Of a stretch of DNA of 64,000 nt, positions 1 to 64,000 are shown in pieces. Position numbers and translations under genes: made by a program. Each line of letters begins with the position of its first letter. The stretch's first letter is position 1. The stretch comes from Bdellovibrionales bacterium RIFOXYC1_FULL_37_79. GTDB taxonomy: Bacteria > Bdellovibrionota > Bacteriovoracia > Bacteriovoracales > Bacteriovoracaceae. The stretch spans positions 1 through 64,000 of the forward strand of contig MEQB01000009.1 of NCBI GenBank assembly GCA_001770015.1, in the 5' to 3' direction. The notes under the pieces were generated by a model. It was given only the letters and a program-made list of their open reading frames with translations, was not told the DNA's origin and did no database searches.

Positions 1-20
1 ATTTTTTTTCGATGTGTTTA

Positions 21-69
21 AAAAACAAAAGCCTCATTAAATTAGAAACTTAATAATGCTTTTGTTTTT
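21..69 (-). terminator. Intrinsic terminator after tRNA-Leu
   Basis: Positions 21-32 and 58-69 form a perfect 12-bp inverted repeat (AAAAACAAAAGC / GCTTTTGTTTTT). On the minus strand it is a stem-loop whose 3' arm ends in a T-rich run, 29 bases beyond the tRNA CCA end. It is the natural stop for the tRNA transcript. The stem is AT-rich, so efficiency is uncertain. Confidence 0.7.
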
Positions 70-97
70 AAGAAACTTTAAGAATTCTACATAATAT

Positions 98-183
98 TGG
101 TGCCCAGAACTGGGTTCGAACCAGCATGCCGTGAGGCACACGACCCTGAATCGTGCGTGTCTACCAATTTCACCATCTGGGCA
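98..183 (-). tRNA. tRNA-Leu (anticodon CAG)
   Basis: Read on the minus strand, the acceptor stem TGCCCAG pairs with CTGGGCA and is followed by an encoded CCA. The D-arm is of the leucine type. The anticodon stem CACGA/TCGTG encloses the loop TTCAGGG, giving anticodon CAG, which reads CUG leucine codons. A long variable arm and the T-arm GGTTCGAACC follow, as expected for a class II tRNA of 86 nt. It lies downstream of, and in the same direction as, the 326-1678 gene, and is followed by its own hairpin terminator. Confidence 0.95.
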
Positions 184-196
184 ATTGAATGGTGGT

Positions 197-226
197 ATTT
201 TACACCCATTATTTCTGATTTTTCCA
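197..226 (-). promoter_or_regulatory. Possible tRNA-Leu promoter
   Basis: On the minus strand a -10-like TAAAAT (197-202) lies 13 nt before the first tRNA base. An 18-nt spacer separates it from a weak -35-like TGGAAA (221-226). The position suits a stable-RNA promoter, but the -35 match is poor. Confidence 0.35.
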
Positions 227-325
227 GTATTCTTTTTAAAAACTTTAACTATTTTCCTGAAAATACCATTTTTCAAAGTGGCCAATTGGTTTCAACAAAA
301 GTCCTATTTGTTTGATAAAAAGATG

Positions 326-1678
326 TTAATTATCGTTTGATGCCAGTATTGAACTTAAGTAGTTATCGATACTTTTAATTTTATCTCTTATTTGCGTATT
401 TTCGTAGGGACTTTGATTAAATTCTGTCCACTGATAATTCTTGGTAACATAATTGGGGGTATTAACCCCTCCCACTTCATTAGTAAGATTGCTGTTTACA
501 TAACTAAGTGAGATATTTTTAAGATTAAATGGCCCATTTAATTTTCTTAAATAGAAAAAATATCCGTGGAATTCCAAAGGAATAACCACCTGGCTGGCCC
601 TTTCAAGATGCATGGGCTCCTCATAAAAAGCAATCATTTTACCGGCATTATCATAAAGAGAGGCTTGGATCAGATAGGTTCCACTCACATAAACCCGGTA
701 AGCAACATTAACGAGTAAATTACCTTGGGAAGTTAACATATCATTAACACTCCCACTAAATCGGGACTTTTTTGAATTGATAGAAAACGATTCAATCATA
801 TTGATTTTTTTGGAGACAGACTTGTCGGTTTTCGCCGTGGCCTGGATCTTGACAAAATATTTGCCTTCCGGAGTATCGCTAAATTCATATGGATTTTCAA
901 AGGTGGTTAAGTATTTAAGCGGCGAAACTTCCCGATATGCCAAGGTGGTCACCAACTCCTTATCCTCATTAAAAACCTCTGCTTTGACTTGGGCCGGAAT
1001 ACGGACATCTTTATTATATGCTTCAAAATATAATTCTATAGGATCTTCATTGGCCACGTAAGCACTTTTTTCTTTTGAAGCAACAGCATAAATATTTAAA
1101 TCAACCTCTTCATCATTATTATTATGATTGTTATTATTGCCATTGACGTTGGTACCTGACACTGAATTTTGAGAGGTGACTATGGTCTCATTATTCTTTT
1201 TTTCTAAGGGATCACTGCTTTTATTACCAAAAGGTGTTAAATTACTTGGTAAAAGTGAATTTTCCTCGTAGGTTTTCAATCCGTCCTTTAGCATCGCCTT
1301 TTCCAAATCAGAGTCAAATTTTTGGTCAATAATTGCCAGCATTTTCTCAAGATCAAAAGGCTCCTGCTTTTTTTTCTTCTTGGTATCATCTTTACTAGTT
1401 TTTTCTCTAGTTTCACTGGCCTCACTTTCATCTACTTCCTCGGATGCCTCACCGCCTTCTTCACCCTCTCCTTCCAAGGATTGATTCATGTTTTGAGACA
1501 ACTCTTCACCCGGGGATTCCCATTCAGCATGATGATTACCCATATTCGCTTCATTTTCTTCGCTGCTGCTAGCGATCTTGGTATCTTTCATTTTGGGTGA
1601 TTTAAAAGTGCTTATACCAAACGCTACCAGCGCAACTAAAAAAATCACCAGGAAACAGCGGGTATAATTATTTTTCAT
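326..1678 (-). CDS. Membrane-anchored protein with acidic linker and C-terminal beta-rich domain
   Basis: I do not recognise the family with certainty. A short N-terminal hydrophobic segment (about residues 6-24) anchors the protein. Next comes a long low-complexity region rich in Glu and Ser with a Lys run (about 35-115), then an asparagine-rich stretch (NNNNHNNN) encoded by AAT/AAC repeats. The C-terminal half (about 200-440) is beta-rich. Its GPFNLKNISL and later YVTKNYQWTEF motifs resemble the secreted beta-sandwich domains sometimes called choice-of-anchor X; that resemblance is from memory. The start chosen (ATG at 1678, after GGTG) lies inside the end of the upstream lipase-like gene, so the two are probably translationally coupled. 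Function unknown, probably periplasmic. Confidence 0.75.
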   Translation of the reverse strand: MKNNYTRCFLVIFLVALVAFGISTFKSPKMKDTKIASSSEENEANMGNHHAEWESPGEELSQNMNQSLEGEGEEGGEASEEVDESEASETREKTSKDDTKKKKKQEPFDLEKMLAIIDQKFDSDLEKAMLKDGLKTYEENSLLPSNLTPFGNKSSDPLEKKNNETIVTSQNSVSGTNVNGNNNNHNNNDEEVDLNIYAVASKEKSAYVANEDPIELYFEAYNKDVRIPAQVKAEVFNEDKELVTTLAYREVSPLKYLTTFENPYEFSDTPEGKYFVKIQATAKTDKSVSKKINMIESFSINSKKSRFSGSVNDMLTSQGNLLVNVAYRVYVSGTYLIQASLYDNAGKMIAFYEEPMHLERASQVVIPLEFHGYFFYLRKLNGPFNLKNISLSYVNSNLTNEVGGVNTPNYVTKNYQWTEFNQSPYENTQIRDKIKSIDNYLSSILASNDN

Positions 1679-2498
1679 CATAAACACCATCAATTAGATT
1701 TTTTTCCATTAACAGGTCGTAGTGACCGACAAAATCATTCCTATTATAATTTTTAAAATATATCTCATTAATTTTTTCACAATCTGAATCCTTGTAAAGC
1801 ATCGGTTCAATGAATTCGCATCCCAGGGCAGAAAAAAGTGGAATAACTCCATCACTTTGATTTCGATCATCGTGGATAAAATATTCCTCCCAAGTAAGTC
1901 CATAACTCCCCAGCATTTTTACCCGATTGCTGTTTTCATCACCTCGAAAGGTTGAAGAGATCAAATAAACTGGAACTCCTGGAGAATTAACATCGTAAGA
2001 GGGGTGATGAATTGGAGCAGTAGTCATAGAAAAAATACATTTTTTGCCAAGCACTTGGGCAATACTGCGGTCACTCGTATTGGTGCATATTCTATCCATT
2101 AAAGGAGTTCCCCGAAAGGCCCCGGCAATACTATAGACGCCAGTTACTTTTTTATATATTTTTACATACGCATGCTCTGGAAACATTTCTACATATCTTT
2201 TGCCAATACCCAAAATATGATAAACCACACTCATGCCATAACCATGGGCCTTAATAATGACTGGTTTTGATCCACATGCATTGATTTTTTCATTTAAGAT
2301 GGGAGCTAGATTCTTGGCGGCATTAATGATTTCATCCTGATAGTTCCATCTGAAGGCATTTAATTTGGTCAAGGTCTCATCACTCATTTTTTCCAATCCA
2401 TGGGCAACCACAAAAATCGAACAAAGCAGACTGGATTGGGCGTTAGCAAAACCGGTCAGAATAAAAAATATCAAAACCAACAAAATTTTATTTTTCAT
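1668..2498 (-). CDS. Secreted alpha/beta-hydrolase (lipase-like) pseudoenzyme
   Basis: A clear signal peptide (residues 1-20, cleavage after FANA) precedes a 256-residue domain that reads like a secreted triacylglycerol-lipase fold. The segment VYSIAGAFRGTPLMD matches the post-nucleophile strand of lipases. QSDGVIP (Asp216) and GHYD (His259) fit the acid and base of the triad. The nucleophile elbow, usually GHSxG, reads AHGYG (84-88), so the serine position is Gly86. Hydrolysis by the normal mechanism is therefore unlikely. The gene overlaps the downstream membrane-anchored protein by about 11 bases, which suggests the two products act together. A binding or chaperone-like role is possible but unproven. 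Confidence 0.7.
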   Translation of the reverse strand: MKNKILLVLIFFILTGFANAQSSLLCSIFVVAHGLEKMSDETLTKLNAFRWNYQDEIINAAKNLAPILNEKINACGSKPVIIKAHGYGMSVVYHILGIGKRYVEMFPEHAYVKIYKKVTGVYSIAGAFRGTPLMDRICTNTSDRSIAQVLGKKCIFSMTTAPIHHPSYDVNSPGVPVYLISSTFRGDENSNRVKMLGSYGLTWEEYFIHDDRNQSDGVIPLFSALGCEFIEPMLYKDSDCEKINEIYFKNYNRNDFVGHYDLLMEKNLIDGVYDEK

Positions 2499-2657
2499 AG
2501 AATATCCAACCTTATAGCTTATTTATCCTTTCGGACGCTTATGAATTTTATTTAACGAGTGAACCAGTCAACTACTTACCCCTTTTACTTAAGGATAAAT
2601 ATTGGTTAAAATTAAAATGAGTAGCAAATCAACCAGATCTTTTTCTCCGGAGTTAAT

Positions 2658-3263
2658 ATGAAAACAATCACCCTTATGTTCATACTTTCAACCAAGCTTT
2701 TTGCCTTTGAATTTGAATTATTTTGCCAGCATCCTGATGAGGAAATTGCCTATACCGCACACCAGATTGCTCATGCCCTAGGAATGGAAGAATGCGCCCA
2801 GGTATTGCCCGAAACAGTTTTGTCTCTCAACCTTGAGGGAACCTCCGTGGTGAATCTGATGCCGCTTACAGTATTTACCAATTTAAAGACCTTGAATTTA
2901 AACTTTAATTTGATTAAAGACATCACCCCTTTAGAAAATCTTCATCAATTAACCAATCTGGATCTTTCAGAAAATATGGATCTGGAAAACCTTTTACCGC
3001 TTGCTTCACTCACTCAAATGGAAATGCTCAACTTAAATGATAACAACATCTCTGATTTGACTCCTTTGAAAGATATGGTCAACCTGGTCAGTTTGTCTTT
3101 CTTAAGAAACACCGTAGAAGATATCTCTCCATTAAAATCTTTATTCTCTTTAATACTATTTATTCCCTACGGGAATCCCATCATTTTTGACCAATTACAC
3201 TGTCCCACCGGTACTGATATATCACCAGTGATTGACCGTTTTTGTCAGCGCCTTGCTTGGTAA
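2658..3263 (+). CDS. Secreted leucine-rich repeat protein
   Basis: A short signal sequence (residues 1-17) is followed by a domain with about five 22-residue leucine-rich repeats (roughly 55-175). Repeats such as LKTLNLNFNLIKDITPLENL and LTNLDLSENMDLENLLPLASL have the LxxLxLxxNxIxDxxPL pattern of SDS22/internalin-type LRRs, which usually mediate protein-protein contact. Cysteines flank the array (CQHPDEE near the N-terminus, HCPTG and RFCQRL at the C-terminus) and may cap it by disulfides. GGAG lies seven bases before the ATG. It is convergent with the next gene, with about 40 bases between stops. Ligand unknown. Confidence 0.85.
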   Translation: MKTITLMFILSTKLFAFEFELFCQHPDEEIAYTAHQIAHALGMEECAQVLPETVLSLNLEGTSVVNLMPLTVFTNLKTLNLNFNLIKDITPLENLHQLTNLDLSENMDLENLLPLASLTQMEMLNLNDNNISDLTPLKDMVNLVSLSFLRNTVEDISPLKSLFSLILFIPYGNPIIFDQLHCPTGTDISPVIDRFCQRLAW

Positions 3264-3304
3264 GCAAGTCACCCATTTTTGCAGCTACATAAAATTGAAA
3301 AGCA

Positions 3305-3760
3305 TTATCTATAACACCTAAACGTTAGGCCAAAAGCATTTGGAATACCTATTAAATTTCCCCTATAAAGGTTCAAATCCGTAGTAAGTCTTAAATATCC
3401 AGTATTGATGTTTTCATAGTCATTGGTCCAACTCATACGAGCAGAGATCATATTAACTTCGTCATAAATTTCAATATGTCCATTTTCTGAGTTAAAAGAA
3501 TAAAGGGCCTTTAACTTATTTTTATGCATCGAAACCTCCCCTTTACCAGATACAGGAATTACGACTGCTTCTAAAAATTTTTCTTCCTTCTCCGTATCAT
3601 AAAGTTCCTTCACGGTAGGGTATGGTTTCTGTGGATCTGGGATTGATTGCCCCAATAAGGGTGATGTATGCAATGAAACTTTGCAAATAATAGAGTCCGG
3701 GTCATTTGCAAAACCAGCCATACTCCCCAATAATAAAAATCCTAAAAATAATACCTTCAT
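3305..3760 (-). CDS. Secreted hypothetical protein
   Basis: A 151-residue protein with a typical signal peptide (MKVLFLGFLLLGSMAGFA, cleavage near residue 18). The rest is beta-strand rich and has two cysteines (CKVSL near the mature N-terminus, FRCYR at the C-terminus) that could form a disulfide joining the ends of a compact periplasmic domain. GAGGGG sits six bases before the ATG. No family is recognised. It forms a convergent pair with the LRR protein and lies downstream of another secreted orphan on the same strand, with about 230 bases between them. Confidence 0.7.
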   Translation of the reverse strand: MKVLFLGFLLLGSMAGFANDPDSIICKVSLHTSPLLGQSIPDPQKPYPTVKELYDTEKEEKFLEAVVIPVSGKGEVSMHKNKLKALYSFNSENGHIEIYDEVNMISARMSWTNDYENINTGYLRLTTDLNLYRGNLIGIPNAFGLTFRCYR

Positions 3761-3870
3761 GTCGTACCCCTCATTGTGTTCGTATCCAATTTTTTATGGA
3801 ATCACCGTTTCTTAAACTTTGGTATCGGAGACGTTATAGCATTTGGAAAAAATAATGCAACAAGCCACGT

Positions 3871-3899
3871 CGGACTTTGTAAAGATTTCTGAAAGTCCG
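3871..3899. promoter_or_regulatory. 8-bp inverted repeat in intergenic region
   Basis: CGGACTTT (3871-3878) and AAAGTCCG (3892-3899) form a perfect stem with a 13-base loop. It sits between two minus-strand genes with no flanking T run on either strand, so it is either an operator-like palindrome or an RNA hairpin rather than a typical terminator. Confidence 0.35.
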
Positions 3900-3990
3900 C
3901 CTTCTTTGGAATTTAAATTCACTGGTTTGCAAGAAACTGTGCTTTTTAATGCCCCTCTTTAGCTACTACTACACATGAGCAGTAGAAGAC

Positions 3991-4968
3991 CTACATACCT
4001 TGCACTTTGTGTGGGGCATTCTGCTGAGGATCATTGCTATCTAACTCGCTCTTGCTCTTCGCAGGCAGTCTGCCACGCGGACTTTCATCCCTTCGGCCGG
4101 TTGTCGGATTCGTACCAAAAGACTTTATACGACTATCTACCTCACAAAAACTTTGAACTGCCCGCACCTTGCTATAATCTTTCAAGCTCTCTATGTAATC
4201 ATCAATAAGTGCTCGAGTTCTTGGTACGGTGACAAGTCCCGCAATTTTGTCAAACATCTCCTTATCTTCATTCGAAAGAAGTTGCTGACTGGTTTGGTCA
4301 ACATGAACATACACTCCCGCTTTACTACTTGTACCAAGCCGAATGAATCTTGCTTTCATATTCTCATATTGATGTATGCCTATGCCTCCCTTCGTCTCAG
4401 CATAATTCTTAAGCCCCTCAACCCACTTGGCAGATTGAAATACACTCAGCACGCTATCCTCATGTGCCAACAAACCACCAGGCACATGATTATGACTAAA
4501 CATTTCTTCGCCAAAGTAATTTCCAAACTCCGCTGACCCTCCCTGTTTGCAATATTTTTCCATAAATGGGGAAAGAGATTTATTCAAGTCAAATTTCGCC
4601 AAGTGATACTCTGATTGGCGCAAGCTATATTCTTGCTGAACTTTCTCCAATGATAACGCTGTTTCATCTTCGCACACCCATGATATTGACCTCCCGGTAC
4701 AATTTTCTTTATCGTCCTTGGCCTTTTGTAAAATTCTTTCAGCCCTAGAAAACTTTATCCATGTATCATCATACTTAACCTGGAAATCATATAATTTTTT
4801 TAGATCCTTCTGGGCCTCTATCAATTTAATGAGATGTTTGCTTAAGGTTTTTTTGGCCAATGCATGTGTTTTTTCTATAGTACTGACAGGACAATCTTCA
4901 CTGGCCATAACTTGAACCATTATATTAAGAGCAAGAATTAATGAAAAAGAAAATAAATATTTACCCAC
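3991..4968 (-). CDS. Secreted coiled-coil hypothetical protein
   Basis: A 325-residue protein starting at GTG (4968), five bases after a strong AAAGGAG. A signal peptide (residues 1-23, cleavage near VMA/SEDC) is followed by a long helical region (about 25-145) with heptad-like Leu/Lys/Glu spacing and four cysteines. A mixed middle section follows, and the last 45 residues are basic and disordered (TGRRDESPRGRLPAKSK). No enzyme motif is visible and the family is not recognised. Upstream of its start is a 16-base poly-T tract on the coding strand, which could affect expression. Confidence 0.7.
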   Translation of the reverse strand: MGKYLFSFSLILALNIMVQVMASEDCPVSTIEKTHALAKKTLSKHLIKLIEAQKDLKKLYDFQVKYDDTWIKFSRAERILQKAKDDKENCTGRSISWVCEDETALSLEKVQQEYSLRQSEYHLAKFDLNKSLSPFMEKYCKQGGSAEFGNYFGEEMFSHNHVPGGLLAHEDSVLSVFQSAKWVEGLKNYAETKGGIGIHQYENMKARFIRLGTSSKAGVYVHVDQTSQQLLSNEDKEMFDKIAGLVTVPRTRALIDDYIESLKDYSKVRAVQSFCEVDSRIKSFGTNPTTGRRDESPRGRLPAKSKSELDSNDPQQNAPHKVQGM

Positions 4969-5007
4969 ATATACTCCTTTTTAAGGTGATCTCATGCTCG
5001 TTTCGGC

Positions 5008-5023
5008 AAAAAAAAAAAAAAAA
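5008..5023. repeat. Homopolymer A16 tract
   Basis: Sixteen consecutive A on the plus strand (T on the minus strand), 40-55 bases upstream of the GTG start of the 3991-4968 gene and within a divergent intergenic region. This is promoter distance for the minus-strand gene. Such tracts change length by slippage. Confidence 0.9.
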
Positions 5024-5134
5024 TGAATATGATGTCATTTCCAGTATATCACAAGTGCTTGACCATCTTTATCCGGTTTTACTCACCAAGCATCGATCAT
5101 TTTTCCTACTTTTTTGCAGCATTGAAAAAAAAGT

Positions 5135-5162
5135 CCCATCTGTGTATACTATCACAGATGGG
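5135..5162 (+). promoter_or_regulatory. Terminator-like hairpin in 5' region of receptor-like gene
   Basis: CCCATCTGTG (5135-5144) and CACAGATGGG (5153-5162) form a perfect 10-bp stem with an 8-base loop. It is followed by CAATTTTT on the plus strand and by a T8 run on the minus strand. It lies 22 bases before the ATG at 5185 and after the divergent neighbour's start, so it does not follow any gene end. It therefore looks like a leader attenuator or operator rather than a gene terminator. Confidence 0.6.
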
Positions 5163-5184
5163 CAATTTTTAAAGCAGGTTTATT

Positions 5185-5865
5185 ATGAAAGATACAATGT
5201 TTATCGGCATCGTTGGTGGTGGACATGGTGGTCTGGAACTCCTCAAACTTTTCCATAAATCGGAAAATGTAAAAATTAAATATATTGTGGACGTCAATCC
5301 CAACGCCCCGGCCTTACAAGAGGCCACCAGATTGGGAATCTACACCTCTAACGATTTAGTTGATTGCTTGAAAAATTATGAAGTAAATTATATTTTTGAG
5401 GCAACTGGCGTTCCTAAAGTAATTGAAATCATCAAAGCACATGTTCCAGAAAATAAAATTGCCTGTAGCTCCATTGCCTTAATTCTAATTAATATTCTTC
5501 ACGAAAATCAAACCAATACGGTCAGCTCCATTTTAAGCAAACTTAACAACATCGGCGACGAAATTAATTACAACTCGACTGCAGTTAAACAACTGGTCAG
5601 TGATTTTACCCGACTGGCAGGAATGATGAAAATTCTATCCTTTAATGCTGCCATAGAAGCGGTCAAGGCCGGCGATCATGGAAAAGGTTTTGGGGTGGTG
5701 GCCATGGAATTAAAAGATTCTTCCGACACCGCCAAAACCATTTCCACCACTATCGGTGATATCAACAGTAAAAACACCATCATCGTGGATGATCTGTTTC
5801 ATATTATCAATAAACTCACCAATGAATTTCAAAACACCGAACAAACTGAAAATACGCACCAATGA
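5185..5865 (+). CDS. Rossmann-fold / chemoreceptor-tip hybrid protein
   Basis: A 226-residue soluble protein in two parts. Residues 4-100 form a nucleotide-binding Rossmann fold: IGIVGGGHGG (7-16), a second strand ending IVDVNP, and a later IFEATG, as in NAD-binding domains of dehydrogenases. Residues 110-215 are helical. ILSFNAAIEAVKAGDHGKGF (150-169) followed by GVVAMEL closely matches the hairpin tip of methyl-accepting chemotaxis proteins, which contacts CheA and CheW. The flanking helices are much shorter than in ordinary receptors, and there is no membrane segment or HAMP domain. A cytoplasmic sensor of a nucleotide or metabolite feeding the chemotaxis array is a reasonable inference. 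A terminator-like hairpin precedes it and AGCAGG serves as ribosome site. Confidence 0.75.
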   Translation: MKDTMFIGIVGGGHGGLELLKLFHKSENVKIKYIVDVNPNAPALQEATRLGIYTSNDLVDCLKNYEVNYIFEATGVPKVIEIIKAHVPENKIACSSIALILINILHENQTNTVSSILSKLNNIGDEINYNSTAVKQLVSDFTRLAGMMKILSFNAAIEAVKAGDHGKGFGVVAMELKDSSDTAKTISTTIGDINSKNTIIVDDLFHIINKLTNEFQNTEQTENTHQ

Positions 5866-6011
5866 TTCTTACTTTTTCATTGATAAATACGCACTTTTTC
5901 CACCATGATAAAACAGTTTATTTCAATTGACTCAAATTCATAAGCTCATTATAGTTTCAATATCCATTAAACAGGTAGATAATAATTGATCATAATTAAA
6001 TGGAGGATGTG

Positions 6012-6683
6012 ATGAAAAAAAATTATAAAGTAAATAGCATGGTTGTCCTTATACTCATTGGGCTTATTCGTACTATTGGTTATGCCAGTGATCATGATAA
6101 AGATTATAAAACCCAGGAAGATCAATTGCCAACGCCTCTCATTATGCCCTCTGAGAGCGAAGTCAGTCTGGGAATCTCTGGTGCATGTATTTCTATTTTA
6201 AAGATTAAACCCTTCAACATCACTCATACCTGTTATCATCTGGATGGGTCAGCGGTAGATACGGTGTATTCACGAGAAACGACAGAAAAACTATTTTTAG
6301 ACGGTAAAGCTTATTATGATCAATTTTTGTCTTTTTACATGTCTGCAGGGGTTTATGACCAGACTCCTGGTAGTTTGAAGATTGATTTTCTAGAGGCGGA
6401 ATATGTACCCAATTGTCCAACCATGCCATCTTATCAATGCATAAGTCTTGATGCTTTTAGAAAATATTTATTAATATTTGGATTTAAAAATACGGTTATT
6501 GTTCATCCGGGCCAGATCGTATTTGACCAATATGTAAAAGGTCATCATACGCTGGAGCAACTCCGTAAATGGGGTGCCCAGAAAATTAGAGAGAAATTTC
6601 AAGGCAATGATTGCCATCAAAGAGTCTGTCTCACAGATCAGCAAGTGGAAGATCTGATTGAGTGGGGAAAAATATCCAATTGA
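6012..6683 (+). CDS. Secreted hypothetical protein
   Basis: The ATG at 6012 is chosen because GGAGG (6002-6006) lies five bases before it; an in-frame ATG at 6000 would place that site inside the gene. The 223-residue product has a signal peptide (about residues 1-23, ending GYA/SD) and six cysteines in the mature part (for example GACIS, HTCYH, NCPTM, QCISL, DCHQRVC), suggesting a disulfide-bonded periplasmic or exported protein. It ends with a helical segment (LTDQQVEDLIEWG). No family is recognised. The next gene on the same strand is a lipoprotein about 115 bases downstream. Confidence 0.7.
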   Translation: MKKNYKVNSMVVLILIGLIRTIGYASDHDKDYKTQEDQLPTPLIMPSESEVSLGISGACISILKIKPFNITHTCYHLDGSAVDTVYSRETTEKLFLDGKAYYDQFLSFYMSAGVYDQTPGSLKIDFLEAEYVPNCPTMPSYQCISLDAFRKYLLIFGFKNTVIVHPGQIVFDQYVKGHHTLEQLRKWGAQKIREKFQGNDCHQRVCLTDQQVEDLIEWGKISN

Positions 6684-6798
6684 TATTTTCCCGACCAAAA
6701 CGGTATTCTTTTTCATTCTCAAACAACATAAATTGCCTTACCAAAGCCATGCTTTAAATTGATATAATGATCTTCAGACATTTTGCCGATACATCCGT

Positions 6799-8529
6799 AT
6801 GAAAAGTTTGGGTTATTATTTTCTTATAATACTTTTTATGTTGATGCTTTCTGCGTGCCTCGATAATGGACGTGGGGATCGCCCTAAAATCCAAGACTAT
6901 GCCCAGGTAGACCGTTCGGGAGATGGGTATTGTAAAGATTATACAGAAATTGCTTACGAGACATGCACTGCTGAATGCGGCGAAGAATATAAGGTGGCCA
7001 CGCCTGAGGAAATTGAAGCCGAAATTGCGGCCTATATAAAAAAATATGGCGATAATGATTTGGAAAAAGAGGAAGGTCTTCGCAATAATCTCACAACCAT
7101 CGTCAATTATGCCAAAGGAATCTGTCTAAAAATTCCTTCGACCCGCCCTTCTGATCAGGTTTATATCAATCCTAAATATTGTGCTTGTGAAAAAACCAAA
7201 CCCTACATCATTAATGACTGTGCCACTTATTGTGCCACCATCAATGATCAAACCCCCACCCTCTATGTGACTACCACCGTAGGCCCCCTGATTTCTGCCA
7301 ACGACGAATTAGTGGATTTAAAGGGTTGGTGTAGCAACGACCTCACTAACTCGGTCAATAACCATGCACCTTCTTGTAACCTGTATCTTTATGACGGCCT
7401 TAATACCCAACCCTTGGAGATGGAATTCACCGGAAACTTCTCCTTTAAAACGGACTTAAGCAGCATCCAGAAAAATAAAACCTACGTGGCCACCATTGTT
7501 GAAAATCAATCCAAGGCCAAAAGTAAATCCTTTCAAATTTATGCTGTCGATCCCGATTCGCAAAATGAGGACAACTCTCCTCTAAAAATCATGCATATCT
7601 CCCAATACTCCTGCATTTATATGTATGGCGATAATGCTGCTCCCAGCACCACCAATCCCACTGACCTCTATTCAGGAAACATGACCCGCATGTATTTTTA
7701 CTATCCATCCAATACTCTCCCTGAAATTCTTTCCGGCAGTCTGCGCCGAGTTTTTTGTCATGATATAAATAGATATGGCAGACAAGACGCTAAACCCTAT
7801 CCTCGCCTTGAGTTAATCCCCAATTCTCTTTCACTATGGGACAAGTCAGACCTGCGACTCTACGATGCTGATAACAATACCAAACTGGACATCAATGAAC
7901 AGATCCAGAGACGTTTACTCAACGAGTATAATGTAAGTTCAACCATCAATATTTTTCAACCCTTTACCTATAACTCATATATTGAATCAACCACCGAATC
8001 CAACGCCTCCGAACTAAAATTCAAATCCATCTTGCAAGGATATTATATGCAACCTTGGATAGATAGCTCCAGTAAACTGGGGTATTGCCCCAAACAAGAG
8101 CAATATCACGGCAGCACGGCAGTATTTAGAATTTTAAAAGAGCTGATTGGCAATGACACCGAGGCTATTTATTTTGCTAAAAGTGATCCCAAGGCCTACA
8201 CCGACAATAATGGACTACTAGTAAATGTGGCCGGCAGTACTATTATTATTCGAGAAAATGTCTTAAAAAAGATCTGGTTTTACTACGAGAACAACCAAAA
8301 ACTCATCCCTAACGAAATTATTGCCGGTCAAAAGACCATTATGTTTTATTATCCACCTGATTTTGACAATCCACTCGTCGAAAAATCTCATCAGTCGCTG
8401 TTTACAGTTTTTAATCCCACGGAGGATGCCCAAAACACCGGTGACCCACGCCCCAATGTCCTACCTCCCAATAAAATGTTTGGTTGTGTCCCATCCCTAG
8501 GGGATGCTCCTTATCTTCAAAGTGAATAA
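6799..8529 (+). CDS. Large cysteine-containing lipoprotein
   Basis: A 576-residue protein with a lipoprotein signal: hydrophobic residues 5-19 and a lipobox LSAC with Cys20. The N-terminal part (27-140) is rich in cysteines (CKDYTEIAYETCTAEC, KYCACEKTK, DCATYCATI). The middle (about 150-250) has Ig-like beta-strand character, and the remainder is aromatic- and asparagine-rich with no recognised motif. A TATAAT at 6763-6768, about 30 bases before the ATG, is a plausible -10 element; no good ribosome site is seen. It is probably exposed on the outer membrane or in the periplasm. Function unknown. It ends convergently with the Tiki/ChaN-like gene. Confidence 0.75.
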   Translation: MKSLGYYFLIILFMLMLSACLDNGRGDRPKIQDYAQVDRSGDGYCKDYTEIAYETCTAECGEEYKVATPEEIEAEIAAYIKKYGDNDLEKEEGLRNNLTTIVNYAKGICLKIPSTRPSDQVYINPKYCACEKTKPYIINDCATYCATINDQTPTLYVTTTVGPLISANDELVDLKGWCSNDLTNSVNNHAPSCNLYLYDGLNTQPLEMEFTGNFSFKTDLSSIQKNKTYVATIVENQSKAKSKSFQIYAVDPDSQNEDNSPLKIMHISQYSCIYMYGDNAAPSTTNPTDLYSGNMTRMYFYYPSNTLPEILSGSLRRVFCHDINRYGRQDAKPYPRLELIPNSLSLWDKSDLRLYDADNNTKLDINEQIQRRLLNEYNVSSTINIFQPFTYNSYIESTTESNASELKFKSILQGYYMQPWIDSSSKLGYCPKQEQYHGSTAVFRILKELIGNDTEAIYFAKSDPKAYTDNNGLLVNVAGSTIIIRENVLKKIWFYYENNQKLIPNEIIAGQKTIMFYYPPDFDNPLVEKSHQSLFTVFNPTEDAQNTGDPRPNVLPPNKMFGCVPSLGDAPYLQSE

Positions 8530-8574
8530 TTGCTAAAGTGTATTAATACAATCTAACGCACCCACATTTTAATC

Positions 8575-9354
8575 TTATTTACCACCAACCACCCTTTCAT
8601 CTGCGGCAATGTTCACCGTGCTATTCATTTGTCCCAGCGTTAGCAATTGAATCATGTAAACGGAATCTAGCGAAAGCTTTGATTTTTTCAAGAAAAGATT
8701 TAAAATTGTGTGATCCGCAGACATTTCAATGGCATGATGATGAGATCCATTTATAACCAGAAAAAGCCCACACTCCTTATCCATTAAATTATGAATTCTC
8801 TCTACCATAAATCCATTTCGACATTTAAGCTCATCTTTGTATTGTAAATTTTCACATAATTTATATTCATCTACTGGATAAACTTTCCATCCTCGGGACA
8901 ACGCCCTTTTTGCCAGCATTGAATAAGTTAAGACGTAGTATTCCTTGTGGCGACTTTCACTTTTTTTATCGACTTGAATTTGATCACTTTCCTTTTCTTT
9001 AAACAAAGAAGTGTTCCATCTAATCTTGCCATGTTCACTGATATATTGATTATATTTTTCTAAAATTGATCCAAATATCTTGTCAGGCTGTTCTAATATT
9101 AAGCACTTTCTAAAAATCAATTTTTTCTCTAATTCTTGATCTAACGGAACAAGCAAATCAAGGTAAAATTTTTCTTCCCAATCCTCATGATCTTCACCAA
9201 AAAAGACAATATTTCTACTGGCAATTTTTTTTGCAAGATACAAAATTGTTCCCTCATTATATTCAAGTGATCCCGGGGATGCCTTGAACTCACCTTCATT
9301 GGCCAGGCAGATATTAAGTAAAAAAAATAATATAAAAATAAAAGTAAACTTCAT
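8575..9354 (-). CDS. Secreted Tiki/ChaN-like protein
   Basis: The start at 9354 is favoured over an in-frame upstream ATG because AGGTG lies five bases before it and a signal peptide (MKFTFIFILFFLLNICLA) begins there. The 259-residue product has the layout of the ChaN/Tiki/TraB group: a first metal- or substrate-site motif NIVFFGEDHED with a downstream Glu-rich helix, a conserved Arg followed by a helix (RNGFMVERIHNLM), then a strand ending VINGSHHHA. Members include haem-binding lipoprotein ChaN and Tiki-type metalloproteases. The activity here cannot be decided from sequence. Periplasmic or exported location is likely. Confidence 0.55.
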   Translation of the reverse strand: MKFTFIFILFFLLNICLANEGEFKASPGSLEYNEGTILYLAKKIASRNIVFFGEDHEDWEEKFYLDLLVPLDQELEKKLIFRKCLILEQPDKIFGSILEKYNQYISEHGKIRWNTSLFKEKESDQIQVDKKSESRHKEYYVLTYSMLAKRALSRGWKVYPVDEYKLCENLQYKDELKCRNGFMVERIHNLMDKECGLFLVINGSHHHAIEMSADHTILNLFLKKSKLSLDSVYMIQLLTLGQMNSTVNIAADERVVGGK

Positions 9355-9438
9355 AAATACACCTGTTAAAAGCCATCTCCGACACTGGGTGATCAACATA
9401 TTATATCATAAGTTAATTAAGGCTACTGGTTATGTACA

Positions 9439-10443
9439 TCAGACCGTATCCAATAACTTCCTATACCTCTCAAGATTATTAAATGAAGGCAAAACCTTTT
9501 TTTCTTCAATCTCCTTGACAATTTGAATAGTTAAAACGTTAAAAGGGACACTAATATTATGAGTATCGGCAAGCCTTTTGACCATGCCATTAATATAATC
9601 AATTTCCGTTTCTCTACCAGCTTCAATATCTTGAAGCATTGAAATGACCATCCCTTTTATCGCTGGTGCGAGAAGATGCAAAAGGCCATGTTTTATAATA
9701 TGAGGAATTTGGTTATTACTTTTTAAAATATAAGGTGAAAAAAGTTTTGATTTAGAGATTTCTACCCCTTCGCAATCGGCAACTTGTAAGATCTCATCGA
9801 TAATTTTCAAACCTACTTCAACGGCAATATCATTCTTTAAAATTTTATCCGCCGTCGCTCCACAAATTGCAGATAATGGATTTAAAATAGAACTAAAAAG
9901 TAACTTCTTCCATTTCGCCGAAAGAATGTTAGGGACTATTTTAACCCGAGGTACTTTAGAAAAAATTTCAATCAAATCTGTGTATGTACGATCAGCGTTG
10001 TGAAAAGAGTTAAACGCCCCGATAGTGTACGCAACCGGATGAGAGATATTCACTGTGTCGGGAGGGTTATAAATTGAATTTCCGGCAGCTACTGCCCCCA
10101 GTAATCTATTGACCGGAAAATGTTCGGCAATAAAGTATTCCATAATTCCATTTTGCAGACATAATACATAACCATCCTTTTTTAAAAGAGGTAAATAGAT
10201 ACTCAATGTTCTAACCAAAATTTGGTTTTTCAAAGCAAACACAATTAAATCATAGCATCCCAAGTCCTCAGATCTGGGTCGGTTATATGATTCAATAATC
10301 AATTTTGAGGATTTATTTTTTTCAAAAACCTTGTAAGAGCCAACTGGCTTACGAGTAAAACCAGTAAGACTAATGCCACTACTAATAAGTTTATTAGAAA
10401 AATCCAAACCAATAGCACCAAGTCCGATAATTGCAATCTTCAT
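9439..10443 (-). CDS. panE: 2-dehydropantoate 2-reductase family protein
   Basis: A 334-residue protein with the ketopantoate reductase layout. The NADPH-binding motif is IAIIGLGAIG at the N-terminus, and the second half has KWKKLLFSSILNPLSAICGA, matching the KWxKL...NPL signature with its catalytic lysine. ApbA/PanE converts ketopantoate to pantoate for pantothenate and CoA synthesis. Its neighbour is not a pantothenate gene but a hydrolase/SDR fusion whose stop lies one base before this ATG, so the true substrate may be another 2-oxo acid or beta-dicarbonyl. GGGGGG at the end of the upstream gene serves as ribosome site. Family is confident; exact substrate is not. Confidence 0.75.
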   Translation of the reverse strand: MKIAIIGLGAIGLDFSNKLISSGISLTGFTRKPVGSYKVFEKNKSSKLIIESYNRPRSEDLGCYDLIVFALKNQILVRTLSIYLPLLKKDGYVLCLQNGIMEYFIAEHFPVNRLLGAVAAGNSIYNPPDTVNISHPVAYTIGAFNSFHNADRTYTDLIEIFSKVPRVKIVPNILSAKWKKLLFSSILNPLSAICGATADKILKNDIAVEVGLKIIDEILQVADCEGVEISKSKLFSPYILKSNNQIPHIIKHGLLHLLAPAIKGMVISMLQDIEAGRETEIDYINGMVKRLADTHNISVPFNVLTIQIVKEIEEKKVLPSFNNLERYRKLLDTV

Positions 10444-10444
10444 A

Positions 10445-12214
10445 TTACCCCCCGTTTAGATTAGCTAAAGTCCTCTTTAATCCTTCTGGATAAGTGTAGT
10501 AATCCTTTCCTAACAATTGATATGACTTTTGAATATCAACTCTTGTATCCCTCACTCCAAATAATCTTTTCAGGATTGAAAACTTGAACATTACTACTAA
10601 TGGTATCTTAAATCTTATTTTTGAATTGATTTTGAAGCTAGTTAAGTCCTTTATGAATGCTTGCAATGTAATAGTATCCTTGTCAACTATATTATACGAC
10701 TGATAGAAACATGTTTCGGTAGTAATACATTTTTCAATAAGCTTCACCACATTTTGAACATAGACAACATTAGCAATATTATTTCGTTTTCCCCAATGCC
10801 AAACATTTTTATACACAAGTTTTGTGATAAATGTTTGAAAATGATGATTACTACTTTCTCCATACATAAGTCCCGGCCTGATAATGGTAAAGGGCATGTT
10901 ATTTTGAGTACAATATTTTTTAACAAATATTTCCGCCTGCAACTGACTAGCAACCAAATGGTCACGGCCTAGAAAAAGTTGTGAATCTTCGCAAATGACA
11001 TCATGTTTATTTTTTCCATATACGTCCAATGTACCAAGATGAATATATTGTTTAATATGTTTTTGATGAGCAATCATTAAAATGTTCTTCGTCCCCTCTA
11101 CATTAGTCTTATACAACTTTGATTTCTTATGCCAACTATCAAGATCTGCCGCTGCGTGAATAACAACGTCTATACCGTCCATGGCATTTTCAATGGCCTC
11201 CAAATTATCAAGGGCACCTTCCACTATTTCAATTTTATTCAATATTTTATCCAACAAGAGATTAACTTTTGTAATATTTCTTACTAATAAACGTACTTTG
11301 AAATGTTTATGTACTAAATATAACACCAGATTTGATCCAAGTAAGCCAGTGGCACCTGTTACTAAAACATGTTTAGATAGAATTGATGAGTTGGAATTAT
11401 GCTCATAATGTTTTTGAAAATTAAATATTGATTTCCAAAAAAAATGTTGCTGGGGTAGAAATTCCAAATAATGATCTGAATAAAAAAATGATATCTTTTC
11501 AGGAAAAACCGGTGCATACCAGGATTTCTGTATTTTTCGATAATCCACGATGGGATCTTCTGAAGAAAAAATTGAATAAGTTGGGATTGGTAAAGTGAAT
11601 AAATTTTGCTTCAGCCATTTAAGCATTTGATGTGTAGTTAAATATAATTTGTCTGAAAAATAAAAAACCGAATTGGTTTCATTTTCAATGAATCTTAAAA
11701 CGCTGGGTATTCTGGAAAAATCCTTGGGTTCCAAATAGACCCTTCTCATATGATCAGGTCCTATATTGCTTCTTAACAAAATTTTTAGTTTGGTTACAAA
11801 AGGCCAATGCTTTTTAGGATTTATGGGCGGGTTAACTAATGTTATAGTTGAAAAAGTCTCAGGATTTCTCATCACCCACATTAAAGCGGAAAGCGACCCA
11901 AAGCAATTTGCCACCAGATGAATATTTTTTACCGAGAAATGATGATAAAAATCATTCAAACACAGTTTGTAGTTATTATACCAATCATCCATATCAACAA
12001 CATGTTGTCTAGGAAATCTAGGTATAAATAAAATCATGGTATTAGAGGGAAGATCTTCAGGGATTTTAAACCAACTAATATCACTGACTAATCCATGAAT
12101 ATAAACTAAAACAGAATTATTATTTTTATTGGCCTGTGCAGTGGAGTAAACCCAATAGGAAAACTGAGTATTGTCAGAGGAACAAACTTGAAATTGTTGA
12201 AATTTATTATCCAT
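10445..12214 (-). CDS. Alpha/beta-hydrolase fused to NAD-dependent epimerase-like SDR
   Basis: This protein (numbered here from an in-frame TTG at 12229; the ATG at 12214 is residue 6) has two domains. Residues 35-275 are an alpha/beta hydrolase: oxyanion strand VYIHGL, nucleophile elbow VANCFGS with Cys109 where serine is usual, acid SSEDP (Asp225) and base SDH (His253). Residues 286-590 are an extended SDR: VTGATGLLG cofactor loop, DVVIHAAA, and VEGTKNIL. The SDR catalytic YxxxK is replaced by LVASQ (425-429), lacking both Tyr and Lys. The gene is coupled to the PanE-like gene. Together they suggest a small lipid or secondary-metabolite step, but no product can be assigned. No ribosome site is obvious for either start. 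Confidence 0.7.
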   Translation of the reverse strand: MDNKFQQFQVCSSDNTQFSYWVYSTAQANKNNNSVLVYIHGLVSDISWFKIPEDLPSNTMILFIPRFPRQHVVDMDDWYNNYKLCLNDFYHHFSVKNIHLVANCFGSLSALMWVMRNPETFSTITLVNPPINPKKHWPFVTKLKILLRSNIGPDHMRRVYLEPKDFSRIPSVLRFIENETNSVFYFSDKLYLTTHQMLKWLKQNLFTLPIPTYSIFSSEDPIVDYRKIQKSWYAPVFPEKISFFYSDHYLEFLPQQHFFWKSIFNFQKHYEHNSNSSILSKHVLVTGATGLLGSNLVLYLVHKHFKVRLLVRNITKVNLLLDKILNKIEIVEGALDNLEAIENAMDGIDVVIHAAADLDSWHKKSKLYKTNVEGTKNILMIAHQKHIKQYIHLGTLDVYGKNKHDVICEDSQLFLGRDHLVASQLQAEIFVKKYCTQNNMPFTIIRPGLMYGESSNHHFQTFITKLVYKNVWHWGKRNNIANVVYVQNVVKLIEKCITTETCFYQSYNIVDKDTITLQAFIKDLTSFKINSKIRFKIPLVVMFKFSILKRLFGVRDTRVDIQKSYQLLGKDYYTYPEGLKRTLANLNGG

Positions 12215-12320
12215 TTTATTTACAATCAATTTTCTAAATAAGTTATTATTGATTAAATATCTAAGAATTCAAAATAGCTTATTATTTTTCGATAATCAAT
12301 GAGTTATGCAAAGAACTATA

Positions 12321-12959
12321 TCACCCTAGTGAATAAATGATCAGAATACTCGGTTTTAAAAAAGCATAAAACAGTATAAGAAACACCGTAAGTCTTAAAA
12401 CCACAAAAAAAATAATCCGACCAACATGAACAAAAAACCTCTTCATCATGGATTCGATATTTTTAATTATTTTTATTTTAAACCAATGATTAAGCAAAAT
12501 GGTTATCACCAAAAAAACCAGATAAATATAAATTTTGGCCTTGTGACTCGTGACTTCCACCAAACCTTGTATGGCCTTTTCATCCTTGAGTAGTCGGATG
12601 ATAAACGTGAGCAGTTTGGGATTATTTGCCATCAATTCAAAAAGAGGATGGGCCTTTTGATTGGATAGAATAATGTTTGTAAGTTCTGATTCAGACATTT
12701 TTCTGATTGGTTCAAGCATTTTATTCAGTTGCTTGAGGTTGTCCGCCTTACTAAAAAGCTCCATCACATTCATTGATTGAGCGTGCTTTAGTTCCTTATC
12801 AGAAACTTCTGACAAGGTCCCTTTTTGCATTTCTTCTTGAATATGAACCACGGAGTCCGCTGAATCAATCCTATCTTCCTGGGCCTGGATATTAAAAAAA
12901 AACAGGAACCATATCCAGGTTCCTGTTAATAAATATTTAAAAATAAAACCTAACTTCAT
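12321..12959 (-). CDS. Membrane protein encoded after secF
   Basis: A 212-residue protein with an N-terminal signal-like hydrophobic stretch (FIFKYLLTGTWIWFLFFF, residues 5-22), a hydrophilic helical domain (about 28-138), then two membrane segments (about 141-160 and 180-207). It starts only seven bases after the secF stop, so it could be the last gene of the queA-secF operon. However, codons 12-22 are themselves an intrinsic terminator hairpin followed by T residues, so read-through into it should be partial. No ribosome site is strong. No family is recognised; a link with the Sec machinery is only suggested by position. Confidence 0.7.
   Translation of the reverse strand: MKLGFIFKYLLTGTWIWFLFFFNIQAQEDRIDSADSVVHIQEEMQKGTLSEVSDKELKHAQSMNVMELFSKADNLKQLNKMLEPIRKMSESELTNIILSNQKAHPLFELMANNPKLLTFIIRLLKDEKAIQGLVEVTSHKAKIYIYLVFLVITILLNHWFKIKIIKNIESMMKRFFVHVGRIIFFVVLRLTVFLILFYAFLKPSILIIYSLG
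12894..12927 (-). terminator. Intrinsic terminator inside signal-peptide codons
   Basis: On the minus strand AACAGGAACC, a 7-base loop and GGTTCCTGTT form a perfect 10-bp stem that runs directly into nine consecutive T. This is a textbook intrinsic terminator 40 bases after the secF stop. It lies entirely within codons 12-22 of the 12321-12959 gene. Confidence 0.85.
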
Positions 12960-12966
12960 TCAATAC

Positions 12967-13869
12967 TTACTTGCTTTTTACAAATTTTTCAAAGAACAAG
13001 GTGATCGGAGCTGCCACGAATATGGATGAATAAGTCCCGACAATTATTCCCACCGTCATGGCCAAAAAGAAATCTTTGATGGCAAGTCCACCCATCACCA
13101 GCATGATGATTGTAACAAAAAGGGTTGTAGCAGAAGTTAAGATGGTTCGAGAGAGCGTTTCATTAATGGCATTATTGATATGATTTTTTAAATCAATTCC
13201 TGCAAATTTCGATTCATGCTCCCTCACCCGGTCATAAACAATAACCGTATCATTCACAGAGTAACCAATGACCGCCAAGATGGCTGCCACCGTTTGCAAA
13301 GTAAATTCCGTACCGGTAAGCGCATAGACCCCCAGAACAATGGACACGTCATGAAAAAGAGCTACGATAGCACCAGGAGAGTACTTCACATGAAACCTAA
13401 GTCCGATATAGAACATAATCGAAAGGAGTGCCCAAAACATGGCAAGAAAACCTGAAAACCTCAATTGGGCACCGGCCTTAGGACCGACAATATCCACCTT
13501 TTCAATAATAACCCCGATACTGGCGTATTTATCGTTAAGCGTCTGCTCCACCCGACTGGTCATCTGATTGAGTTCGGATGCTTCAGCCTGTACTTTAAGC
13601 AAGAATTCGTGATTTTCCACTTCCCCAATCGTTTGCACCAAAATTCCTTTAAAGCCCGCCTGTCCCATAGTTTTTCGCAGATCATTCAAATCAAGTTTTT
13701 GATTAAATTTAGCCTGGATTTCTGCACCACCTCGAAAATCAACTCCATACTGCATTTGCTTAAACACCAATATAATCGAACCAATCACCAGAATGGATGA
13801 CAATATCGTACAAACTTTAAATTTACTGACAAAATTTATTTTAGATCCACTTTTAATTACTTCCAACAT
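12967..13869 (-). CDS. secF: Protein translocase subunit SecF
   Basis: A 300-residue SecF, the partner of SecD in the inner-membrane complex that uses the proton gradient to aid protein export through SecYEG. Six membrane segments frame a periplasmic domain, and the family landmarks are visible: GVDFRGGAEIQ near the N-terminus, VGPKAGAQL before the second segment, and GYSVNDTVIVYDRVRE in the channel region. Length is normal. The ATG at 13869 has GGAG seven bases upstream; a second ATG two codons earlier is too close to that site. It follows secD by 16 bases. Confidence 0.95.
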   Translation of the reverse strand: MLEVIKSGSKINFVSKFKVCTILSSILVIGSIILVFKQMQYGVDFRGGAEIQAKFNQKLDLNDLRKTMGQAGFKGILVQTIGEVENHEFLLKVQAEASELNQMTSRVEQTLNDKYASIGVIIEKVDIVGPKAGAQLRFSGFLAMFWALLSIMFYIGLRFHVKYSPGAIVALFHDVSIVLGVYALTGTEFTLQTVAAILAVIGYSVNDTVIVYDRVREHESKFAGIDLKNHINNAINETLSRTILTSATTLFVTIIMLVMGGLAIKDFFLAMTVGIIVGTYSSIFVAAPITLFFEKFVKSK

Positions 13870-13885
13870 GGTCATTCTCCAATGG

Positions 13886-15592
13886 TTAAATACTTAAGTC
13901 CTGGCCTTCAACTTTGTTCATATAAAACTCAAACAACAGCTTGCCAACAAAATAAGATGTATAAACAGTTGCTACAATACCTATCAAAAGGGTTACCGCA
14001 AATCCTCTAATGGGACCGGTCCCAAAATTTAACAGACAAAGTCCGGCAAAAGCCGTGGTTACGTTGGCATCAATAATGGTCCAAAAAGCATTAGAAAAAC
14101 CTTCTTCCACCGCTTTGTAATTACCAATACCTTTCCTAATCTCTTCTCTGATCCTCTCAAAAATAATAATACTTCCATCAATCGCCATACCCACAGTTAA
14201 GGCCATACCGGCAATACCCGGAAGGGTTAAGGTAGCTTCAAAGCCTACCAAACAGGCCATGATAAATAAAATATTTAAAGTAATACAAACCACGGCAATC
14301 AGGCCTGAGATCCGGTAATAAATCAAAGCAAAAATAAAAACAATCAAAGAACCTATAATGGTTGCCATGGTAGCGCTTTTAATTGAATCCTGTCCCAAGC
14401 TTGGACCAATAATTCTTTGCTCTAAAAAATCCAACTGCACTGGCAAAGCACCGGCCCGAAGCACCAGTGCAATATCTCTAGCTTCTTTCATAATCTTATT
14501 ATAACTGCCTGCCCCTAGGGTAATTTGCGCATGACCACCCGCAATTCTGGCCTGAATGTTAGGCGCTGTATAGACGTTGCCATCCAGGATAACCGCTAGT
14601 CTTTTTCCCACATTTTCGCCGGTTACTTCTTCAAATATCTTGGCCCCGCTGGTTTTAAATTCCATTCCAACATAAGGCTGGTTTTTTTGCTGATCTATGT
14701 TGACCCTTGCATCCTGCAAATCTTCTCCGGTTAGTCTCGGACTTACATCCACCAGATAAGGGGTCAAATCTGTTTCATTATAATCAACCTTACCCACTGG
14801 TTTTTGAAAGGCCAATTGATAGTCTTTGGGAAAATCATTTTTCAAAAATTCATTTAAACTATTCAGATAATCAGAAAATCTCATCCCTTTTTTGAATTCA
14901 ATCTTGGCATCTTTGGCCTTTTTAAGCCACTCCATTATATTGCTGGCGGGAATCGTATCATTAACCATTTTAAATTCAAGTTTGGCGGTTTTTCCAATCA
15001 ACTCTTTGGCCCTATCAATATCTTTTACGCCAGGGAGTTGAACAATAATCCGATCTTTTCCTTGAGATATAATTTCCGGTTCGGTTACCCCAAATTCGTC
15101 AATCCGGTTTCTAATAACTTCAATCGATTTGGTCACCGAATTTTCATTGATATGCTTACGCCATGAATCCATCAGGCCATATGTAAGGACATTGCCATCT
15201 TCCGAAGTAAGTCTGATGACGCCTTTAAAATAGTCTTTAATTATTTTTTCCGCTTCTGCAACCTGTCCACCGTTGGTAATTTCAATTTTATGTTTGGGAT
15301 CTTCCGGATCAGAGAGATCAATCTCTCCCATAGTGGAATTGATATTATCTTCTTTTAATTTGGTTTCAATTTTTCGGGTCCAACTCTTAATTTCATCCCG
15401 GTAAACGTTGTTAAAATCAATACCGAGGATCATGTAGAGTCCCCCTTGCAGATCAAGGCCCAAACTAATTTTGGACTTGACGGGGAATTTTACGTCTTCA
15501 GCATGTTTAAAAACGGTAGGAATGATCGCAAAAATCGAAACAATGGTCACGACCAAAAGAAATATAAAGCGATACCACCAGCCTCTGTTCAT
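13886..15592 (-). CDS. secD: Protein translocase subunit SecD
   Basis: A 568-residue SecD with the expected order: N-terminal membrane segment, LGLDLQGGLYMILG motif, a large periplasmic P1 domain including VIRNRIDEFGVTEPEI and ERIIGPSLGQDSI, then five membrane segments with GMAIDGSIIIFERIREE. It works with SecF and YajC to complete translocation across the inner membrane, using the proton motive force. AGGAG lies seven bases before the ATG. The many exported proteins in this window make an active Sec system expected. Confidence 0.96.
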   Translation of the reverse strand: MNRGWWYRFIFLLVVTIVSIFAIIPTVFKHAEDVKFPVKSKISLGLDLQGGLYMILGIDFNNVYRDEIKSWTRKIETKLKEDNINSTMGEIDLSDPEDPKHKIEITNGGQVAEAEKIIKDYFKGVIRLTSEDGNVLTYGLMDSWRKHINENSVTKSIEVIRNRIDEFGVTEPEIISQGKDRIIVQLPGVKDIDRAKELIGKTAKLEFKMVNDTIPASNIMEWLKKAKDAKIEFKKGMRFSDYLNSLNEFLKNDFPKDYQLAFQKPVGKVDYNETDLTPYLVDVSPRLTGEDLQDARVNIDQQKNQPYVGMEFKTSGAKIFEEVTGENVGKRLAVILDGNVYTAPNIQARIAGGHAQITLGAGSYNKIMKEARDIALVLRAGALPVQLDFLEQRIIGPSLGQDSIKSATMATIIGSLIVFIFALIYYRISGLIAVVCITLNILFIMACLVGFEATLTLPGIAGMALTVGMAIDGSIIIFERIREEIRKGIGNYKAVEEGFSNAFWTIIDANVTTAFAGLCLLNFGTGPIRGFAVTLLIGIVATVYTSYFVGKLLFEFYMNKVEGQDLSI

Positions 15593-15710
15593 CTATTCTC
15601 TCCTATTTGAAATTGTATTAGATACGAAAGTTTAATGTCACTAAGGTGTCAAAATCAGGTAAAATTATACCTTTTCACAACATAGAAAGTCTATTTAAAA
15701 TTTGGAAGTA

Positions 15711-16058
15711 TTATTTCTTTGTTTCTTCTTTCTTTTCAAAAAGTTTTTTAGCAGATCCACCGATTTGGTTTTTTAAAACTTTCAATTTGACACCTTCTGA
15801 TACTTCTAAGGTTACAATTTTATCTGTAAGGCCATAAATAGTACCGATAATGCCACTTTTGGTATAAATCTCATCGCCCTTAGATAAGGCATTGATCATG
15901 GAACTTTCTTCTTGCATTTTCTTTTTTTGCGGCCTGATCATCAGAAAATAAAAAATCACAAAAATAAGTATAAAGGGTAAAAAAGATATAATGGGGTTAG
16001 GTTGATTTGCGTTTTGAGTAGACGCTTGAGCAAACACATTAGATACAAACAAATTCAT
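15711..16058 (-). CDS. yajC: Sec translocase accessory subunit YajC
   Basis: A 115-residue protein with one membrane segment (ISFLPFILIFVIFYFLMIRP) followed by the family hallmark RPQKKKMQEE and a small cytoplasmic domain (GDEIYTKSGIIGTIYGL). YajC associates with SecD and SecF. The N-terminus is slightly longer than usual and itself weakly hydrophobic. AGGAG precedes the ATG by five bases. Gene order tgt-yajC-secD-secF is the classic arrangement. A 118-base gap to secD shows no clear terminator. Confidence 0.93.
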   Translation of the reverse strand: MNLFVSNVFAQASTQNANQPNPIISFLPFILIFVIFYFLMIRPQKKKMQEESSMINALSKGDEIYTKSGIIGTIYGLTDKIVTLEVSEGVKLKVLKNQIGGSAKKLFEKKEETKK

Positions 16059-16079
16059 ACAATCTCCTAGATTTTTTAA

Positions 16080-17192
16080 TTATTCCCACTCACAGGACTG
16101 ATAAGATTTATAGAAGTTATTGTAATATTCGTCAAATGAATTACTCAAAATGCTCATTCTAACCTCTCTAACCATATTCATATAAAAATAAAGATTATGG
16201 TAGGTAATCAACTGTCCTGCCAGGTATTCACCCACCGTATAAAGATGTCTGATATAGGCTCTTGAATAACGTTTGCATACCTTGCAAGCACATTTCGGAT
16301 CCGGGGGTAATTTATCCTCTATAAAGCGGGCCTTTTTAATTGACAGCTTGCCGCCATGGGTTAGAAACTGACCATTTCTAGCGTTGCGGGTGGGCAATAC
16401 ACAATCAAACATGTCAATGCCCGATTTAATGCCATTTAAAATATCCAAAGGGGTCCCTACTCCCATCAAATATCTTGGCATAGGTTCCGGCATCGTATGC
16501 ACAAATTCGGTTAAAAAATTTTGCATTTCAATATTTTTTTCACCCACCGATAGCCCCCCCAGTGCGAGGCCATCAAAACCCATGTTAATGAGTTTTTCCA
16601 TACACTCGCCACGAAGATCCAAATGGAGTCCACCTTGAATAATGCCAAATAATTTTTGGTAATCACGAATTTTCATATCTCGACAAATTTGGGCCCATTT
16701 AAGAGTGAGATCCATACTTTGTTTAAGCTTTTCTTTAGTGGCCGGTAAACTGGGACATTCATCAAAATTCATGATGATATCCGCTCCCAGGGATCTTTGA
16801 ATTTCCATGGATTCAATAGGGCCAATCTTATATTCCTTACCATCCAGGTGAGACTTAAATATAACGCCATCAGGAGTAACCTTGGAAAGTTTGGAAAGGG
16901 AATATACTTGAAAACCACCAGAATCGGTTAAAATGGGTCTTTGCCAATTCATAAAACCATGGAGCGAACCAAACGATTGTTCGACCAGTTGGGGGCCTGG
17001 ACGTAAAAGCAAGTGATAAGTGTTACCAAGAATTATTTCGGCCCCAATTTCTTCAAGATCATGTTGCCCCATGGTTTTAACTGACGCCCTGGTACCGACG
17101 GGCATAAAGATGGGAGTATGAATGGAACCATGAACGGTTTGGATGGTGGCGGCCCGGGCCTTGCCGCATTTTGCCTCAAGTGTAAAAAACAT
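16080..17192 (-). CDS. tgt: tRNA-guanine transglycosylase
   Basis: A 370-residue bacterial Tgt, which exchanges guanine 34 for preQ1 in tRNAs for Asp, Asn, His and Tyr. Visible landmarks are the nucleophile region LTDSGGFQVYSLS, GIIQGG, ALGGLSVGE, and the zinc-binding cysteines CACKVCKRYSRAYIRH. Length is normal. An in-frame TTG two codons upstream (17198) is closer to the GAGGAG site and cannot be excluded as the start. It overlaps the regulatory end of queA, consistent with an operon for queuosine synthesis. Confidence 0.95.
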   Translation of the reverse strand: MFFTLEAKCGKARAATIQTVHGSIHTPIFMPVGTRASVKTMGQHDLEEIGAEIILGNTYHLLLRPGPQLVEQSFGSLHGFMNWQRPILTDSGGFQVYSLSKLSKVTPDGVIFKSHLDGKEYKIGPIESMEIQRSLGADIIMNFDECPSLPATKEKLKQSMDLTLKWAQICRDMKIRDYQKLFGIIQGGLHLDLRGECMEKLINMGFDGLALGGLSVGEKNIEMQNFLTEFVHTMPEPMPRYLMGVGTPLDILNGIKSGIDMFDCVLPTRNARNGQFLTHGGKLSIKKARFIEDKLPPDPKCACKVCKRYSRAYIRHLYTVGEYLAGQLITYHNLYFYMNMVREVRMSILSNSFDEYYNNFYKSYQSCEWE

Positions 17193-17199
17193 GTTCAAA

Positions 17200-18243
17200 T
17201 TACTCCTCTAACAGGATCAGCATGGCGTCCCCGTAAGAATAAAACCGGTACTCATTTTTGATGGCCTCAGTATATAAATCCATTACCGTCTTTCGTCCAA
17301 TAAGACTGGAAACTAACATGATTAGTGACGATTCCGGAAGATGAAAATTGGTAATGAGTCCTTTTACCCGACGAATTTTTTTTCCGGGATACAAAAAAAT
17401 ATCCGTTTGATACATGGTATCTGCTAGCATTTCGTCCAAGCTTAACGATTCCAGTACTCTAAGGGAGGTCGTTCCAACCGCAATGATATTCTGGTGGGAT
17501 TTAATTTTTTCCAAGCTACCCGCCCCAATAAAGTAATTTTCAAAATGCATTTTATGCTCGTTAATCATGGGCGTGTTAACCGGCAAAAAAGTTCCAAGGC
17601 CTACATGCAAAGTGACAAAAGCATGATCTATTTTAAAAGTTTTGAGATCATTAAAAACCGCAGGAGTAAAATGCAGGCCAGCGGTAGGTGCGGCTACTGA
17701 GCCTTTGTTTTTAGCGTAAATAGTTTGATAGTTTGATACATCACTGGCACAGCTTTCCCCTTTTCTGATATAAGGAGGAATGGGGGTTTTTCCCCACTCT
17801 TCAAGCACCGCTTCGACATTTTGACAATTGAACACAATTTTAAAAGTATGGTCGTCATTAATTTGTTTGATGGTCACTTTTAGATCAGGTGAAATATGAT
17901 ACTCATCCCCGATTTTCTTTTTATGGGATGATTTAATCAAAGCATTATACACCCCCGTATCAGACTTAAAATCAAGCAAGAATATCTCCGCCTTGCCTCC
18001 GCTATTTTTTTGAGCAATCAGCCGACAGGGAAAAACTTTCGATTCATTTAAAACCAGTAAATTTTGATCATTTAAAAACTGGGCAAGGTTTTTAAAGGTG
18101 CTATGAATCACCTGATTGGATTTTTTTTTATAAACCATTAACTTGGAATCATGGCGAGGTTCCACCTGATGGTTAGCAATCAAATGTTTTGGTAATTCAT
18201 AGAAGTAAGATTCCAGCTTTAAATCTTCATTTATTTGTGTCAT
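17200..18243 (-). CDS. queA: S-adenosylmethionine:tRNA ribosyltransferase-isomerase
   Basis: A 347-residue QueA, which transfers and rearranges the ribosyl group of SAM onto preQ1 in tRNA to make epoxyqueuosine, directly after the Tgt step. Family motifs include the N-terminal YFYELPKHLIAN, PPYIRKG, TYAKNKGSVAAPTAGLHFT-type segment (here starting YAKNKG), and VTLHVGLGTFLPV near residue 215. It heads the queA-tgt-yajC-secD-secF operon. No Shine-Dalgarno sequence precedes the ATG, and a consensus TATAAT ends five bases before it, so the operon transcript may be leaderless or nearly so. Confidence 0.95.
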   Translation of the reverse strand: MTQINEDLKLESYFYELPKHLIANHQVEPRHDSKLMVYKKKSNQVIHSTFKNLAQFLNDQNLLVLNESKVFPCRLIAQKNSGGKAEIFLLDFKSDTGVYNALIKSSHKKKIGDEYHISPDLKVTIKQINDDHTFKIVFNCQNVEAVLEEWGKTPIPPYIRKGESCASDVSNYQTIYAKNKGSVAAPTAGLHFTPAVFNDLKTFKIDHAFVTLHVGLGTFLPVNTPMINEHKMHFENYFIGAGSLEKIKSHQNIIAVGTTSLRVLESLSLDEMLADTMYQTDIFLYPGKKIRRVKGLITNFHLPESSLIMLVSSLIGRKTVMDLYTEAIKNEYRFYSYGDAMLILLEE

Positions 18244-18248
18244 GATTA

Positions 18249-18254
18249 ATTATA
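18249..18254 (-). promoter_or_regulatory. -10 element of queA operon
   Basis: On the minus strand the hexamer is the consensus TATAAT, ending five bases before the queA ATG. No matching -35 of good quality is seen at 16-18 bases. The whole divergent intergenic region to the 18294 gene is only 50 bases. Confidence 0.5.
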
Positions 18255-18293
18255 CTGATTATTTTTTTAAACTTTTAACAAATTTAAATTATT

Positions 18294-18680
18294 ATGCCTA
18301 CACTATTTTTGATTTTTCTCCCCTTTCTTTTTCTTGCCACTAATAATCTGCAAGCGGATTTTTCCCATCACCAGCAACTCAGGCAAGAACTTGAGCACAT
18401 AATGGAACTACCGGCCCAGCTGATAGACGCTCAAAACGTGGAGGAAAAAATTTCACAAGATGATGATCAAGAAGTGCCGGATGAAAAGTCCAGTGACGAA
18501 GTCTCCACCCAGGCTTCATCCATCGATAAAAGAAGATTACGCAAAAATGAGTCAAACCGTCAAAATCAATATATCCAAAACCAGCAGGATGATTTGGAGG
18601 AAGACCCGTTTGCCGCCAGTCCTTTGGAAACTTCCACCAACCAAAGCGACGATAAAAGAAGAAAAAGAAAATCCCGATAG
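18294..18680 (+). CDS. Small exported disordered protein
   Basis: A 128-residue protein with a signal peptide (residues 1-21, LFLIFLPFLFLATNNLQA) and a low-complexity mature part rich in Gln, Asp, Ser and Glu, ending in a basic tail (DDKRRKRKSR). No domain is recognised. It is divergent from queA and runs tail to tail with the giant lipoprotein gene, with one base between stops. No ribosome site is visible before the ATG. Base composition matches its surroundings. It could be a periplasmic adaptor, but nothing in the sequence proves it. Confidence 0.6.
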   Translation: MPTLFLIFLPFLFLATNNLQADFSHHQQLRQELEHIMELPAQLIDAQNVEEKISQDDDQEVPDEKSSDEVSTQASSIDKRRLRKNESNRQNQYIQNQQDDLEEDPFAASPLETSTNQSDDKRRKRKSR

Positions 18681-18681
18681 G

Positions 18682-21600
18682 TTATTCCTCGTAGTTACTG
18701 GCACCAACCGGATACACACATCTAAAACCCAAATCCGGTCTGCGATTGATACTTAAATTACTATTTAGCGGTACGGTTTCCAGATACCATTGTCCTGCAC
18801 CTGATCCTGATAAGTAACTCCCTCCGTTTGCAAAGCCTCCGTAGGCACCAGTATTGCCAGCGCTATTAAGTGCGGAAGTATTAAAGACAAATGCATCTTC
18901 ATGCAATTTGGCCGTTGAAATTCCCGCCACCGGCCCAATTTGTAAAACATAATTTTTCATAGGATCGTTTGGATACTGGGTAATAAATCGTTCATGCACC
19001 GGCAATCCCACTGGCAATAAAAATCTGGTGGCACTATGCATTTCCTCCTCCACCGGCCACGTGGTCAATTCTCCGTTACATTCTGTATCAATCCCCAATA
19101 AATCATTACACGGGCCTTTAAAAGTAGGCACTCCGGCCACGGTCTCGTCATTTAGCCAGAAAGTATCATAATCGCTGGTACCACCTACGATTAACTTGTC
19201 AGAAACTGCCACTCCATCCACACTATATGAAGTTGAACGGCACCCCAATGCGGAACAGAATAAACGCTCCAAACTCCATTCTGATAAATTCCCCACTCCA
19301 TCTTGCACCCCAAACCTTGAGGAACAACTTTTGGTTAAATCTGAGCCGGTAATGACCGAACGAACATTGACTCCATTTTGATCTTGAAATGATTCGGTCG
19401 CTGGCAAGGTATAAAATACGGGGCTGGCGGGAATCCGGTCATCGTTATAATTTTCACTCACACCGTGCGCACTTGACGAGTTACACTTAGATGATGCATT
19501 CATGGAAAAACCACTTTCCATGGTTGTCAAATCGGTATCCGAGTCAGCATCTCCCCACCATGAATAGATTATTTGTTGAGATCGCGAAGGAGTTATACCC
19601 ACAAATGATGTTGCCAGGGAAGAGGCCCCCAGCACTCCGCTTATCGTCTGTCTTTTACAATAGCGATAAGACTCATCCTGGGATATTTGGGAAATAGGTG
19701 GAAGCTCGGCATACGAATGACCACCGTTTGGAATATAAGCGATCACACTTGGATTGGTGTGATTATAAATGGCATCCCAGGTTTGATTGCCGTTTGTATT
19801 AACATAGCAGACCCCATTGCGGCGATTATAAAAAATTTTCCCTGCACCTGCAGTTACTTCGTTGTTGGGATTAATTAGTCCAATACAGGCCTTATCATTA
19901 AAAGGGTCATCATCAAATCGACAATCTATCGGTCTTGAATAATTACATCCGGCTTCATAGCGATCCACTACAAAATCATTTTGTACATCAAAGTAAGTGG
20001 CACTTCCTACCTGCACATCACTCGGTCCCATATAGCTACAACGATAATTATTTTCCAGATCGCTGGTTTGTCCCATGGCCTTACAAATCGTCTTATTGGC
20101 CATCCATCGATGAATAAAAGCACGGTTGGGGGGGGGCACTAAAACCCGTACGGTTTTAGTCAGGCCGGTGATATCGGTGGGAATGCCACCTATAATTGGC
20201 CTTAATTCATAAAAATAAACCGTTTGTGGAACGGGTGGCACCCAGGAATTTTGAGCGTTATCGACAAAACTGGTTGCCAAGGAGCTGATGACGGTTTTAT
20301 TGATCGGGACATCATAATTAAAAAGCTCATTAGAGGTTCTTCGATAAACATTATATCCCGAAATGGACCCATTGCCATAAACCACCAAAGGCTCCCAACT
20401 CAGTTCCACCGACCCGGTTGTATCGTATGCTTGCCACTGCTGTTCATTGACATCACCAGTACTTCGATAACATCGATCGTTGGTCTTATCATAAAAGAAG
20501 GTATTCCTTCTGGTGGGGGTGATCATCAAACTCACCGGCGAAGTATCCCCCATACAGCTACGCACTTCACTTCCCAAAGTTTCACATTCAGGAGAAGCCT
20601 CTACTGAAGAAATATTACAAAGAAGATAGTGATTATCGGTTGGTTGACTGGGGTTTTGATATCTTTCCGAGGTGAATTTATGCCAAGTATAGTTGGGGGA
20701 TGTTCCACTGCTGTAATAACACTTATTATTAGTCTTATCGTAATAGATGGCATATAACCCACCGGCCACCACGGCCAAGGTGGTAGGATCCCCAAGTCCC
20801 AGACATGCTCCCCCGCCATTGCAGGCCGTCCGACTATAATCACACACCGTATTCGTATCCCTGATTTCACCTTGATTATTAACCATCGGGCCTAGGACTT
20901 TTATATTTTTCCACCCTTTATGAGCAGCACTCACCGGATTGATGGTGACATTAAAGGATATTTTTCCGGTTACTCGAGGTTCCACCCCATTATCAGACAA
21001 ATCAAAGCTAATCACCGTGAGTCCATAATTACTTTTATTCGGAACAATTTTTATAATAAAATCCTGGGATGCACTGTTAGTCACATCATCGCCTAGGTTG
21101 ATAATGGCATCAAGCCCGGTTCCTCTAAGGTTGGCCTCACTACCATAATAAAAAAGAATATTTTCGGGCTTGACCAAATTAAGATCACTGGACTTGATAT
21201 TTGATATAAGGATGTTTTGACTATCCGATTCAGCGGTTCCTCCGCCTTCATCCACTCGGAGGTTATGCATTCGAATTTCATCACCTTCATTAATGGTTTG
21301 ATTAGAAATATAAGATCCAGGTATCACTTCCCAACCTTGAGAGGAGGTACTTTGATAACAAAGACCTTTGACATAATCAAAATAGTAAATCCCGGCCTTT
21401 GATGGAGTGATTTTTCCAATAGGTGACTGCACTCCCAAGCAATTGGCCTGCCCACACTCATTGGCCTCCTCGTAAAGGGTGTATTCGCACACCACTGGCT
21501 CATCATTGACTTCCGTTATATTAATAGACACGGAATATTCCGGTGAATACTTATTCCCATCATAGGCCTTGTATTTAAACAACTTAACCACCCCCACGAA

Positions 21601-23058
21601 ATTTCCATCACTGGGAGTATATTTAAAATAAGGACTGCCCCCTGTAAAAGACACTTCATTGAGCGTCCCCTGGATGCCAGATTCCAGCGTATAAGAGTAT
21701 GTAAGACTTCCCCCTTCGCCTCCATCAACTTCGGCATCCCTCATCGCCGGTAACGTCACATTATATTGAGTGGCGGTATAAGTGGAGCTTTCCGAAGCTG
21801 AATAAGTCAAAGACACCGTACTTGAAGCATATACCCAATTAAGGGGGAGATTAAAAACATCGACGGAAGGAGCATCGTTTTGTGCCACAATCGAAATGAT
21901 TCCACTCACACTTGAAGAACAAAGCCCGTTAGTGTCGCACGCTCTAAAAACAATATTATCAATGGTACTTCTGCCATATTTACTTTGCACGTTGGCATCA
22001 TTTACATTCCCATCGAGAATTTTATAGGTCAAGGCCTTATTGTTAAAACTGACGGTTCCAAAGGACGGACCTGTCAATAATTGGAAAATCAAATCCGTCG
22101 AATCAGGGTCCGTAATACTGGTTATATTGTAAGTAAAACTAGTAGATGATGAATTGGTGGCATCCTCATATCCCCATATCACTTCCGAAGCACTGGTAGT
22201 TTTGGGTGGATCATTAATAGGAGTAATAGTGATATTGACCGGCAAAGGATCCGAGCAAAGCAATCCATCACAGGCGGTGTAGGAAAATGTATCCCCCACA
22301 TCCACGTCACTGTCATTGGGGGTATAAGTGCAACTTAGATCCGTCAGCAAGGAGCCACTTTGTCCCATGCAATTGGTAACATACCCCTTGGCCGGACTGG
22401 AGTATAATTGATAATAAATACTAGAAACGTTACTATCCACATCCGTGGCCTGAGGAAGCGCAAAATTTAAACTGGTCACCGGATTGCTTCCATATGCTTC
22501 CAATAGCGGTGTCGGCACGGTATAAGATGGCAAATAAACCGCCTCAAAAAATGGGGCATCATTCACCGGGGTCACGATAACGCTTACACTTTGCTCTGCC
22601 GAAGTCTTACCTTTGGAATCGGTAATCCTATAGCGCAACCCGGCCACTCCATTTTTATCCAATTCAGGTTTTAAAAGTATAAAACAATTATATCCAGCAC
22701 ATTTGCAAGTGACCCCTGTAATAAGGGCGAGCGAAATAATATTAAACGGATCATCCTCGATAATGCTACAAGAAGACGCAAAGTCGCCATCAGCATCCGT
22801 ATAGGTAAGAAATTGAGTCGCTTGAGGAGAATCCTCGCTAATCGTTATTTCTCTAAGGGTACCCACGGGTGCCTTATTAGTATCAGTCGCAGAATCACTG
22901 CTTCCATCACTTGCATCCTTGACACAAACTCTACTGAGTGGATCAAAACTTGAGCCTGCCTCACACTTGGCCTTCTTATTACCCTCTTCCGGGGTACAGG
23001 CCATAAGCACCAGCGCCAGCAACCACCAAAATAGATAAATGTTATTTTTATTTTTCAA
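18682..23058 (-). CDS. Giant surface lipoprotein: cadherin-like repeats, Cys modules, FN3 and FGE-like domain
   Basis: A 1458-residue lipoprotein (lipobox LMAC, Cys21). Residues 60-520 contain about four cadherin-like or Ig-like repeats, each closing with a motif such as VNDAP, INDPP, QNDAP or VNDEP. A cysteine module of about 55-60 residues occurs four times (524-576, 739-792, 814-875, 1038-1094). Residues about 884-975 resemble fibronectin type III. The C-terminal part (about 1028-1458) has formylglycine-generating-enzyme/sulfatase-modifying landmarks: DFVVDRYEA, DGVGNLSEW and a final GFRCVYPVG. The fourth Cys module sits inside this domain. The catalytic cysteines were not verified, so a binding role is as likely as an enzymatic one. 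A C9 tract occurs just before the FGE-like part. Confidence 0.85.
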   Translation of the reverse strand: MKNKNNIYLFWWLLALVLMACTPEEGNKKAKCEAGSSFDPLSRVCVKDASDGSSDSATDTNKAPVGTLREITISEDSPQATQFLTYTDADGDFASSCSIIEDDPFNIISLALITGVTCKCAGYNCFILLKPELDKNGVAGLRYRITDSKGKTSAEQSVSVIVTPVNDAPFFEAVYLPSYTVPTPLLEAYGSNPVTSLNFALPQATDVDSNVSSIYYQLYSSPAKGYVTNCMGQSGSLLTDLSCTYTPNDSDVDVGDTFSYTACDGLLCSDPLPVNITITPINDPPKTTSASEVIWGYEDATNSSSTSFTYNITSITDPDSTDLIFQLLTGPSFGTVSFNNKALTYKILDGNVNDANVQSKYGRSTIDNIVFRACDTNGLCSSSVSGIISIVAQNDAPSVDVFNLPLNWVYASSTVSLTYSASESSTYTATQYNVTLPAMRDAEVDGGEGGSLTYSYTLESGIQGTLNEVSFTGGSPYFKYTPSDGNFVGVVKLFKYKAYDGNKYSPEYSVSINITEVNDEPVVCEYTLYEEANECGQANCLGVQSPIGKITPSKAGIYYFDYVKGLCYQSTSSQGWEVIPGSYISNQTINEGDEIRMHNLRVDEGGGTAESDSQNILISNIKSSDLNLVKPENILFYYGSEANLRGTGLDAIINLGDDVTNSASQDFIIKIVPNKSNYGLTVISFDLSDNGVEPRVTGKISFNVTINPVSAAHKGWKNIKVLGPMVNNQGEIRDTNTVCDYSRTACNGGGACLGLGDPTTLAVVAGGLYAIYYDKTNNKCYYSSGTSPNYTWHKFTSERYQNPSQPTDNHYLLCNISSVEASPECETLGSEVRSCMGDTSPVSLMITPTRRNTFFYDKTNDRCYRSTGDVNEQQWQAYDTTGSVELSWEPLVVYGNGSISGYNVYRRTSNELFNYDVPINKTVISSLATSFVDNAQNSWVPPVPQTVYFYELRPIIGGIPTDITGLTKTVRVLVPPPNRAFIHRWMANKTICKAMGQTSDLENNYRCSYMGPSDVQVGSATYFDVQNDFVVDRYEAGCNYSRPIDCRFDDDPFNDKACIGLINPNNEVTAGAGKIFYNRRNGVCYVNTNGNQTWDAIYNHTNPSVIAYIPNGGHSYAELPPISQISQDESYRYCKRQTISGVLGASSLATSFVGITPSRSQQIIYSWWGDADSDTDLTTMESGFSMNASSKCNSSSAHGVSENYNDDRIPASPVFYTLPATESFQDQNGVNVRSVITGSDLTKSCSSRFGVQDGVGNLSEWSLERLFCSALGCRSTSYSVDGVAVSDKLIVGGTSDYDTFWLNDETVAGVPTFKGPCNDLLGIDTECNGELTTWPVEEEMHSATRFLLPVGLPVHERFITQYPNDPMKNYVLQIGPVAGISTAKLHEDAFVFNTSALNSAGNTGAYGGFANGGSYLSGSGAGQWYLETVPLNSNLSINRRPDLGFRCVYPVGASNYEE
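20128..20136. repeat. C9/G9 homopolymer in lipoprotein coding region
   Basis: Nine consecutive G on the plus strand encode the Pro-Pro-Pro at residues 975-977 of the giant lipoprotein. A slip of one base would frameshift the gene just ahead of the FGE-like domain. Confidence 0.85.
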
Positions 23059-23235
23059 AAAATTAACCTCACTCCCTGCTTAGCTTATCGATATTCTCCT
23101 ATCTATCTTTAGCTTAATTGCCGGGTTTTCTATTAATATTAACCGAGTATTTTGGTTATCGACCGACCGAATAGATATAAGTTTTACACATACGTCTTTT
23201 TAAACAGTTAATTACTTTAATTTCAAAATCGGCTC

Positions 23236-23256
23236 CATCAATATTAATTATTGATG
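23236..23256. promoter_or_regulatory. 8-bp palindrome upstream of giant lipoprotein gene
   Basis: CATCAATA (23236-23243) and TATTGATG (23249-23256) form an inverted repeat with a 5-base centre, and a further TTGATG follows. It lies in the 232-base gap between asnS and the lipoprotein gene, about 180 bases upstream of the latter's start. It could be an operator or a weak post-asnS hairpin; nothing else is recognised in this gap. Confidence 0.3.
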
Positions 23257-23290
23257 TAATTGATGTGACCAGTTCTTTAGTAGAAACAGA

Positions 23291-24688
23291 TTAAAATTCC
23301 GCATTCCCCGGAGTTCTGGGAAAGGCGATAACGTCTCTGATATTTTGCATGCCAGTGATATACATAATGGCCCTCTCAAATCCAAGGCCAAAACCTGAGT
23401 GAGGAACAGTTCCATATTTTCTAAGATCCAGGTACCACCAATAATCTTCTTTTTTGAGACCTAGCTCATTTATCCTTTGCAGAAGTAACCCGTAATCATC
23501 TTCTCTTTGTGATCCACCAATAATTTCTCCCACTCCTGGCACTAAAATATCCATGGCCCGCACCGTTTTTCCATCGGAGTTTTGTTTCATATAAAATGAT
23601 TTTATCGCCTTTGGATAATCAGTAACGATCACCGGCCCATCAAAAGTTTTTTCTGATAAAAATCTTTCGTGTTCGGTCTGGAGATCACTGCCCCACTCCA
23701 CCGGAAAATCAAAATGATGTCCATCAACTTTGGCCTTTTGTAAAATATCGATTGCCTGGGTGTATGTAATTTTATTCACCGGTGAATTGGAAACCTTGGT
23801 CAGGGAAGCAATCAGATCTTCCTTGTATCTTGATTGTAAAAAAGTCAAATCTTCCAGATTATTATTTAAAGCATGATTAATTAAATGTTTAATGTAATCA
23901 ATCGCCAGGTTGGCCACATCCTCCAAATCAAAAAAAGCGACTTCTGGTTCAATCATCCAAAATTCAGAAGCGTGTCTTGGCGTATTAGAATTTTCAGCTC
24001 TAAAGGTAGGCCCGAAGGTATAGACTCTGCCCATTCCACAAGCATAAGTCTCTGCATTTAATTGTCCCGAAACTGTAAGTCCCGTATCCTTACCATAATA
24101 ATCTTTCTTATAATCCACTTTGCCTTCTTCATTTCTGGGTAAATGATCAAGATCCAAAGTGGTCACCTTGAACATTTCACCGGCACCTTCACAGTCACTA
24201 CCTGTAATGATCGGGGTATGTAGATAAAGAAAATCTCGGGCGTTAAAAAAGCTGTGAGTAGCGAAGGCCAAAGAACTTCTCACCCTCATCACCGCAGCCA
24301 TCGTGTTAGTTCGACTGCGAAGATGTGCATTTTCTCTTAAAAATTCTAACGAAGTGGCTTTCTTTTGGAGGGGAAAAGTTTCATCCGCCGGACCTAGAAG
24401 TTCCAAGACGCTGGCCTGCAATTCTAAACTTTGTCCTTGTCCCTGAGATGCTACAACTTTTCCAGTGATGGACAAAGACGACCCGGTTAAGGCATTAGTG
24501 GCATTGTCATACCCGGGAATTTGAGCATCTGCTACGATTTGCAATCCTGATTGGTTGGAACCATCATTAAGCACTATAAAAGAAAAACTTTTTTTCTTGC
24601 GAGTTGATTTGACCCATCCCTTGATGGTCACTTCTTTGCCAATCATTTGATCCTTAATTATGTTTTTTATCAATACCAATTCACTCAT
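23291..24688 (-). CDS. asnS: Asparaginyl-tRNA synthetase
   Basis: A 465-residue class II synthetase that charges tRNA-Asn. An N-terminal OB-fold (VTIKGWVKSTRKKKSFSFI) binds the anticodon. The catalytic part has the AsnRS motif 2 region FGPTFRAENSNTPRHASEFW and motif 3 GLGFERAIMYITGMQNIRDV, ending FPRTPGNAEF, typical of bacterial AsnRS. AGGAG lies seven bases before the ATG, within the end of the adenosine kinase gene, one base away, so both are probably co-transcribed. A direct enzyme for Asn-tRNA means the amidotransferase route is not essential for asparagine here. Confidence 0.97.
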   Translation of the reverse strand: MSELVLIKNIIKDQMIGKEVTIKGWVKSTRKKKSFSFIVLNDGSNQSGLQIVADAQIPGYDNATNALTGSSLSITGKVVASQGQGQSLELQASVLELLGPADETFPLQKKATSLEFLRENAHLRSRTNTMAAVMRVRSSLAFATHSFFNARDFLYLHTPIITGSDCEGAGEMFKVTTLDLDHLPRNEEGKVDYKKDYYGKDTGLTVSGQLNAETYACGMGRVYTFGPTFRAENSNTPRHASEFWMIEPEVAFFDLEDVANLAIDYIKHLINHALNNNLEDLTFLQSRYKEDLIASLTKVSNSPVNKITYTQAIDILQKAKVDGHHFDFPVEWGSDLQTEHERFLSEKTFDGPVIVTDYPKAIKSFYMKQNSDGKTVRAMDILVPGVGEIIGGSQREDDYGLLLQRINELGLKKEDYWWYLDLRKYGTVPHSGFGLGFERAIMYITGMQNIRDVIAFPRTPGNAEF

Positions 24689-24689
24689 T

Positions 24690-25685
24690 TTACTCTCCTA
24701 AAATTTCCTTTCTAATTTTTATCGCTTCTTCTTTTGCCAGTCTGGCACCCAGTTTAGTCACCACATGCGCCGATGCCCGGCAGGCCAATCTAGAAGCCGT
24801 CAACAAATCTTTTCCTTGTGATAACCCATAAAGAAACGCTCCCGCAAATAAATCTCCGGCACCGTTGGTATCTATCGCATTTACTTTGCAACCAGGAATA
24901 ATGTTTTTTTGTTGGCCATCAAAAATCATGACTCCTTTAGGACCTAGGGTGATCGCAAATTGCTTAGCATATTTTTTCAAAACCATGATTGAATCATGCA
25001 CGGTGGTCGCCCCTGTAAAACTAAGCGCCTCATCTTCATTACAAAAGAGAAAATCAACTCCCAAACCAATAAGGTCTTTAAATTCTTTTAAAAAATATTT
25101 AACAATGCCAGGATCTGATAAGGTGATGGCCGTTTTAACCTGGTGTTGCTCTGCTACTTCTTTGGCCTTTTTGGCAGCCTTTCTGCCACTTTCGCTGGTT
25201 ACCAAATATCCCTCGATGTAGAGGTATTGCGATTTTTTTAACTGCTCCAATCTTAATTCTTCAGTAGAAAAAGTTTCCGTTATTCCCAAATAAGTATTCA
25301 TGGTTCGATCAGCATCCGGGGTTACAAAGACTATGCACTTACCTGTCTTACCGACCGGCCGCCCGTCTTCCAAATTAGTCATTAACCCATTTTTTTTTAT
25401 ATCCCCCAGATAGATATCCCCATACTCGTCATTGGCCACTTTGCATGAATAATAAGCAGAGCCGCCCATTTGGGAAATCGCTATCATGGTATTGGCAGCA
25501 CTTCCGCCACAACTTTGCTTTGGTTTTAAATTTTTTGTTATTTGGAGTAATTCATTATGACGATGTTCATCCACCAAGGTCATTAATCCTTTTTGGATCT
25601 TATTTTTTTCTAAAAATTCACAATCCACTTCATAGATCATATCAAGTAGGGCATTCCCCACCCCGTAAACATGAAAACCGTGCAT
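24690..25685 (-). CDS. Adenosine kinase (PfkB family)
   Basis: A 331-residue PfkB/ribokinase-family kinase. Signatures include VYGVGNALLDMIYEV at the N-terminus, the glycine-rich CGGSAANTM (about 60), and the C-terminal NGAGDLFAGAFLYGL, where the Asp is the catalytic base and GAGD forms the anion hole. The overall pattern fits the bacterial adenosine-kinase-like subgroup, converting adenosine to AMP; other sugar or nucleoside substrates cannot be excluded. GGGAAG precedes the ATG. It is the first gene of a pair with asnS. Confidence 0.85.
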   Translation of the reverse strand: MHGFHVYGVGNALLDMIYEVDCEFLEKNKIQKGLMTLVDEHRHNELLQITKNLKPKQSCGGSAANTMIAISQMGGSAYYSCKVANDEYGDIYLGDIKKNGLMTNLEDGRPVGKTGKCIVFVTPDADRTMNTYLGITETFSTEELRLEQLKKSQYLYIEGYLVTSESGRKAAKKAKEVAEQHQVKTAITLSDPGIVKYFLKEFKDLIGLGVDFLFCNEDEALSFTGATTVHDSIMVLKKYAKQFAITLGPKGVMIFDGQQKNIIPGCKVNAIDTNGAGDLFAGAFLYGLSQGKDLLTASRLACRASAHVVTKLGARLAKEEAIKIRKEILGE

Positions 25686-25820
25686 ACCACTTCCCTTTTA
25701 AAAGTAAATGAATTTCAACGTTTAGATAATAAGCATGACTTCCTAAATTGTCATTTTCTAATAACCAAAATTTAAAAATCCCATCGGAATATGCGTATTT
25801 ATATTATTTTTTGCAAATTC

Positions 25821-25849
25821 TTGTTACTTACATTTTGTAAGAATATAAT
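25821..25849 (+). promoter_or_regulatory. Promoter placing the start point at the ATG
   Basis: TTGTTA (25821-25826), a 17-base spacer and TATAAT (25844-25849) form a near-consensus sigma-70 promoter. The -10 ends seven bases before the ATG at 25857 and no Shine-Dalgarno site is present, as expected of a leaderless message. Confidence 0.65.
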
Positions 25850-25856
25850 TCTCATC

Positions 25857-27386
25857 ATGCAAAATTCCACAAAACGAGCAAACGATTTTTTAAAAATTGC
25901 GAATGAATTCAAACTCGGAGAACTCACTACTGAAAGTAGGCACCCTCTCACCATGAATTTATCAACATTATCTCAAACTGAATTGATTAAAGCTATCAGC
26001 ATCCTTAAAAATATCGACTTAGGCATCTTTGAGGTCTTGGAGAAAAAAGTTGATACCATTTTAGAGTTACAAGAACTTTTTTTAAAAACCATTGGTGATG
26101 GCAACCGCATTTTTTTTAGCGGTTGTGGTTCCACGGGAAGATTATCTTTAACTTTGGAATTTCTTTGGAGGCAGTCTAATCACTCACATAAGGAAAGTGT
26201 GATTGGACTTATGGCCGGAGGAGATAGTGCTCTTATCAAGGCCATTGAAGATTTTGAAGATCACCCTGAATATGCTCGCCACCATTTAATGGATCTTGGG
26301 TTTAAGGATGGAGATTTATTGGTCGGTTCAAGTGAGGGAGGAGAAACCCCTTTTGTAATTGGGTCCGTGGAATATGCCCTAAAACACTCCAAGATCAAAC
26401 CTTGGTTTGTCTATTGCAATCCTGATAGTGAGCTCTTAAAAACCACCACCCGCTCAAAAGATATTATCAGTAACCCAAACGTCAAAAAATTTAATCTAAC
26501 CGTTGGCCCCATGGCGATTTCAGGTAGTACCAGAATGCAGGCATCCACTATTATTTTATTTGCGTTAGGACTAGCACTACTTAGCACAGACAAGTCAGCT
26601 GTTTCAAAAAGTCTTTCCAATCTAAAAAATAAAATGATTGATCTCGATTATGGATTTTTAAAAGCTTTTATCGAGGAAGAATTTAATTGCTACGAACAAG
26701 GTGTTTTCATCAATTATCATACCAACAATCTTGGTATAACCATCTTGACTGACACTACCGAACGAGCACCGACTTTCAATCTGACACCTTTTGAAAACCA
26801 TTTAAACCAAGATGACCTTCCTGCTCTTAGTAATCTATACATCATGGATGTACATTCTTCAAAAGAAGCTTGGAATTATCTGTTAAAAAGAAATCCCCGC
26901 TGTTTAAACTGGAAGGAATTTCCGATCACCCATCTCGACTACTTCTATGGCTTTGATATCTCCATGAAAAATCATGAACGCAGAAAGAGAATCTTAAAAA
27001 AATCAAAGTGCGTCTCCTTTAATATTTTAGAGGACGGGGAAAATATCACATGGTCTTTAAATAAACAGTCCACAGTCACTTCCTGTAAGGGACTAACTCT
27101 GTTAGAAAAGCACCTACTGCTAAAAATGTTACTCAATATCCACTCAACGCTTATCATGGGAAAAATGAACCGCTATGAGGGTAATCTGATGACTTTTGTA
27201 AAACCCAGCTGCAATAAATTAATTGATCGGGCCATTCGCTATGTTACCCATCTTTTAAAAGATAAAGGGGTAACTAAATCTTATGATGAAATTTGTTTTG
27301 CACTTTTTGCTGAGCTCGAAAATATTTCACCGAGTGAACCAATCGTCCTTAGAACACTTTCTCGACTATTATCTGTTCGTAATTAA
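25857..27386 (+). CDS. GCKR/MurQ-like double-SIS protein
   Basis: A 509-residue protein with two sugar-isomerase (SIS) domains in the arrangement of the glucokinase regulatory protein and MurQ etherase. The first SIS carries LGELTTESRHPLT, FFSGCGSTGRLSL, GLMAGGDSALIKAIE, GSSEGGETPFV and VGPMAISGSTRMQAS, each aligning with MurQ signatures. The second SIS has TILTDTTERAPTFNL. MurQ cleaves the lactyl ether of MurNAc-6-phosphate, while the longer GCKR-type proteins may only bind phosphosugars; the catalytic glutamates could not be placed with confidence. The ATG at 25857 is preferred over one at 25791 because homology begins just after it and a promoter sits immediately upstream. Confidence 0.8.
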   Translation: MQNSTKRANDFLKIANEFKLGELTTESRHPLTMNLSTLSQTELIKAISILKNIDLGIFEVLEKKVDTILELQELFLKTIGDGNRIFFSGCGSTGRLSLTLEFLWRQSNHSHKESVIGLMAGGDSALIKAIEDFEDHPEYARHHLMDLGFKDGDLLVGSSEGGETPFVIGSVEYALKHSKIKPWFVYCNPDSELLKTTTRSKDIISNPNVKKFNLTVGPMAISGSTRMQASTIILFALGLALLSTDKSAVSKSLSNLKNKMIDLDYGFLKAFIEEEFNCYEQGVFINYHTNNLGITILTDTTERAPTFNLTPFENHLNQDDLPALSNLYIMDVHSSKEAWNYLLKRNPRCLNWKEFPITHLDYFYGFDISMKNHERRKRILKKSKCVSFNILEDGENITWSLNKQSTVTSCKGLTLLEKHLLLKMLLNIHSTLIMGKMNRYEGNLMTFVKPSCNKLIDRAIRYVTHLLKDKGVTKSYDEICFALFAELENISPSEPIVLRTLSRLLSVRN

Positions 27387-27923
27387 AAAAAATGCATCTA
27401 GTCTTTGATTTCATCCTTGAAAAATCCCAAGGCAAATTTGATTTTTTATTGAGATGGAAAGTAGGCAATGATAGAGGGCCTGAAAAGGCTTTATCAAGGA
27501 TTTGAAAAGTTTTCTGGTGGTTGAAGAAAGCAACTGCATATTTTCTAATCTCAACCACCAGTTTATATTCTAGCAGAACCTACAAAAAATTCAATGAAAG
27601 TTTTCTATAATATTAGTCGAGAATAAGTGGACTTTAAAAGATTTAGATGCATCTAGCCAGCAGGTCGTACCTTAATAGCTTTAATATCAGTTCAGTAAAC
27701 AATTACAGGTGTTTAGTAATTGAACATTTTTAAAATGATTTGATTTTTATTTGCTGCTGATTATTTCAAGCCAAACATAAATTTTAATAATTTTCTTGTT
27801 CTCGGGAATTTTAAAGATACATAATTGGGGAATATGGTTGCATAAATAGCATCTAAAATGTCAAAATAAGGTGAGTAAAAAAAATTGCGTACTGACAACT
27901 GAATTAGTTTTTGAGACCATTTT
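27387..27923. other. 537-base region without a convincing gene
   Basis: No frame here looks like a real protein. It contains an 11-bp inverted repeat (CTGGTGGTTGA at 27514-27524, TCAACCACCAG at 27551-27561, 26-base loop) that could be a structured RNA or a distant terminator of the SIS gene. ATGCATCTAG occurs twice (near 27391 and 27650) and GCATCTA a third time. The segment looks like decayed accessory DNA. Confidence 0.5.
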
Positions 27924-28274
27924 ATGACGAAGTTATTTGCTCTTATTTACTTATTATTTATGTTCTCATGTTCACATTCTAGTTCAAACAAGCAAAGATG
28001 TCTAAATGATAACACCGGAAAGACTTGTTATGATATTGGATCAGAGTTTTTTTTGCATGTTGATTCGGTGAAAGGCATGAACGAAGTAGAAAATATAAAA
28101 AAGTTAACTGCTGAATATTTTGAACAAGGCTGTAAATATGGTCACGCTATTTCATGTTTTGAATTTGGAAAATTTAATTTATATATTGGCGAAAAAAATA
28201 TTGGCAAAGAATTAATAAAAAAAGCATGTGAGCAAAAGTATGATAAAGCGTGCACTGCTCTTGACGAATACTAG
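27924..28274 (+). CDS. Small Sel1-like lipoprotein
   Basis: A 116-residue lipoprotein: signal LFALIYLLFMFSC with lipobox Cys17. The mature part has two Sel1/HcpA-type helical repeats with spaced cysteines (AEYFEQGCKYGHAISCFEFG and ELIKKACEQKYDKACTAL), in which CxxxxxxxC pairs normally form disulfides. Such repeats act as protein-binding scaffolds. There are only about two repeats, fewer than usual. It starts an accessory-looking stretch that continues with the ORF6N genes. No Shine-Dalgarno sequence is clear. Confidence 0.65.
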   Translation: MTKLFALIYLLFMFSCSHSSSNKQRCLNDNTGKTCYDIGSEFFLHVDSVKGMNEVENIKKLTAEYFEQGCKYGHAISCFEFGKFNLYIGEKNIGKELIKKACEQKYDKACTALDEY

Positions 28275-28361
28275 CTTTTTAAACAACAACATTTTCGCCC
28301 AAAATAATTTTCTAAATGAGTATCTTTGTCGATGTTTAAAATTATAAAAGTTAAAAAAATT

Positions 28362-28420
28362 CCCCGTGCAATGTTATAAACGGGGGGGATACTTTGTAGG
28401 ATAGGTCATAAAATTACCAA
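28362..28420 (+). repeat. Short repeat, copy A, before first ORF6N gene
   Basis: GTGCAATGTTATAAACGGG (28366-28384) matches copy B at 29136-29154 in 18 of 19 bases. It is followed by a related tail (TTTGTAGGATAGGTCATAAAA) that is partly matched in copy B and in an inverted copy C near 31520. CCCCGT (28362-28367) and ACGGGG (28380-28385) also form a 6-bp palindrome. It lies about 176 bases before the ORF6N start. Confidence 0.6.
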
Positions 28421-28541
28421 AATATACTTGTTCAAATATTTTCCCTTCAAGTTTCTTATCTTTTTAATTTAAATTAGTTCTCAGGCTTCATTAAAATAAT
28501 ATTTTGCTTATTCCTAGAATCTATCCAGAGAGGGAATAAAA

Positions 28542-29054
28542 ATGAATGTACAAATTCAAAAAATTGAAAAAATGATTTATCAGATCAGAGGGCAAAAAGT
28601 TATGCTGGATAACGATTTGGCCGATTTATATGGGGTTGAAACAAAATATCTTAATAGGCAGGTTAAGAGGAACATTGAGCGTTTCCCAAGCGAATTTATG
28701 TTTAAACTAACCAAACATGAAGTAGATTGTCTAAGGTGCCAATTTGTCACCTTTAAATCCTCTGTTGCCGGAAGAAAATATTTACCCTATGTTTTCACAG
28801 AATTTGGAGTTGCGATGCTTTCTGGAGTTTTAAATAGCAATCAAGCGATTAACTGTAATATTGCAATTATTAAAGCTTTTATTAAACTTCGAAAAATTCT
28901 TGCTAATGATGAATCAATTTATGACAAAATATCAAGTTTAGAAAAAGGAACTAATCAAGTTTTTAAAATAATATTTGAAAGGCTTGATGATATTGAAGAA
29001 ATTATAACTCCCAAATTATCACCTCATCGAAGAAAAATTGGATTGAAAAATTAA
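28542..29054 (+). CDS. ORF6N domain protein, paralogue 1
   Basis: A 170-residue protein whose first 95 residues match the ORF6N domain: IEKMIYQIRGQKVMLDNDLA, LYGVETKYLNRQVKRN and RFPSEFMFKLT, then VFTEFGVAMLSGVL. ORF6N domains occur in phage antirepressors and in stand-alone bacterial proteins and are thought to bind DNA. The last third is a helical segment (ISSLEKGTNQVFKIIFERLD) that may dimerise. It is a close paralogue of the gene at 29372, and their flanking sequences are also related, showing a tandem duplication. No phage structural genes are nearby. Confidence 0.9.
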   Translation: MNVQIQKIEKMIYQIRGQKVMLDNDLADLYGVETKYLNRQVKRNIERFPSEFMFKLTKHEVDCLRCQFVTFKSSVAGRKYLPYVFTEFGVAMLSGVLNSNQAINCNIAIIKAFIKLRKILANDESIYDKISSLEKGTNQVFKIIFERLDDIEEIITPKLSPHRRKIGLKN

Positions 29055-29371
29055 ATTCCCTTTATTAAATAATTCCATTTCGAAAATTAAAATGTTCATA
29101 TGCTCGATGGGACAATTTTTATTACGAAATTTTCAGTGCAATGTTAGAAACGGGAATACTCTGTAAAGTATGCCGTAAATTTGCTAGACCAAAAAAGGCC
29201 TTGAATAATCCCTTTGCCAGAAGTCTTTGGTACAAATAACAATATTCATAAATCCATTTTGCTCAAAAAGTGATTCACTGAGTTTTTGATCCACTTGATT
29301 TTAAGTATTTACAAAACTTCATTTTAATTAACCTTTGCTTTTCCTTTTAGAGGTAACACAAGGAAATTAAA
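29055..29371. other. Intergenic region between ORF6N paralogues
   Basis: This 317-base gap has no credible gene. It holds the downstream flank of the first ORF6N unit (CATATGCTCGATGGGACAA, 43 bases after the stop) and then repeat copy B. A related flank (CATATGTTCAATTTGACAA) lies exactly 43 bases after the second ORF6N stop, so the duplication included the non-coding flank. Confidence 0.6.
29136..29190 (+). repeat. Short repeat, copy B, before second ORF6N gene
   Basis: GTGCAATGTTAGAAACGGG (29136-29154) repeats copy A with one change. The following sequence TGTAAAGTATGCCGTAAATT is related to the tails of copies A and C; CGTAAATTTGC is shared exactly with copy C. Confidence 0.6.
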
Positions 29372-29881
29372 ATGGATGTTCAGATCAAAAAAATTGAAAA
29401 AATGATTTATCAAATTAGAGGGCAAAAAGTGATGTTGGATGGCGATTTAGCGGAGTTATATGAGGTAGAAACAAAACGTCTGAATGAGCAAGTAAGAAGA
29501 AATATTAAAAGATTTCCTTCAGACTTTATGTTTCAACTGTCATATCAAGAATTTAGCAACTTGAAGTCGCAAATTGCGACTTCAAGTACACACGGAGGCT
29601 TAAGAAAACTGCCAACCGCATTTACCGAAAATGGTGTTGCCATGCTTTCAGGAATATTAAATTCGGACAGGGCAATATTTATAAATATCGCAATTATGAG
29701 AATTTTTACAAAACTAAGAAGTTTTTTATTACTGGAAAAAGATATTTCTAATCGCGTGGACAATCTTGAGCAAGGTACAAATAAAATGTTCAAGATCGTC
29801 TTCGAAAGATTAGATGAGATCGAGGAAACAATAGCACCGAAACTTCCCGCAAATAGAAAAAAAATTGGATTAAAAAATTAA
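29372..29881 (+). CDS. ORF6N domain protein, paralogue 2
   Basis: A 169-residue paralogue of the 28542 gene, nearly identical in the first 35 residues (IEKMIYQIRGQKVMLD) and at the C-terminus (KKIGLKN), and more diverged in the middle (FQLSYQEFSNLKSQIATSS). The ORF6N core and the helical C-terminal segment are both intact, so neither copy looks broken. AAGGAA precedes the ATG. The divergence concentrated in one segment suggests different target specificity, if these proteins bind DNA. Confidence 0.9.
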   Translation: MDVQIKKIEKMIYQIRGQKVMLDGDLAELYEVETKRLNEQVRRNIKRFPSDFMFQLSYQEFSNLKSQIATSSTHGGLRKLPTAFTENGVAMLSGILNSDRAIFINIAIMRIFTKLRSFLLLEKDISNRVDNLEQGTNKMFKIVFERLDEIEETIAPKLPANRKKIGLKN

Positions 29882-30097
29882 GTTTCTCATATAATATAAT
29901 CTCATTCCACAAACCCCAATATCCATATGTTCAATTTGACAACTCCGTAAGCGACAATCTTTCTCTGATAAATTTACATTCATATAATAGAACTCCTAAA
30001 CAAAACACTTTTGCCATACTGTTTGATTAGGCGTGTTCCATCTTCAACCCTGAAAGAATTAGCTTAAACGTAATGATAACCTAAAAGATTAGCCCCA

Positions 30098-30583
30098 TTA
30101 AAACAAACCATCATCTGTTTTCTTCACGTAATTTATCCAGCTACCATCACAAAATTTATTTTCCTGAGCTTTCTCCCACTTGGTTTCGTCCATTTTGGGA
30201 AAAAACGTATCAGAAGGCCCATTATAATTAATTTTTGAAAGATATATTTTGTCTGCCACTTCAATAAATTGCCTGTAAACACTCTCCCCACCAGCAATAA
30301 AAAGTTCTGATTCATTTCCCTGTTTCGCAATATCTATCACCTCTTGGATACTGCTAGCAATTAAAACATCATCTATGTTTTTTTGAGTCCTACTTAATAC
30401 AATGATCTTCCTACCATCTAACTTTTTAGGAAGCCCTTCAAAGGTTTTTCTTCCCATGACCACCATATGGTTCATGGTTTTTTCTCTAAAATACGCAAGA
30501 TCCTCTTTGGAATACCAAGGAAGTTTTCCATTTAAACCTATTTGATTATTTAATCCAACGGCGACGATAAGTGATATTTTCAT
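30098..30583 (-). CDS. folA: Dihydrofolate reductase
   Basis: A 161-residue DHFR, which reduces dihydrofolate to tetrahydrofolate with NADPH for thymidylate, purine and methionine synthesis. All landmarks are present: IVAVGLNNQIGLNGKLPWY, the Met20-loop region, VVMGRKTFEGLP, KIIVLSR, LFIAGGESVYRQF and the later substrate-contact strand. Length is normal. The start lies three bases after the stop of the upstream HAD gene, so the two are co-transcribed. No thyA is nearby, which is unusual for a folA of an operon, but not rare. Confidence 0.95.
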   Translation of the reverse strand: MKISLIVAVGLNNQIGLNGKLPWYSKEDLAYFREKTMNHMVVMGRKTFEGLPKKLDGRKIIVLSRTQKNIDDVLIASSIQEVIDIAKQGNESELFIAGGESVYRQFIEVADKIYLSKINYNGPSDTFFPKMDETKWEKAQENKFCDGSWINYVKKTDDGLF

Positions 30584-30586
30584 ATA

Positions 30587-31339
30587 TTACCATTCATAAG
30601 AGAATATTTTTTCACTTAAATTTTCCACTGAAGTAAGTTCAATGTCTGGTGATTCGTTTTCATTTGCAGGTTTTATGTTTTGAATGCTGGCCTTCAGTTG
30701 ACTTTCAAAATATTGCTTCTGGTAGTCCGTTTGAGGAACATATCCTTTATTTTTGATATCCCAATTTACCCAGATTGTTCTCATTCCAACAGCTTTTGCT
30801 GGTATTATATCATTATCAATACGATCTCCTATCATAACTGCATTTTGAGGTTTTATATTTCTCATATTTAAGATCTCTTTAAAGAACAAAGGATCTGGTT
30901 TATGATATTTCATTTCTTCACTAATTCCAACAATATCAAAATATTTAAGCATATCAAGCTCTTCTAGACTTGATCGGCAAGCTTTAACCTGATTAGCCGC
31001 TATACCAAGTTTGTATCTCGTTGATAAATTTTTAACTTCGTCCATAATATTGAAAAATAATTTATTAAACTTAAGGTAATTGTTATTAAGATTAAGCAAA
31101 ACATCCTCTCTCAATTGGTTCCAATTGGGTTTACCCAAATATTTTTCACCAAGAGTGTGGTGATGCTTACCATCCTTACTGCTGAAGATTAATTGCTCTC
31201 TTTCAAAAAGAAGACTTGCAAACGACATATTTTTTCCCGATGCAAGTATTGCCTTATGTAATCTTTCGTAAATATATGCCATGACTGGATCGTCATTAAA
31301 AATAATGTTTCCGACATCAAAGAAAATCCATTTTATCAT
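30587..31339 (-). CDS. HAD-family hydrolase
   Basis: A 250-residue haloacid-dehalogenase superfamily protein. Motif I reads FFDVGNIIFND, with the nucleophile Asp but Gly in place of the usual second Asp, as also seen in some HAD-IA subfamilies. Motif II is LGIAANQ, motif III has KYHKPDPLFF with the conserved Lys, and motif IV is VMIGDRIDNDI. It therefore resembles small-molecule phosphatases or dehalogenase-type members. AGAGGAAA precedes the ATG. It is coupled to folA. Substrate unknown. Confidence 0.8.
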   Translation of the reverse strand: MIKWIFFDVGNIIFNDDPVMAYIYERLHKAILASGKNMSFASLLFEREQLIFSSKDGKHHHTLGEKYLGKPNWNQLREDVLLNLNNNYLKFNKLFFNIMDEVKNLSTRYKLGIAANQVKACRSSLEELDMLKYFDIVGISEEMKYHKPDPLFFKEILNMRNIKPQNAVMIGDRIDNDIIPAKAVGMRTIWVNWDIKNKGYVPQTDYQKQYFESQLKASIQNIKPANENESPDIELTSVENLSEKIFSYEW

Positions 31340-31439
31340 TAATATTTCCTCTGTCTAAATTTAATTCACAAAATATAGCTTGTCAGTTTTTTATCAAAAG
31401 AAAAGTCCATTATCTCTATTTTTAATGATCGCAATTTTA

Positions 31440-31525
31440 CGGTCAAGATGTAAAAGCAGGTCTCAATTTTACGGAACTGCCGCAAATTTACGACCTATCG
31501 TTTTATCCTACAAATGAGGATTTCT
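31440..31525 (-). repeat. Short repeats resembling an insertion-sequence end, copy C
   Basis: Read on the minus strand this segment has TTTGTAGGATA, GGTCGTAAATTTGC, then CCGTAAAATTG twice. These match the tail of copies A and B. Clusters of CCGTAAAATTG-type repeats are typical, from memory, of IS21-family ends. No transposase gene is present in the window, so this would be a relic. Confidence 0.45.
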
Positions 31526-31584
31526 ATTTAAGCTGCTTGTATCTAGATACCCATTATGGCAATATATTTTAAAAGGATTTTTAT

Positions 31585-32772
31585 ATGAAAGTTCAAACCG
31601 GATTAGATAGATTAATTAGCGATACCTCACTCCAAAAACAAATACATGGCAACATTGCCTATATTTGTCATAATGCTTCCATTGCAAGCGATCTTACCCA
31701 GGGCTTTGTGGCATTACAAAATATTTTCAAAGAACGACTCGTCTCCATCATCGGCCCTCAGCATGGTTTTGTCAGTGATGTGCAAGATAACATGGTAGAA
31801 AGTTCTCACTACATTCATCCCTATTTTAAAATCCCCATACACAGTCTATATAGCGAAACCAGACGCCCCACCGACGAAATGCTCAAAAACGTTGATAGCA
31901 TTATTTTTGATCTGCAAGATGTTGGTTGCCGTATTTACACTTATATCTCAACGCTTAAATACGTCATGGAGGAATGTAAAAAAAGAAACATTCATGTTTA
32001 TGTTTTGGATCGGCCCAATCCCATTGGAGGTGAGCAGATCCAGGGTAACATTCTTGAGACAAAATATAAATCCTTTGTGGGCGTAAGCGAAATTCCCGTA
32101 AGACACGCTCTTACTATGGGAGAAATCGCCAAATATTTTAATAAACATGATGGTATTGATGCAAAACTGAGCGTCATTGAAATGAAATGTTGGAAACGTG
32201 AGATGTACTTTGACCAAACCGATCTCCCGTGGGTCAATCCTTCCCCCAATATGCCCTGCCTGGAATCGGCCATTTTTTTTCCTGGAACAGTAATTTTTGA
32301 AGGAACCAATATTTCAGAAGGACGCGGTACTACCAACAGTCTTCAACTCATAGGCCACCCCTCTATTGAGCCCTTTAATTTTCTTTCGGAACTTTCTAAA
32401 AAAAATGTATTTAAAAAAATTGAGGGTTTTAAACTGCTTCCGACCATTTTTAAGCCAACTTTTCAAAAACATGCAGGGACCTCTTGTGGAGGTTTTTTAA
32501 TGAAAGTAACCAATCGAAAGATTTTAAATTCATGGGCCTTATCTCAAATTCTGCTGCGCGAAATGAAAAAATATCTAGGTAGTTCTTTTCAATATAAAAA
32601 ACCTCCTTACGAATACGTTCATGACCTAGACCCGATCGATATTATCAATGGATGCGCTGATCTTAAAGAGTGGGTCAACTCCTTTGGAACCCTTCAGGAA
32701 TTATTAGACATAGAATTGAAAGGCCACTCCAGCTACCTCGAAAAAAGAAACTCCATTTTGATTTACAAATAA
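31585..32772 (+). CDS. DUF1343 / NamZ-like exo-beta-N-acetylmuramidase
   Basis: A 395-residue protein of the DUF1343 family, whose characterised member NamZ removes MurNAc from the non-reducing end of peptidoglycan fragments. Family signatures are clear: GPQHGFVSDVQDNM, SLYSETRRPT, DVGCRIYTYISTL, DRPNPIGG and FEGTNISEGRGTTNS. No signal peptide is present, unlike secreted NamZ enzymes, so a cytoplasmic or differently exported role is implied. AAAGGA precedes the ATG. With the double-SIS MurQ-like gene 4 kb away it points to muramic acid recycling or use of cell-wall sugars from prey. Confidence 0.9.
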   Translation: MKVQTGLDRLISDTSLQKQIHGNIAYICHNASIASDLTQGFVALQNIFKERLVSIIGPQHGFVSDVQDNMVESSHYIHPYFKIPIHSLYSETRRPTDEMLKNVDSIIFDLQDVGCRIYTYISTLKYVMEECKKRNIHVYVLDRPNPIGGEQIQGNILETKYKSFVGVSEIPVRHALTMGEIAKYFNKHDGIDAKLSVIEMKCWKREMYFDQTDLPWVNPSPNMPCLESAIFFPGTVIFEGTNISEGRGTTNSLQLIGHPSIEPFNFLSELSKKNVFKKIEGFKLLPTIFKPTFQKHAGTSCGGFLMKVTNRKILNSWALSQILLREMKKYLGSSFQYKKPPYEYVHDLDPIDIINGCADLKEWVNSFGTLQELLDIELKGHSSYLEKRNSILIYK

Positions 32773-32880
32773 TTTTTTTTAGCTTGATTATTTCTATTAA
32801 AAATATTTGTTTTATGTTAGAGTTTTGTCAGCTTTTCATCATCGTAATCAGATGAATACCACACTTAATTGGAGATATTT

Positions 32881-34122
32881 ATGGCAACCATTAGACCTCT
32901 TAAAGGAGTACGCCCGCAAAATCAATTAGCACCTCAAGTGGCTGCTTACCCGTATGATGTTCTCAACTCAAAAGAGGCCAGAGAAATTGCCCAAGGTAAT
33001 CCCCTCTCTTTTTTACATGTATCTAAGGCCGAAATTGATTTACCCGAATCAATTAATCTCTATGATGATCAAGTTTACGCCAAGGCGTTAGAAAATTTTG
33101 AAAACCTTTTTAAAAACAAAACCTTTATACAAGACCCAAATCCTTATTTATACATTTATAAGCAAAAAATGGGTGAGCATGAGCAATATGGAATTGTGGG
33201 CTGTGCAAGTGCTGACGAATATAACAACAATATAATCAAAAAACATGAACTCACCCGAAAAAATAAGGAAGACGATCGCACCCGACATGTGATTACCTTA
33301 AATGCCAATGCTGGACCGGTTTTTTTAACCTACCGAGATAATAAAAACATTGATCAAATCGTCAATCAATTTACCAAAAACCATGCACCTGAAGTTGATT
33401 TTGTGGCGACAGATAATATTGCCCATACTGTTTGGGTTATCAAGGACCCCCAATTAATCAAGCAAATCTCTGAACTCTTTAAAAGCATCGATTCCCTCTA
33501 CGTGGCCGATGGACACCACCGAAGTGCTTCCGCGGCCCGGGCAAAAGCTGAAAGACTTAAAACCGATCCGCACCCAAACGATGAAAAAGAGTATAACTAT
33601 TTCTTATCGGTCTTTTTTCCTGCAAGTCAGCTAAAAATTATGGATTACAACCGAGTACTTTTTACCTTAAACAACTTATCTAAAGACGAATTTTTAACCA
33701 AAGTTAAAACCAAATTTGATATCACTAAAAACACCACGCCTCACCCCAATAAACCTTGTGAGTTTGGAATGTATCTTGATCACTCTTGGTATCAACTAAG
33801 AGCAAAAGATGGAACATTTCCTAAAAATGACCCTGTCTTAAGTCTGGATGTTTCAATCCTCCAAAACAATCTGCTTGCACCAATCCTTGGAATCGGTGAT
33901 CCCCGCACCGATAACAATATTGATTTTGTCGGTGGAATCAGAGGACATCTCGAACTGGAAAGAAGAGTTGATTCAGGTGAATGCCAGGTGGCCTTTAAAT
34001 TGTTCCCTACTTCGGTCAATCAACTTATGGATGTGGCCGACGCTGGTAGTATTATGCCGCCTAAATCTACCTGGTTTGAACCCAAACTGCGAAGTGGACT
34101 CATCATTCATTTACTGGACTAA
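32881..34122 (+). CDS. DUF1015 family protein
   Basis: A 413-residue member of DUF1015. Signatures include the N-terminal IRPLKGVRP and VAAYPYDVLNSKEAREIA, the central KHELTRKNKEDDRTRH, YVADGHHRSASAARA, and a C-terminal RSGLIIHLL. The ATG at 32881 is preferred over an in-frame TTG at 32869 because GGAG lies six bases before it. The biochemical role of the family is not settled; it is repeatedly found beside serine biosynthesis genes, and serC is indeed two genes downstream here on the opposite strand. It is convergent with the Crp-type regulator. Confidence 0.9.
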   Translation: MATIRPLKGVRPQNQLAPQVAAYPYDVLNSKEAREIAQGNPLSFLHVSKAEIDLPESINLYDDQVYAKALENFENLFKNKTFIQDPNPYLYIYKQKMGEHEQYGIVGCASADEYNNNIIKKHELTRKNKEDDRTRHVITLNANAGPVFLTYRDNKNIDQIVNQFTKNHAPEVDFVATDNIAHTVWVIKDPQLIKQISELFKSIDSLYVADGHHRSASAARAKAERLKTDPHPNDEKEYNYFLSVFFPASQLKIMDYNRVLFTLNNLSKDEFLTKVKTKFDITKNTTPHPNKPCEFGMYLDHSWYQLRAKDGTFPKNDPVLSLDVSILQNNLLAPILGIGDPRTDNNIDFVGGIRGHLELERRVDSGECQVAFKLFPTSVNQLMDVADAGSIMPPKSTWFEPKLRSGLIIHLLD

Positions 34123-34126
34123 GCAT

Positions 34127-34729
34127 TTATTCCGGTTGACCGGGTTCTTGCGAAGTAATTTTTCGAATCACCCGATTAAGCGAAGCAGGATCAATACCCA
34201 AATATGAAGCAATATAATACTGTGGTATGCGATCAACAATATGGGAATATTTTTTAATAAATAATTTATACCGCTCGCCCGCTTGCATAGTTAAAAATTC
34301 AAATTCCCGGTTTTCTTTTTCCAGCAGTATTTCTTCCAAAACCGAAACTGCTATCTTATGCCAGCACATGTGATTATCCACCAAATTTTTGTAATCAGAA
34401 TAATGGGCCACCAGCAAAAACGTATCTTCAATGGCCTGAACTTCATGTCTGGATGGTTCGCCCAAAAGCAAAGAACGAAAATGGCAAGGAAATTGAAATT
34501 CACTCTTGAAGGTTTTAATAAATTCCTTGCCATTATTAAGAGCGTAGTATTCCCTGAGCAATCCTTTGACCACAAAGGCAAACTTCGAGGCAACTTGCCC
34601 TTGTCCCTCAAAGAAATGTCCTTTTTGTAATTTAACCGGCCGAAAAATGCCTAGCGCTTTTTCCCATTCAGCAGGTGGAATGGGTGAAATTTTATTGAAA
34701 TGTTCAAAAACTTTATTAAGCACTTCCAT
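34127..34729 (-). CDS. Crp/Fnr-type transcription regulator
   Basis: A 200-residue protein with an N-terminal cyclic-nucleotide-binding fold (VKLQKGHFFEGQGQVASKFAFVVKGLLREYY) and a C-terminal winged helix (YYIASYLGIDPASLNRVIRKI), whose recognition helix is ASLNRVIRKI. The nucleotide-binding PRB motif (RxSA-type) is not present, so it may respond to another ligand. Several in-frame starts are possible (34774 TTG, 34744 and 34729 ATG); none has a good ribosome site. It ends four bases from the DUF1015 stop and is convergent with it. Confidence 0.8.
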   Translation of the reverse strand: MEVLNKVFEHFNKISPIPPAEWEKALGIFRPVKLQKGHFFEGQGQVASKFAFVVKGLLREYYALNNGKEFIKTFKSEFQFPCHFRSLLLGEPSRHEVQAIEDTFLLVAHYSDYKNLVDNHMCWHKIAVSVLEEILLEKENREFEFLTMQAGERYKLFIKKYSHIVDRIPQYYIASYLGIDPASLNRVIRKITSQEPGQPE

Positions 34730-34858
34730 AGAACGCTTATACATCAATTTTTGATGAAAAAAAATAAACGCCAAAAACTATGTAATATTTAATCAGTAAG
34801 GAAACTGTCTCCCCATAATCTCTTTATAACTAGTTATAAAGACGTCACATGATAACCC

Positions 34859-35971
34859 CTAACTTTCTATCAACATGGAAATGATTTGAGTTAGCCTTTT
34901 AATATTATCAAAAGTGATATTATGAAATAAGGCAATTCTCAATTGGTTACGTCCCAGATTTCGATAACCATCAATATTATAAGCAACTTTTTGTTCTTCT
35001 AAAATTTTAATAATTTCTTTAGCACTATATTGATCATCCAGATCAATCGTTGCCACTGCCCATGATCTGAATTTTTTATCCTTGATATAACAACTCAGAT
35101 ATGATTTTTCCTCTGCCCATTTATAAATATAGTCCGCTTTCAAGGCCGCCATCTCTTGAATTTTTTGATATCCCAGTTCATTCATTTGTTTAAGCTGTTC
35201 ATTCAAATAAAAAATAGTGGTGATCGCTGGTGTATTGTAAGTCTGATTTTTATCAGAATTTTCAATGGCCTGTTTCCAATTCATAATCACTGGAACATAT
35301 CTGGATTTATCTTCAGCAATTTTCAACGCCCGCTCCCTGGCCTTTTTGCTTAAAAAAGCGATCCAAAGCCCTCCATCGCTGGCAAACACTTTTTGAGGTG
35401 AGAAGTAAAAAATATCCGTTTTACTGATGTCACACGGCACCTGCCCAGCTCCGCTGGTGGCATCGACGGCCAGTAAGGCACCTTCATGCACTCTAGGTAA
35501 TTCAGAAAGCTGCACTCCCGTGGAGGTTTCATTCAAAGTAACACATATTAAATCACTGTCTGCTACATCCTTTCCATTTATCCCTTCACCATACTCCACT
35601 TTTACTTGCTCTGCTTTGATAAATGGGCAAAGCTTGCTCGCCTTAAACCATTTTTCAGAAAACTCCCCACAGGTAAAATGAGTTACTTTTTCTTGCACAA
35701 TACCAAGCGCAATAGCATCAAAAAGAAAAGTTGCTCCACCATTGCCCAAAACCACCGAATAATCGGAAGGGATTTGAAAATATTTTCTAAATCCCTCTTG
35801 CACTTCTTTTACTAAATTGCGAATCGGTAGTTTGCGGTGACTGGTTCCCAGCAATTCATGATGGGTATCATATAATTTTTTGACATATTCCATCGGCACC
35901 AGTGATGGGCCGGAGCCAAAGCGGGGATCAGTGGGAATTAAATTTTTTGGAACTTTAAAATTTGATAACAT
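34859..35971 (-). CDS. serC: Phosphoserine aminotransferase
   Basis: A 370-residue aminotransferase of the SerC family, which converts 3-phosphohydroxypyruvate and glutamate to phosphoserine in serine synthesis. The N-terminus carries RFGSGPSLVP, followed by TSHRKLPIRNLV and LGNGGATFLFDA; the PLP-lysine region is FYFSPQKVFASDGGLW. It resembles the actinobacterial-type SerC more than the E. coli type. The ATG at 35971 follows AGAGGAG and is preferred over earlier in-frame ATGs. The small membrane protein gene is 16 bases upstream. Confidence 0.9.
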   Translation of the reverse strand: MLSNFKVPKNLIPTDPRFGSGPSLVPMEYVKKLYDTHHELLGTSHRKLPIRNLVKEVQEGFRKYFQIPSDYSVVLGNGGATFLFDAIALGIVQEKVTHFTCGEFSEKWFKASKLCPFIKAEQVKVEYGEGINGKDVADSDLICVTLNETSTGVQLSELPRVHEGALLAVDATSGAGQVPCDISKTDIFYFSPQKVFASDGGLWIAFLSKKARERALKIAEDKSRYVPVIMNWKQAIENSDKNQTYNTPAITTIFYLNEQLKQMNELGYQKIQEMAALKADYIYKWAEEKSYLSCYIKDKKFRSWAVATIDLDDQYSAKEIIKILEEQKVAYNIDGYRNLGRNQLRIALFHNITFDNIKRLTQIISMLIES

Positions 35972-35987
35972 ATACTCCTCTCTTAAA

Positions 35988-36170
35988 TTATTTAATAACC
36001 TTGAAATCTGCCTCAATAACCGGTGACTTGTCCTGATGATTAAAACGGGAAGCCTTCGATGACTCTGGTTGATTGCTTTGATGGAGTTTGATCATCTTGT
36101 AAGTTCTCCACATGCCTCTTATCATCACAAAAATACAATAAAGAAAAAACGCTAATAAAATTTTACCCAT
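35988..36170 (-). CDS. Small single-pass membrane protein
   Basis: A 60-residue protein: one hydrophobic segment (ILLAFFLYCIFVMI, residues 4-17) followed by a basic, hydrophilic cytoplasmic tail (RTYKMIKLHQSN). AAGGA sits before two adjacent ATG codons (36173 and 36170). It precedes serC by 16 bases on the same strand and is probably co-transcribed. Because it is short, its reality rests on the ribosome site and the clean membrane segment. Function unknown. Confidence 0.55.
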   Translation of the reverse strand: MGKILLAFFLYCIFVMIRGMWRTYKMIKLHQSNQPESSKASRFNHQDKSPVIEADFKVIK

Positions 36171-36201
36171 CATATTCCTTCCCCAGACCCGAATTTTAAC
36201 A

Positions 36202-36220
36202 AGACCAAGGTCTTTGGTCT
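36202..36220. promoter_or_regulatory. 7-bp palindrome between divergent operons
   Basis: AGACCAA (36202-36208) and TTGGTCT (36214-36220) are a perfect inverted repeat with a 5-base centre. It lies between the serC operon and the class I LysRS-like gene, near where either promoter would be, and is a candidate operator. Confidence 0.35.
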
Positions 36221-36303
36221 ATGATTAAAACAAGTTTTTCATTTGGTCATTTTAGATAAAAAATGATAATGATATAGCAATTTTAATTTAATGAGGTTGT
36301 TTA

Positions 36304-37455
36304 ATGAATAGTGACAATAAATTGCCGCACTGGGCTGATATCTTGGCAAGTAATGTATTGGGCCATTTAAGAAAACAAAATCTCACTCATCTTTCCACTA
36401 TTGTTTTATGGTTAAATGACAATAAAACCCCTTCGGTAATTAGAAAAATCGTCACCTTTGAGCTTTTGGTCAAAGCACTAAAAACCATCGGCATGAACAG
36501 TTTAAATCCCCACATCTGCTTTATGGACGCCCCGGAAAGCGATGAAGTTCATTGCAAAAATATAGTCACCAAACTCTCCACCTTTATTTCCCCAGATGCC
36601 ACCTCGAACTATGAATTAAATGATGCCATTTATATCAAATTCAACCCTGATGAAAACTGTCATCATATCCTTGAACAAAATAGCACCGTTATTCTTCCAG
36701 ATGTTCAGGTACGCCTCAAAGGCCTGGACTTGAATCATAACTCATTACCAATTTATGCCATTCTAGATTGCTTTGAAACCGATCTGATCCGATGGCTCAT
36801 CTCTCATCAGTCATTAAACACCTCTATAACATTTCATTTTGATGAAGAGATCACTAAACTCTATAAACTCTTTGATGAAAATGAGGCCCGATATTTTAAT
36901 CAGACTCCCAACGACACGGCCAATTTTCCCTACGAACATGTTGCCTATAAATACGCCTATATTCATGATGCCATTCCACCCAGCCGACCTTTTCGCCCTG
37001 ATTTTCTAAAATTATCAACACTTTTACAAATGTATGATCTTGATATCTCCAGCGCTTACGCTTACCACATACACCTGTTAAAAAATGACTTAGATAAATC
37101 CTGTTTTTCCAAAAGATCAGAAAAAATATATAATTGGTTACGCACTTTTGCCCCTGCGTCCTGTAAATTTTCCGTTAACAAACACCCCATCAACGTCAAT
37201 CTTAACGAAAAAGAACTCTCATTTATGAAAAATGTTTTCAATTTTATCAAAAGCTACGAAGATGAAGTCGAGTTTGAAGACCTAGATGAAATTGGAAAAA
37301 GATTTGAAATGTTTTCAAAAGAAAAAGGCATGGACTTCTCCCACGCGAAAACTGTTCTCTACCGACATTTAATCAACAAAAACGAAGGACCCACGTTTTC
37401 TTCCTTCGTCAAATATCTCGACCGGAATAAATTATTAATGTTGCTTAGAAAATAA
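36304..37455 (+). CDS. Degenerate class I lysyl-tRNA synthetase-like protein
   Basis: A 383-residue protein that aligns, from memory of the family, with class I LysRS (LysK) end to end, but with the catalytic part cut out. The N-terminal HWAD (9-12) and LVKALKTIGM (55-64) match. The HIGH-type region is reduced to TPSVIRKIV. The zinc-binding insert and GKDHH-type active-site segment are missing, and the KMSKS-like region reads LKGLDLNHN. The C-terminal alpha-helix cage, which contacts the tRNA anticodon in LysK, is well preserved: SITFHFDEEI (174-183), NWLRTFAPASCKFSV (277-291) and INKNEGPTFSSFVKYL (357-372). LysK is usually about 500-550 residues. It should not charge tRNA; a tRNA-binding or regulatory role is inferred. 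It faces lysS tail to tail. Confidence 0.75.
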   Translation: MNSDNKLPHWADILASNVLGHLRKQNLTHLSTIVLWLNDNKTPSVIRKIVTFELLVKALKTIGMNSLNPHICFMDAPESDEVHCKNIVTKLSTFISPDATSNYELNDAIYIKFNPDENCHHILEQNSTVILPDVQVRLKGLDLNHNSLPIYAILDCFETDLIRWLISHQSLNTSITFHFDEEITKLYKLFDENEARYFNQTPNDTANFPYEHVAYKYAYIHDAIPPSRPFRPDFLKLSTLLQMYDLDISSAYAYHIHLLKNDLDKSCFSKRSEKIYNWLRTFAPASCKFSVNKHPINVNLNEKELSFMKNVFNFIKSYEDEVEFEDLDEIGKRFEMFSKEKGMDFSHAKTVLYRHLINKNEGPTFSSFVKYLDRNKLLMLLRK

Positions 37456-37456
37456 T

Positions 37457-38944
37457 TCAATTTTTTTGTTTCATGGTTGGAAACAAAATCACATCTCTGA
37501 TAGAAGTTGAATCAGTAAGAAGCATGACAATTCTGCCAACCCCTAGGCCAACACCGCCGGTTGGTGGCATGCCAACGTCAATCGCATGGAGAAAGTTTTC
37601 ATCCATGGGATGCGCTTCCTTATCTTTTGATCTTTGTTTTTGTTGCTCGACCAAACGGTTGAATTGGTCTTCGGGATCATTAAGCTCGGAGTAGGCATTA
37701 CCAATTTCCATACCAGCGCAAAAAGGCTCAAATCGCTCAACCAAGTTTGGATTTTGACGATGAACTTTAGTCAGCGGAGAAATTTCTTTCGGGTGGTCCA
37801 TAATAAATGTGGGTTGCCAAAGAGAAGGCTCCACCGTAAATTCAAAAAGATTCATTAACATCTTTCCACGCATCAAAGGTTCTTTCATACCTTCATCATA
37901 TTTTTTTATGATGGAAAACAATTCATCATCACTGATTTTTTCTGGATCAATATGGGCATATTCCCGGAGTCCGTCGTAAACAGTAAGTCTTTTCCAGGGT
38001 GCCTTAAGTTCAATTTCTCTTCCTTGATAGGTAATTTGGGAACTCCCGGTAATTCGTATCGCAAGTCTTTCTACCAACTGCTCAAAACGAATCATCTGAT
38101 CGTTATAATCAGTCCATGCTTCATACCACTCTAGCATGGTAAATTCAGGATTATGGGTCCGATCCACCCCCTCATTTCGAAAATTCTTGCCCAAATCATA
38201 AACTTTTTCGTAGCCGCCCACGATCAGCCTTTTTAAATATAGTTCAGGGGATATTTTCATATAGAGAGGCATATCCAAGGCACGATGGTGAGTTTGAAAT
38301 GGTTCGGCGGCGGCTCCACCATAAATTGGTTGTAAAATAGGAGTTTCCACCTCTAAAAAGCCTTCCTCATCCAGGTAACTTCTAATTTCCTTAATGATTT
38401 TTGAACTGGTTTCAAAAACCTTTCTAGATTGCGGATCCATAATCAAATCAAGATGACGGTAGCGATATTTAATTTCAGGATCGCTGATCCCATGAAATTT
38501 TTCGGGCAAAGGTTCTAGCGTTTTACAAAGCACTTCAAAACTTTTGGCAAATAGGGATAACTCACCTTTTTTAGTTTTAAAAATAAAGCCACCGACACCT
38601 ACAAAATCACCAATATCAATTAAGTCAAAACTTTTCTGACCTATTTCATCCAATTCACCATTTTGAATATAGACTTGAATGGATGCATACTGATCCATAA
38701 TATTCAAAAAAGTGGCCTTTCCCATCGTTCTTTGGGCCATCAATCGTCCGCATAACTTAAAAGTCTGATCCTCTTTTTTTTCTCCAGATTCAATATTTTC
38801 AAACTTTTTTCTAATTTCTTCCAACGAACAAGTCCGATCATATTTATAGGGATAGGGATTTATGCCATTTTTTCTCATCTCATGAAGTTTTCTACGCTTT
38901 TCTTTTCTTAAAACATTCTCATTTTCATAAATATTTTCGTTCAT
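37457..38944 (-). CDS. lysS: Lysyl-tRNA synthetase, class II
   Basis: A 495-residue class II LysRS with an N-terminal OB-fold (FKLCGRLMAQRTMGKATFLNI) and the catalytic core: motif 2 (KVYDLGKNFRNEGVDRTHNPEFT) and motif 3 (GVGLGVGRIVMLLTDSTSIR). It charges tRNA-Lys. The ATG at 38944 follows GGGGAG at seven bases; an earlier in-frame start would lack a site. It is the functional lysine synthetase of the region, and its stop lies one base from that of a class I LysRS-like gene on the opposite strand. Confidence 0.97.
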   Translation of the reverse strand: MNENIYENENVLRKEKRRKLHEMRKNGINPYPYKYDRTCSLEEIRKKFENIESGEKKEDQTFKLCGRLMAQRTMGKATFLNIMDQYASIQVYIQNGELDEIGQKSFDLIDIGDFVGVGGFIFKTKKGELSLFAKSFEVLCKTLEPLPEKFHGISDPEIKYRYRHLDLIMDPQSRKVFETSSKIIKEIRSYLDEEGFLEVETPILQPIYGGAAAEPFQTHHRALDMPLYMKISPELYLKRLIVGGYEKVYDLGKNFRNEGVDRTHNPEFTMLEWYEAWTDYNDQMIRFEQLVERLAIRITGSSQITYQGREIELKAPWKRLTVYDGLREYAHIDPEKISDDELFSIIKKYDEGMKEPLMRGKMLMNLFEFTVEPSLWQPTFIMDHPKEISPLTKVHRQNPNLVERFEPFCAGMEIGNAYSELNDPEDQFNRLVEQQKQRSKDKEAHPMDENFLHAIDVGMPPTGGVGLGVGRIVMLLTDSTSIRDVILFPTMKQKN

Positions 38945-39074
38945 TAATAAACTCCCCGGCCAATGTAACCCAAGCAGGTGTTTTAACATCCTTTGGATTC
39001 TTTGTCAGCATTCGTATGTTACGGTTTTTTGTGTAAAATGTGGCAGAAAATGGGAATTTTTTTAAAAAAAATAA

Positions 39075-39824
39075 CTATAATTTAATCAATCTTCCATCGC
39101 CTACGATATGAAATATAATACTACTTCTGGATTCTTTCAAAGGAGTAGATGTAATATAATCAAGTTGAATAGTGGCACCGGCAAGCGGGCCTTCTAAAGT
39201 GCCAAGGTTGGATATGGCCATTAATTCGGATTTACAATCAAACTTATAGCCCCAGGCCACCGAAATATTGGAGGGAATAATATTGACCCCGGTCAAATAT
39301 TTACCAATTCCCTTATAAGCACCGTCGTGTTGAAAAGTAACCATAAATGAAAAATTAACCACGGTGCCCCCGTAAACGTTCTTATAAACCACCTCATATT
39401 GTTGCACTTTAGGTATGGACCAATTGCTCATTGATAGAAAGGATATTTCGGGTTGCGCCAGATAAGGCAAAACTGAAATGGGTTTAAATTTTGCAGTAAC
39501 CACGGGTCTTCCAGCGTCAATTACTGTCCACACTTTTTTACCCATGGCCATCAATTGATCAACAATTAAAACGATATCCCCGAGCCAGTTAGACGTTCCA
39601 TCATCACTTTTATCCATTTTTTCTGTTTGGTTATCCTGGTTAACTTCTCTTATCTCTACTGAGGCAATCGTAAAATAATCAAGTTCAGAAGTGGTATGGG
39701 CATTTTTGTTAGCTGAAATCGTATCATATTGTTCAAAAGGAATAGCTTCACTTGCACCCCAACTTACATTTGAAAAACACAGGCCAAACAACCCAAAAGT
39801 CAGTATAATTAGCGTTCTACTCAT
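39075..39824 (-). CDS. Secreted hypothetical protein
   Basis: A 249-residue protein starting at the ATG after GGAGGAG, where a signal peptide begins (MSRTLIILTFGLFGLCFSNVSWG, cleavage near residue 23). The mature part has alternating beta strands (VVNFSFMVTFQHDG, INIIPSNISVAWGYKF-type) with no recognisable family motif. No catalytic residues stand out. It lies divergent from the FecR/beta-barrel protein, separated by about 200 bases that hold a palindrome and a good promoter. Periplasmic location is likely. Confidence 0.65.
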   Translation of the reverse strand: MSRTLIILTFGLFGLCFSNVSWGASEAIPFEQYDTISANKNAHTTSELDYFTIASVEIREVNQDNQTEKMDKSDDGTSNWLGDIVLIVDQLMAMGKKVWTVIDAGRPVVTAKFKPISVLPYLAQPEISFLSMSNWSIPKVQQYEVVYKNVYGGTVVNFSFMVTFQHDGAYKGIGKYLTGVNIIPSNISVAWGYKFDCKSELMAISNLGTLEGPLAGATIQLDYITSTPLKESRSSIIFHIVGDGRLIKL

Positions 39825-39925
39825 AATCAACTCCTCCCTAAAAACATTCCCGTTGTTCGTGAATGTAAGTTTCATTTCTCCTAATGTCAACCTTTTGAAA
39901 CCCTGGCATGAAGATGTTATATGAT

Positions 39926-39937
39926 TCGTTTAAACGA
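39926..39937. promoter_or_regulatory. 12-bp perfect palindrome TCGTTTAAACGA
   Basis: A perfect palindrome in the divergent region between the secreted protein gene (39824) and the FecR/beta-barrel gene (40022). It lies 19 bases upstream of the -35 of the latter's likely promoter, a reasonable operator position. No known regulator site is recognised. Confidence 0.35.
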
Positions 39938-39955
39938 CTTTTTTCACACTTTTAC

Positions 39956-39985
39956 TTGTCACTTTTTTACATTATCAACTAGAAT
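39956..39985 (+). promoter_or_regulatory. Likely sigma-70 promoter of FecR/beta-barrel gene
   Basis: TTGTCA (39956-39961), an 18-base spacer and TAGAAT (39980-39985), 36 bases before the ATG at 40022. Sequence and distance are good. A further palindrome TTAACTAGTTAA lies at 40000-40011, close to the ribosome site. Confidence 0.5.
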
Positions 39986-40021
39986 GAAGTATTAATATTT
40001 TAACTAGTTAAAGGGTAATTT

Positions 40022-41938
40022 ATGAAGTCTCTTGTCATTTTCGGAGTCATGTTGTTTAGCTGTCTATCTGCTTTTGCTAAACAGGATGTAGCCAAAGTCA
40101 TTTTTATAAAAGGTCTCGCTACCGAATTAAAACCAGGACAAAGCAAGGCAACTCCTATCGTTCAAAACCAGGCCCTTCAAGAGGATAGTTCCGTTTTAAC
40201 TCACGAAAAAAGTGTTTTGAAAATTCACTTCTTTGATGGCTCACAAACCACCCTAGGGCCCAATTCGAAATTCATAATCAAAAAATCCGATCCCGCTCAA
40301 GGCAGTATCCTTGGACTTTTAAAGGGCACCATCCGCACGCAACTGAATAAAAATGACAACAAAAAATTATACATTCAAACTCGTACCGCCGCACTAGGCG
40401 TTCGGGGTACCGATTTTCAGGCCATTTATAATCCCGAAATTCGCATTACCTCCCTTGTTACCTACTCAGGGAAAGTGGCCATGGCGAAAGTCAAACCCAC
40501 TCATAGTATCCAAACTACCCAATTTATCCCCCACATCCCAGGTGATGAAAACACCTATTTTGACTGGGTCAGTAATGTTACTTCCAAATCAAAAATCAGC
40601 GATGATTTTGCTGAATTTGATAATTTGCTTGATAGTAAAGAGGCCGTAGAAATTAATCCTGGACGTTTTTCAACCACCGCGACACATGTATCGAAACCTT
40701 CCGTACCAGTTCGTATTTCCCCGGCCCAGTTCAAAGTCATGAAGGAAAACACTTCACTACAAGATGGCAATCAAAAAAAGATAGAAAACCTGGAACAAGA
40801 AACTCAACTGGCCCAAAAAACTGAAAACATAAAAATCGAAAAATATGATCCGCCTGCCGAGGGTTATACCAACCTGGCCAAAAATGAATTTGCCCCCAAA
40901 GCAGGAGGTTTTTTAGATGTTAACTCTGGCATTTATATTCCACCTGAAACCGATGCGAAATTTGATGCCAAGACAAAACTGTTTATCCCATCCAATGAAA
41001 TAGGCGGTATCGCCAAGGAAACTGGTGAATATGTGGCTCCGGAAGGACTTAAACTCGATGCTAAAAAAGGATTTGTGGAAATCGCTAAAATCGACGAACA
41101 AACCGCTAAAACCAAAGATGAGCTGAATAAAAATATTGACCAAACTACCACCAAGGCTCCAATCAAAGAAGTCGCCACGGTACGTTTTTGGTTAAACGGC
41201 CCCCTTAATCCCGATAACAAGTACAAAATCGGACACCATCACATTCAATTTGGCATTATTCCTGGCAATACAGCTTACCGATATGCCAATCCCTACACTC
41301 ACAAAAGTGAAACTTATTATGCCGAACCTAAAGGTGATTTTCGTTTGGAATATACCTGGCGCTTTCATAAAAACATTGCCGCCGGAATCAGTATCAATGA
41401 GGGAGATCGTAAATTTAAATTGGCAAAACAAATGTGTACCGGCCCCGACTGTAAAGATGATGATAATTCCAAGTATCATTGGGGACGCCGCTTTCTTTTT
41501 GCATCAGTCTTTTTCAACCCCAAAACTTACCTAAGACTGGGTCTAGGTGAAACCGAAACCCCCTATGCCACCGGAAACAGTTTTGGCCCATACTATAACT
41601 TTACCAATATTATGAACCCTATGCTGAGTACCACTATTAATTACGTCGTCTTCTCAAAAGAAAAATTTAAAATCATGAACGAAATCAATTTATCTTATCT
41701 GTTTGAAAAATCAGAACATTCTCACACATCCAAAGGCCACGAACTGGGTTATTTAGCAGAGGCCCTCTTTGAATTTAATACTTGGTTTGGAGTCTATTCC
41801 AACATTGAATATACCTATCGCAATTTGAAAATTACTAATAACTATACTTCCTACGATAACTTGTACGTCGATCATTCTGAGCACCAATTTCACATCCACA
41901 ACTATGGTATAGGTTTTGGAGTACTGTTTTCCATTTAA
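40022..41938 (+). CDS. FecR-domain protein with C-terminal beta-barrel
   Basis: A 638-residue exported protein. A signal peptide (1-19, LSAFA) is followed by a FecR domain (about 25-150) with VLKIHFFDGSQTTLGPNSKF, GLLKGTIRTQL and RTAALGVRGTDFQA, as in periplasmic FecR-like domains. A linker holds about four 17-20-residue repeats of the LDAKxGxYIPPE kind (about 290-355). Residues about 385-638 are beta-strand rich with alternating hydrophobics and end in aromatic/Ile (GIGFGVLFSI), as in outer-membrane barrels. The combination suggests a periplasmic sensor or peptidoglycan-contact domain tethered to a barrel. No FecA or sigma factor is adjacent, so classic iron signalling is not supported. Confidence 0.75.
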   Translation: MKSLVIFGVMLFSCLSAFAKQDVAKVIFIKGLATELKPGQSKATPIVQNQALQEDSSVLTHEKSVLKIHFFDGSQTTLGPNSKFIIKKSDPAQGSILGLLKGTIRTQLNKNDNKKLYIQTRTAALGVRGTDFQAIYNPEIRITSLVTYSGKVAMAKVKPTHSIQTTQFIPHIPGDENTYFDWVSNVTSKSKISDDFAEFDNLLDSKEAVEINPGRFSTTATHVSKPSVPVRISPAQFKVMKENTSLQDGNQKKIENLEQETQLAQKTENIKIEKYDPPAEGYTNLAKNEFAPKAGGFLDVNSGIYIPPETDAKFDAKTKLFIPSNEIGGIAKETGEYVAPEGLKLDAKKGFVEIAKIDEQTAKTKDELNKNIDQTTTKAPIKEVATVRFWLNGPLNPDNKYKIGHHHIQFGIIPGNTAYRYANPYTHKSETYYAEPKGDFRLEYTWRFHKNIAAGISINEGDRKFKLAKQMCTGPDCKDDDNSKYHWGRRFLFASVFFNPKTYLRLGLGETETPYATGNSFGPYYNFTNIMNPMLSTTINYVVFSKEKFKIMNEINLSYLFEKSEHSHTSKGHELGYLAEALFEFNTWFGVYSNIEYTYRNLKITNNYTSYDNLYVDHSEHQFHIHNYGIGFGVLFSI

Positions 41939-41942
41939 TTGC

Positions 41943-41971
41943 TTGACTTACGCTTTATTTACGCATAGAAT
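41943..41971 (+). promoter_or_regulatory. lexA promoter with direct-repeat candidate operator
   Basis: TTGACT (41943-41948), an exact 17-base spacer and TAGAAT (41966-41971) form a strong sigma-70 promoter ending 20 bases before the lexA ATG. Two direct copies of TTACGC (41948-41953 and 41959-41964), eleven bases apart, lie inside the spacer. This is where an autoregulatory LexA site would be expected. Confidence 0.7.
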
Positions 41972-41991
41972 TTTTTCTATCAGGAGTGCGT

Positions 41992-42606
41992 ATGTCGATC
42001 ACCAAAAAACAAAAAGAAGTCTTTGATTATATATTGGAGTATTCTAACACCTACCAAATTGCGCCTACTCAAAAAGAAATTAAAGAACACTTTGGACTAA
42101 AATCGTTTGGCTCAGTTCAGCGCTATATTACTTATCTGGAAGAGGCCAATTATTTAGAAAGAGACTGGAATAAACGCCAAGGACTTAAAATCGTTAAAAA
42201 TAATAATAACCAGATTAATCTTACCGAAATCCCTCTCTTAGGAGATGTGGCCGCTGGTATTCCTATTGAAGCAATTGAAAACCCCACCACCACCTTGGAA
42301 GTTCCCAGTTTCATGTTAACCAAAGGGCATAAACATTATGCCCTCACCATCCACGGGAATTCTATGATTGAAGATCATATATGCGATGGAGATATTGCAA
42401 TCATTAAGTATCAAAAAACCGCTGAACAAGGCCAAACAGTGGTCGCTATAATTGACGGAGACGCTACGATAAAACAATTTTATTCAAACCGTTCCCACAT
42501 AGAACTGCGACCTAAAAATGAAACGATGAAACCAATTATCGTCGATCCCAAAGCCTCCGAATTTCAAATTGCTGGTATCTTAGTCGGACTTATGCGCAGC
42601 TATTAA
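41992..42606 (+). CDS. lexA: LexA repressor
   Basis: A 204-residue LexA, the SOS repressor that self-cleaves when RecA is activated. The N-terminal winged helix has the LexA pattern (KQKEVFDYILEY, PTQKEIKEHFGLKS, VQRYITYLEE). The cleavage site Ala88-Gly89 (LGDVAAGIP), nucleophile Ser124 (HGNSM) and Lys161 (DGDATIKQF) are all intact. GGAG lies five bases before the ATG at 41992. It is monocistronic, with a strong promoter that carries a direct-repeat candidate operator. A lipoprotein gene follows. Confidence 0.95.
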   Translation: MSITKKQKEVFDYILEYSNTYQIAPTQKEIKEHFGLKSFGSVQRYITYLEEANYLERDWNKRQGLKIVKNNNNQINLTEIPLLGDVAAGIPIEAIENPTTTLEVPSFMLTKGHKHYALTIHGNSMIEDHICDGDIAIIKYQKTAEQGQTVVAIIDGDATIKQFYSNRSHIELRPKNETMKPIIVDPKASEFQIAGILVGLMRSY

Positions 42607-42678
42607 GCATTTTTTTCCTGCCTAAAAAAAAACCACCGTTTTTACTTAGCAATTTCTCATTTTTATCGAACAGGTGAT

Positions 42679-43548
42679 ATGCGTAATCTTATAATTATGT
42701 CTCTTTTGCTATTATCTGCTTGTGCTCAATCCACCTTTGATTTTGATTATGACAACATTGTGGCCAATTTTGACTTGGAAAAAATCGTACACATAAAGGT
42801 TGATTCATATTTTAATCAAGACTTTACTTATTCTTCTAAAAAAATATATGTTTTTCCCAACAACGCTTCCCTCTCTATTGATAATCCCTGGTTTAAATAT
42901 TATGCTGACTTTATCTATGCGGCCTTTAGCGAAAAAGGATTTACCAGGGCCACTTCCCCACAAAAAGCAGAGATCGGTATTCTGCTTGATTTTTATGTAA
43001 GTCACCCTATCGAACAAACCCGGTCATTTACCCGACAAACTGACGATGGCACCAGAGAGCTGCTTGCCTATAACCAAAAAAGCAATCCCTATGACCTGCC
43101 TATCGTAAAAGAAAGAGATGGAATCAGGGAAGTTTTTAACTATCACACCAATACCATCACCTCATATCTTTTCAAAAGATATGTAACCATTGAGGGAATT
43201 GATCTTATTAAATACAAGGAATCTGATGGCCTCATGGAAGATAATTCCATTTTAAAAATGACCTTTGAAAGTATCGGACAATCAAATGATTTAAATAAAA
43301 TCTTCCCTATCCTGATTGCTTCGGGAAAAAGGTTTATAGGCCAAACCCTAGAACGTCCGGTTTGGCGCAAAATGAATTTCAATTCCAAAGAACTTCGAGA
43401 TATGGTGGCGTTTATCCAGGCCAACAATTTATTCCAAGATTCCACCAAATTTGAAAATTTGCTAGACGAGCGGTATTACATGATTCCTCCGACTAGTCGC
43501 CCACGTCGCCTTAGGTTGCATGAGATACCCGTCTATAAAGCATTTTAG
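42679..43548 (+). CDS. Lipoprotein of unknown function
   Basis: A 289-residue lipoprotein with signal LIIMSLLLLSAC (lipobox LSAC, Cys15). The mature part starts FDFDYD, with a segment resembling the DUF4136 fold (KAEIGILLDFYVSH), and later lies a helical C-terminal region (ELRDMVAFIQANNLF). The DUF4136 link is tentative. AGGTGAT precedes the ATG. The gene follows lexA but is separated by 70 bases, so SOS control is not evident. A strong terminator follows it. Confidence 0.7.
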   Translation: MRNLIIMSLLLLSACAQSTFDFDYDNIVANFDLEKIVHIKVDSYFNQDFTYSSKKIYVFPNNASLSIDNPWFKYYADFIYAAFSEKGFTRATSPQKAEIGILLDFYVSHPIEQTRSFTRQTDDGTRELLAYNQKSNPYDLPIVKERDGIREVFNYHTNTITSYLFKRYVTIEGIDLIKYKESDGLMEDNSILKMTFESIGQSNDLNKIFPILIASGKRFIGQTLERPVWRKMNFNSKELRDMVAFIQANNLFQDSTKFENLLDERYYMIPPTSRPRRLRLHEIPVYKAF

Positions 43549-43560
43549 CGCACATAAAAA

Positions 43561-43587
43561 AAAAGCACTCATGATCTGAGTGCTTTT
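43561..43587. terminator. Bidirectional intrinsic terminator
   Basis: AAAAGCACTCA (43561-43571) and TGAGTGCTTTT (43577-43587) form a perfect 11-bp stem with a TGATC loop. T runs are present on both strands. It serves both the lipoprotein gene on the plus strand and the ferredoxin gene on the minus strand. Confidence 0.9.
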
Positions 43588-43611
43588 TTCTTTTTATACA
43601 TTGATTATCAA

Positions 43612-43782
43612 TTAACCTTGTGCAATGGCCTCCATGGGGCATACTTCTGCACAAGCTCCGCAATCTGTACAAGTATCAGCATCAATAACGTATTTATCAT
43701 CACCTTCACTAATCGCATCTACCGGACACTCGGAAGCACATGCTCCACACATAGTACATTCATCAGAAATTTTATAGGCCAT
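43612..43782 (-). CDS. 2[4Fe-4S] ferredoxin
   Basis: A 56-residue ferredoxin with two classic cluster motifs: CTMCGACASECP and CTDCGACAEVCP, in the short clostridial-type fold. It carries low-potential electrons. The ATG at 43782 follows GGAGGAG at five bases. It sits head to head with the FAD/Fe-S dehydrogenase gene, a possible electron-transfer partner. The bidirectional terminator lies just beyond its stop. Confidence 0.95.
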   Translation of the reverse strand: MAYKISDECTMCGACASECPVDAISEGDDKYVIDADTCTDCGACAEVCPMEAIAQG

Positions 43783-43939
43783 AACTCCTCCAACCATTGT
43801 TAATTTTTTGACTTTTTTTCACTAATGTTATCTATCAAGCGAAGCACTTTATCAAGTTTTATTTTTATAAGTAATTTTGATTAAGACCTGTTTTCAATAT
43901 TATTTTCCAGTGTTAGGCTGTTACAGGAAGGACAAGATT

Positions 43940-46726
43940 TTGAATATATCTAAGTCACAAATTAATAAATTAAAACAAAGAATCCAAGGGGATGTTTTTG
44001 ATTCCCAATTAATTCGCACAATTTATTCAACCGACGCTTCAATGTTTAAACGCACCCCTAGGCTGGTGGCCCATCCCAAAACCACAGAGGACGTTTTTCA
44101 CCTAATAGAGTTTGCCAAAGTCAATAATTTAGTCATTGCTCCCAGGGGAGGAGGAACCGGCTTGGCCGGGGAATCTTTAACGTCTGGTATAGTAATAGAC
44201 TTTTCTAAATATTTTAACCGAATAGTTGAGTACGATGTTACTTCCCAATCAGTGGTACTTTTGCCGGGAGTTGTTCACGGCGTGCTCAATAATTATTTAG
44301 TAAAAGACCGACTCATTTTTGGCCCGGATCCGGCCACCAGCAACCGTTGCACGATCGGAGGAATGATTGCCAACAATTCCACCGGTGCCCATTCCCTCAA
44401 GTACGGCATGACCTCTAGATGGGTTAAAAACCTAAAAATAATGTTAGCTGATGGAAAAATCATCAACACCCAGACCGATAACGTACTGGCAAATGTCCAA
44501 ACATTAATTTTAAACCATATCGATATTATAAAAAAAACCTGGCCAAACACTCCCAGAAACCGTCACGGCTATCTGCTTTACAACGTCATTAAGGATAATA
44601 GTTTTGATCTGGGACAATTATTTTTGGCCTCGGAAGGAACCCTTGGGATTATTCTAGAGGCCACCTTGCAACTGGGTACCATGATTGACACCAACCTCAT
44701 CAGTATTCATTTCGAAAACCGCTTTGATGCCTTATCCGCCGCCTCATTACTTTTAGAATTTTCCCCGAGTGCCGTTGAAATAATTGATGATGTATGTTTA
44801 AAAATGGCCAGGGAAAATAAAATTTACAAAGAATTATTTCCTGAAAGTATTGCCTCCATCCTTCTAGTTGAATTGCCCGCGCTTAAGGATAACACTAACA
44901 CCCCCACGATTAATTTAATTACCACAAAATTAAATGACCATCACCTCCCGCACACTCTGAAGGAATATTTAAATCCCATCACCAGAGACCATGCTTGGAA
45001 TCTAAGGAAACAAGTCGCAGGGCTTATTAACAGAGTTCCGGGAAGTCATCAGCCACTTCCTTTCATTGAAGATGTCTGTGTCGATCCTAAAAATTTAAAA
45101 GAATACATCATGGGGGTGGAAAATATTCTTAAAAAATTCAACCTCACCTATTTAACATTTGGCCATGCAGGAGATGGTACGGTCCATCTGCGTCCCTTTT
45201 TAAATATGAAAGCCCCCCATACGCTTAAACTTTTACCCCTGATTTGTGATGAAGTTTATAACCATACTTTAAAGATAAAAGGCACCATTAGTGGTGAACA
45301 TGGCGACGGCTACCTCCGCGGCCCGTTTATCAAAAAACAATATGGTTTAGAAATGTTTGAGCTTTTTAAGAATATTAAAAAAATGCTCGATCCGGATAAT
45401 CGTTTAAACCCGGATAAAAAAACGGGAGCACCTCAAGTTGAAACTTGGAGTGAATTTTTAAAATTTATTGAATATAAAATTAATCCAAATTTCTGTCTTG
45501 ATTTAAATTGGAACAATGACCTTTTTACTCAAGAAATTGACAAGTGTAACGGATGCGGAGCATGCCGGTCTAATCTGGATGATGTGGATATGTGTCCGGT
45601 ATTTAAATCGACGGGGTATGAATTTCATACTCCCAGGGCCAAAGTCAATACCGCCAAGGCGTTTATGCAGGGAACTTTAACCAAGCTTGATTATAATGAA
45701 CTCAAACAAATTTATAATTACTGCTTAGGTTGCGGCAGATGTGAAGAAAATTGTCCAAGTAACGTATCCACTTTAAAAATTATTTATGAAATGAAGGCCC
45801 TCATCAATAAAAAGACTCCTCTAAAGCTTCCTCAGCTTTTCATTGATAATCTGGCAACGCTGATTTTAAAACTTGGTCTTTTTCCCAAGCTTGCTAACAC
45901 CTTAAATAATTTATCTCTTACCAAAATGTTCCAATCCACCTTTTTAAATCTTGATACCACCAGATCATTCCCAGCTATAAATAGCAAAATACGGCCACGC
46001 TTCAATCAGGCCAAGCTGGTTTATTTTAGTGATATTTATAGTGGCACCATCAATACCAAAATCACCGACAACTTGATTGATATTTTCAAATACAACAATA
46101 TTGAAATTTTTATTCCACAGGCACTTAATTCCGGTGTGATTGAATACACTTATGCCAAAACCAAGAAAGTTTCGAGTATCATACATTCTAATTTAAAAAT
46201 TCTATTACCGCTTATATCCAAGGGTGCGAAGATCATTGTCACTGAACCCTCTGCTTTTCTCATGCTTACCAATGAATATCAGCATCTTTTAAACAAGCAA
46301 GATAGCAAGCTTTTAACAGACATCTGCATTTTCTATGCTGATTTTCTACTGAAGCTTTATCAGGAAGGCCAGCTACGCCCCTTTAATACCACCCTTGACT
46401 TTGAAGTGGCCTTTCATCTTTCCTGCCATCAAAAAAAACTTCCCAATCCATATTCATCATGCCAGTTACTAAATAACATCAGTGGCCTGAAAGTTCATAA
46501 ACTGGCAAGCGGTTGCTGCGGACTTTCTGGTACTTTTGGACTGACCAAAGATCATTCCTTAATTTCCAATTCCATTGCCCAAAAAAAACTAAATGAATTA
46601 TCTGACCTGTCATTTGATTTTGGCATTTCTGATTGTGGCAGCTGCTTGATGCAACTAAATCACCTGCGGCCTGATAAAAATCATTTTCATCCCATTGAGC
46701 TTATTGCCAAAACATATGGACTTTAA
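43940..46726 (+). CDS. FAD-linked dehydrogenase with Fe-S and CCG domains (GlcD/GlcF-like fusion)
   Basis: About 928 residues, with three parts. An FAD-binding PCMH domain (VIAPRGGGTGLAGESLTSG) and the FAD-oxidase C-terminal domain (with GHAGDGTVHLRP and SGEHGDG) resemble D-lactate/glycolate/2-hydroxyglutarate dehydrogenases. Two 4Fe-4S motifs follow (CNGCGACRSN...CP and CLGCGRCEENCP), then CCG-type cysteine motifs (LSCHQKK, SGCCGLSG, SDCGSC). The layout matches YdiJ-type GlcD-GlcF fusions. TTG at 43940 is preferred as the start because AAGGA lies seven bases before it; there is no suitable ATG. The substrate is not settled. It is divergent from a ferredoxin. Confidence 0.9.
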   Translation: MNISKSQINKLKQRIQGDVFDSQLIRTIYSTDASMFKRTPRLVAHPKTTEDVFHLIEFAKVNNLVIAPRGGGTGLAGESLTSGIVIDFSKYFNRIVEYDVTSQSVVLLPGVVHGVLNNYLVKDRLIFGPDPATSNRCTIGGMIANNSTGAHSLKYGMTSRWVKNLKIMLADGKIINTQTDNVLANVQTLILNHIDIIKKTWPNTPRNRHGYLLYNVIKDNSFDLGQLFLASEGTLGIILEATLQLGTMIDTNLISIHFENRFDALSAASLLLEFSPSAVEIIDDVCLKMARENKIYKELFPESIASILLVELPALKDNTNTPTINLITTKLNDHHLPHTLKEYLNPITRDHAWNLRKQVAGLINRVPGSHQPLPFIEDVCVDPKNLKEYIMGVENILKKFNLTYLTFGHAGDGTVHLRPFLNMKAPHTLKLLPLICDEVYNHTLKIKGTISGEHGDGYLRGPFIKKQYGLEMFELFKNIKKMLDPDNRLNPDKKTGAPQVETWSEFLKFIEYKINPNFCLDLNWNNDLFTQEIDKCNGCGACRSNLDDVDMCPVFKSTGYEFHTPRAKVNTAKAFMQGTLTKLDYNELKQIYNYCLGCGRCEENCPSNVSTLKIIYEMKALINKKTPLKLPQLFIDNLATLILKLGLFPKLANTLNNLSLTKMFQSTFLNLDTTRSFPAINSKIRPRFNQAKLVYFSDIYSGTINTKITDNLIDIFKYNNIEIFIPQALNSGVIEYTYAKTKKVSSIIHSNLKILLPLISKGAKIIVTEPSAFLMLTNEYQHLLNKQDSKLLTDICIFYADFLLKLYQEGQLRPFNTTLDFEVAFHLSCHQKKLPNPYSSCQLLNNISGLKVHKLASGCCGLSGTFGLTKDHSLISNSIAQKKLNELSDLSFDFGISDCGSCLMQLNHLRPDKNHFHPIELIAKTYGL

Positions 46727-46741
46727 TTGACGATTTTGTAA

Positions 46742-47479
46742 CTAGGAATAATTACGATCCTCAAAACAAATTTTCCGATCTTGCCACTTTTTCGATGCCC
46801 TCCTCAAGGAAGGATCTTTATAGGAGTGCCTCCGGCGATAAACGGTTTTTAAATTGGGATCATCCGCACATTTTTTCTGAAAGTTGACCAGTTTTTGTAA
46901 ACATGACAAGAGCATTTCCTTTTTATCACCTAAGTTTTCCAGGCCTTGTCTTTCCAGGTTCAAAAGCACTTGATAAATGGATTCAATGGTTGATAAACAA
47001 AACTTGGCCGGTTGATGGCGGATAGAAAATTTTGACTCTGTCACCGAATCAAAACTTAAACGGGGTAATCCATGAAGAGTTTTACTATCCCTCATCATGG
47101 ATTTGGCACAAGGCCAAGTTCCATCTAAAATAAAAATAAGTGGTTTTTTATTTTGAAAATAATCTTTGGCCAGGGATTGTCGGGAAATATTAATGGCATT
47201 TTCTCCTGGATAAAGCACCATGGGAAAATATTCTTTTGCATGAATCAGCTTTTGTACCTGGGGATCATTATCGAAGGTCGCTCCCACTATAATTTGGCAA
47301 TTATTTAAAACCAGATTGGCCATTCTGCCGGTGCCTATATGGGAATATTTGGCCTCCTTGGGATGCATTAAAATACGAAACTCAAACTGCGTGGCAAAAG
47401 AAACGATCTCTTCACAAAAACATGCCTTCGTTGGACGAAGGCATTTATTACACATTGAACGATAATAATCACCACTCAT
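46742..47479 (-). CDS. DTW-domain tRNA-uridine aminocarboxypropyltransferase (TapT-like)
   Basis: A 245-residue DTW-family protein. Cysteines CNKCLRPTKACFCEE form the N-terminal zinc-binding motif, and LDGTWPCAKSMMRDSKTL is the hallmark DTW region (here DGTW). Characterised members add the acp group of SAM to uridine 47 of tRNA. The ATG follows the stop of the upstream lipoprotein gene with no gap, so translation is probably coupled. It is convergent with the FAD dehydrogenase. Confidence 0.88.
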   Translation of the reverse strand: MSGDYYRSMCNKCLRPTKACFCEEIVSFATQFEFRILMHPKEAKYSHIGTGRMANLVLNNCQIIVGATFDNDPQVQKLIHAKEYFPMVLYPGENAINISRQSLAKDYFQNKKPLIFILDGTWPCAKSMMRDSKTLHGLPRLSFDSVTESKFSIRHQPAKFCLSTIESIYQVLLNLERQGLENLGDKKEMLLSCLQKLVNFQKKCADDPNLKTVYRRRHSYKDPSLRRASKKWQDRKICFEDRNYS

Positions 47480-47785
47480 TTATTCTTCTTGATTGCATCT
47501 ATACCCCATGGCATGAATTACCACAATCTTTCCATTTTGAATAGTTTCTGTAATAACTACTGTATCCACTTCCATATCAGCGGCGGCATTTTGCAAATCT
47601 ATTTTGGCCAGCTCTTCACTACCTGTTTCATCCTTGCCAAATACTTTTCCGACAATATCACAGCTTGATACGTTCGATTTATGGACAATTTGCACCTCTT
47701 TACCTTTTTTAGTCATAGTAATTGGACCAGAGGCACATGATCCACACAAAACCAGTAAACACACCACCGAAAGTATTTTTTTCAT
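47480..47785 (-). CDS. DUF4156-like lipoprotein
   Basis: A 101-residue lipoprotein with signal MKKILSVVCLLVLCGSC (lipobox CGSC) after AAGGAG. The mature part is compact with one beta-rich region (CDIVGKVFGKD and ADMEVDTVVITE) and a C-terminal CN, resembling the small Rcs-/DUF4156-type outer-membrane lipoproteins; that link is tentative. It is coupled to the DTW gene, whose ATG begins right after this stop. Confidence 0.65.
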   Translation of the reverse strand: MKKILSVVCLLVLCGSCASGPITMTKKGKEVQIVHKSNVSSCDIVGKVFGKDETGSEELAKIDLQNAAADMEVDTVVITETIQNGKIVVIHAMGYRCNQEE

Positions 47786-47855
47786 ACCGACTCCTTTCAT
47801 TATTTAAAATGACGTTTTGATTATTGTAAAAACATTTATTTAAATTGTATATAAA

Positions 47856-48680
47856 TCATGCGGCCTTGGAGTCGATCATTTTAAGCCAACTGGCCTTGGG
47901 GGTATAAACTCTTTTTAACCATTTTCCAAGCCCATCCAGACCTGGAAAGAGAACTCTTTCAGTAATATTTGCCTGATCTAATTTGTCACGTATTTCCCAT
48001 TTGGCATGTGACTTGATAATAATCTTCTTCCATAAGTTCGGATGATGGGTAAGCCATTGATCCACGGTTATGGTTTGATCACTCATGAGAGAGAATAAGG
48101 CAAACTGGTTGGTGATCCTTTGGTCGATGGAAGCGGGTTCCATAAAAACCAAAAAATTACTATCTGAAATATTCATAAAATCTTCCAATGAATCAACCGT
48201 CTTGGAAAGCATTTTCGCCGTGAAAACGTTGGCCCCTTCATCTTTCAAAATTTTTTTCAATTTTTTCGGTAAAAAATTACGTAATTCATAATAATCAACC
48301 GCCCAAATGGCGGAATCCTCGTTAAACTTATAAAGATTGGCCGTAGCAAAATGGGCCGCAATAAGCGGAGAATACGTCCAATCCAGCATTCGAGTAGGCA
48401 GTCCGTGATGTTGGGCCAGCGAGAGCCAGTTCCAAATGGAATCAAACTCCACCAGACTACCATGGGCATATTTACAAAAATTACGAATCACATGTTTTTC
48501 CAACGCCGGATAGTTACCTCCCAGGCGCATAAGTGAAGTCTGCAAGTCATAACTGGCATCATTTAAGCCCCGAAACACAAAACTTGATCGATATCGTTCC
48601 AACCCCTCATTCCAGGAGTTTTTATACAGTTCATTTAATAATTCATCCCAGTTATTAATAATTATTAGGTTGTTACTCAT
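47856..48680 (-). CDS. FRG domain protein
   Basis: A 274-residue stand-alone FRG-domain protein. The hallmark motifs are in order: FVFRGLNDASYDLQTSLMR, then WNWLSLAQHHGLPTRMLDWT and SPLIAAHFAT. The FRG fold is thought to be related to ADP-ribosyltransferases and appears in some anti-phage proteins, but its biochemical role is open. The start is ambiguous between GTG at 48683 and ATG at 48680 (GAGGG upstream). No partner nuclease or toxin gene adjoins it. Confidence 0.85.
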   Translation of the reverse strand: MSNNLIIINNWDELLNELYKNSWNEGLERYRSSFVFRGLNDASYDLQTSLMRLGGNYPALEKHVIRNFCKYAHGSLVEFDSIWNWLSLAQHHGLPTRMLDWTYSPLIAAHFATANLYKFNEDSAIWAVDYYELRNFLPKKLKKILKDEGANVFTAKMLSKTVDSLEDFMNISDSNFLVFMEPASIDQRITNQFALFSLMSDQTITVDQWLTHHPNLWKKIIIKSHAKWEIRDKLDQANITERVLFPGLDGLGKWLKRVYTPKASWLKMIDSKAA

Positions 48681-48802
48681 CACTTAGGCCCTCTGATAAA
48701 CAAAAGCTTCCAGATGTTTATCGGTTATCAAAGAACATCATCATAGATTTCTTATAAATCATGCATAAAACCGGAAATTTTTTCTTATAAACAGATCATC
48801 AT

Positions 48803-49672
48803 TTAAAGCGCATCATTAATGATTTTAGAAAGTCTGATGCCAGCAAAGACCAGTCGATTATTCAAGATTTTGACAAAATCGTAATGATATTTATATTCCT
48901 TGTATTTACCTTGATACTTGGCATTTTTAACCAGCTCATAAAATGAATCCCTCATATCCACAGATTCATATGCCCAATCAAGCACGTCGCCTTTAGTGAT
49001 TTCAGCGATCATCATCTCCTCTTTTTTGTAGATAAATTGCACATACTCGGTATAGGAAAGTTTGGACATTTCTATCATTTCACTATCCCAAATGGCATGT
49101 AAATTGGTTTTTTGTTGATGCCATAAAACACTAGTTTCATTTCCTCCTCTATCATGTGCATAACCACAATGCAGTGGCTGGTGTAAATCGCCTATAAAAT
49201 GAACCAAAAAAAACAGGGCTTCCGCTCTTTGATTTTTAGTTTTCCTTTTATCATTTAAAATATTTCTAAACGTATCGATGGCCCAAATTAAATCACCTTT
49301 TAATTTTTGATAATCAGGTTTTATTTTGCTTTGTATTTCAGCATAACTTAAAGCAGGGTATTGCTTAAAATATTTTTCATAGGTTTCATCTGATTTTAAT
49401 TTTTGATAGTTTTTCGTCAGTAAATTTATATAATGCCAGTTTTGCTGAGGAGAAGCTAATAGCTCATCTGATTTAATTTCATCCGGCCAGTTGCTAATTT
49501 CCTCCAATAACTTATTGCCGATTAAATCTTTCAGTTTAATTTTACTAGAGGGGTCCAGGTGAAGTGCGGCAATTTTGGCAATTATTCGATGTCCATTTTT
49601 ATCAAATGCCAATGCATAATCATCGGCGAGGCCAAACATCATCACCATAAGCATTAACCAAAGTTTAAACAT
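48803..49672 (-). CDS. S1/P1-type secreted nuclease
   Basis: A 289-residue zinc nuclease of the S1/P1 family. A signal peptide ends at ALA, leaving a mature N-terminus FDKNGHRIIAKIA; the usual first residue is Trp, whose main chain binds zinc, and Phe is seen here instead. Metal ligands visible are HYINLL, HFIGDLHQPLHCGYAHDRGGNE and WHQQKTNLHAIWD. It probably degrades single-stranded nucleic acid in the periplasm or prey. It overlaps the upstream HAD gene by 19 bases. Confidence 0.88.
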   Translation of the reverse strand: MFKLWLMLMVMMFGLADDYALAFDKNGHRIIAKIAALHLDPSSKIKLKDLIGNKLLEEISNWPDEIKSDELLASPQQNWHYINLLTKNYQKLKSDETYEKYFKQYPALSYAEIQSKIKPDYQKLKGDLIWAIDTFRNILNDKRKTKNQRAEALFFLVHFIGDLHQPLHCGYAHDRGGNETSVLWHQQKTNLHAIWDSEMIEMSKLSYTEYVQFIYKKEEMMIAEITKGDVLDWAYESVDMRDSFYELVKNAKYQGKYKEYKYHYDFVKILNNRLVFAGIRLSKIINDAL

Positions 49673-50325
49673 AAGTCATCCTTGAAATCATTTATGAATT
49701 GAAGCTTTTTAAATTTTATATTTTCTTTTACCTTGGCGTTGGTGGCCAGCCCGATCACTTCTGCCCCGGTTTGCATGGCAGCACTCAGTCCAAAATAGGA
49801 ATCCTCAAAGATGATAATATCTTCCGTTTTAACGTGTAACTGTCTCATCGTGTAAAAATATGGAGAGGGATTTGGTTTTGAGAAAAAAGTATCGGTCGCC
49901 GTACAAATAGTAGCAAAACAATGCTCAAATCCAATTTTTTTTAATACTATCGAAGTCTGAAACAAATCACTGGCCGTCACCAGACCCAGTTTCATTTTTT
50001 GATTTGCTAGTTTGAAAATAAAATCGGTCACTCCTTTAGTTAGTAATCCGTTAAGGCTAACCATGGTTGACTCGTTCAAAATAGCGGAAAAAAATTTATT
50101 TTTAATATTTCTAAAATCGATGAAGTTAATGGTTGCCTGTTTATCCAGTACCACTGCTTTCCACACATCATAGTCTGAAGCACCCAGGAAATCATCGGCA
50201 AATTTTTTTTCATCCGGCCCAATTTTAAAATGTCTGAACGTTTCAAAAAAAGCCTGTGCGTGAATAGGTTCTGTGTTAATAATCGTTCCGTCCAGATCAA
50301 ACAGGACTGCTTTTAATTTACTCAT
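49654..50325 (-). CDS. HAD-IA phosphatase (beta-phosphoglucomutase-like)
   Basis: A 223-residue HAD hydrolase with complete motifs: I FDLDGTIINTEP, II LVTASD, III FSKPNPSPYF with the conserved Lys, and IV IIFEDSYFGLSAA. The pattern is closest to beta-phosphoglucomutase/phosphoglycolate-type phosphatases. Its substrate cannot be predicted. It overlaps the nuclease gene, giving a two-gene unit, and begins 16 bases after the CheY-CheX gene stop. Confidence 0.85.
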   Translation of the reverse strand: MSKLKAVLFDLDGTIINTEPIHAQAFFETFRHFKIGPDEKKFADDFLGASDYDVWKAVVLDKQATINFIDFRNIKNKFFSAILNESTMVSLNGLLTKGVTDFIFKLANQKMKLGLVTASDLFQTSIVLKKIGFEHCFATICTATDTFFSKPNPSPYFYTMRQLHVKTEDIIIFEDSYFGLSAAMQTGAEVIGLATNAKVKENIKFKKLQFINDFKDDLCLNFG

Positions 50326-50341
50326 AATTTTTCTTTAATAT

Positions 50342-51304
50342 TTAACCAGCATTAACCGCATTATCCCAAGGGGCCACTTTTTCGGCTCCCATACTTAAAA
50401 TTAAATGAAAAGTACCAATGGATGATTCAAAGGGGCATACCACAATGGATTTTTCCTGACTGCCAATAATCAATTGTTTCCCTTTGATGGTAGTCGGAAT
50501 CATATTGGAAAAACTCCATCCCAAATCGTCATTACATACTTTTTTAATCGAACCGAGTGCAATGCTTAACCATTCCCCCGCCAGATCATCCCCCGCTTCA
50601 TTAATATGTTCAAATTGCTTACCAAACATTCTGGAAGCGTAGGCCAGATATACCTTTTCATCAAAATAAATAATAATGGAAAATTCTTTCTGATCAGAAA
50701 TGAGGTATGACACTGAAGAAATCTGAGCATCGCTTTGCACCCCCCATGCTTTTCCAGGCGCCACCCGTTGAGTCATCCCGACTTTTAAGGTGACTCCGCA
50801 CTGATCAGAAAGCACATCCTCAACTCCCTCTAAAATAGTATCCAAGAAGGCCTCATCCCCTACCTTTTTCATTTCATGTTTTTCTTTATGCTTATTTACG
50901 AGCATGCCTTCGGTGATATGAGTAGCTCCTGCACCAATTTTTTCCAATTCGTAAGCTAAATCTTCGTCATTAAATGGCTTAACCAGATAAGCCGTGGCCT
51001 TGGCCTCTTCCGCTTGTCTTTTGGTTTTTTCCTCCATTTCCGCAGTGATAAGAATAAATGGTATATCCCGATGAGAGGCACTATTTCTTACAGTTTTCAA
51101 ACAATCAATACCATTCATGATAGGCATATTGACATCGGATAAAACCAGATGAATTTTACCTGTATTAATTTTCCCCCAGGCCTCTTCACCGTTTTCCGCC
51201 TCATCAAAATTTTGAAACCCTAATACTTTGAGTTTTCTGATAATGTATTTACGCATGGCCTTTACATCATCAACCACTAGAATATTAATTTCTCGAGATA
51301 GCAT
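50342..51304 (-). CDS. CheY-type receiver fused to CheX-like domain
   Basis: A 320-residue response regulator. Residues 6-125 are a complete receiver: DD acid pair (VVDDVK), phosphoacceptor Asp (LSDVNMP), Thr in LITAEM and Lys in LVKPF. Residues about 150-318 resemble CheX/CheC phosphatases. The active-site pattern of that family is DxxxExxNx22P; here it reads DLAGEWLS then P after 22 residues, so the conserved Asn is Ser. CheX activity on CheY-P is therefore doubtful. The ATG at 51304 follows AGGAG at seven bases. Role inferred: chemotaxis or phosphotransfer signalling. Confidence 0.8.
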   Translation of the reverse strand: MLSREINILVVDDVKAMRKYIIRKLKVLGFQNFDEAENGEEAWGKINTGKIHLVLSDVNMPIMNGIDCLKTVRNSASHRDIPFILITAEMEEKTKRQAEEAKATAYLVKPFNDEDLAYELEKIGAGATHITEGMLVNKHKEKHEMKKVGDEAFLDTILEGVEDVLSDQCGVTLKVGMTQRVAPGKAWGVQSDAQISSVSYLISDQKEFSIIIYFDEKVYLAYASRMFGKQFEHINEAGDDLAGEWLSIALGSIKKVCNDDLGWSFSNMIPTTIKGKQLIIGSQEKSIVVCPFESSIGTFHLILSMGAEKVAPWDNAVNAG

Positions 51305-51435
51305 CCCCACTCTCCTAATATAAACCTACTGTAATAATTTTATACTACAACTTTATGAAAATATAGACTTTTTAAAAATGGAGAAATTGATTCCCGATAT
51401 GGATAATCCACTATCTGTTTTAAGAAAGGTTTTAA

Positions 51436-52092
51436 TTAAGCCTTCACTTTTAAAATATCGGTAAAATCATCAAGTATTAGGACATCTTTGGAGGCGAAAT
51501 ACTCCTCCCACTTAGAAAATTCGGTAAGCTTTTTCATAAAAACAAAATCAACATTGAAAAAATTGGCCACCTCGAAATCAAAACGGCTATCGCCAAAATA
51601 AATGGCTTTATTTACATCAATATTCAAACCTTCAAAAATCTGATATTTATCCGGCGGACTACCATAAATTCCATCAAATAATTGATCCATTTTCTTGAAT
51701 TTGAACACATCGATTAGGTCATCTTGTGCCCCCCCAGAGACAATATACTTTTTACCTTTTATGATCTTGAGCAAGTCAAAAAAACCTTCATTAACCTTGG
51801 CGGTTTTAAGTTTTTGAATTGTCAGTACCGCATACTGTCTGGAAGCTTCCTGCGCTAATTCCTTGAAATTTACACTCCCTAAATATTTCTGAAAGAAAAG
51901 TTCAAACTTAACAAACCGTGAAATCCCCCCATTTTCTCTATGAAATTGGGCAAAATCCAAAGCTTTTTGGTCATCAAAATTTTTTAGAATTTCGTAATAG
52001 GCGTCGGTTTTGAATTGGTTAGAATCCAAAACAACGCCATCACAATCGAAAATAAAGATGTCTTTTTTATAGATCTCTTTTAAGCTTAGCAT
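51436..52092 (-). CDS. HAD-family hydrolase
   Basis: A 218-residue HAD protein. Motif I is FIFDCDGVVLDSN with both Asp residues, motif II IVSGGAQD, motif III has GSPPDKYQIF and motif IV YFGDSRFDFEVA. It has the full catalytic set of HAD-IA phosphatases; the substrate is unknown. A short C7 tract lies in codons for the SGGA segment. A weak TGGA is the only ribosome-site candidate. Its start is 48 bases from the stop of the next minus-strand gene on its right. Confidence 0.82.
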   Translation of the reverse strand: MLSLKEIYKKDIFIFDCDGVVLDSNQFKTDAYYEILKNFDDQKALDFAQFHRENGGISRFVKFELFFQKYLGSVNFKELAQEASRQYAVLTIQKLKTAKVNEGFFDLLKIIKGKKYIVSGGAQDDLIDVFKFKKMDQLFDGIYGSPPDKYQIFEGLNIDVNKAIYFGDSRFDFEVANFFNVDFVFMKKLTEFSKWEEYFASKDVLILDDFTDILKVKA

Positions 52093-52139
52093 TGAGTTCC
52101 AGAAATTTTAAAGATTACCGGAAATATTCATTACCCTTA

Positions 52140-52568
52140 CTAGTCAATATGAATAACCACTTGAGCATGATAGGAAGAACCACGGGCAACCAAATCCGAC
52201 TGGATTTCAACACCTTCTACCGGTGCCCAAATTCCAAAAAATCCTTTCTTAGCAAGCAAAATCAGCTCGGATTCGCCATCCCTTTGGAGGAAAAGTTCTT
52301 TGCCTTGTTTAATAAGTGTCCCTTCCACTGGATAAAAGACGGCATCATAATTATAGAAGCCTTGCCCAATACCATCCACATGCACTGTTACTCCATATTG
52401 GCCACCCATGGCAGTTTTCCCGAAAGCTGAGATAATGAGCGGATTATAGGCTGAAGAAGTCGGAATACGGGTATTGCTGACTCTAGTTTGCATTTCAATT
52501 GTGTAAGCAAAGACGTTGAAAGAAGAAACTAGAAACATTAAAGCTAAAAATAAAATCTTATTCATCAT
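52140..52568 (-). CDS. Secreted hypothetical protein
   Basis: A 142-residue protein with a signal peptide (MNKILFLALMFLVSSFNVFA) and a beta-rich mature domain of alternating strands (YGVTVHVDGIGQGFYNY, LFLQRDGESELILLAKK, HAQVVIHID). AGGGGA precedes the ATG by five bases. There are no cysteines or known catalytic motifs. Small periplasmic beta-sandwich of unknown role. It is divergent from the hemolysin III gene. Confidence 0.65.
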   Translation of the reverse strand: MMNKILFLALMFLVSSFNVFAYTIEMQTRVSNTRIPTSSAYNPLIISAFGKTAMGGQYGVTVHVDGIGQGFYNYDAVFYPVEGTLIKQGKELFLQRDGESELILLAKKGFFGIWAPVEGVEIQSDLVARGSSYHAQVVIHID

Positions 52569-52676
52569 AATTGTCCCCTTGTTTTTTTATTGGCTATTTT
52601 ACTAATAAATTGCCAGAATGGATCATTTTGTGGTCATCATACAATTAAGTGAATAAAATGCAAAGGAGTATTCACG

Positions 52677-53372
52677 ATGATTAAAAACAAATCAGAAATG
52701 GATCCTATGATTTCATCCAAGGATAGCAATGAATATTTCAACTCAATCAGTCATCTGATCGGTACCATTTTATCTCTGGCGGGGCTGACTATTTTGGTAG
52801 TTTTTGCGGCCCTTGATCAGGGGGCACTTCATATCATCAGTTTCTCGATTTATGGTATTACCCTCCTACTATCCTTCCTCTTTAGCACCTTACTTCACTT
52901 TTTTTTACTTTTTAACAAATACCGAAGAGTGCTCGGGATACTTGATCATTGCGCCATCTATTTGCTTATTGCGGGAACCTATACCCCCATTTGCCTGATT
53001 ATTCTAGGTGACTGGGTTGGCTGGCTTTTATTTGGTCTCACCTGGGGATTGGCGATTTTTCATATAACTATCAAGTCAATTTTTTTTAAAACCATGTCTG
53101 AAACGCTTTCCAACCTGACTTATTTTTCCATGGGATGGTTAGCTATTTTTTTTATCAAAACACTGCTTGAAAAACTTCCGATGACTGCCATTCTGCTTAT
53201 GCTAATGGGTGGTTTATTTTTCACCATTGGTGCCATTATTTTTCAAAAAGGCCGCCCCAATCCATACCCTCCCTATTTTGGCAACCACGAAATCTGGCAC
53301 TTATGTGTGTTACTTGGAAACCTCTCCTTTTTTGCAGTGATGTTTTATTTTGTGCTTCCCTTCAATAACTAA
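52677..53372 (+). CDS. Hemolysin III / PAQR family membrane protein
   Basis: A 231-residue seven-pass membrane protein of the HlyIII (TrhA/YqfA) group. Signatures include SISHLIG near the N-terminus, STLLHFF and LDHCAIYLLIAGTYTPICL, and HEIWHLCVLLGNLSFFAVMFYF at the C-terminus, which carry the conserved metal-binding His and Asp residues of PAQR proteins. Family members affect membrane homeostasis. Despite the name, toxin activity is not implied. AAGGAG precedes the ATG. It is convergent with pilT, two bases apart. Confidence 0.9.
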   Translation: MIKNKSEMDPMISSKDSNEYFNSISHLIGTILSLAGLTILVVFAALDQGALHIISFSIYGITLLLSFLFSTLLHFFLLFNKYRRVLGILDHCAIYLLIAGTYTPICLIILGDWVGWLLFGLTWGLAIFHITIKSIFFKTMSETLSNLTYFSMGWLAIFFIKTLLEKLPMTAILLMLMGGLFFTIGAIIFQKGRPNPYPPYFGNHEIWHLCVLLGNLSFFAVMFYFVLPFNN

Positions 53373-53374
53373 AA

Positions 53375-54448
53375 TTATTTTTTACTCTCTTCCTGCTTCA
53401 GTTTGGCCTCAAACATTTCCTTATTCTCGGCTTTCTGATAGGCTTCTTTGGCAAAAACAATTCCCGCATCCAACTTTTCCTTAATGGAATCATCCATGGT
53501 AACCATTCCCATCGATTTTCCAGACAACATCAAATTTCCGATATTGGATAGATTACTTTCTCTAATCGAAGTGGCGAGACCTTGAATATCAAGCAGGACT
53601 TCATTAACCGCCACCCGGCCTGTGTCAGTGCGTTTCATAAGCAGTTGAGCACAGACTCCCTTTAGCGAGTTGGCCAGCATACCCCTGGCTTGTTTTTGTA
53701 ATTCAGAAGGAAAGACATCAATAATCCGGTTAATGGTCTTGATAGCAGAATTGGTATGAAGGGTGCCAAACACCAGCGTTCCCATCGAAGCCGCCGTTAA
53801 AGCCAGAGAGATGGTTTCATAGTCTCTCATCTCACCCACCAAAACAACATCCAGATCCTGTCGAGTGGAAACTTTTAAACCTTCCGCAAAAGAATTGACA
53901 TGAATGCCAACTTCCCGATGACAAAAAATACTTTTTTTATTTTTATGCACAAACTCGATCGGCTCTTCAATCGTTAAAATATATCTATGATAATTTTCAT
54001 TAATATGATTAATAATGGCGGCCAAAGTAGTGGATTTGCCTGACCCGGTCGGGCCGGTCACCAATACTAAACCACTCGTCAGTTCGGCAAAGCTAGTAAT
54101 GACTTGGGGAACATTCAGTTGTTCAATAGTCAATATTTCGTTTGGAATAATCCGAAACACTGCTCCCATTCCATGAATTTGACGAAAATAATTGGCCCGA
54201 AATCTCGAATTCATATCCTTAGCGTAAGCAAAATCAATATCGTTGGTCTTTTTATACTTTTGCCATTTATCCCTTGGACAGATTTCCGCTAAATAGTCTT
54301 CCATAATAGCTGAAGTTAATATTTTTTCATCAGACAGTTCTCGAATCGATCCATGCTCTCTTATTTTTGGCCGAAATCCCTCGGACAAATGCAGATCGGA
54401 TCCCCCACATTTTAACATTTGCTCAAATAAATAATCTATCTTCGCCAT
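53375..54448 (-). CDS. pilT: PilT-type pilus retraction ATPase
   Basis: A 357-residue PilT/PilU-like ATPase that drives type IV pilus retraction. Walker A is GPTGSGKST, the Asp box and Walker B LDVVLVGEMRD, and the His box TLHTNSAIKTINRIIDVF. The N-terminal PAS-like part has SDLHLSEGFRPKIR. The gene begins directly after the stop of a second PilT-like gene, so both are co-transcribed. In this pair one may be PilT and the other PilU; which is which is not certain. Pilus retraction is important in predatory bacteria and in twitching. Confidence 0.92.
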   Translation of the reverse strand: MAKIDYLFEQMLKCGGSDLHLSEGFRPKIREHGSIRELSDEKILTSAIMEDYLAEICPRDKWQKYKKTNDIDFAYAKDMNSRFRANYFRQIHGMGAVFRIIPNEILTIEQLNVPQVITSFAELTSGLVLVTGPTGSGKSTTLAAIINHINENYHRYILTIEEPIEFVHKNKKSIFCHREVGIHVNSFAEGLKVSTRQDLDVVLVGEMRDYETISLALTAASMGTLVFGTLHTNSAIKTINRIIDVFPSELQKQARGMLANSLKGVCAQLLMKRTDTGRVAVNEVLLDIQGLATSIRESNLSNIGNLMLSGKSMGMVTMDDSIKEKLDAGIVFAKEAYQKAENKEMFEAKLKQEESKK

Positions 54449-55843
54449 TTAACCTCTTAATGATTTTTTAGGAGTGATTCTTTTTTTATCTTCCACTACT
54501 TTTTGGGCATCTTCTTGCTTAATGATACCTTTTGCGAGTAATTCTTGGATATAAACATCCATCAGTATCATACCCTCATTTTTACTGGTCTGAATGGTGG
54601 ACGATACCGCAATCATTTTATCTGTAGAGATGAGATTGGAAATGGCATTATTGTTATACATTATTTCTAAAGCGGCCACTCTGCCTTTCCCATCTGCTCT
54701 TGGTATCAACTTCTGACAAATGACCGCTCTTAATGATTTGGCCAGCATGGCCCTAATTTGAAAAACTTTATCGGGTGGAAACATATCCAAAACTCGCTCA
54801 ATTGTTCGTACAGCGCTGGTGGTATGCAACGTCGTCATAACCAAGTGACCAGTTTCGGCGGCGGTCAAGGCCAAAGAAGCCGTTTCATAATCTCTCATTT
54901 CACCAAGAATGATAATGTCCGGATCCTCTCTCAAAGCACCTTTCAGGGCAGTCGAGAAGGATTCGGTGTGATCAATCAGCTGTCTTTGACTTATATGACA
55001 CTTTTTGGATTGATAGACAAACTCAATAGGATCTTCGAGGGTGATAATATGATCCTGTCTATCCTGGTTGATTAATTCTGCCAAGGCCGCCATGGTGGAA
55101 GATTTCCCGGTACCGCTAGGCCCGGTTAAAAATATTATTCCGGTGGCAAAAGAAATTAATTTTTTTAAATCCGCAGGTAATCCCAGTCCTTCCAGAGTCG
55201 GTATCGTGGTTGAAATGATTCTAAACGATCCATCAATTCCTCGGTGTTGATTAACCAGACAAGTCCGGTATCTCTCATTTTGAGAAAAGACCAGACAACA
55301 CTCCAAATAATTATGCTCTTCAAAATATTTTTTTTGAGCTTCATGTAATCCACTATAAATTATTTTCTTGGCCTCATCATGACTTAACACTTGATCACTT
55401 GCGGGCATCAGTGCCCCATCCACTCGGATCATGGGTGCTGCTCCCGACACTATATGAAAATCAGAGGCCCCTTTTGATCTGGCATCCTGCAGGTATTTTT
55501 CCAGAAGCGATCCACTCATTGCCACACCTTGCACTATCTCATGGGTAACCTTTTCTACAGGGGGAACTTTTTTTATATCATCATCCGTAGCAGCCACCGG
55601 GTCGGCGCTAGCATCAGAATCCACTTGGTTTTTTTTCCGGGTCTGATAAGCTTCAAAGCCATTTTTAATTTTTATGGCCTGATCTTTATTAATAATCTGA
55701 AGTTTTAACAAAACCTTTAATATATTTGAATCAGGATTTTTTTCGAGACACAAAAGCGCAGACTCAAACTGTTCATGAGTGGCGAGGTTATTCTTAATCA
55801 GAATATTTTTTACATAGACTAACAACGCATTCAAAATACGCAT
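54449..55843 (-). CDS. PilT/PilU-like ATPase with N-terminal helical extension
   Basis: A second retraction-type ATPase, about 464 residues, with Walker A GPSGTGKSS, Walker B DPDIIILGEMRD and His box TLHTTSAVRTIERVLDMF. Unlike the shorter PilT it carries an extra N-terminal domain (about 1-65, KNILIKNNLATHEQFESALL) resembling the regulatory N-domain of GspE/PilB-type ATPases, and a Lys/Asp linker. The start is uncertain: the ATG at 55843 has AGGA directly in front, while a TTG nine bases further in is better spaced; an ATG at 55915 has no site. It is coupled to the following pilT. Confidence 0.85.
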   Translation of the reverse strand: MRILNALLVYVKNILIKNNLATHEQFESALLCLEKNPDSNILKVLLKLQIINKDQAIKIKNGFEAYQTRKKNQVDSDASADPVAATDDDIKKVPPVEKVTHEIVQGVAMSGSLLEKYLQDARSKGASDFHIVSGAAPMIRVDGALMPASDQVLSHDEAKKIIYSGLHEAQKKYFEEHNYLECCLVFSQNERYRTCLVNQHRGIDGSFRIISTTIPTLEGLGLPADLKKLISFATGIIFLTGPSGTGKSSTMAALAELINQDRQDHIITLEDPIEFVYQSKKCHISQRQLIDHTESFSTALKGALREDPDIIILGEMRDYETASLALTAAETGHLVMTTLHTTSAVRTIERVLDMFPPDKVFQIRAMLAKSLRAVICQKLIPRADGKGRVAALEIMYNNNAISNLISTDKMIAVSSTIQTSKNEGMILMDVYIQELLAKGIIKQEDAQKVVEDKKRITPKKSLRG

Positions 55844-55958
55844 TCCTGTAAACAATTTATAATTAATTGTAACGTTTATAAATTTGGGAAACAATAGCGG
55901 CTTATTATGCCCCATGACCGACCGTCTTACCCGGGTAATTTCATCACGAAATCAAAAC

Positions 55959-57314
55959 TTATTTTATTTTAAACGACTTGGTGACCCTCGCCCCTACCAT
56001 AGACTCATCCACCGATAATGCCTCCACCTTGAATTGATAGGCTTTGGTATTGAACATGCCAAGTAAATCCCCCGCCCTGATATGAATTTCCTCAATGTGA
56101 TTGAGCTCTTTTAACAAATATTGATTATTGGCATCTATGGCATAAACCCTAAACTTCAAAGGATTGCCTTCATCTGGATTTTCAATCTGAAACTTCACTT
56201 TAATCATGTCATTTAAATGGTAATTTTTTTTGACAGGAGCCATTTTTATTCTGGGAATTTGGAATCGATGAATCAACTCACCAAAAGCGCGGCCTTCCAC
56301 ATATTTTCCCCTATGATATCCCTTGACCGAAATGCTGCCTTCCCAAAAATCTCCATTAAGTGGCATCTTAACCATCTGTTCGTAAAAATCCGGCTCCATG
56401 TTTAACGATAAATCCCAATCAATTACTTCCAGTGTCCATCCCATGGACATCGTATGGCCACTCACAGGGTCCTGCCAATATTTCTTACGCTTAAAGATTC
56501 TATCGACTGTGTGCTTGTTCATATTGTTTTGATCGAGGATCTCCACTGCGCCATAATCGAGAGTCTTGGGTAATCTAAAATGACGGTCATAAATATTAAT
56601 CAACATAAGATCACTTCCATCATCCAGCTGAATAGAAAACCACTCATATGATTCAAAGAGTTTTCCAACTTCAATGGGAGAAACAAAAAAAGGTCCCCAC
56701 TGATGATCCATCCATGCTGTGGCTTCAAACGGTTCAGTGATCCCGTGATAGGTTAATACCCCCCTCGCTTGCAAACGAGTGAGTGAATAGTAAAAGGTTT
56801 GGCCACTTTTACCTATCTTAAAATGACCATTTTTCATAACCATCATAGGAGGCCTTAAGGCCACGAAATCAGCCTTCAGATACATGCTGTCATGATGGGT
56901 TTCAATCTCATATTCAAAGGGTATCAAAGCACCTCGGTCATCTTTTTTTACGCGGAAATAGTCATGACCATAATCAGTAAACTGATTTACGTCCATGTAC
57001 TTTGCATGGGCCTTTAATTTTCCCCTGGTGGTTCCACTCTCATGGGTTTTATCAGTCAAATCTGTAATCGTAAAAAAGCGAAAAGTGTTATTAAAATGAG
57101 TGACCAATATTGAATACTCATGCCCGGTAATCTGTCCCTTAGCGTGTAACACCACATACCACCACTCCAGATTGGCAACTCCCCGATGTCTTCCTTCATC
57201 TTGAGGAAATGTAATCGAAGATCCGGGTTCGTTATACGGATACTTTTTCCACGCCGCCCCTTCTAGTGGGCCTACGATCACCATCATCAATAAAATACAT
57301 ATAAGCAATTTCAT
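55959..57314 (-). CDS. Secreted CrtC/AttH lipocalin-like protein
   Basis: A 451-residue exported protein (signal MKLLICILLMMVIVGPLEGA) whose body matches the hydroxyneurosporene-synthase/AttH lipocalin-like family: NLEWWYVVLHAKG, a later MDHQWGPFFVS and YEWFSIQLDDGSDLMLINIYD are its landmarks. The double lipocalin fold handles hydrophobic ligands. In phototrophs the CrtC members hydrate carotenoids, but no carotenoid genes are present and a signal peptide is, so another lipid substrate is likely. The ATG at 57314 has GGAT six bases upstream; earlier in-frame starts lack a site. Confidence 0.8.
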   Translation of the reverse strand: MKLLICILLMMVIVGPLEGAAWKKYPYNEPGSSITFPQDEGRHRGVANLEWWYVVLHAKGQITGHEYSILVTHFNNTFRFFTITDLTDKTHESGTTRGKLKAHAKYMDVNQFTDYGHDYFRVKKDDRGALIPFEYEIETHHDSMYLKADFVALRPPMMVMKNGHFKIGKSGQTFYYSLTRLQARGVLTYHGITEPFEATAWMDHQWGPFFVSPIEVGKLFESYEWFSIQLDDGSDLMLINIYDRHFRLPKTLDYGAVEILDQNNMNKHTVDRIFKRKKYWQDPVSGHTMSMGWTLEVIDWDLSLNMEPDFYEQMVKMPLNGDFWEGSISVKGYHRGKYVEGRAFGELIHRFQIPRIKMAPVKKNYHLNDMIKVKFQIENPDEGNPLKFRVYAIDANNQYLLKELNHIEEIHIRAGDLLGMFNTKAYQFKVEALSVDESMVGARVTKSFKIK

Positions 57315-57478
57315 CTTTTCATCCATGAAGCTAAAATCAAATTTTATTTTACATTTCATAAATGGGCAATTGATTCATACGAAAGACCAAAAAAAAAGTT
57401 CTAACTGCAGATATGACTTGTATGTAACATTCTTTTATCGTAAGAAACAATCAACGTTTTTTTTAAAGGATCCTGTGC

Positions 57479-59104
57479 ATGCTGAATTTATCCAATATTT
57501 CCAAGTCTTACGGTGGAATCTATCTCTATCAAAATGCTACTTTTCAAATTAATCCGGGTGAAAAATTCGGCTTGGTAGGGGCCAACGGCACGGGCAAAAC
57601 CACCCTATTTCGCCTTATCATGAACGAAGAGCGACCCGATTCGGGACAAATTAGTTTTCCAGGCCTTTATCGTATCTCCTATTTTTCTCAAAGCGTGGGA
57701 GAAATGCAAGGCCGCACTGCGCTTCAAGAAGTAATTGAAGGTGATCAATTTACTTGCTTACTTAAAAATAAACTCAAGGAATATGAACAAACTCTGGAAA
57801 ATTATAACGATCTTTCCCCGGAACAAATGAGTTTGGTATTGGATAAGATGGGACAGGCCCAGATTGAATTTGAAAAAGTCGGTGGATATGACCTGGAAGT
57901 GCGGGCAGAACAAATCCTAACCGGACTTGGAATTGGCCCATTAGATCACCTGAAAAAAACAGATGAATTTAGCGGCGGCTGGAAAATGCGCATCGCTTTG
58001 GCCAAAGTCCTGGTCACCAAACCTGATCTTATTATCATGGATGAGCCTACCAATTATCTTGATTTGGAAACCATTCTCTGGCTGGAGGACTGGCTTAAAA
58101 ATTTTAAAGGTTCTATTTTTATGACCACCCATGATCGTGATTTTATGAACAATGTTTGCAATCGGATTGCCGAAGTATCCAATAAAAAAATCACCGTTTT
58201 CTCAGGTAATTATGATTTCTATGAAAAAGAACGGGATATCCGGCTGGAAAAAATTAAATCTGAACATTCCAGACAACAGAGCATGCTCCAAAAAGAAGAA
58301 GAGTTCATTGCCCGCTTTAAGGCCCGAGCCTCGCATGCGGCCCAAGTTCAATCACGCATCAAAATGATTGATAAAATTGAACGGGTGGAAATCCCCGAAA
58401 ACCAAGCAGTCATTGATTTTGAATTTCCCGTAGCCCCCCGGGGGGGTGACGATGTGATTATATTTAAAAATTTATCCAAATCCTGGGTCAAATCAAATGG
58501 GGAACCTCATTTGGTCTTTTCCAATCTGGATGCCACTATTTTGCGCAAGGAAAAAATTGCAGTGGTAGGAGTCAATGGCGCCGGAAAATCCACCTTGCTT
58601 AAAATTATTGCAGGACAAACCACAGCTACCTCGGGCGAGATCAAGCTAGGCCCGAGTATCAAGCTTGGATATTTCAGTCAATTCTCCCTTGATCTTTTAA
58701 AACCTGAAAATACCGCCCTTGATGAAGTTAGATCGGCACTGCCAAATGCTTCGGATGGCTATCTTCGAAATCTTTTAGCAGCACTGCTGTTTCGAGGAGA
58801 CGATGTCTTTAAAAAAGTCAAACACCTCTCCGGCGGAGAAAAAAGCCGTCTCATTCTTGCCACAATTTTGTCTCAACACAATAATTTATTGGTACTTGAC
58901 GAACCAACCAACCATTTGGACTTAAAATCCAGAGAAATTCTTTTAAACGCTTTGAAAAGGTTTGAAGGCACCGTAGTGCTAGTCAGCCACGACCGTCATT
59001 TTCTGCATGCGCTAACCGAAAAAGTCTATGAAGTTTCCCATAACCAAATAATCATCTATCCAGGAAATTATGATTATTACGTAAACAAGAAACAAAAAAA
59101 CTAG
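57479..59104 (+). CDS. ABC-F family ATPase
   Basis: A 541-residue protein with two ABC cassettes and no membrane part, as in ABC-F ribosome-associated ATPases (Uup, EttA, YbiT, YheS). First cassette: Walker A GANGTGKTT, signature FSGGWKMRIALAKVL, DEPTNYLDL. Second: GVNGAGKST, LSGGEKSRLILATIL, DEPTNHLDL. The linker (about 240-310) is Lys/Arg/Gln rich. The paralogue is not assigned; YbiT-type is plausible. AAAGGA precedes the ATG. Its TAG stop shares a CTAG with the stop of the convergent MFS gene. Confidence 0.92.
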   Translation: MLNLSNISKSYGGIYLYQNATFQINPGEKFGLVGANGTGKTTLFRLIMNEERPDSGQISFPGLYRISYFSQSVGEMQGRTALQEVIEGDQFTCLLKNKLKEYEQTLENYNDLSPEQMSLVLDKMGQAQIEFEKVGGYDLEVRAEQILTGLGIGPLDHLKKTDEFSGGWKMRIALAKVLVTKPDLIIMDEPTNYLDLETILWLEDWLKNFKGSIFMTTHDRDFMNNVCNRIAEVSNKKITVFSGNYDFYEKERDIRLEKIKSEHSRQQSMLQKEEEFIARFKARASHAAQVQSRIKMIDKIERVEIPENQAVIDFEFPVAPRGGDDVIIFKNLSKSWVKSNGEPHLVFSNLDATILRKEKIAVVGVNGAGKSTLLKIIAGQTTATSGEIKLGPSIKLGYFSQFSLDLLKPENTALDEVRSALPNASDGYLRNLLAALLFRGDDVFKKVKHLSGGEKSRLILATILSQHNNLLVLDEPTNHLDLKSREILLNALKRFEGTVVLVSHDRHFLHALTEKVYEVSHNQIIIYPGNYDYYVNKKQKN

Positions 59105-60336
59105 CCACGCTTGTGCATAAAAATGCTTTTCATTTTTACATAAATCAAATAACTACCTAGGATAGCGGCACAAAGCAAGAAAACTGCCGAAAGATTTTGA
59201 TGGTCAGCTAGATGCCCAAGCACTGGCGCAATCAAAAAAATCCCTACCGAATTCGCCTGGGATTCAATGGATAAAATAGTGGCCTGTTCCTCGCTTTTAG
59301 ATAAATCATCATACCTGGCTGTCATAATTGGTCTCATGATATTTTGTAGATTAAAAATCAACACCAGAAATAAAATGGAAACATAAGGCATCTGAAGGGC
59401 AAAACCCAAGGCACTGGCACCAAAAAACAAGATGGAAATCATCATAATGACATAAATGGACTTAAGTTCATTCCCCCCCATTATTTTAACAAACAAATGG
59501 GAACTTCGGGCCGCATAACTAGAAATCAGATACAAAATAAAATAAATCAGGGCAGAGTAAATCGCTATCTGTTGAGCTGGCATAATAGTGGCCAACAAAG
59601 GAAGGGTCAAGGCCATGGTTTGAATAAGTATTTGTAAATAATCTTTAACTGACCTAAACGAACCCTCATATATTGTTGATTGGAAAATGAGTTGTCTTAG
59701 TTCCTTAGAATTCCAACATTTTTTTGAAGTTTTAATAAGATGATTAAAAATTTCGGAAACGTTACCACCGGTCTCTTTTTTCTTATCCAGATAATCAGGA
59801 TACGACCAAATATTTAGCATACCTATCAAGTAAGGAACGATGCTAAAAAGAAAAATGTTTTGATATCCAGCTCCTAAATAAACAATCAGTGCCCCAATCA
59901 GAACTGAAAGTGCACTTCCCCTTTGCGACCATGAACGGGTGATCCCATATATTCTGGTTTTTTCACTGGTCATGTTATTGCTTCGAAGATAATCAAAGAT
60001 CATGGCCTTATGGGTTCCACTTCTAAAAGATTCACCAATACCAAATAAAAACATGGCCCCAAACAAGATCAAAATAGTGTCTGCAAAGGTAAAAATAACA
60101 AACGAAATAATGTAGGCCAAAAGCGCTGCCATCAAAGATTTTTTTCTGCCATATAAATCCGCCAGCGCACCAGTCGGAATATTGAGTAAGTTGACACAAA
60201 TTTCACGAAAGGCAAACATGACCCCGATTTGGGTAAAGCTTAACCCCTTATCTCTCAAAAAAAGCAGTAAAAATGCCTCAAAGAATCTGAGATTTTTTAA
60301 AAATCCATAGAGGGAAAATCTAAACAGCAAGGACAT
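59101..60336 (-). CDS. MFS transporter
   Basis: A 411-residue major facilitator with about twelve hydrophobic segments. The loop after segment 2 carries GALADLYGRKKSLMAA, the classic GxxxDxxGRK/R motif of MFS transporters. Substrate cannot be predicted; sequence resembles drug or nutrient exporters generally. There is no strong ribosome site before the ATG. Its stop overlaps that of the ABC-F gene by a palindromic CTAG. Confidence 0.88.
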   Translation of the reverse strand: MSLLFRFSLYGFLKNLRFFEAFLLLFLRDKGLSFTQIGVMFAFREICVNLLNIPTGALADLYGRKKSLMAALLAYIISFVIFTFADTILILFGAMFLFGIGESFRSGTHKAMIFDYLRSNNMTSEKTRIYGITRSWSQRGSALSVLIGALIVYLGAGYQNIFLFSIVPYLIGMLNIWSYPDYLDKKKETGGNVSEIFNHLIKTSKKCWNSKELRQLIFQSTIYEGSFRSVKDYLQILIQTMALTLPLLATIMPAQQIAIYSALIYFILYLISSYAARSSHLFVKIMGGNELKSIYVIMMISILFFGASALGFALQMPYVSILFLVLIFNLQNIMRPIMTARYDDLSKSEEQATILSIESQANSVGIFLIAPVLGHLADHQNLSAVFLLCAAILGSYLIYVKMKSIFMHKRG

Positions 60337-60464
60337 AGCTATCTAACCATTCATTAATCAAACGAGCATTGAATCTATATTATAATGAAAAATTACACTA
60401 AAAATACCTAAATCACGATGGATTTTTTAAGATAATTTTACTCATCCACAACCGAATATGTTTT

Positions 60465-62345
60465 TTATAATGACTTGGTTACCTGTCCTATGGCATTTAT
60501 GATCCAAATGCCTGATCCGTCCGGAATCACGGAAATCTTTTTACCTATCCAATCAGTGGATTGAAAGGCAGCATTTGATCCAAAGTAAATAGTATTACCC
60601 GTGGCATTGGCATTTTCACAACTGACACTAAAAACTTTGCCATATTTATCAAAGCTTAGATCCTGTGAACAATTCAGTATTTTTTTCCAAGCTGATCCAT
60701 CAAAACGGTGTGCCATTCCAGTCGGGCCCAACACCCATGGATTTTTACCACTTGGATCGGTCGCTATGGATGAGCCTGAAAAATTCATGGACTTCCACTG
60801 GTTTCCTACTTTTTGATAAACAGGTTTAAGAGAACCGAGCGGGCCACTGGCCTGACATCCCAAAATAAATATTTTGCCAAAAGCAGCGGCAGCAATATCG
60901 GATGCACATCCTTGAACTTTCATCCAGGTATTGGAGGTCAGGTTATATATTTCACCATTCTTTTTGACTACCCAGGGAGTTTTACCAAATAAATCAACAC
61001 TTATCTTAACCCCTGTCATAGGAGACACTAACCAGTTATTTAACCTTGGATTATAATAACGGACATAATGATTGCCCGTTCCATCCTGAGTGCAATCCAA
61101 GGCCCACACCCGGCCCTCAATCCCCACTGAAATTTCTTTTATACACCCCGGAATCCGAAAAAAATTGGTATTAAACCATGACATATCCAAGGCAGCTTCA
61201 CTGGTATTTTCCTGATGAATATTAACCCTGAAGGGTGAACTGATCCCATCTTCCCAGGTAAGTGAAGAAGTAAGCGAAAGTACCGGCCAAGCAGTGTTTT
61301 TCCCCTTTGCCAAATCAGGATAGGCCAGCGCAAAAATGGCATAATCTCCTGCTTTATCAGTTATCGGATACCAATCAGGCATCAGATCGGATTTCAAGTT
61401 AATTCGCCAAATGACCAATCCATTACTCGCCACCGCTTCATCAAGTGAAGCCTGGTTTTGATAGAGTAATTTGGTTCGATACTCCACCATAAAAAATTCA
61501 TGTTCCCCATGATTGGCATCATACAAAATGACAGAATCATATTTTTTCCAATTGGCGGGGGCAAAGAGACGCAAAGAACGTGCAGTGTTTAAGTCATACA
61601 CTTTGGGGGTAATCCAACCAAATGCCATTTTATGCCAAGGATCCAAATGATAACTGTCCATATTGTCTAAATTATTTGCGATAACGGTGGCATCCATGGT
61701 GGTCAAATCATTATTATGATTAACCAATGCTCCATATAAATCCAGCCCGCCCAAGGTATGAGTCATTTCATGAGCAATAGTCATAAAAGATGCCCGGTGT
61801 CCCGCCAACGCCACCTTCACTTCCAATCGATACCCATCAAGACTAATACAACTCACATCATCACAAGTGGAAGTCGATACTCCCGCAACTTCAGTCCAAT
61901 TATCCAACAAAACAACGGTCAACTCGTCGTTAGTTATAATTTGATCCTGATTGCTATCAAAACTGGAAAAATCCGTACCACTTGCTTTAACTGCCTTGAG
62001 TGCATTTTCAATCGCCGTTTTTAAACTGGTACTAGCAGTACGTGCTATCTGATAAGGCCCAAATATTGGCAGTGTTGTGGCGGGTAACCAAAAAAATTTG
62101 CCCTGCGAGTTCAAGCGAAAATACTCATTAATACTTCTTTTTTCAAAACCCCAAAAAAGATTTTTATAATATTGCATATCATGGACAAGAGGATTTTTTC
62201 CTGAATGTTCGGCCAAAATGACCATTAATTTTTTGGTTCCAGGAGTCTTCATGACATCTTGACCAAACTCTACACTGGTTACTTGGGCAAAAATTTGCGT
62301 GGTAATAAGTGTTGTTAAAATAAACATAAGGCTTTTAAAAATCAT
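60465..62345 (-). CDS. Secreted M6-type metalloprotease with tectonin beta-propeller
   Basis: A 626-residue exported protein. A signal peptide (1-20) precedes a protease domain with the zinc motif HEMTHTLGGLDLY (His192, Glu193, His196, Asp202), the pattern of M6 (immune inhibitor A) peptidases, and an EF-hand-like Ca loop DSNQDQIITNDE (130-141). The C-terminal half (about 390-626) repeats segments such as DISVG..GRVWALDC, WVVKKNG..Y and FVSC, the mark of tectonin/TECPR beta-propellers, which bind sugars or lipopolysaccharide. The pairing suggests a protease directed to surfaces. GGAG lies seven bases before the ATG. Confidence 0.85.
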   Translation of the reverse strand: MIFKSLMFILTTLITTQIFAQVTSVEFGQDVMKTPGTKKLMVILAEHSGKNPLVHDMQYYKNLFWGFEKRSINEYFRLNSQGKFFWLPATTLPIFGPYQIARTASTSLKTAIENALKAVKASGTDFSSFDSNQDQIITNDELTVVLLDNWTEVAGVSTSTCDDVSCISLDGYRLEVKVALAGHRASFMTIAHEMTHTLGGLDLYGALVNHNNDLTTMDATVIANNLDNMDSYHLDPWHKMAFGWITPKVYDLNTARSLRLFAPANWKKYDSVILYDANHGEHEFFMVEYRTKLLYQNQASLDEAVASNGLVIWRINLKSDLMPDWYPITDKAGDYAIFALAYPDLAKGKNTAWPVLSLTSSLTWEDGISSPFRVNIHQENTSEAALDMSWFNTNFFRIPGCIKEISVGIEGRVWALDCTQDGTGNHYVRYYNPRLNNWLVSPMTGVKISVDLFGKTPWVVKKNGEIYNLTSNTWMKVQGCASDIAAAAFGKIFILGCQASGPLGSLKPVYQKVGNQWKSMNFSGSSIATDPSGKNPWVLGPTGMAHRFDGSAWKKILNCSQDLSFDKYGKVFSVSCENANATGNTIYFGSNAAFQSTDWIGKKISVIPDGSGIWIINAIGQVTKSL

Positions 62346-62475
62346 GATGGCACTCCGGTGTTATTAAGAAACGGTGATGTCCACTATCATGAAATAATTT
62401 GCTCTAACAAGATCAATTATAAAGCCTGTAAAAGATTCCATTAATTAAGAATACTATTGTAGCCGTTTTATAATA

Positions 62476-63837
62476 TTAATTGATTCCCATCTTATATTTG
62501 ACTACGATTTCGGAATTGACCAAACTGGGATTGACCGTAACATGGTACTTTATACCATCCACACAATTTTCTGAATTAATAATATTACCAAGTTCCATAA
62601 TTTTGGCATGAGCATATCCGTCAGCGTAGGGAATCATCAAATGATAGGTTGTTTGCACAGAATGAAAATAATTCACTACATGTTGCTTGATCTGTTCCAC
62701 ATCATTTTCATCAAAACTTGACACTAAAAGATGGTTGGGAAATTCTTTAAGAATATCTTTGGCCCGCTCATTTTCATGCATTTTATCTTTTTTATTAAAA
62801 ACGATAATGGATGGTCGATCAACCTTTAAATCCTTTAATACTTCCAACGTAACCAATAACTGCTCTTTGCAGTGAATGTGCGAAATATCGGAGACAATAA
62901 TTAAATAATGGGCCTCCTTAACAGAGGCCAAGGTCGTTCTAAACCCTTTCACTAATTGAGTCGGAAGATTGGATATAAAACCAACCGTATCTATAAGCAA
63001 AATAGGCGGTTTAAAATGCACCGACAAGCTTCGATAAACGGCATCCACCGTCGCAAAAAGTTTATCTTCTTCAAGCACTTCTTCGTGACACAATCTATTC
63101 ATCAAGGATGATTTTCCCGCATTGGTGTAGCCTACTAAAGCAGCTAGGTAGGTATTTTCGTCGCGTTTTTTTCGTTGCTCAGTCAAGTTGGTTTCAATCG
63201 CACCACTTTCTTTTTTATAGTGGGCAATCCGCTCTTTGATCGCCCGCTTTTCCAGTTCCTTCGCCGTCTCACCTTGCCCGGACCGCATGCCCGGGCCACC
63301 ACCCGTCCCTCGATCCTGGTGATACCACACCGAATGAATTCTAGGCAGCACATATTCCAATTTAGCAATTTCAATTTGCATTTTAGCATCTTTGGATCTG
63401 GCATGACGGGCAAAGATTTCCAGAATAATCATATTTCTATCAACCACCGTCAAACCAGTGGTTTGTTGGATATTGCGATGCTGGGATGCCGACAATTCAA
63501 TATCAAAAACTAACAGATTAAAACCAATTGTCTCAATATCTTTTTGAATCTCCTGGATTTTTCCTTCACCTATCACATGGCCTGGATCAATTTTTTTAAT
63601 ACTCTGTACATACTCCTTAATCGAAGTCAGGTGCAAAGTCCGCAGCAACTGTTTTAATTCATAGAGCGAATGATTACTTTCCTCGATGGTTTTATGGCCT
63701 AGAATTTGAGGAGATATTACTCCAACAATCGCAATGATCGGATGCTCCGGAATAAAGGATTCTTTGTTTTCAATTTGCATAAAAGGACCTGCTTGAGAAG
63801 CGGCATTGATAATTAATATTTTACTCTCAATTTCCAA
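62476..63837 (-). CDS. hflX: GTPase HflX
   Basis: About 453 residues. The N-terminal HflX domain (ending GGGPGMRSGQGETAKELEKR, where GGxGxRGxGE-type sequence is the family mark) is followed by a helix and a G domain with G1 GYTNAGKSS, G3 DTVGF and G4 NKKD. HflX splits stalled ribosomes under stress. The annotated start is TTG at 63837 (AGGA close by); ATG at residue 20 with AGG nine bases upstream is an alternative. It is the last full gene in the window. Confidence 0.93.
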   Translation of the reverse strand: MEIESKILIINAASQAGPFMQIENKESFIPEHPIIAIVGVISPQILGHKTIEESNHSLYELKQLLRTLHLTSIKEYVQSIKKIDPGHVIGEGKIQEIQKDIETIGFNLLVFDIELSASQHRNIQQTTGLTVVDRNMIILEIFARHARSKDAKMQIEIAKLEYVLPRIHSVWYHQDRGTGGGPGMRSGQGETAKELEKRAIKERIAHYKKESGAIETNLTEQRKKRDENTYLAALVGYTNAGKSSLMNRLCHEEVLEEDKLFATVDAVYRSLSVHFKPPILLIDTVGFISNLPTQLVKGFRTTLASVKEAHYLIIVSDISHIHCKEQLLVTLEVLKDLKVDRPSIIVFNKKDKMHENERAKDILKEFPNHLLVSSFDENDVEQIKQHVVNYFHSVQTTYHLMIPYADGYAHAKIMELGNIINSENCVDGIKYHVTVNPSLVNSEIVVKYKMGIN

Positions 63838-64000
63838 TATTTCCTAATGCCACTATTATCAAAGAGAGATTACTTGATAATTACCTGAGCGATACAATTG
63901 ATTGCCGCGATCCGTCACAGGGGCGCAACGCATAGCTGTATTTTTTTCAAAAATAATCAATTTTCTTTTTAACTATCTGCAATTGTTAATAATATTGCCT
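63838..64000. other. Upstream region of hflX
   Basis: The last 163 bases hold no gene. ATTATCAA (63855-63862) and TTGATAAT (63874-63881) form an 8-bp inverted repeat with an 11-base loop just upstream of the hflX start, a possible operator or 5' hairpin. Confidence 0.35.

Follow-up and report, generated by a model that had tools for sequence, protein, structure and literature searches.

What does a chemoreceptor signalling tip do on a small protein that begins with a dehydrogenase-like fold and never enters the membrane? This question is raised by the gene at positions 5185–5865 of the window, the 64,000-nucleotide stretch of contig MEQB01000009.1 from Bdellovibrionales bacterium RIFOXYC1_FULL_37_79 that was analysed here. 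The gene lies on the forward strand, as do all its features given below, starts with ATG and encodes, stop codon included in these coordinates, a protein of 226 residues that we call P0001. Pfam, NCBIfam and PDB searches and a structure model show that P0001 consists of an N-terminal Rossmann domain joined to a C-terminal MCP signalling hairpin. The highest mean Kyte-Doolittle hydropathy over 19 residues was 1.40 and no transmembrane segment was found, as an earlier note on this DNA had claimed; by the same measure P0001 lacks the transmembrane helices and the periplasmic sensor of transmembrane chemoreceptors, and Pfam detected no CheW domain in it. We think it probable that P0001 is a cytoplasmic chemoreceptor that recognizes a dinucleotide, NAD(H) being the likeliest, through its Rossmann domain and alters CheA activity through its shortened hairpin, without methylation-based adaptation.

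The structure of P0001 was predicted from a five-sequence alignment, with a mean pLDDT of 77. In the model the NAD-type Rossmann domain comprises residues 5–95 (5197–5469), close to the residues 4–100 assigned to it in the earlier note, and contains five strands and four helices with pLDDT values mostly of 77–95. Strand 1 is followed by a GxGxxG dinucleotide loop, GGGHGG (G11–G16; 5215–5232), of which Gly11 and Gly13 are present in all 36 aligned Rossmann-MCP proteins and Gly16 in 33. Strand 2 ends in an acidic residue, Asp36 (5290–5292), which is found in 36 of 36, and so are Thr74 and Gly75 (5404–5409), which follow strand 4 within a family motif, E-x-T-G, whose glutamate, Glu72, is kept in 34. 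Ala47 and Val79 of the Rossmann half are invariant too. The features by which NAD(P)-binding Rossmann domains are recognized, a β-α-β fold, a GxGxxG loop and an acidic end of strand 2, are therefore all found in P0001. A GxGxxG loop combined with an Asp that ends strand 2 usually marks a Rossmann domain as NAD(H)-preferring, and in NAD-preferring Rossmann enzymes this Asp binds the adenosine ribose.

Foldseek matched the predicted Rossmann fold to NAD-dependent dehydrogenases, the best match being an acetaldehyde dehydrogenase (4lrt_B, E 4.5e-5). The sequence of this half matched the NAD domain of an acetaldehyde dehydrogenase in the PDB (4lrs, 1e-5), and NCBIfam acetaldehyde dehydrogenase models matched residues 4–76 at 3.6e-7 and 6.4e-7, far under their curated cut-offs. 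Pfam Rossmann families matched P0001 alone at 0.006–0.02, under cut-off, which we count against our best explanation; its relatives exceed the Pfam cut-offs for GFO_IDH_MocA, DapB_N or NAD_binding_3. Acylating acetaldehyde dehydrogenases and Gfo/Idh/MocA enzymes share with P0001 an N-terminal Rossmann domain, the GxGxxG loop and the strand-2 Asp, but in P0001 the domain is coupled to a signalling output and has no catalytic or substrate domain: the C-terminal catalytic domain of these enzymes is absent, their match being confined to residues 4–76 and the remainder of the protein being MCP. As no catalytic domain accompanies the Rossmann domain, its likely role is binding rather than catalysis. 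The Rex redox-sensing repressor, in which a Rossmann domain reads NADH/NAD+ without catalysis, is an analogue that works in a like manner; its profile match to P0001 is weak (0.004), its output is DNA binding, unlike that of P0001, and the rest of P0001 shows no similarity to it.

The ligand could nevertheless be something other than NAD(H), such as NADP(H), CoA or acyl-CoA, a small metabolite or a partner protein, sensed by what would still be a soluble chemoreceptor. We consider this distinctly unlikely, as the GxGxxG loop and the strand-2 Asp of essentially all members favour NAD(H) and the substrate-binding and catalytic halves of the nearest enzymes are absent, although those enzymes span acylating acetaldehyde dehydrogenase, Gfo/Idh/MocA, DapB and homoserine dehydrogenase, and Pfam gives a weak match to CoA_binding. 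Rossmann-fold sensors of other ligands do exist, for example CheWS of T. denticola (PMC10653840).

The C-terminal half, residues 96–225 (5470–5859), is identified by Pfam, the model and Foldseek as a shortened MCP coiled-coil hairpin. The Pfam family MCPsignal (PF00015) matched residues 111–224 of P0001 with an E value of 1.4e-13 and 51.5 bits against a cut-off of 34.6 bits, and was the sole Pfam match above cut-off; in a PF00015 search of the source genome P0001 again exceeded the cut-off, with 54.9 bits. A profile search of this half, set beforehand as a test that could refute the MCP assignment, thus returned a clear match. The CheA/CheW-contacting tip, KILSFNAAIEAVKAGDHGKGFGVVAMEL, was located by PDB matches and the family alignment at residues 149–176 (5629–5712), so that the boundary of 150–176 given in the earlier note was accurate. 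PDB chemoreceptors match the MCP half at 5e-8 to 6e-4, with Tm14 of Thermotoga the best sequence match of the tip, and Asn154, Glu158, Gly163, Phe169 and Ala173 of the tip are present in all 36 family members. In profile comparisons the tip scored 56.7 bits against family tips and 53.1 bits against the genome's own longer MCPs; with scores this close, it may have arrived together with the Rossmann domain or have been taken from a resident receptor. Compared with the E. coli consensus, P0001 deviates at Gly146 and Lys149, which we take to correspond to Phe373 and Asn376 of Tsr (Tsr numbering) and which we count against our best explanation; Lys149 is the family norm (29 of 36).

Foldseek superposed the P0001 model on 6s1k_E, a receptor chain of the E. 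coli core unit, matching its hairpin tip with a TM score of 0.81 (101 alignment columns; 102-residue chain). DSSP assigned residues 96–225 of the model to one unbroken helix, a weakness for the hairpin reading. The model of a Rossmann-MCP relative, obtained by the same prediction method, has a helix break at residue 196, adjoining the conserved turn Gly, and superposes on 3g67 with a TM score of 0.80 in Foldseek. The superposition on 6s1k_E and the break in the relative's model agree with the expectation that the tip would model as a coiled-coil hairpin.

The helices are short, again as claimed. The spacing from the Thr of the TG pair to the tip Asn is 80 residues in P0001 (T74–N154), in its paralogue P0002 and in two relatives from the phylum (L054 and L055), 84 in the deltaproteobacterial L082, 111 in Acetoanaerobium noterae (T68–N179) and 118 in the long, 284-residue forms of Bacillota, as counted on alignments for P0001 and L077 and by script for the others. 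A methylation-like motif, written as the simplified pattern [ASTG]xx[EQ][EQ]xx[ASTG], is present in 23 of the 36 family members, and P0001, P0002, L054, L055 and L082 contain none. Other soluble receptors may also be without a methylation motif, and its absence limits the claim about adaptation, not the chemoreceptor-type identity. On these sequences we read the short branch as having probably lost the adaptation region while retaining the tip; given the shortened hairpin and the missing motif, the short form probably signals without CheR/CheB adaptation.

The shortened hairpin, the missing motif and the isolated position of the gene could also mark P0001 as a degenerate paralogue or array filler, whose tip binds CheW or other receptors and tunes the array and whose Rossmann domain no longer senses. 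Its tip is divergent, with Val160 where the family has Ala and Lys161 where it has Arg, in addition to Gly146. However, the key residues of both the dinucleotide site and the tip are kept despite an identity to P0002 of 27% over residues 5–183, the open frame is intact, and clade members from another family of the phylum have retained the architecture, so we hold degeneration to be very doubtful and retain the sensing receptor as the preferred reading.

The surroundings of the gene offer little to assign it to a pathway. No che genes adjoin it and its neighbours mostly have no Pfam match, which we count against our best explanation; between 1668 and 8529 of the window, the scanned genes around the receptor are without a Pfam match except for a leucine-rich-repeat protein (2658–3263). 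Farther along, 10445–12229 encodes a 594-residue protein in which an alpha/beta hydrolase domain precedes an NAD-dependent epimerase/3-beta-HSD domain. A consensus scan found a promoter-like TTGAAA-N17-TATACT upstream of the gene (5122–5150, forward strand), in an A+T-rich stretch where promoter-like sites exceed those of shuffled sequences. A repeat scan found a perfect 10-bp inverted repeat, CCCATCTGTG-N8-CACAGATGGG, at 5135–5162, with the -10-like hexamer of that site in the loop; the repeat is flanked by A and T tracts, lies between two divergent genes and is possibly an operator or a bidirectional terminator. As a shared operator it was rejected, since the genome contains it only here when up to 2 mismatches are allowed. 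No Rfam family was found in 4900–6100.

Nine longer MCPs are encoded in the genome. Three of its frames bear CheW and have the size of CheA, one of them confirmed as CheA, and P0001 lies on a contig different from those of all three. P0002, the second gene in the genome with the same architecture, is the final gene of a CheR-REC-CheB/CheA/CheW cluster, in which no flagellar genes were found within the stretch read and near which PEPCK- and enolase-type genes lie. At locus L150 (5101–10182), which holds a CheR-REC-CheB fusion, CheA, CheW and a Rossmann-MCP in one cluster, the only receptor seen is soluble and without a methylation-like motif, despite the methyltransferase and methylesterase encoded alongside.

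The same architecture was sought in related genomes, as the earlier note had suggested, and it recurs, which makes P0001 a short member of a widespread family and no lone oddity. Among 369 genomes of the phylum, 10 contained matches to the Rossmann profile stronger than 1e-15 (our own count). A congener carries the same Rossmann half after cheA-cheW (L040), in a gene whose tip is not seen because it runs into the contig end, and the record of Bdellovibrionales bacterium RIFOXYA1_FULL_36_14 (L083) has the same cheW sequence as that locus. No P0001 orthologue was seen in this congener (G001), whose genome is 85% complete, and this too we count against our best explanation. In one family of the phylum (f8), three genomes encode a Rossmann domain with a short MCP hairpin (L054–L056), and a fourth encodes a Rossmann-CheW fusion (L053) beside cheA, with a Pfam CheW match at 2.9e-41. 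The fusion occupies 949–1764 of L053 and also 1443–2258 of L151. Rossmann-histidine kinases were found in four more genomes of the phylum (L039, L041–L043 and L046).

Outside the phylum, Rossmann-MCP proteins were found in Acetoanaerobium noterae, two other Bacillota records, a Syntrophomonadaceae record and an uncultured deltaproteobacterium, so that the architecture recurs in at least two phyla; in Bacillota it is very common and typically 260–300 residues long. When 398 genomes of the Bacillota record's phylum were searched with the Rossmann profile, 246 had a match at 1e-3, many of these matches likely being ordinary dehydrogenases, and about 107 had one below 1e-15 (counted by eye). Most of the 30 best Bacillota loci (L109–L138) gave Rossmann-MCP frames, usually about 284 residues long. 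The P0001 sequence alone, scanned against genome contigs, gave no matches. The plasmid matches other than that of Acetoanaerobium were set aside as apparently ordinary MCPs, by annotation or because mainly the MCP half was matched, and so was an Azospirillum match annotated as an ordinary MCP. By eye and without profiles, recurrent contexts of Bacillota Rossmann-MCP genes (L111–L115 and L124, also L119, L122 and L133) were observed, either between apparent SpmA/SpmB-type spore-maturation and rluB-type pseudouridine synthase genes or adjoining ParA/ParB-type genes.

Some PAS-sigma-54-Fis activators and longer MCP proteins also begin with this Rossmann domain. At L144 and L149, where it fronts sigma-54-type activators, the gene apparently lies between MeaB-type GTPase and fumarate-hydratase-type genes (by eye). 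The repeated pairing of the domain with MCP tips, with CheW, with histidine kinases and with sigma-54 activators marks it, in our view, as a sensory domain and as an intracellular input module of general use. In a maximum-likelihood tree of 50 Rossmann domains, P0001 grouped with L055, L054 and the CheW fusion L053 (100/99), next to a Bacillota MCP, and P0002 with the deltaproteobacterial L082 (98/87); deeper forks are uncertain because the domains are short and some branches long. From this placement P0001 and P0002 appear to come from different branches.

The paralogue's place in a che cluster and the CheW fusion next to cheA both suggest that the chemosensory members act on CheA. What CheA would control is less clear. 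Nine longer MCPs and three CheA-size frames make a motility array plausible and P0001 is tied to no single pathway, and we regard it as unlikely, though less so than the rivals above, that its CheA/CheW pathway serves not swimming but development, gliding, pili or gene expression. The absence of flagellar genes from the stretch read around the P0002 cluster, with its PEPCK/enolase-type neighbours, would fit such an output, as would the sigma-54 activators and histidine kinases driven by the same domain and the apparent spore-maturation genes that adjoin several Bacillota members; it is also compatible with the sensing part of our best explanation. As to that part, the suggestion of the earlier note that the protein may sense a nucleotide or redox state and report to the chemotaxis array fits the data, supported by the invariant dinucleotide-site residues, the paralogue that closes a cheRB-cheA-cheW cluster, the Rossmann-CheW relative beside cheA and the recurrence in at least two phyla; binding of NAD(H) and signalling through CheA are what we infer from it.

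Among known proteins, Tm14 of Thermotoga maritima (3g67, 4jpb) resembles P0001 as a membrane-free MCP hairpin without ordinary receptor architecture, but the matched chain (212–213 residues) aligns to the hairpin half, has no counterpart of the Rossmann domain, and P0001 has the shorter hairpin. Bacillus subtilis YfmS is a soluble chemoreceptor (PMC7542364) of 286 residues, like the long Bacillota Rossmann-MCPs, and its integrative model with CheW (9a72) is the best Foldseek match of the relative L081. As a direct relative YfmS was rejected: about 173 of its 286 residues align, the size of the signalling half, in a comparison of structure and not of sequence, and judging from the models this Rossmann domain does not seem to form its N-terminal part. 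In CheWS of Treponema denticola, SAM is sensed by a CheR-like domain joined to CheW (PMC10653840). With its soluble small-molecule sensor attached directly to a coupling module of chemotaxis, CheWS follows a logic like that of L053, which by analogy is possibly a small-molecule sensor joined directly to the coupling protein; CheWS differs in that its CheR-like methyltransferase fold is C-terminal to CheW, and it has neither an NAD-type Rossmann domain nor an MCP tip. We found no description of a Rossmann-MCP protein in the open-access literature searched, weak evidence of novelty since subscription journals were mostly outside its scope; the family is apparently uncharacterized and could be described or catalogued elsewhere.

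On our proposal, the ligand of the Rossmann domain is an adenine dinucleotide, NAD+/NADH being the likeliest, and the domain lacks the catalytic half that a dehydrogenase has; ligand binding or redox state would alter the packing of a dimeric hairpin. The hairpin tip would contact CheW and CheA, and kinase activity would then track the internal redox or nucleotide state. In the short form the hairpin is about five heptads shorter on its N-terminal strand and free of the methylation-like motif, and the protein may form a minority among the longer receptors of an array or belong to a small array in the cytoplasm.

P0001 is thus less a unique fusion than one short representative of a cytoplasmic receptor class that is widespread. 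More tentatively, in a proposal that we are slightly inclined to doubt, this may be an undescribed class of NAD(H)-reading chemoreceptors, of Bacillota and Bdellovibrionota type, whose sensory module is shared among MCP tips, CheW, histidine kinases and sigma-54 activators and whose Bdellovibrionota-type branch has been reduced to a tip-only, adaptation-free form that reports redox straight to CheA. The short form raises the question of the minimum chemoreceptor needed to control CheA, and the family, being common in Bacillota and present in a named species, Acetoanaerobium noterae, is open to testing. Known energy-taxis receptors sense redox by indirect means, such as FAD-binding PAS domains or haem. 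If our reading is true, an NAD(H)-binding receptor would provide a direct link from central metabolism to motility.
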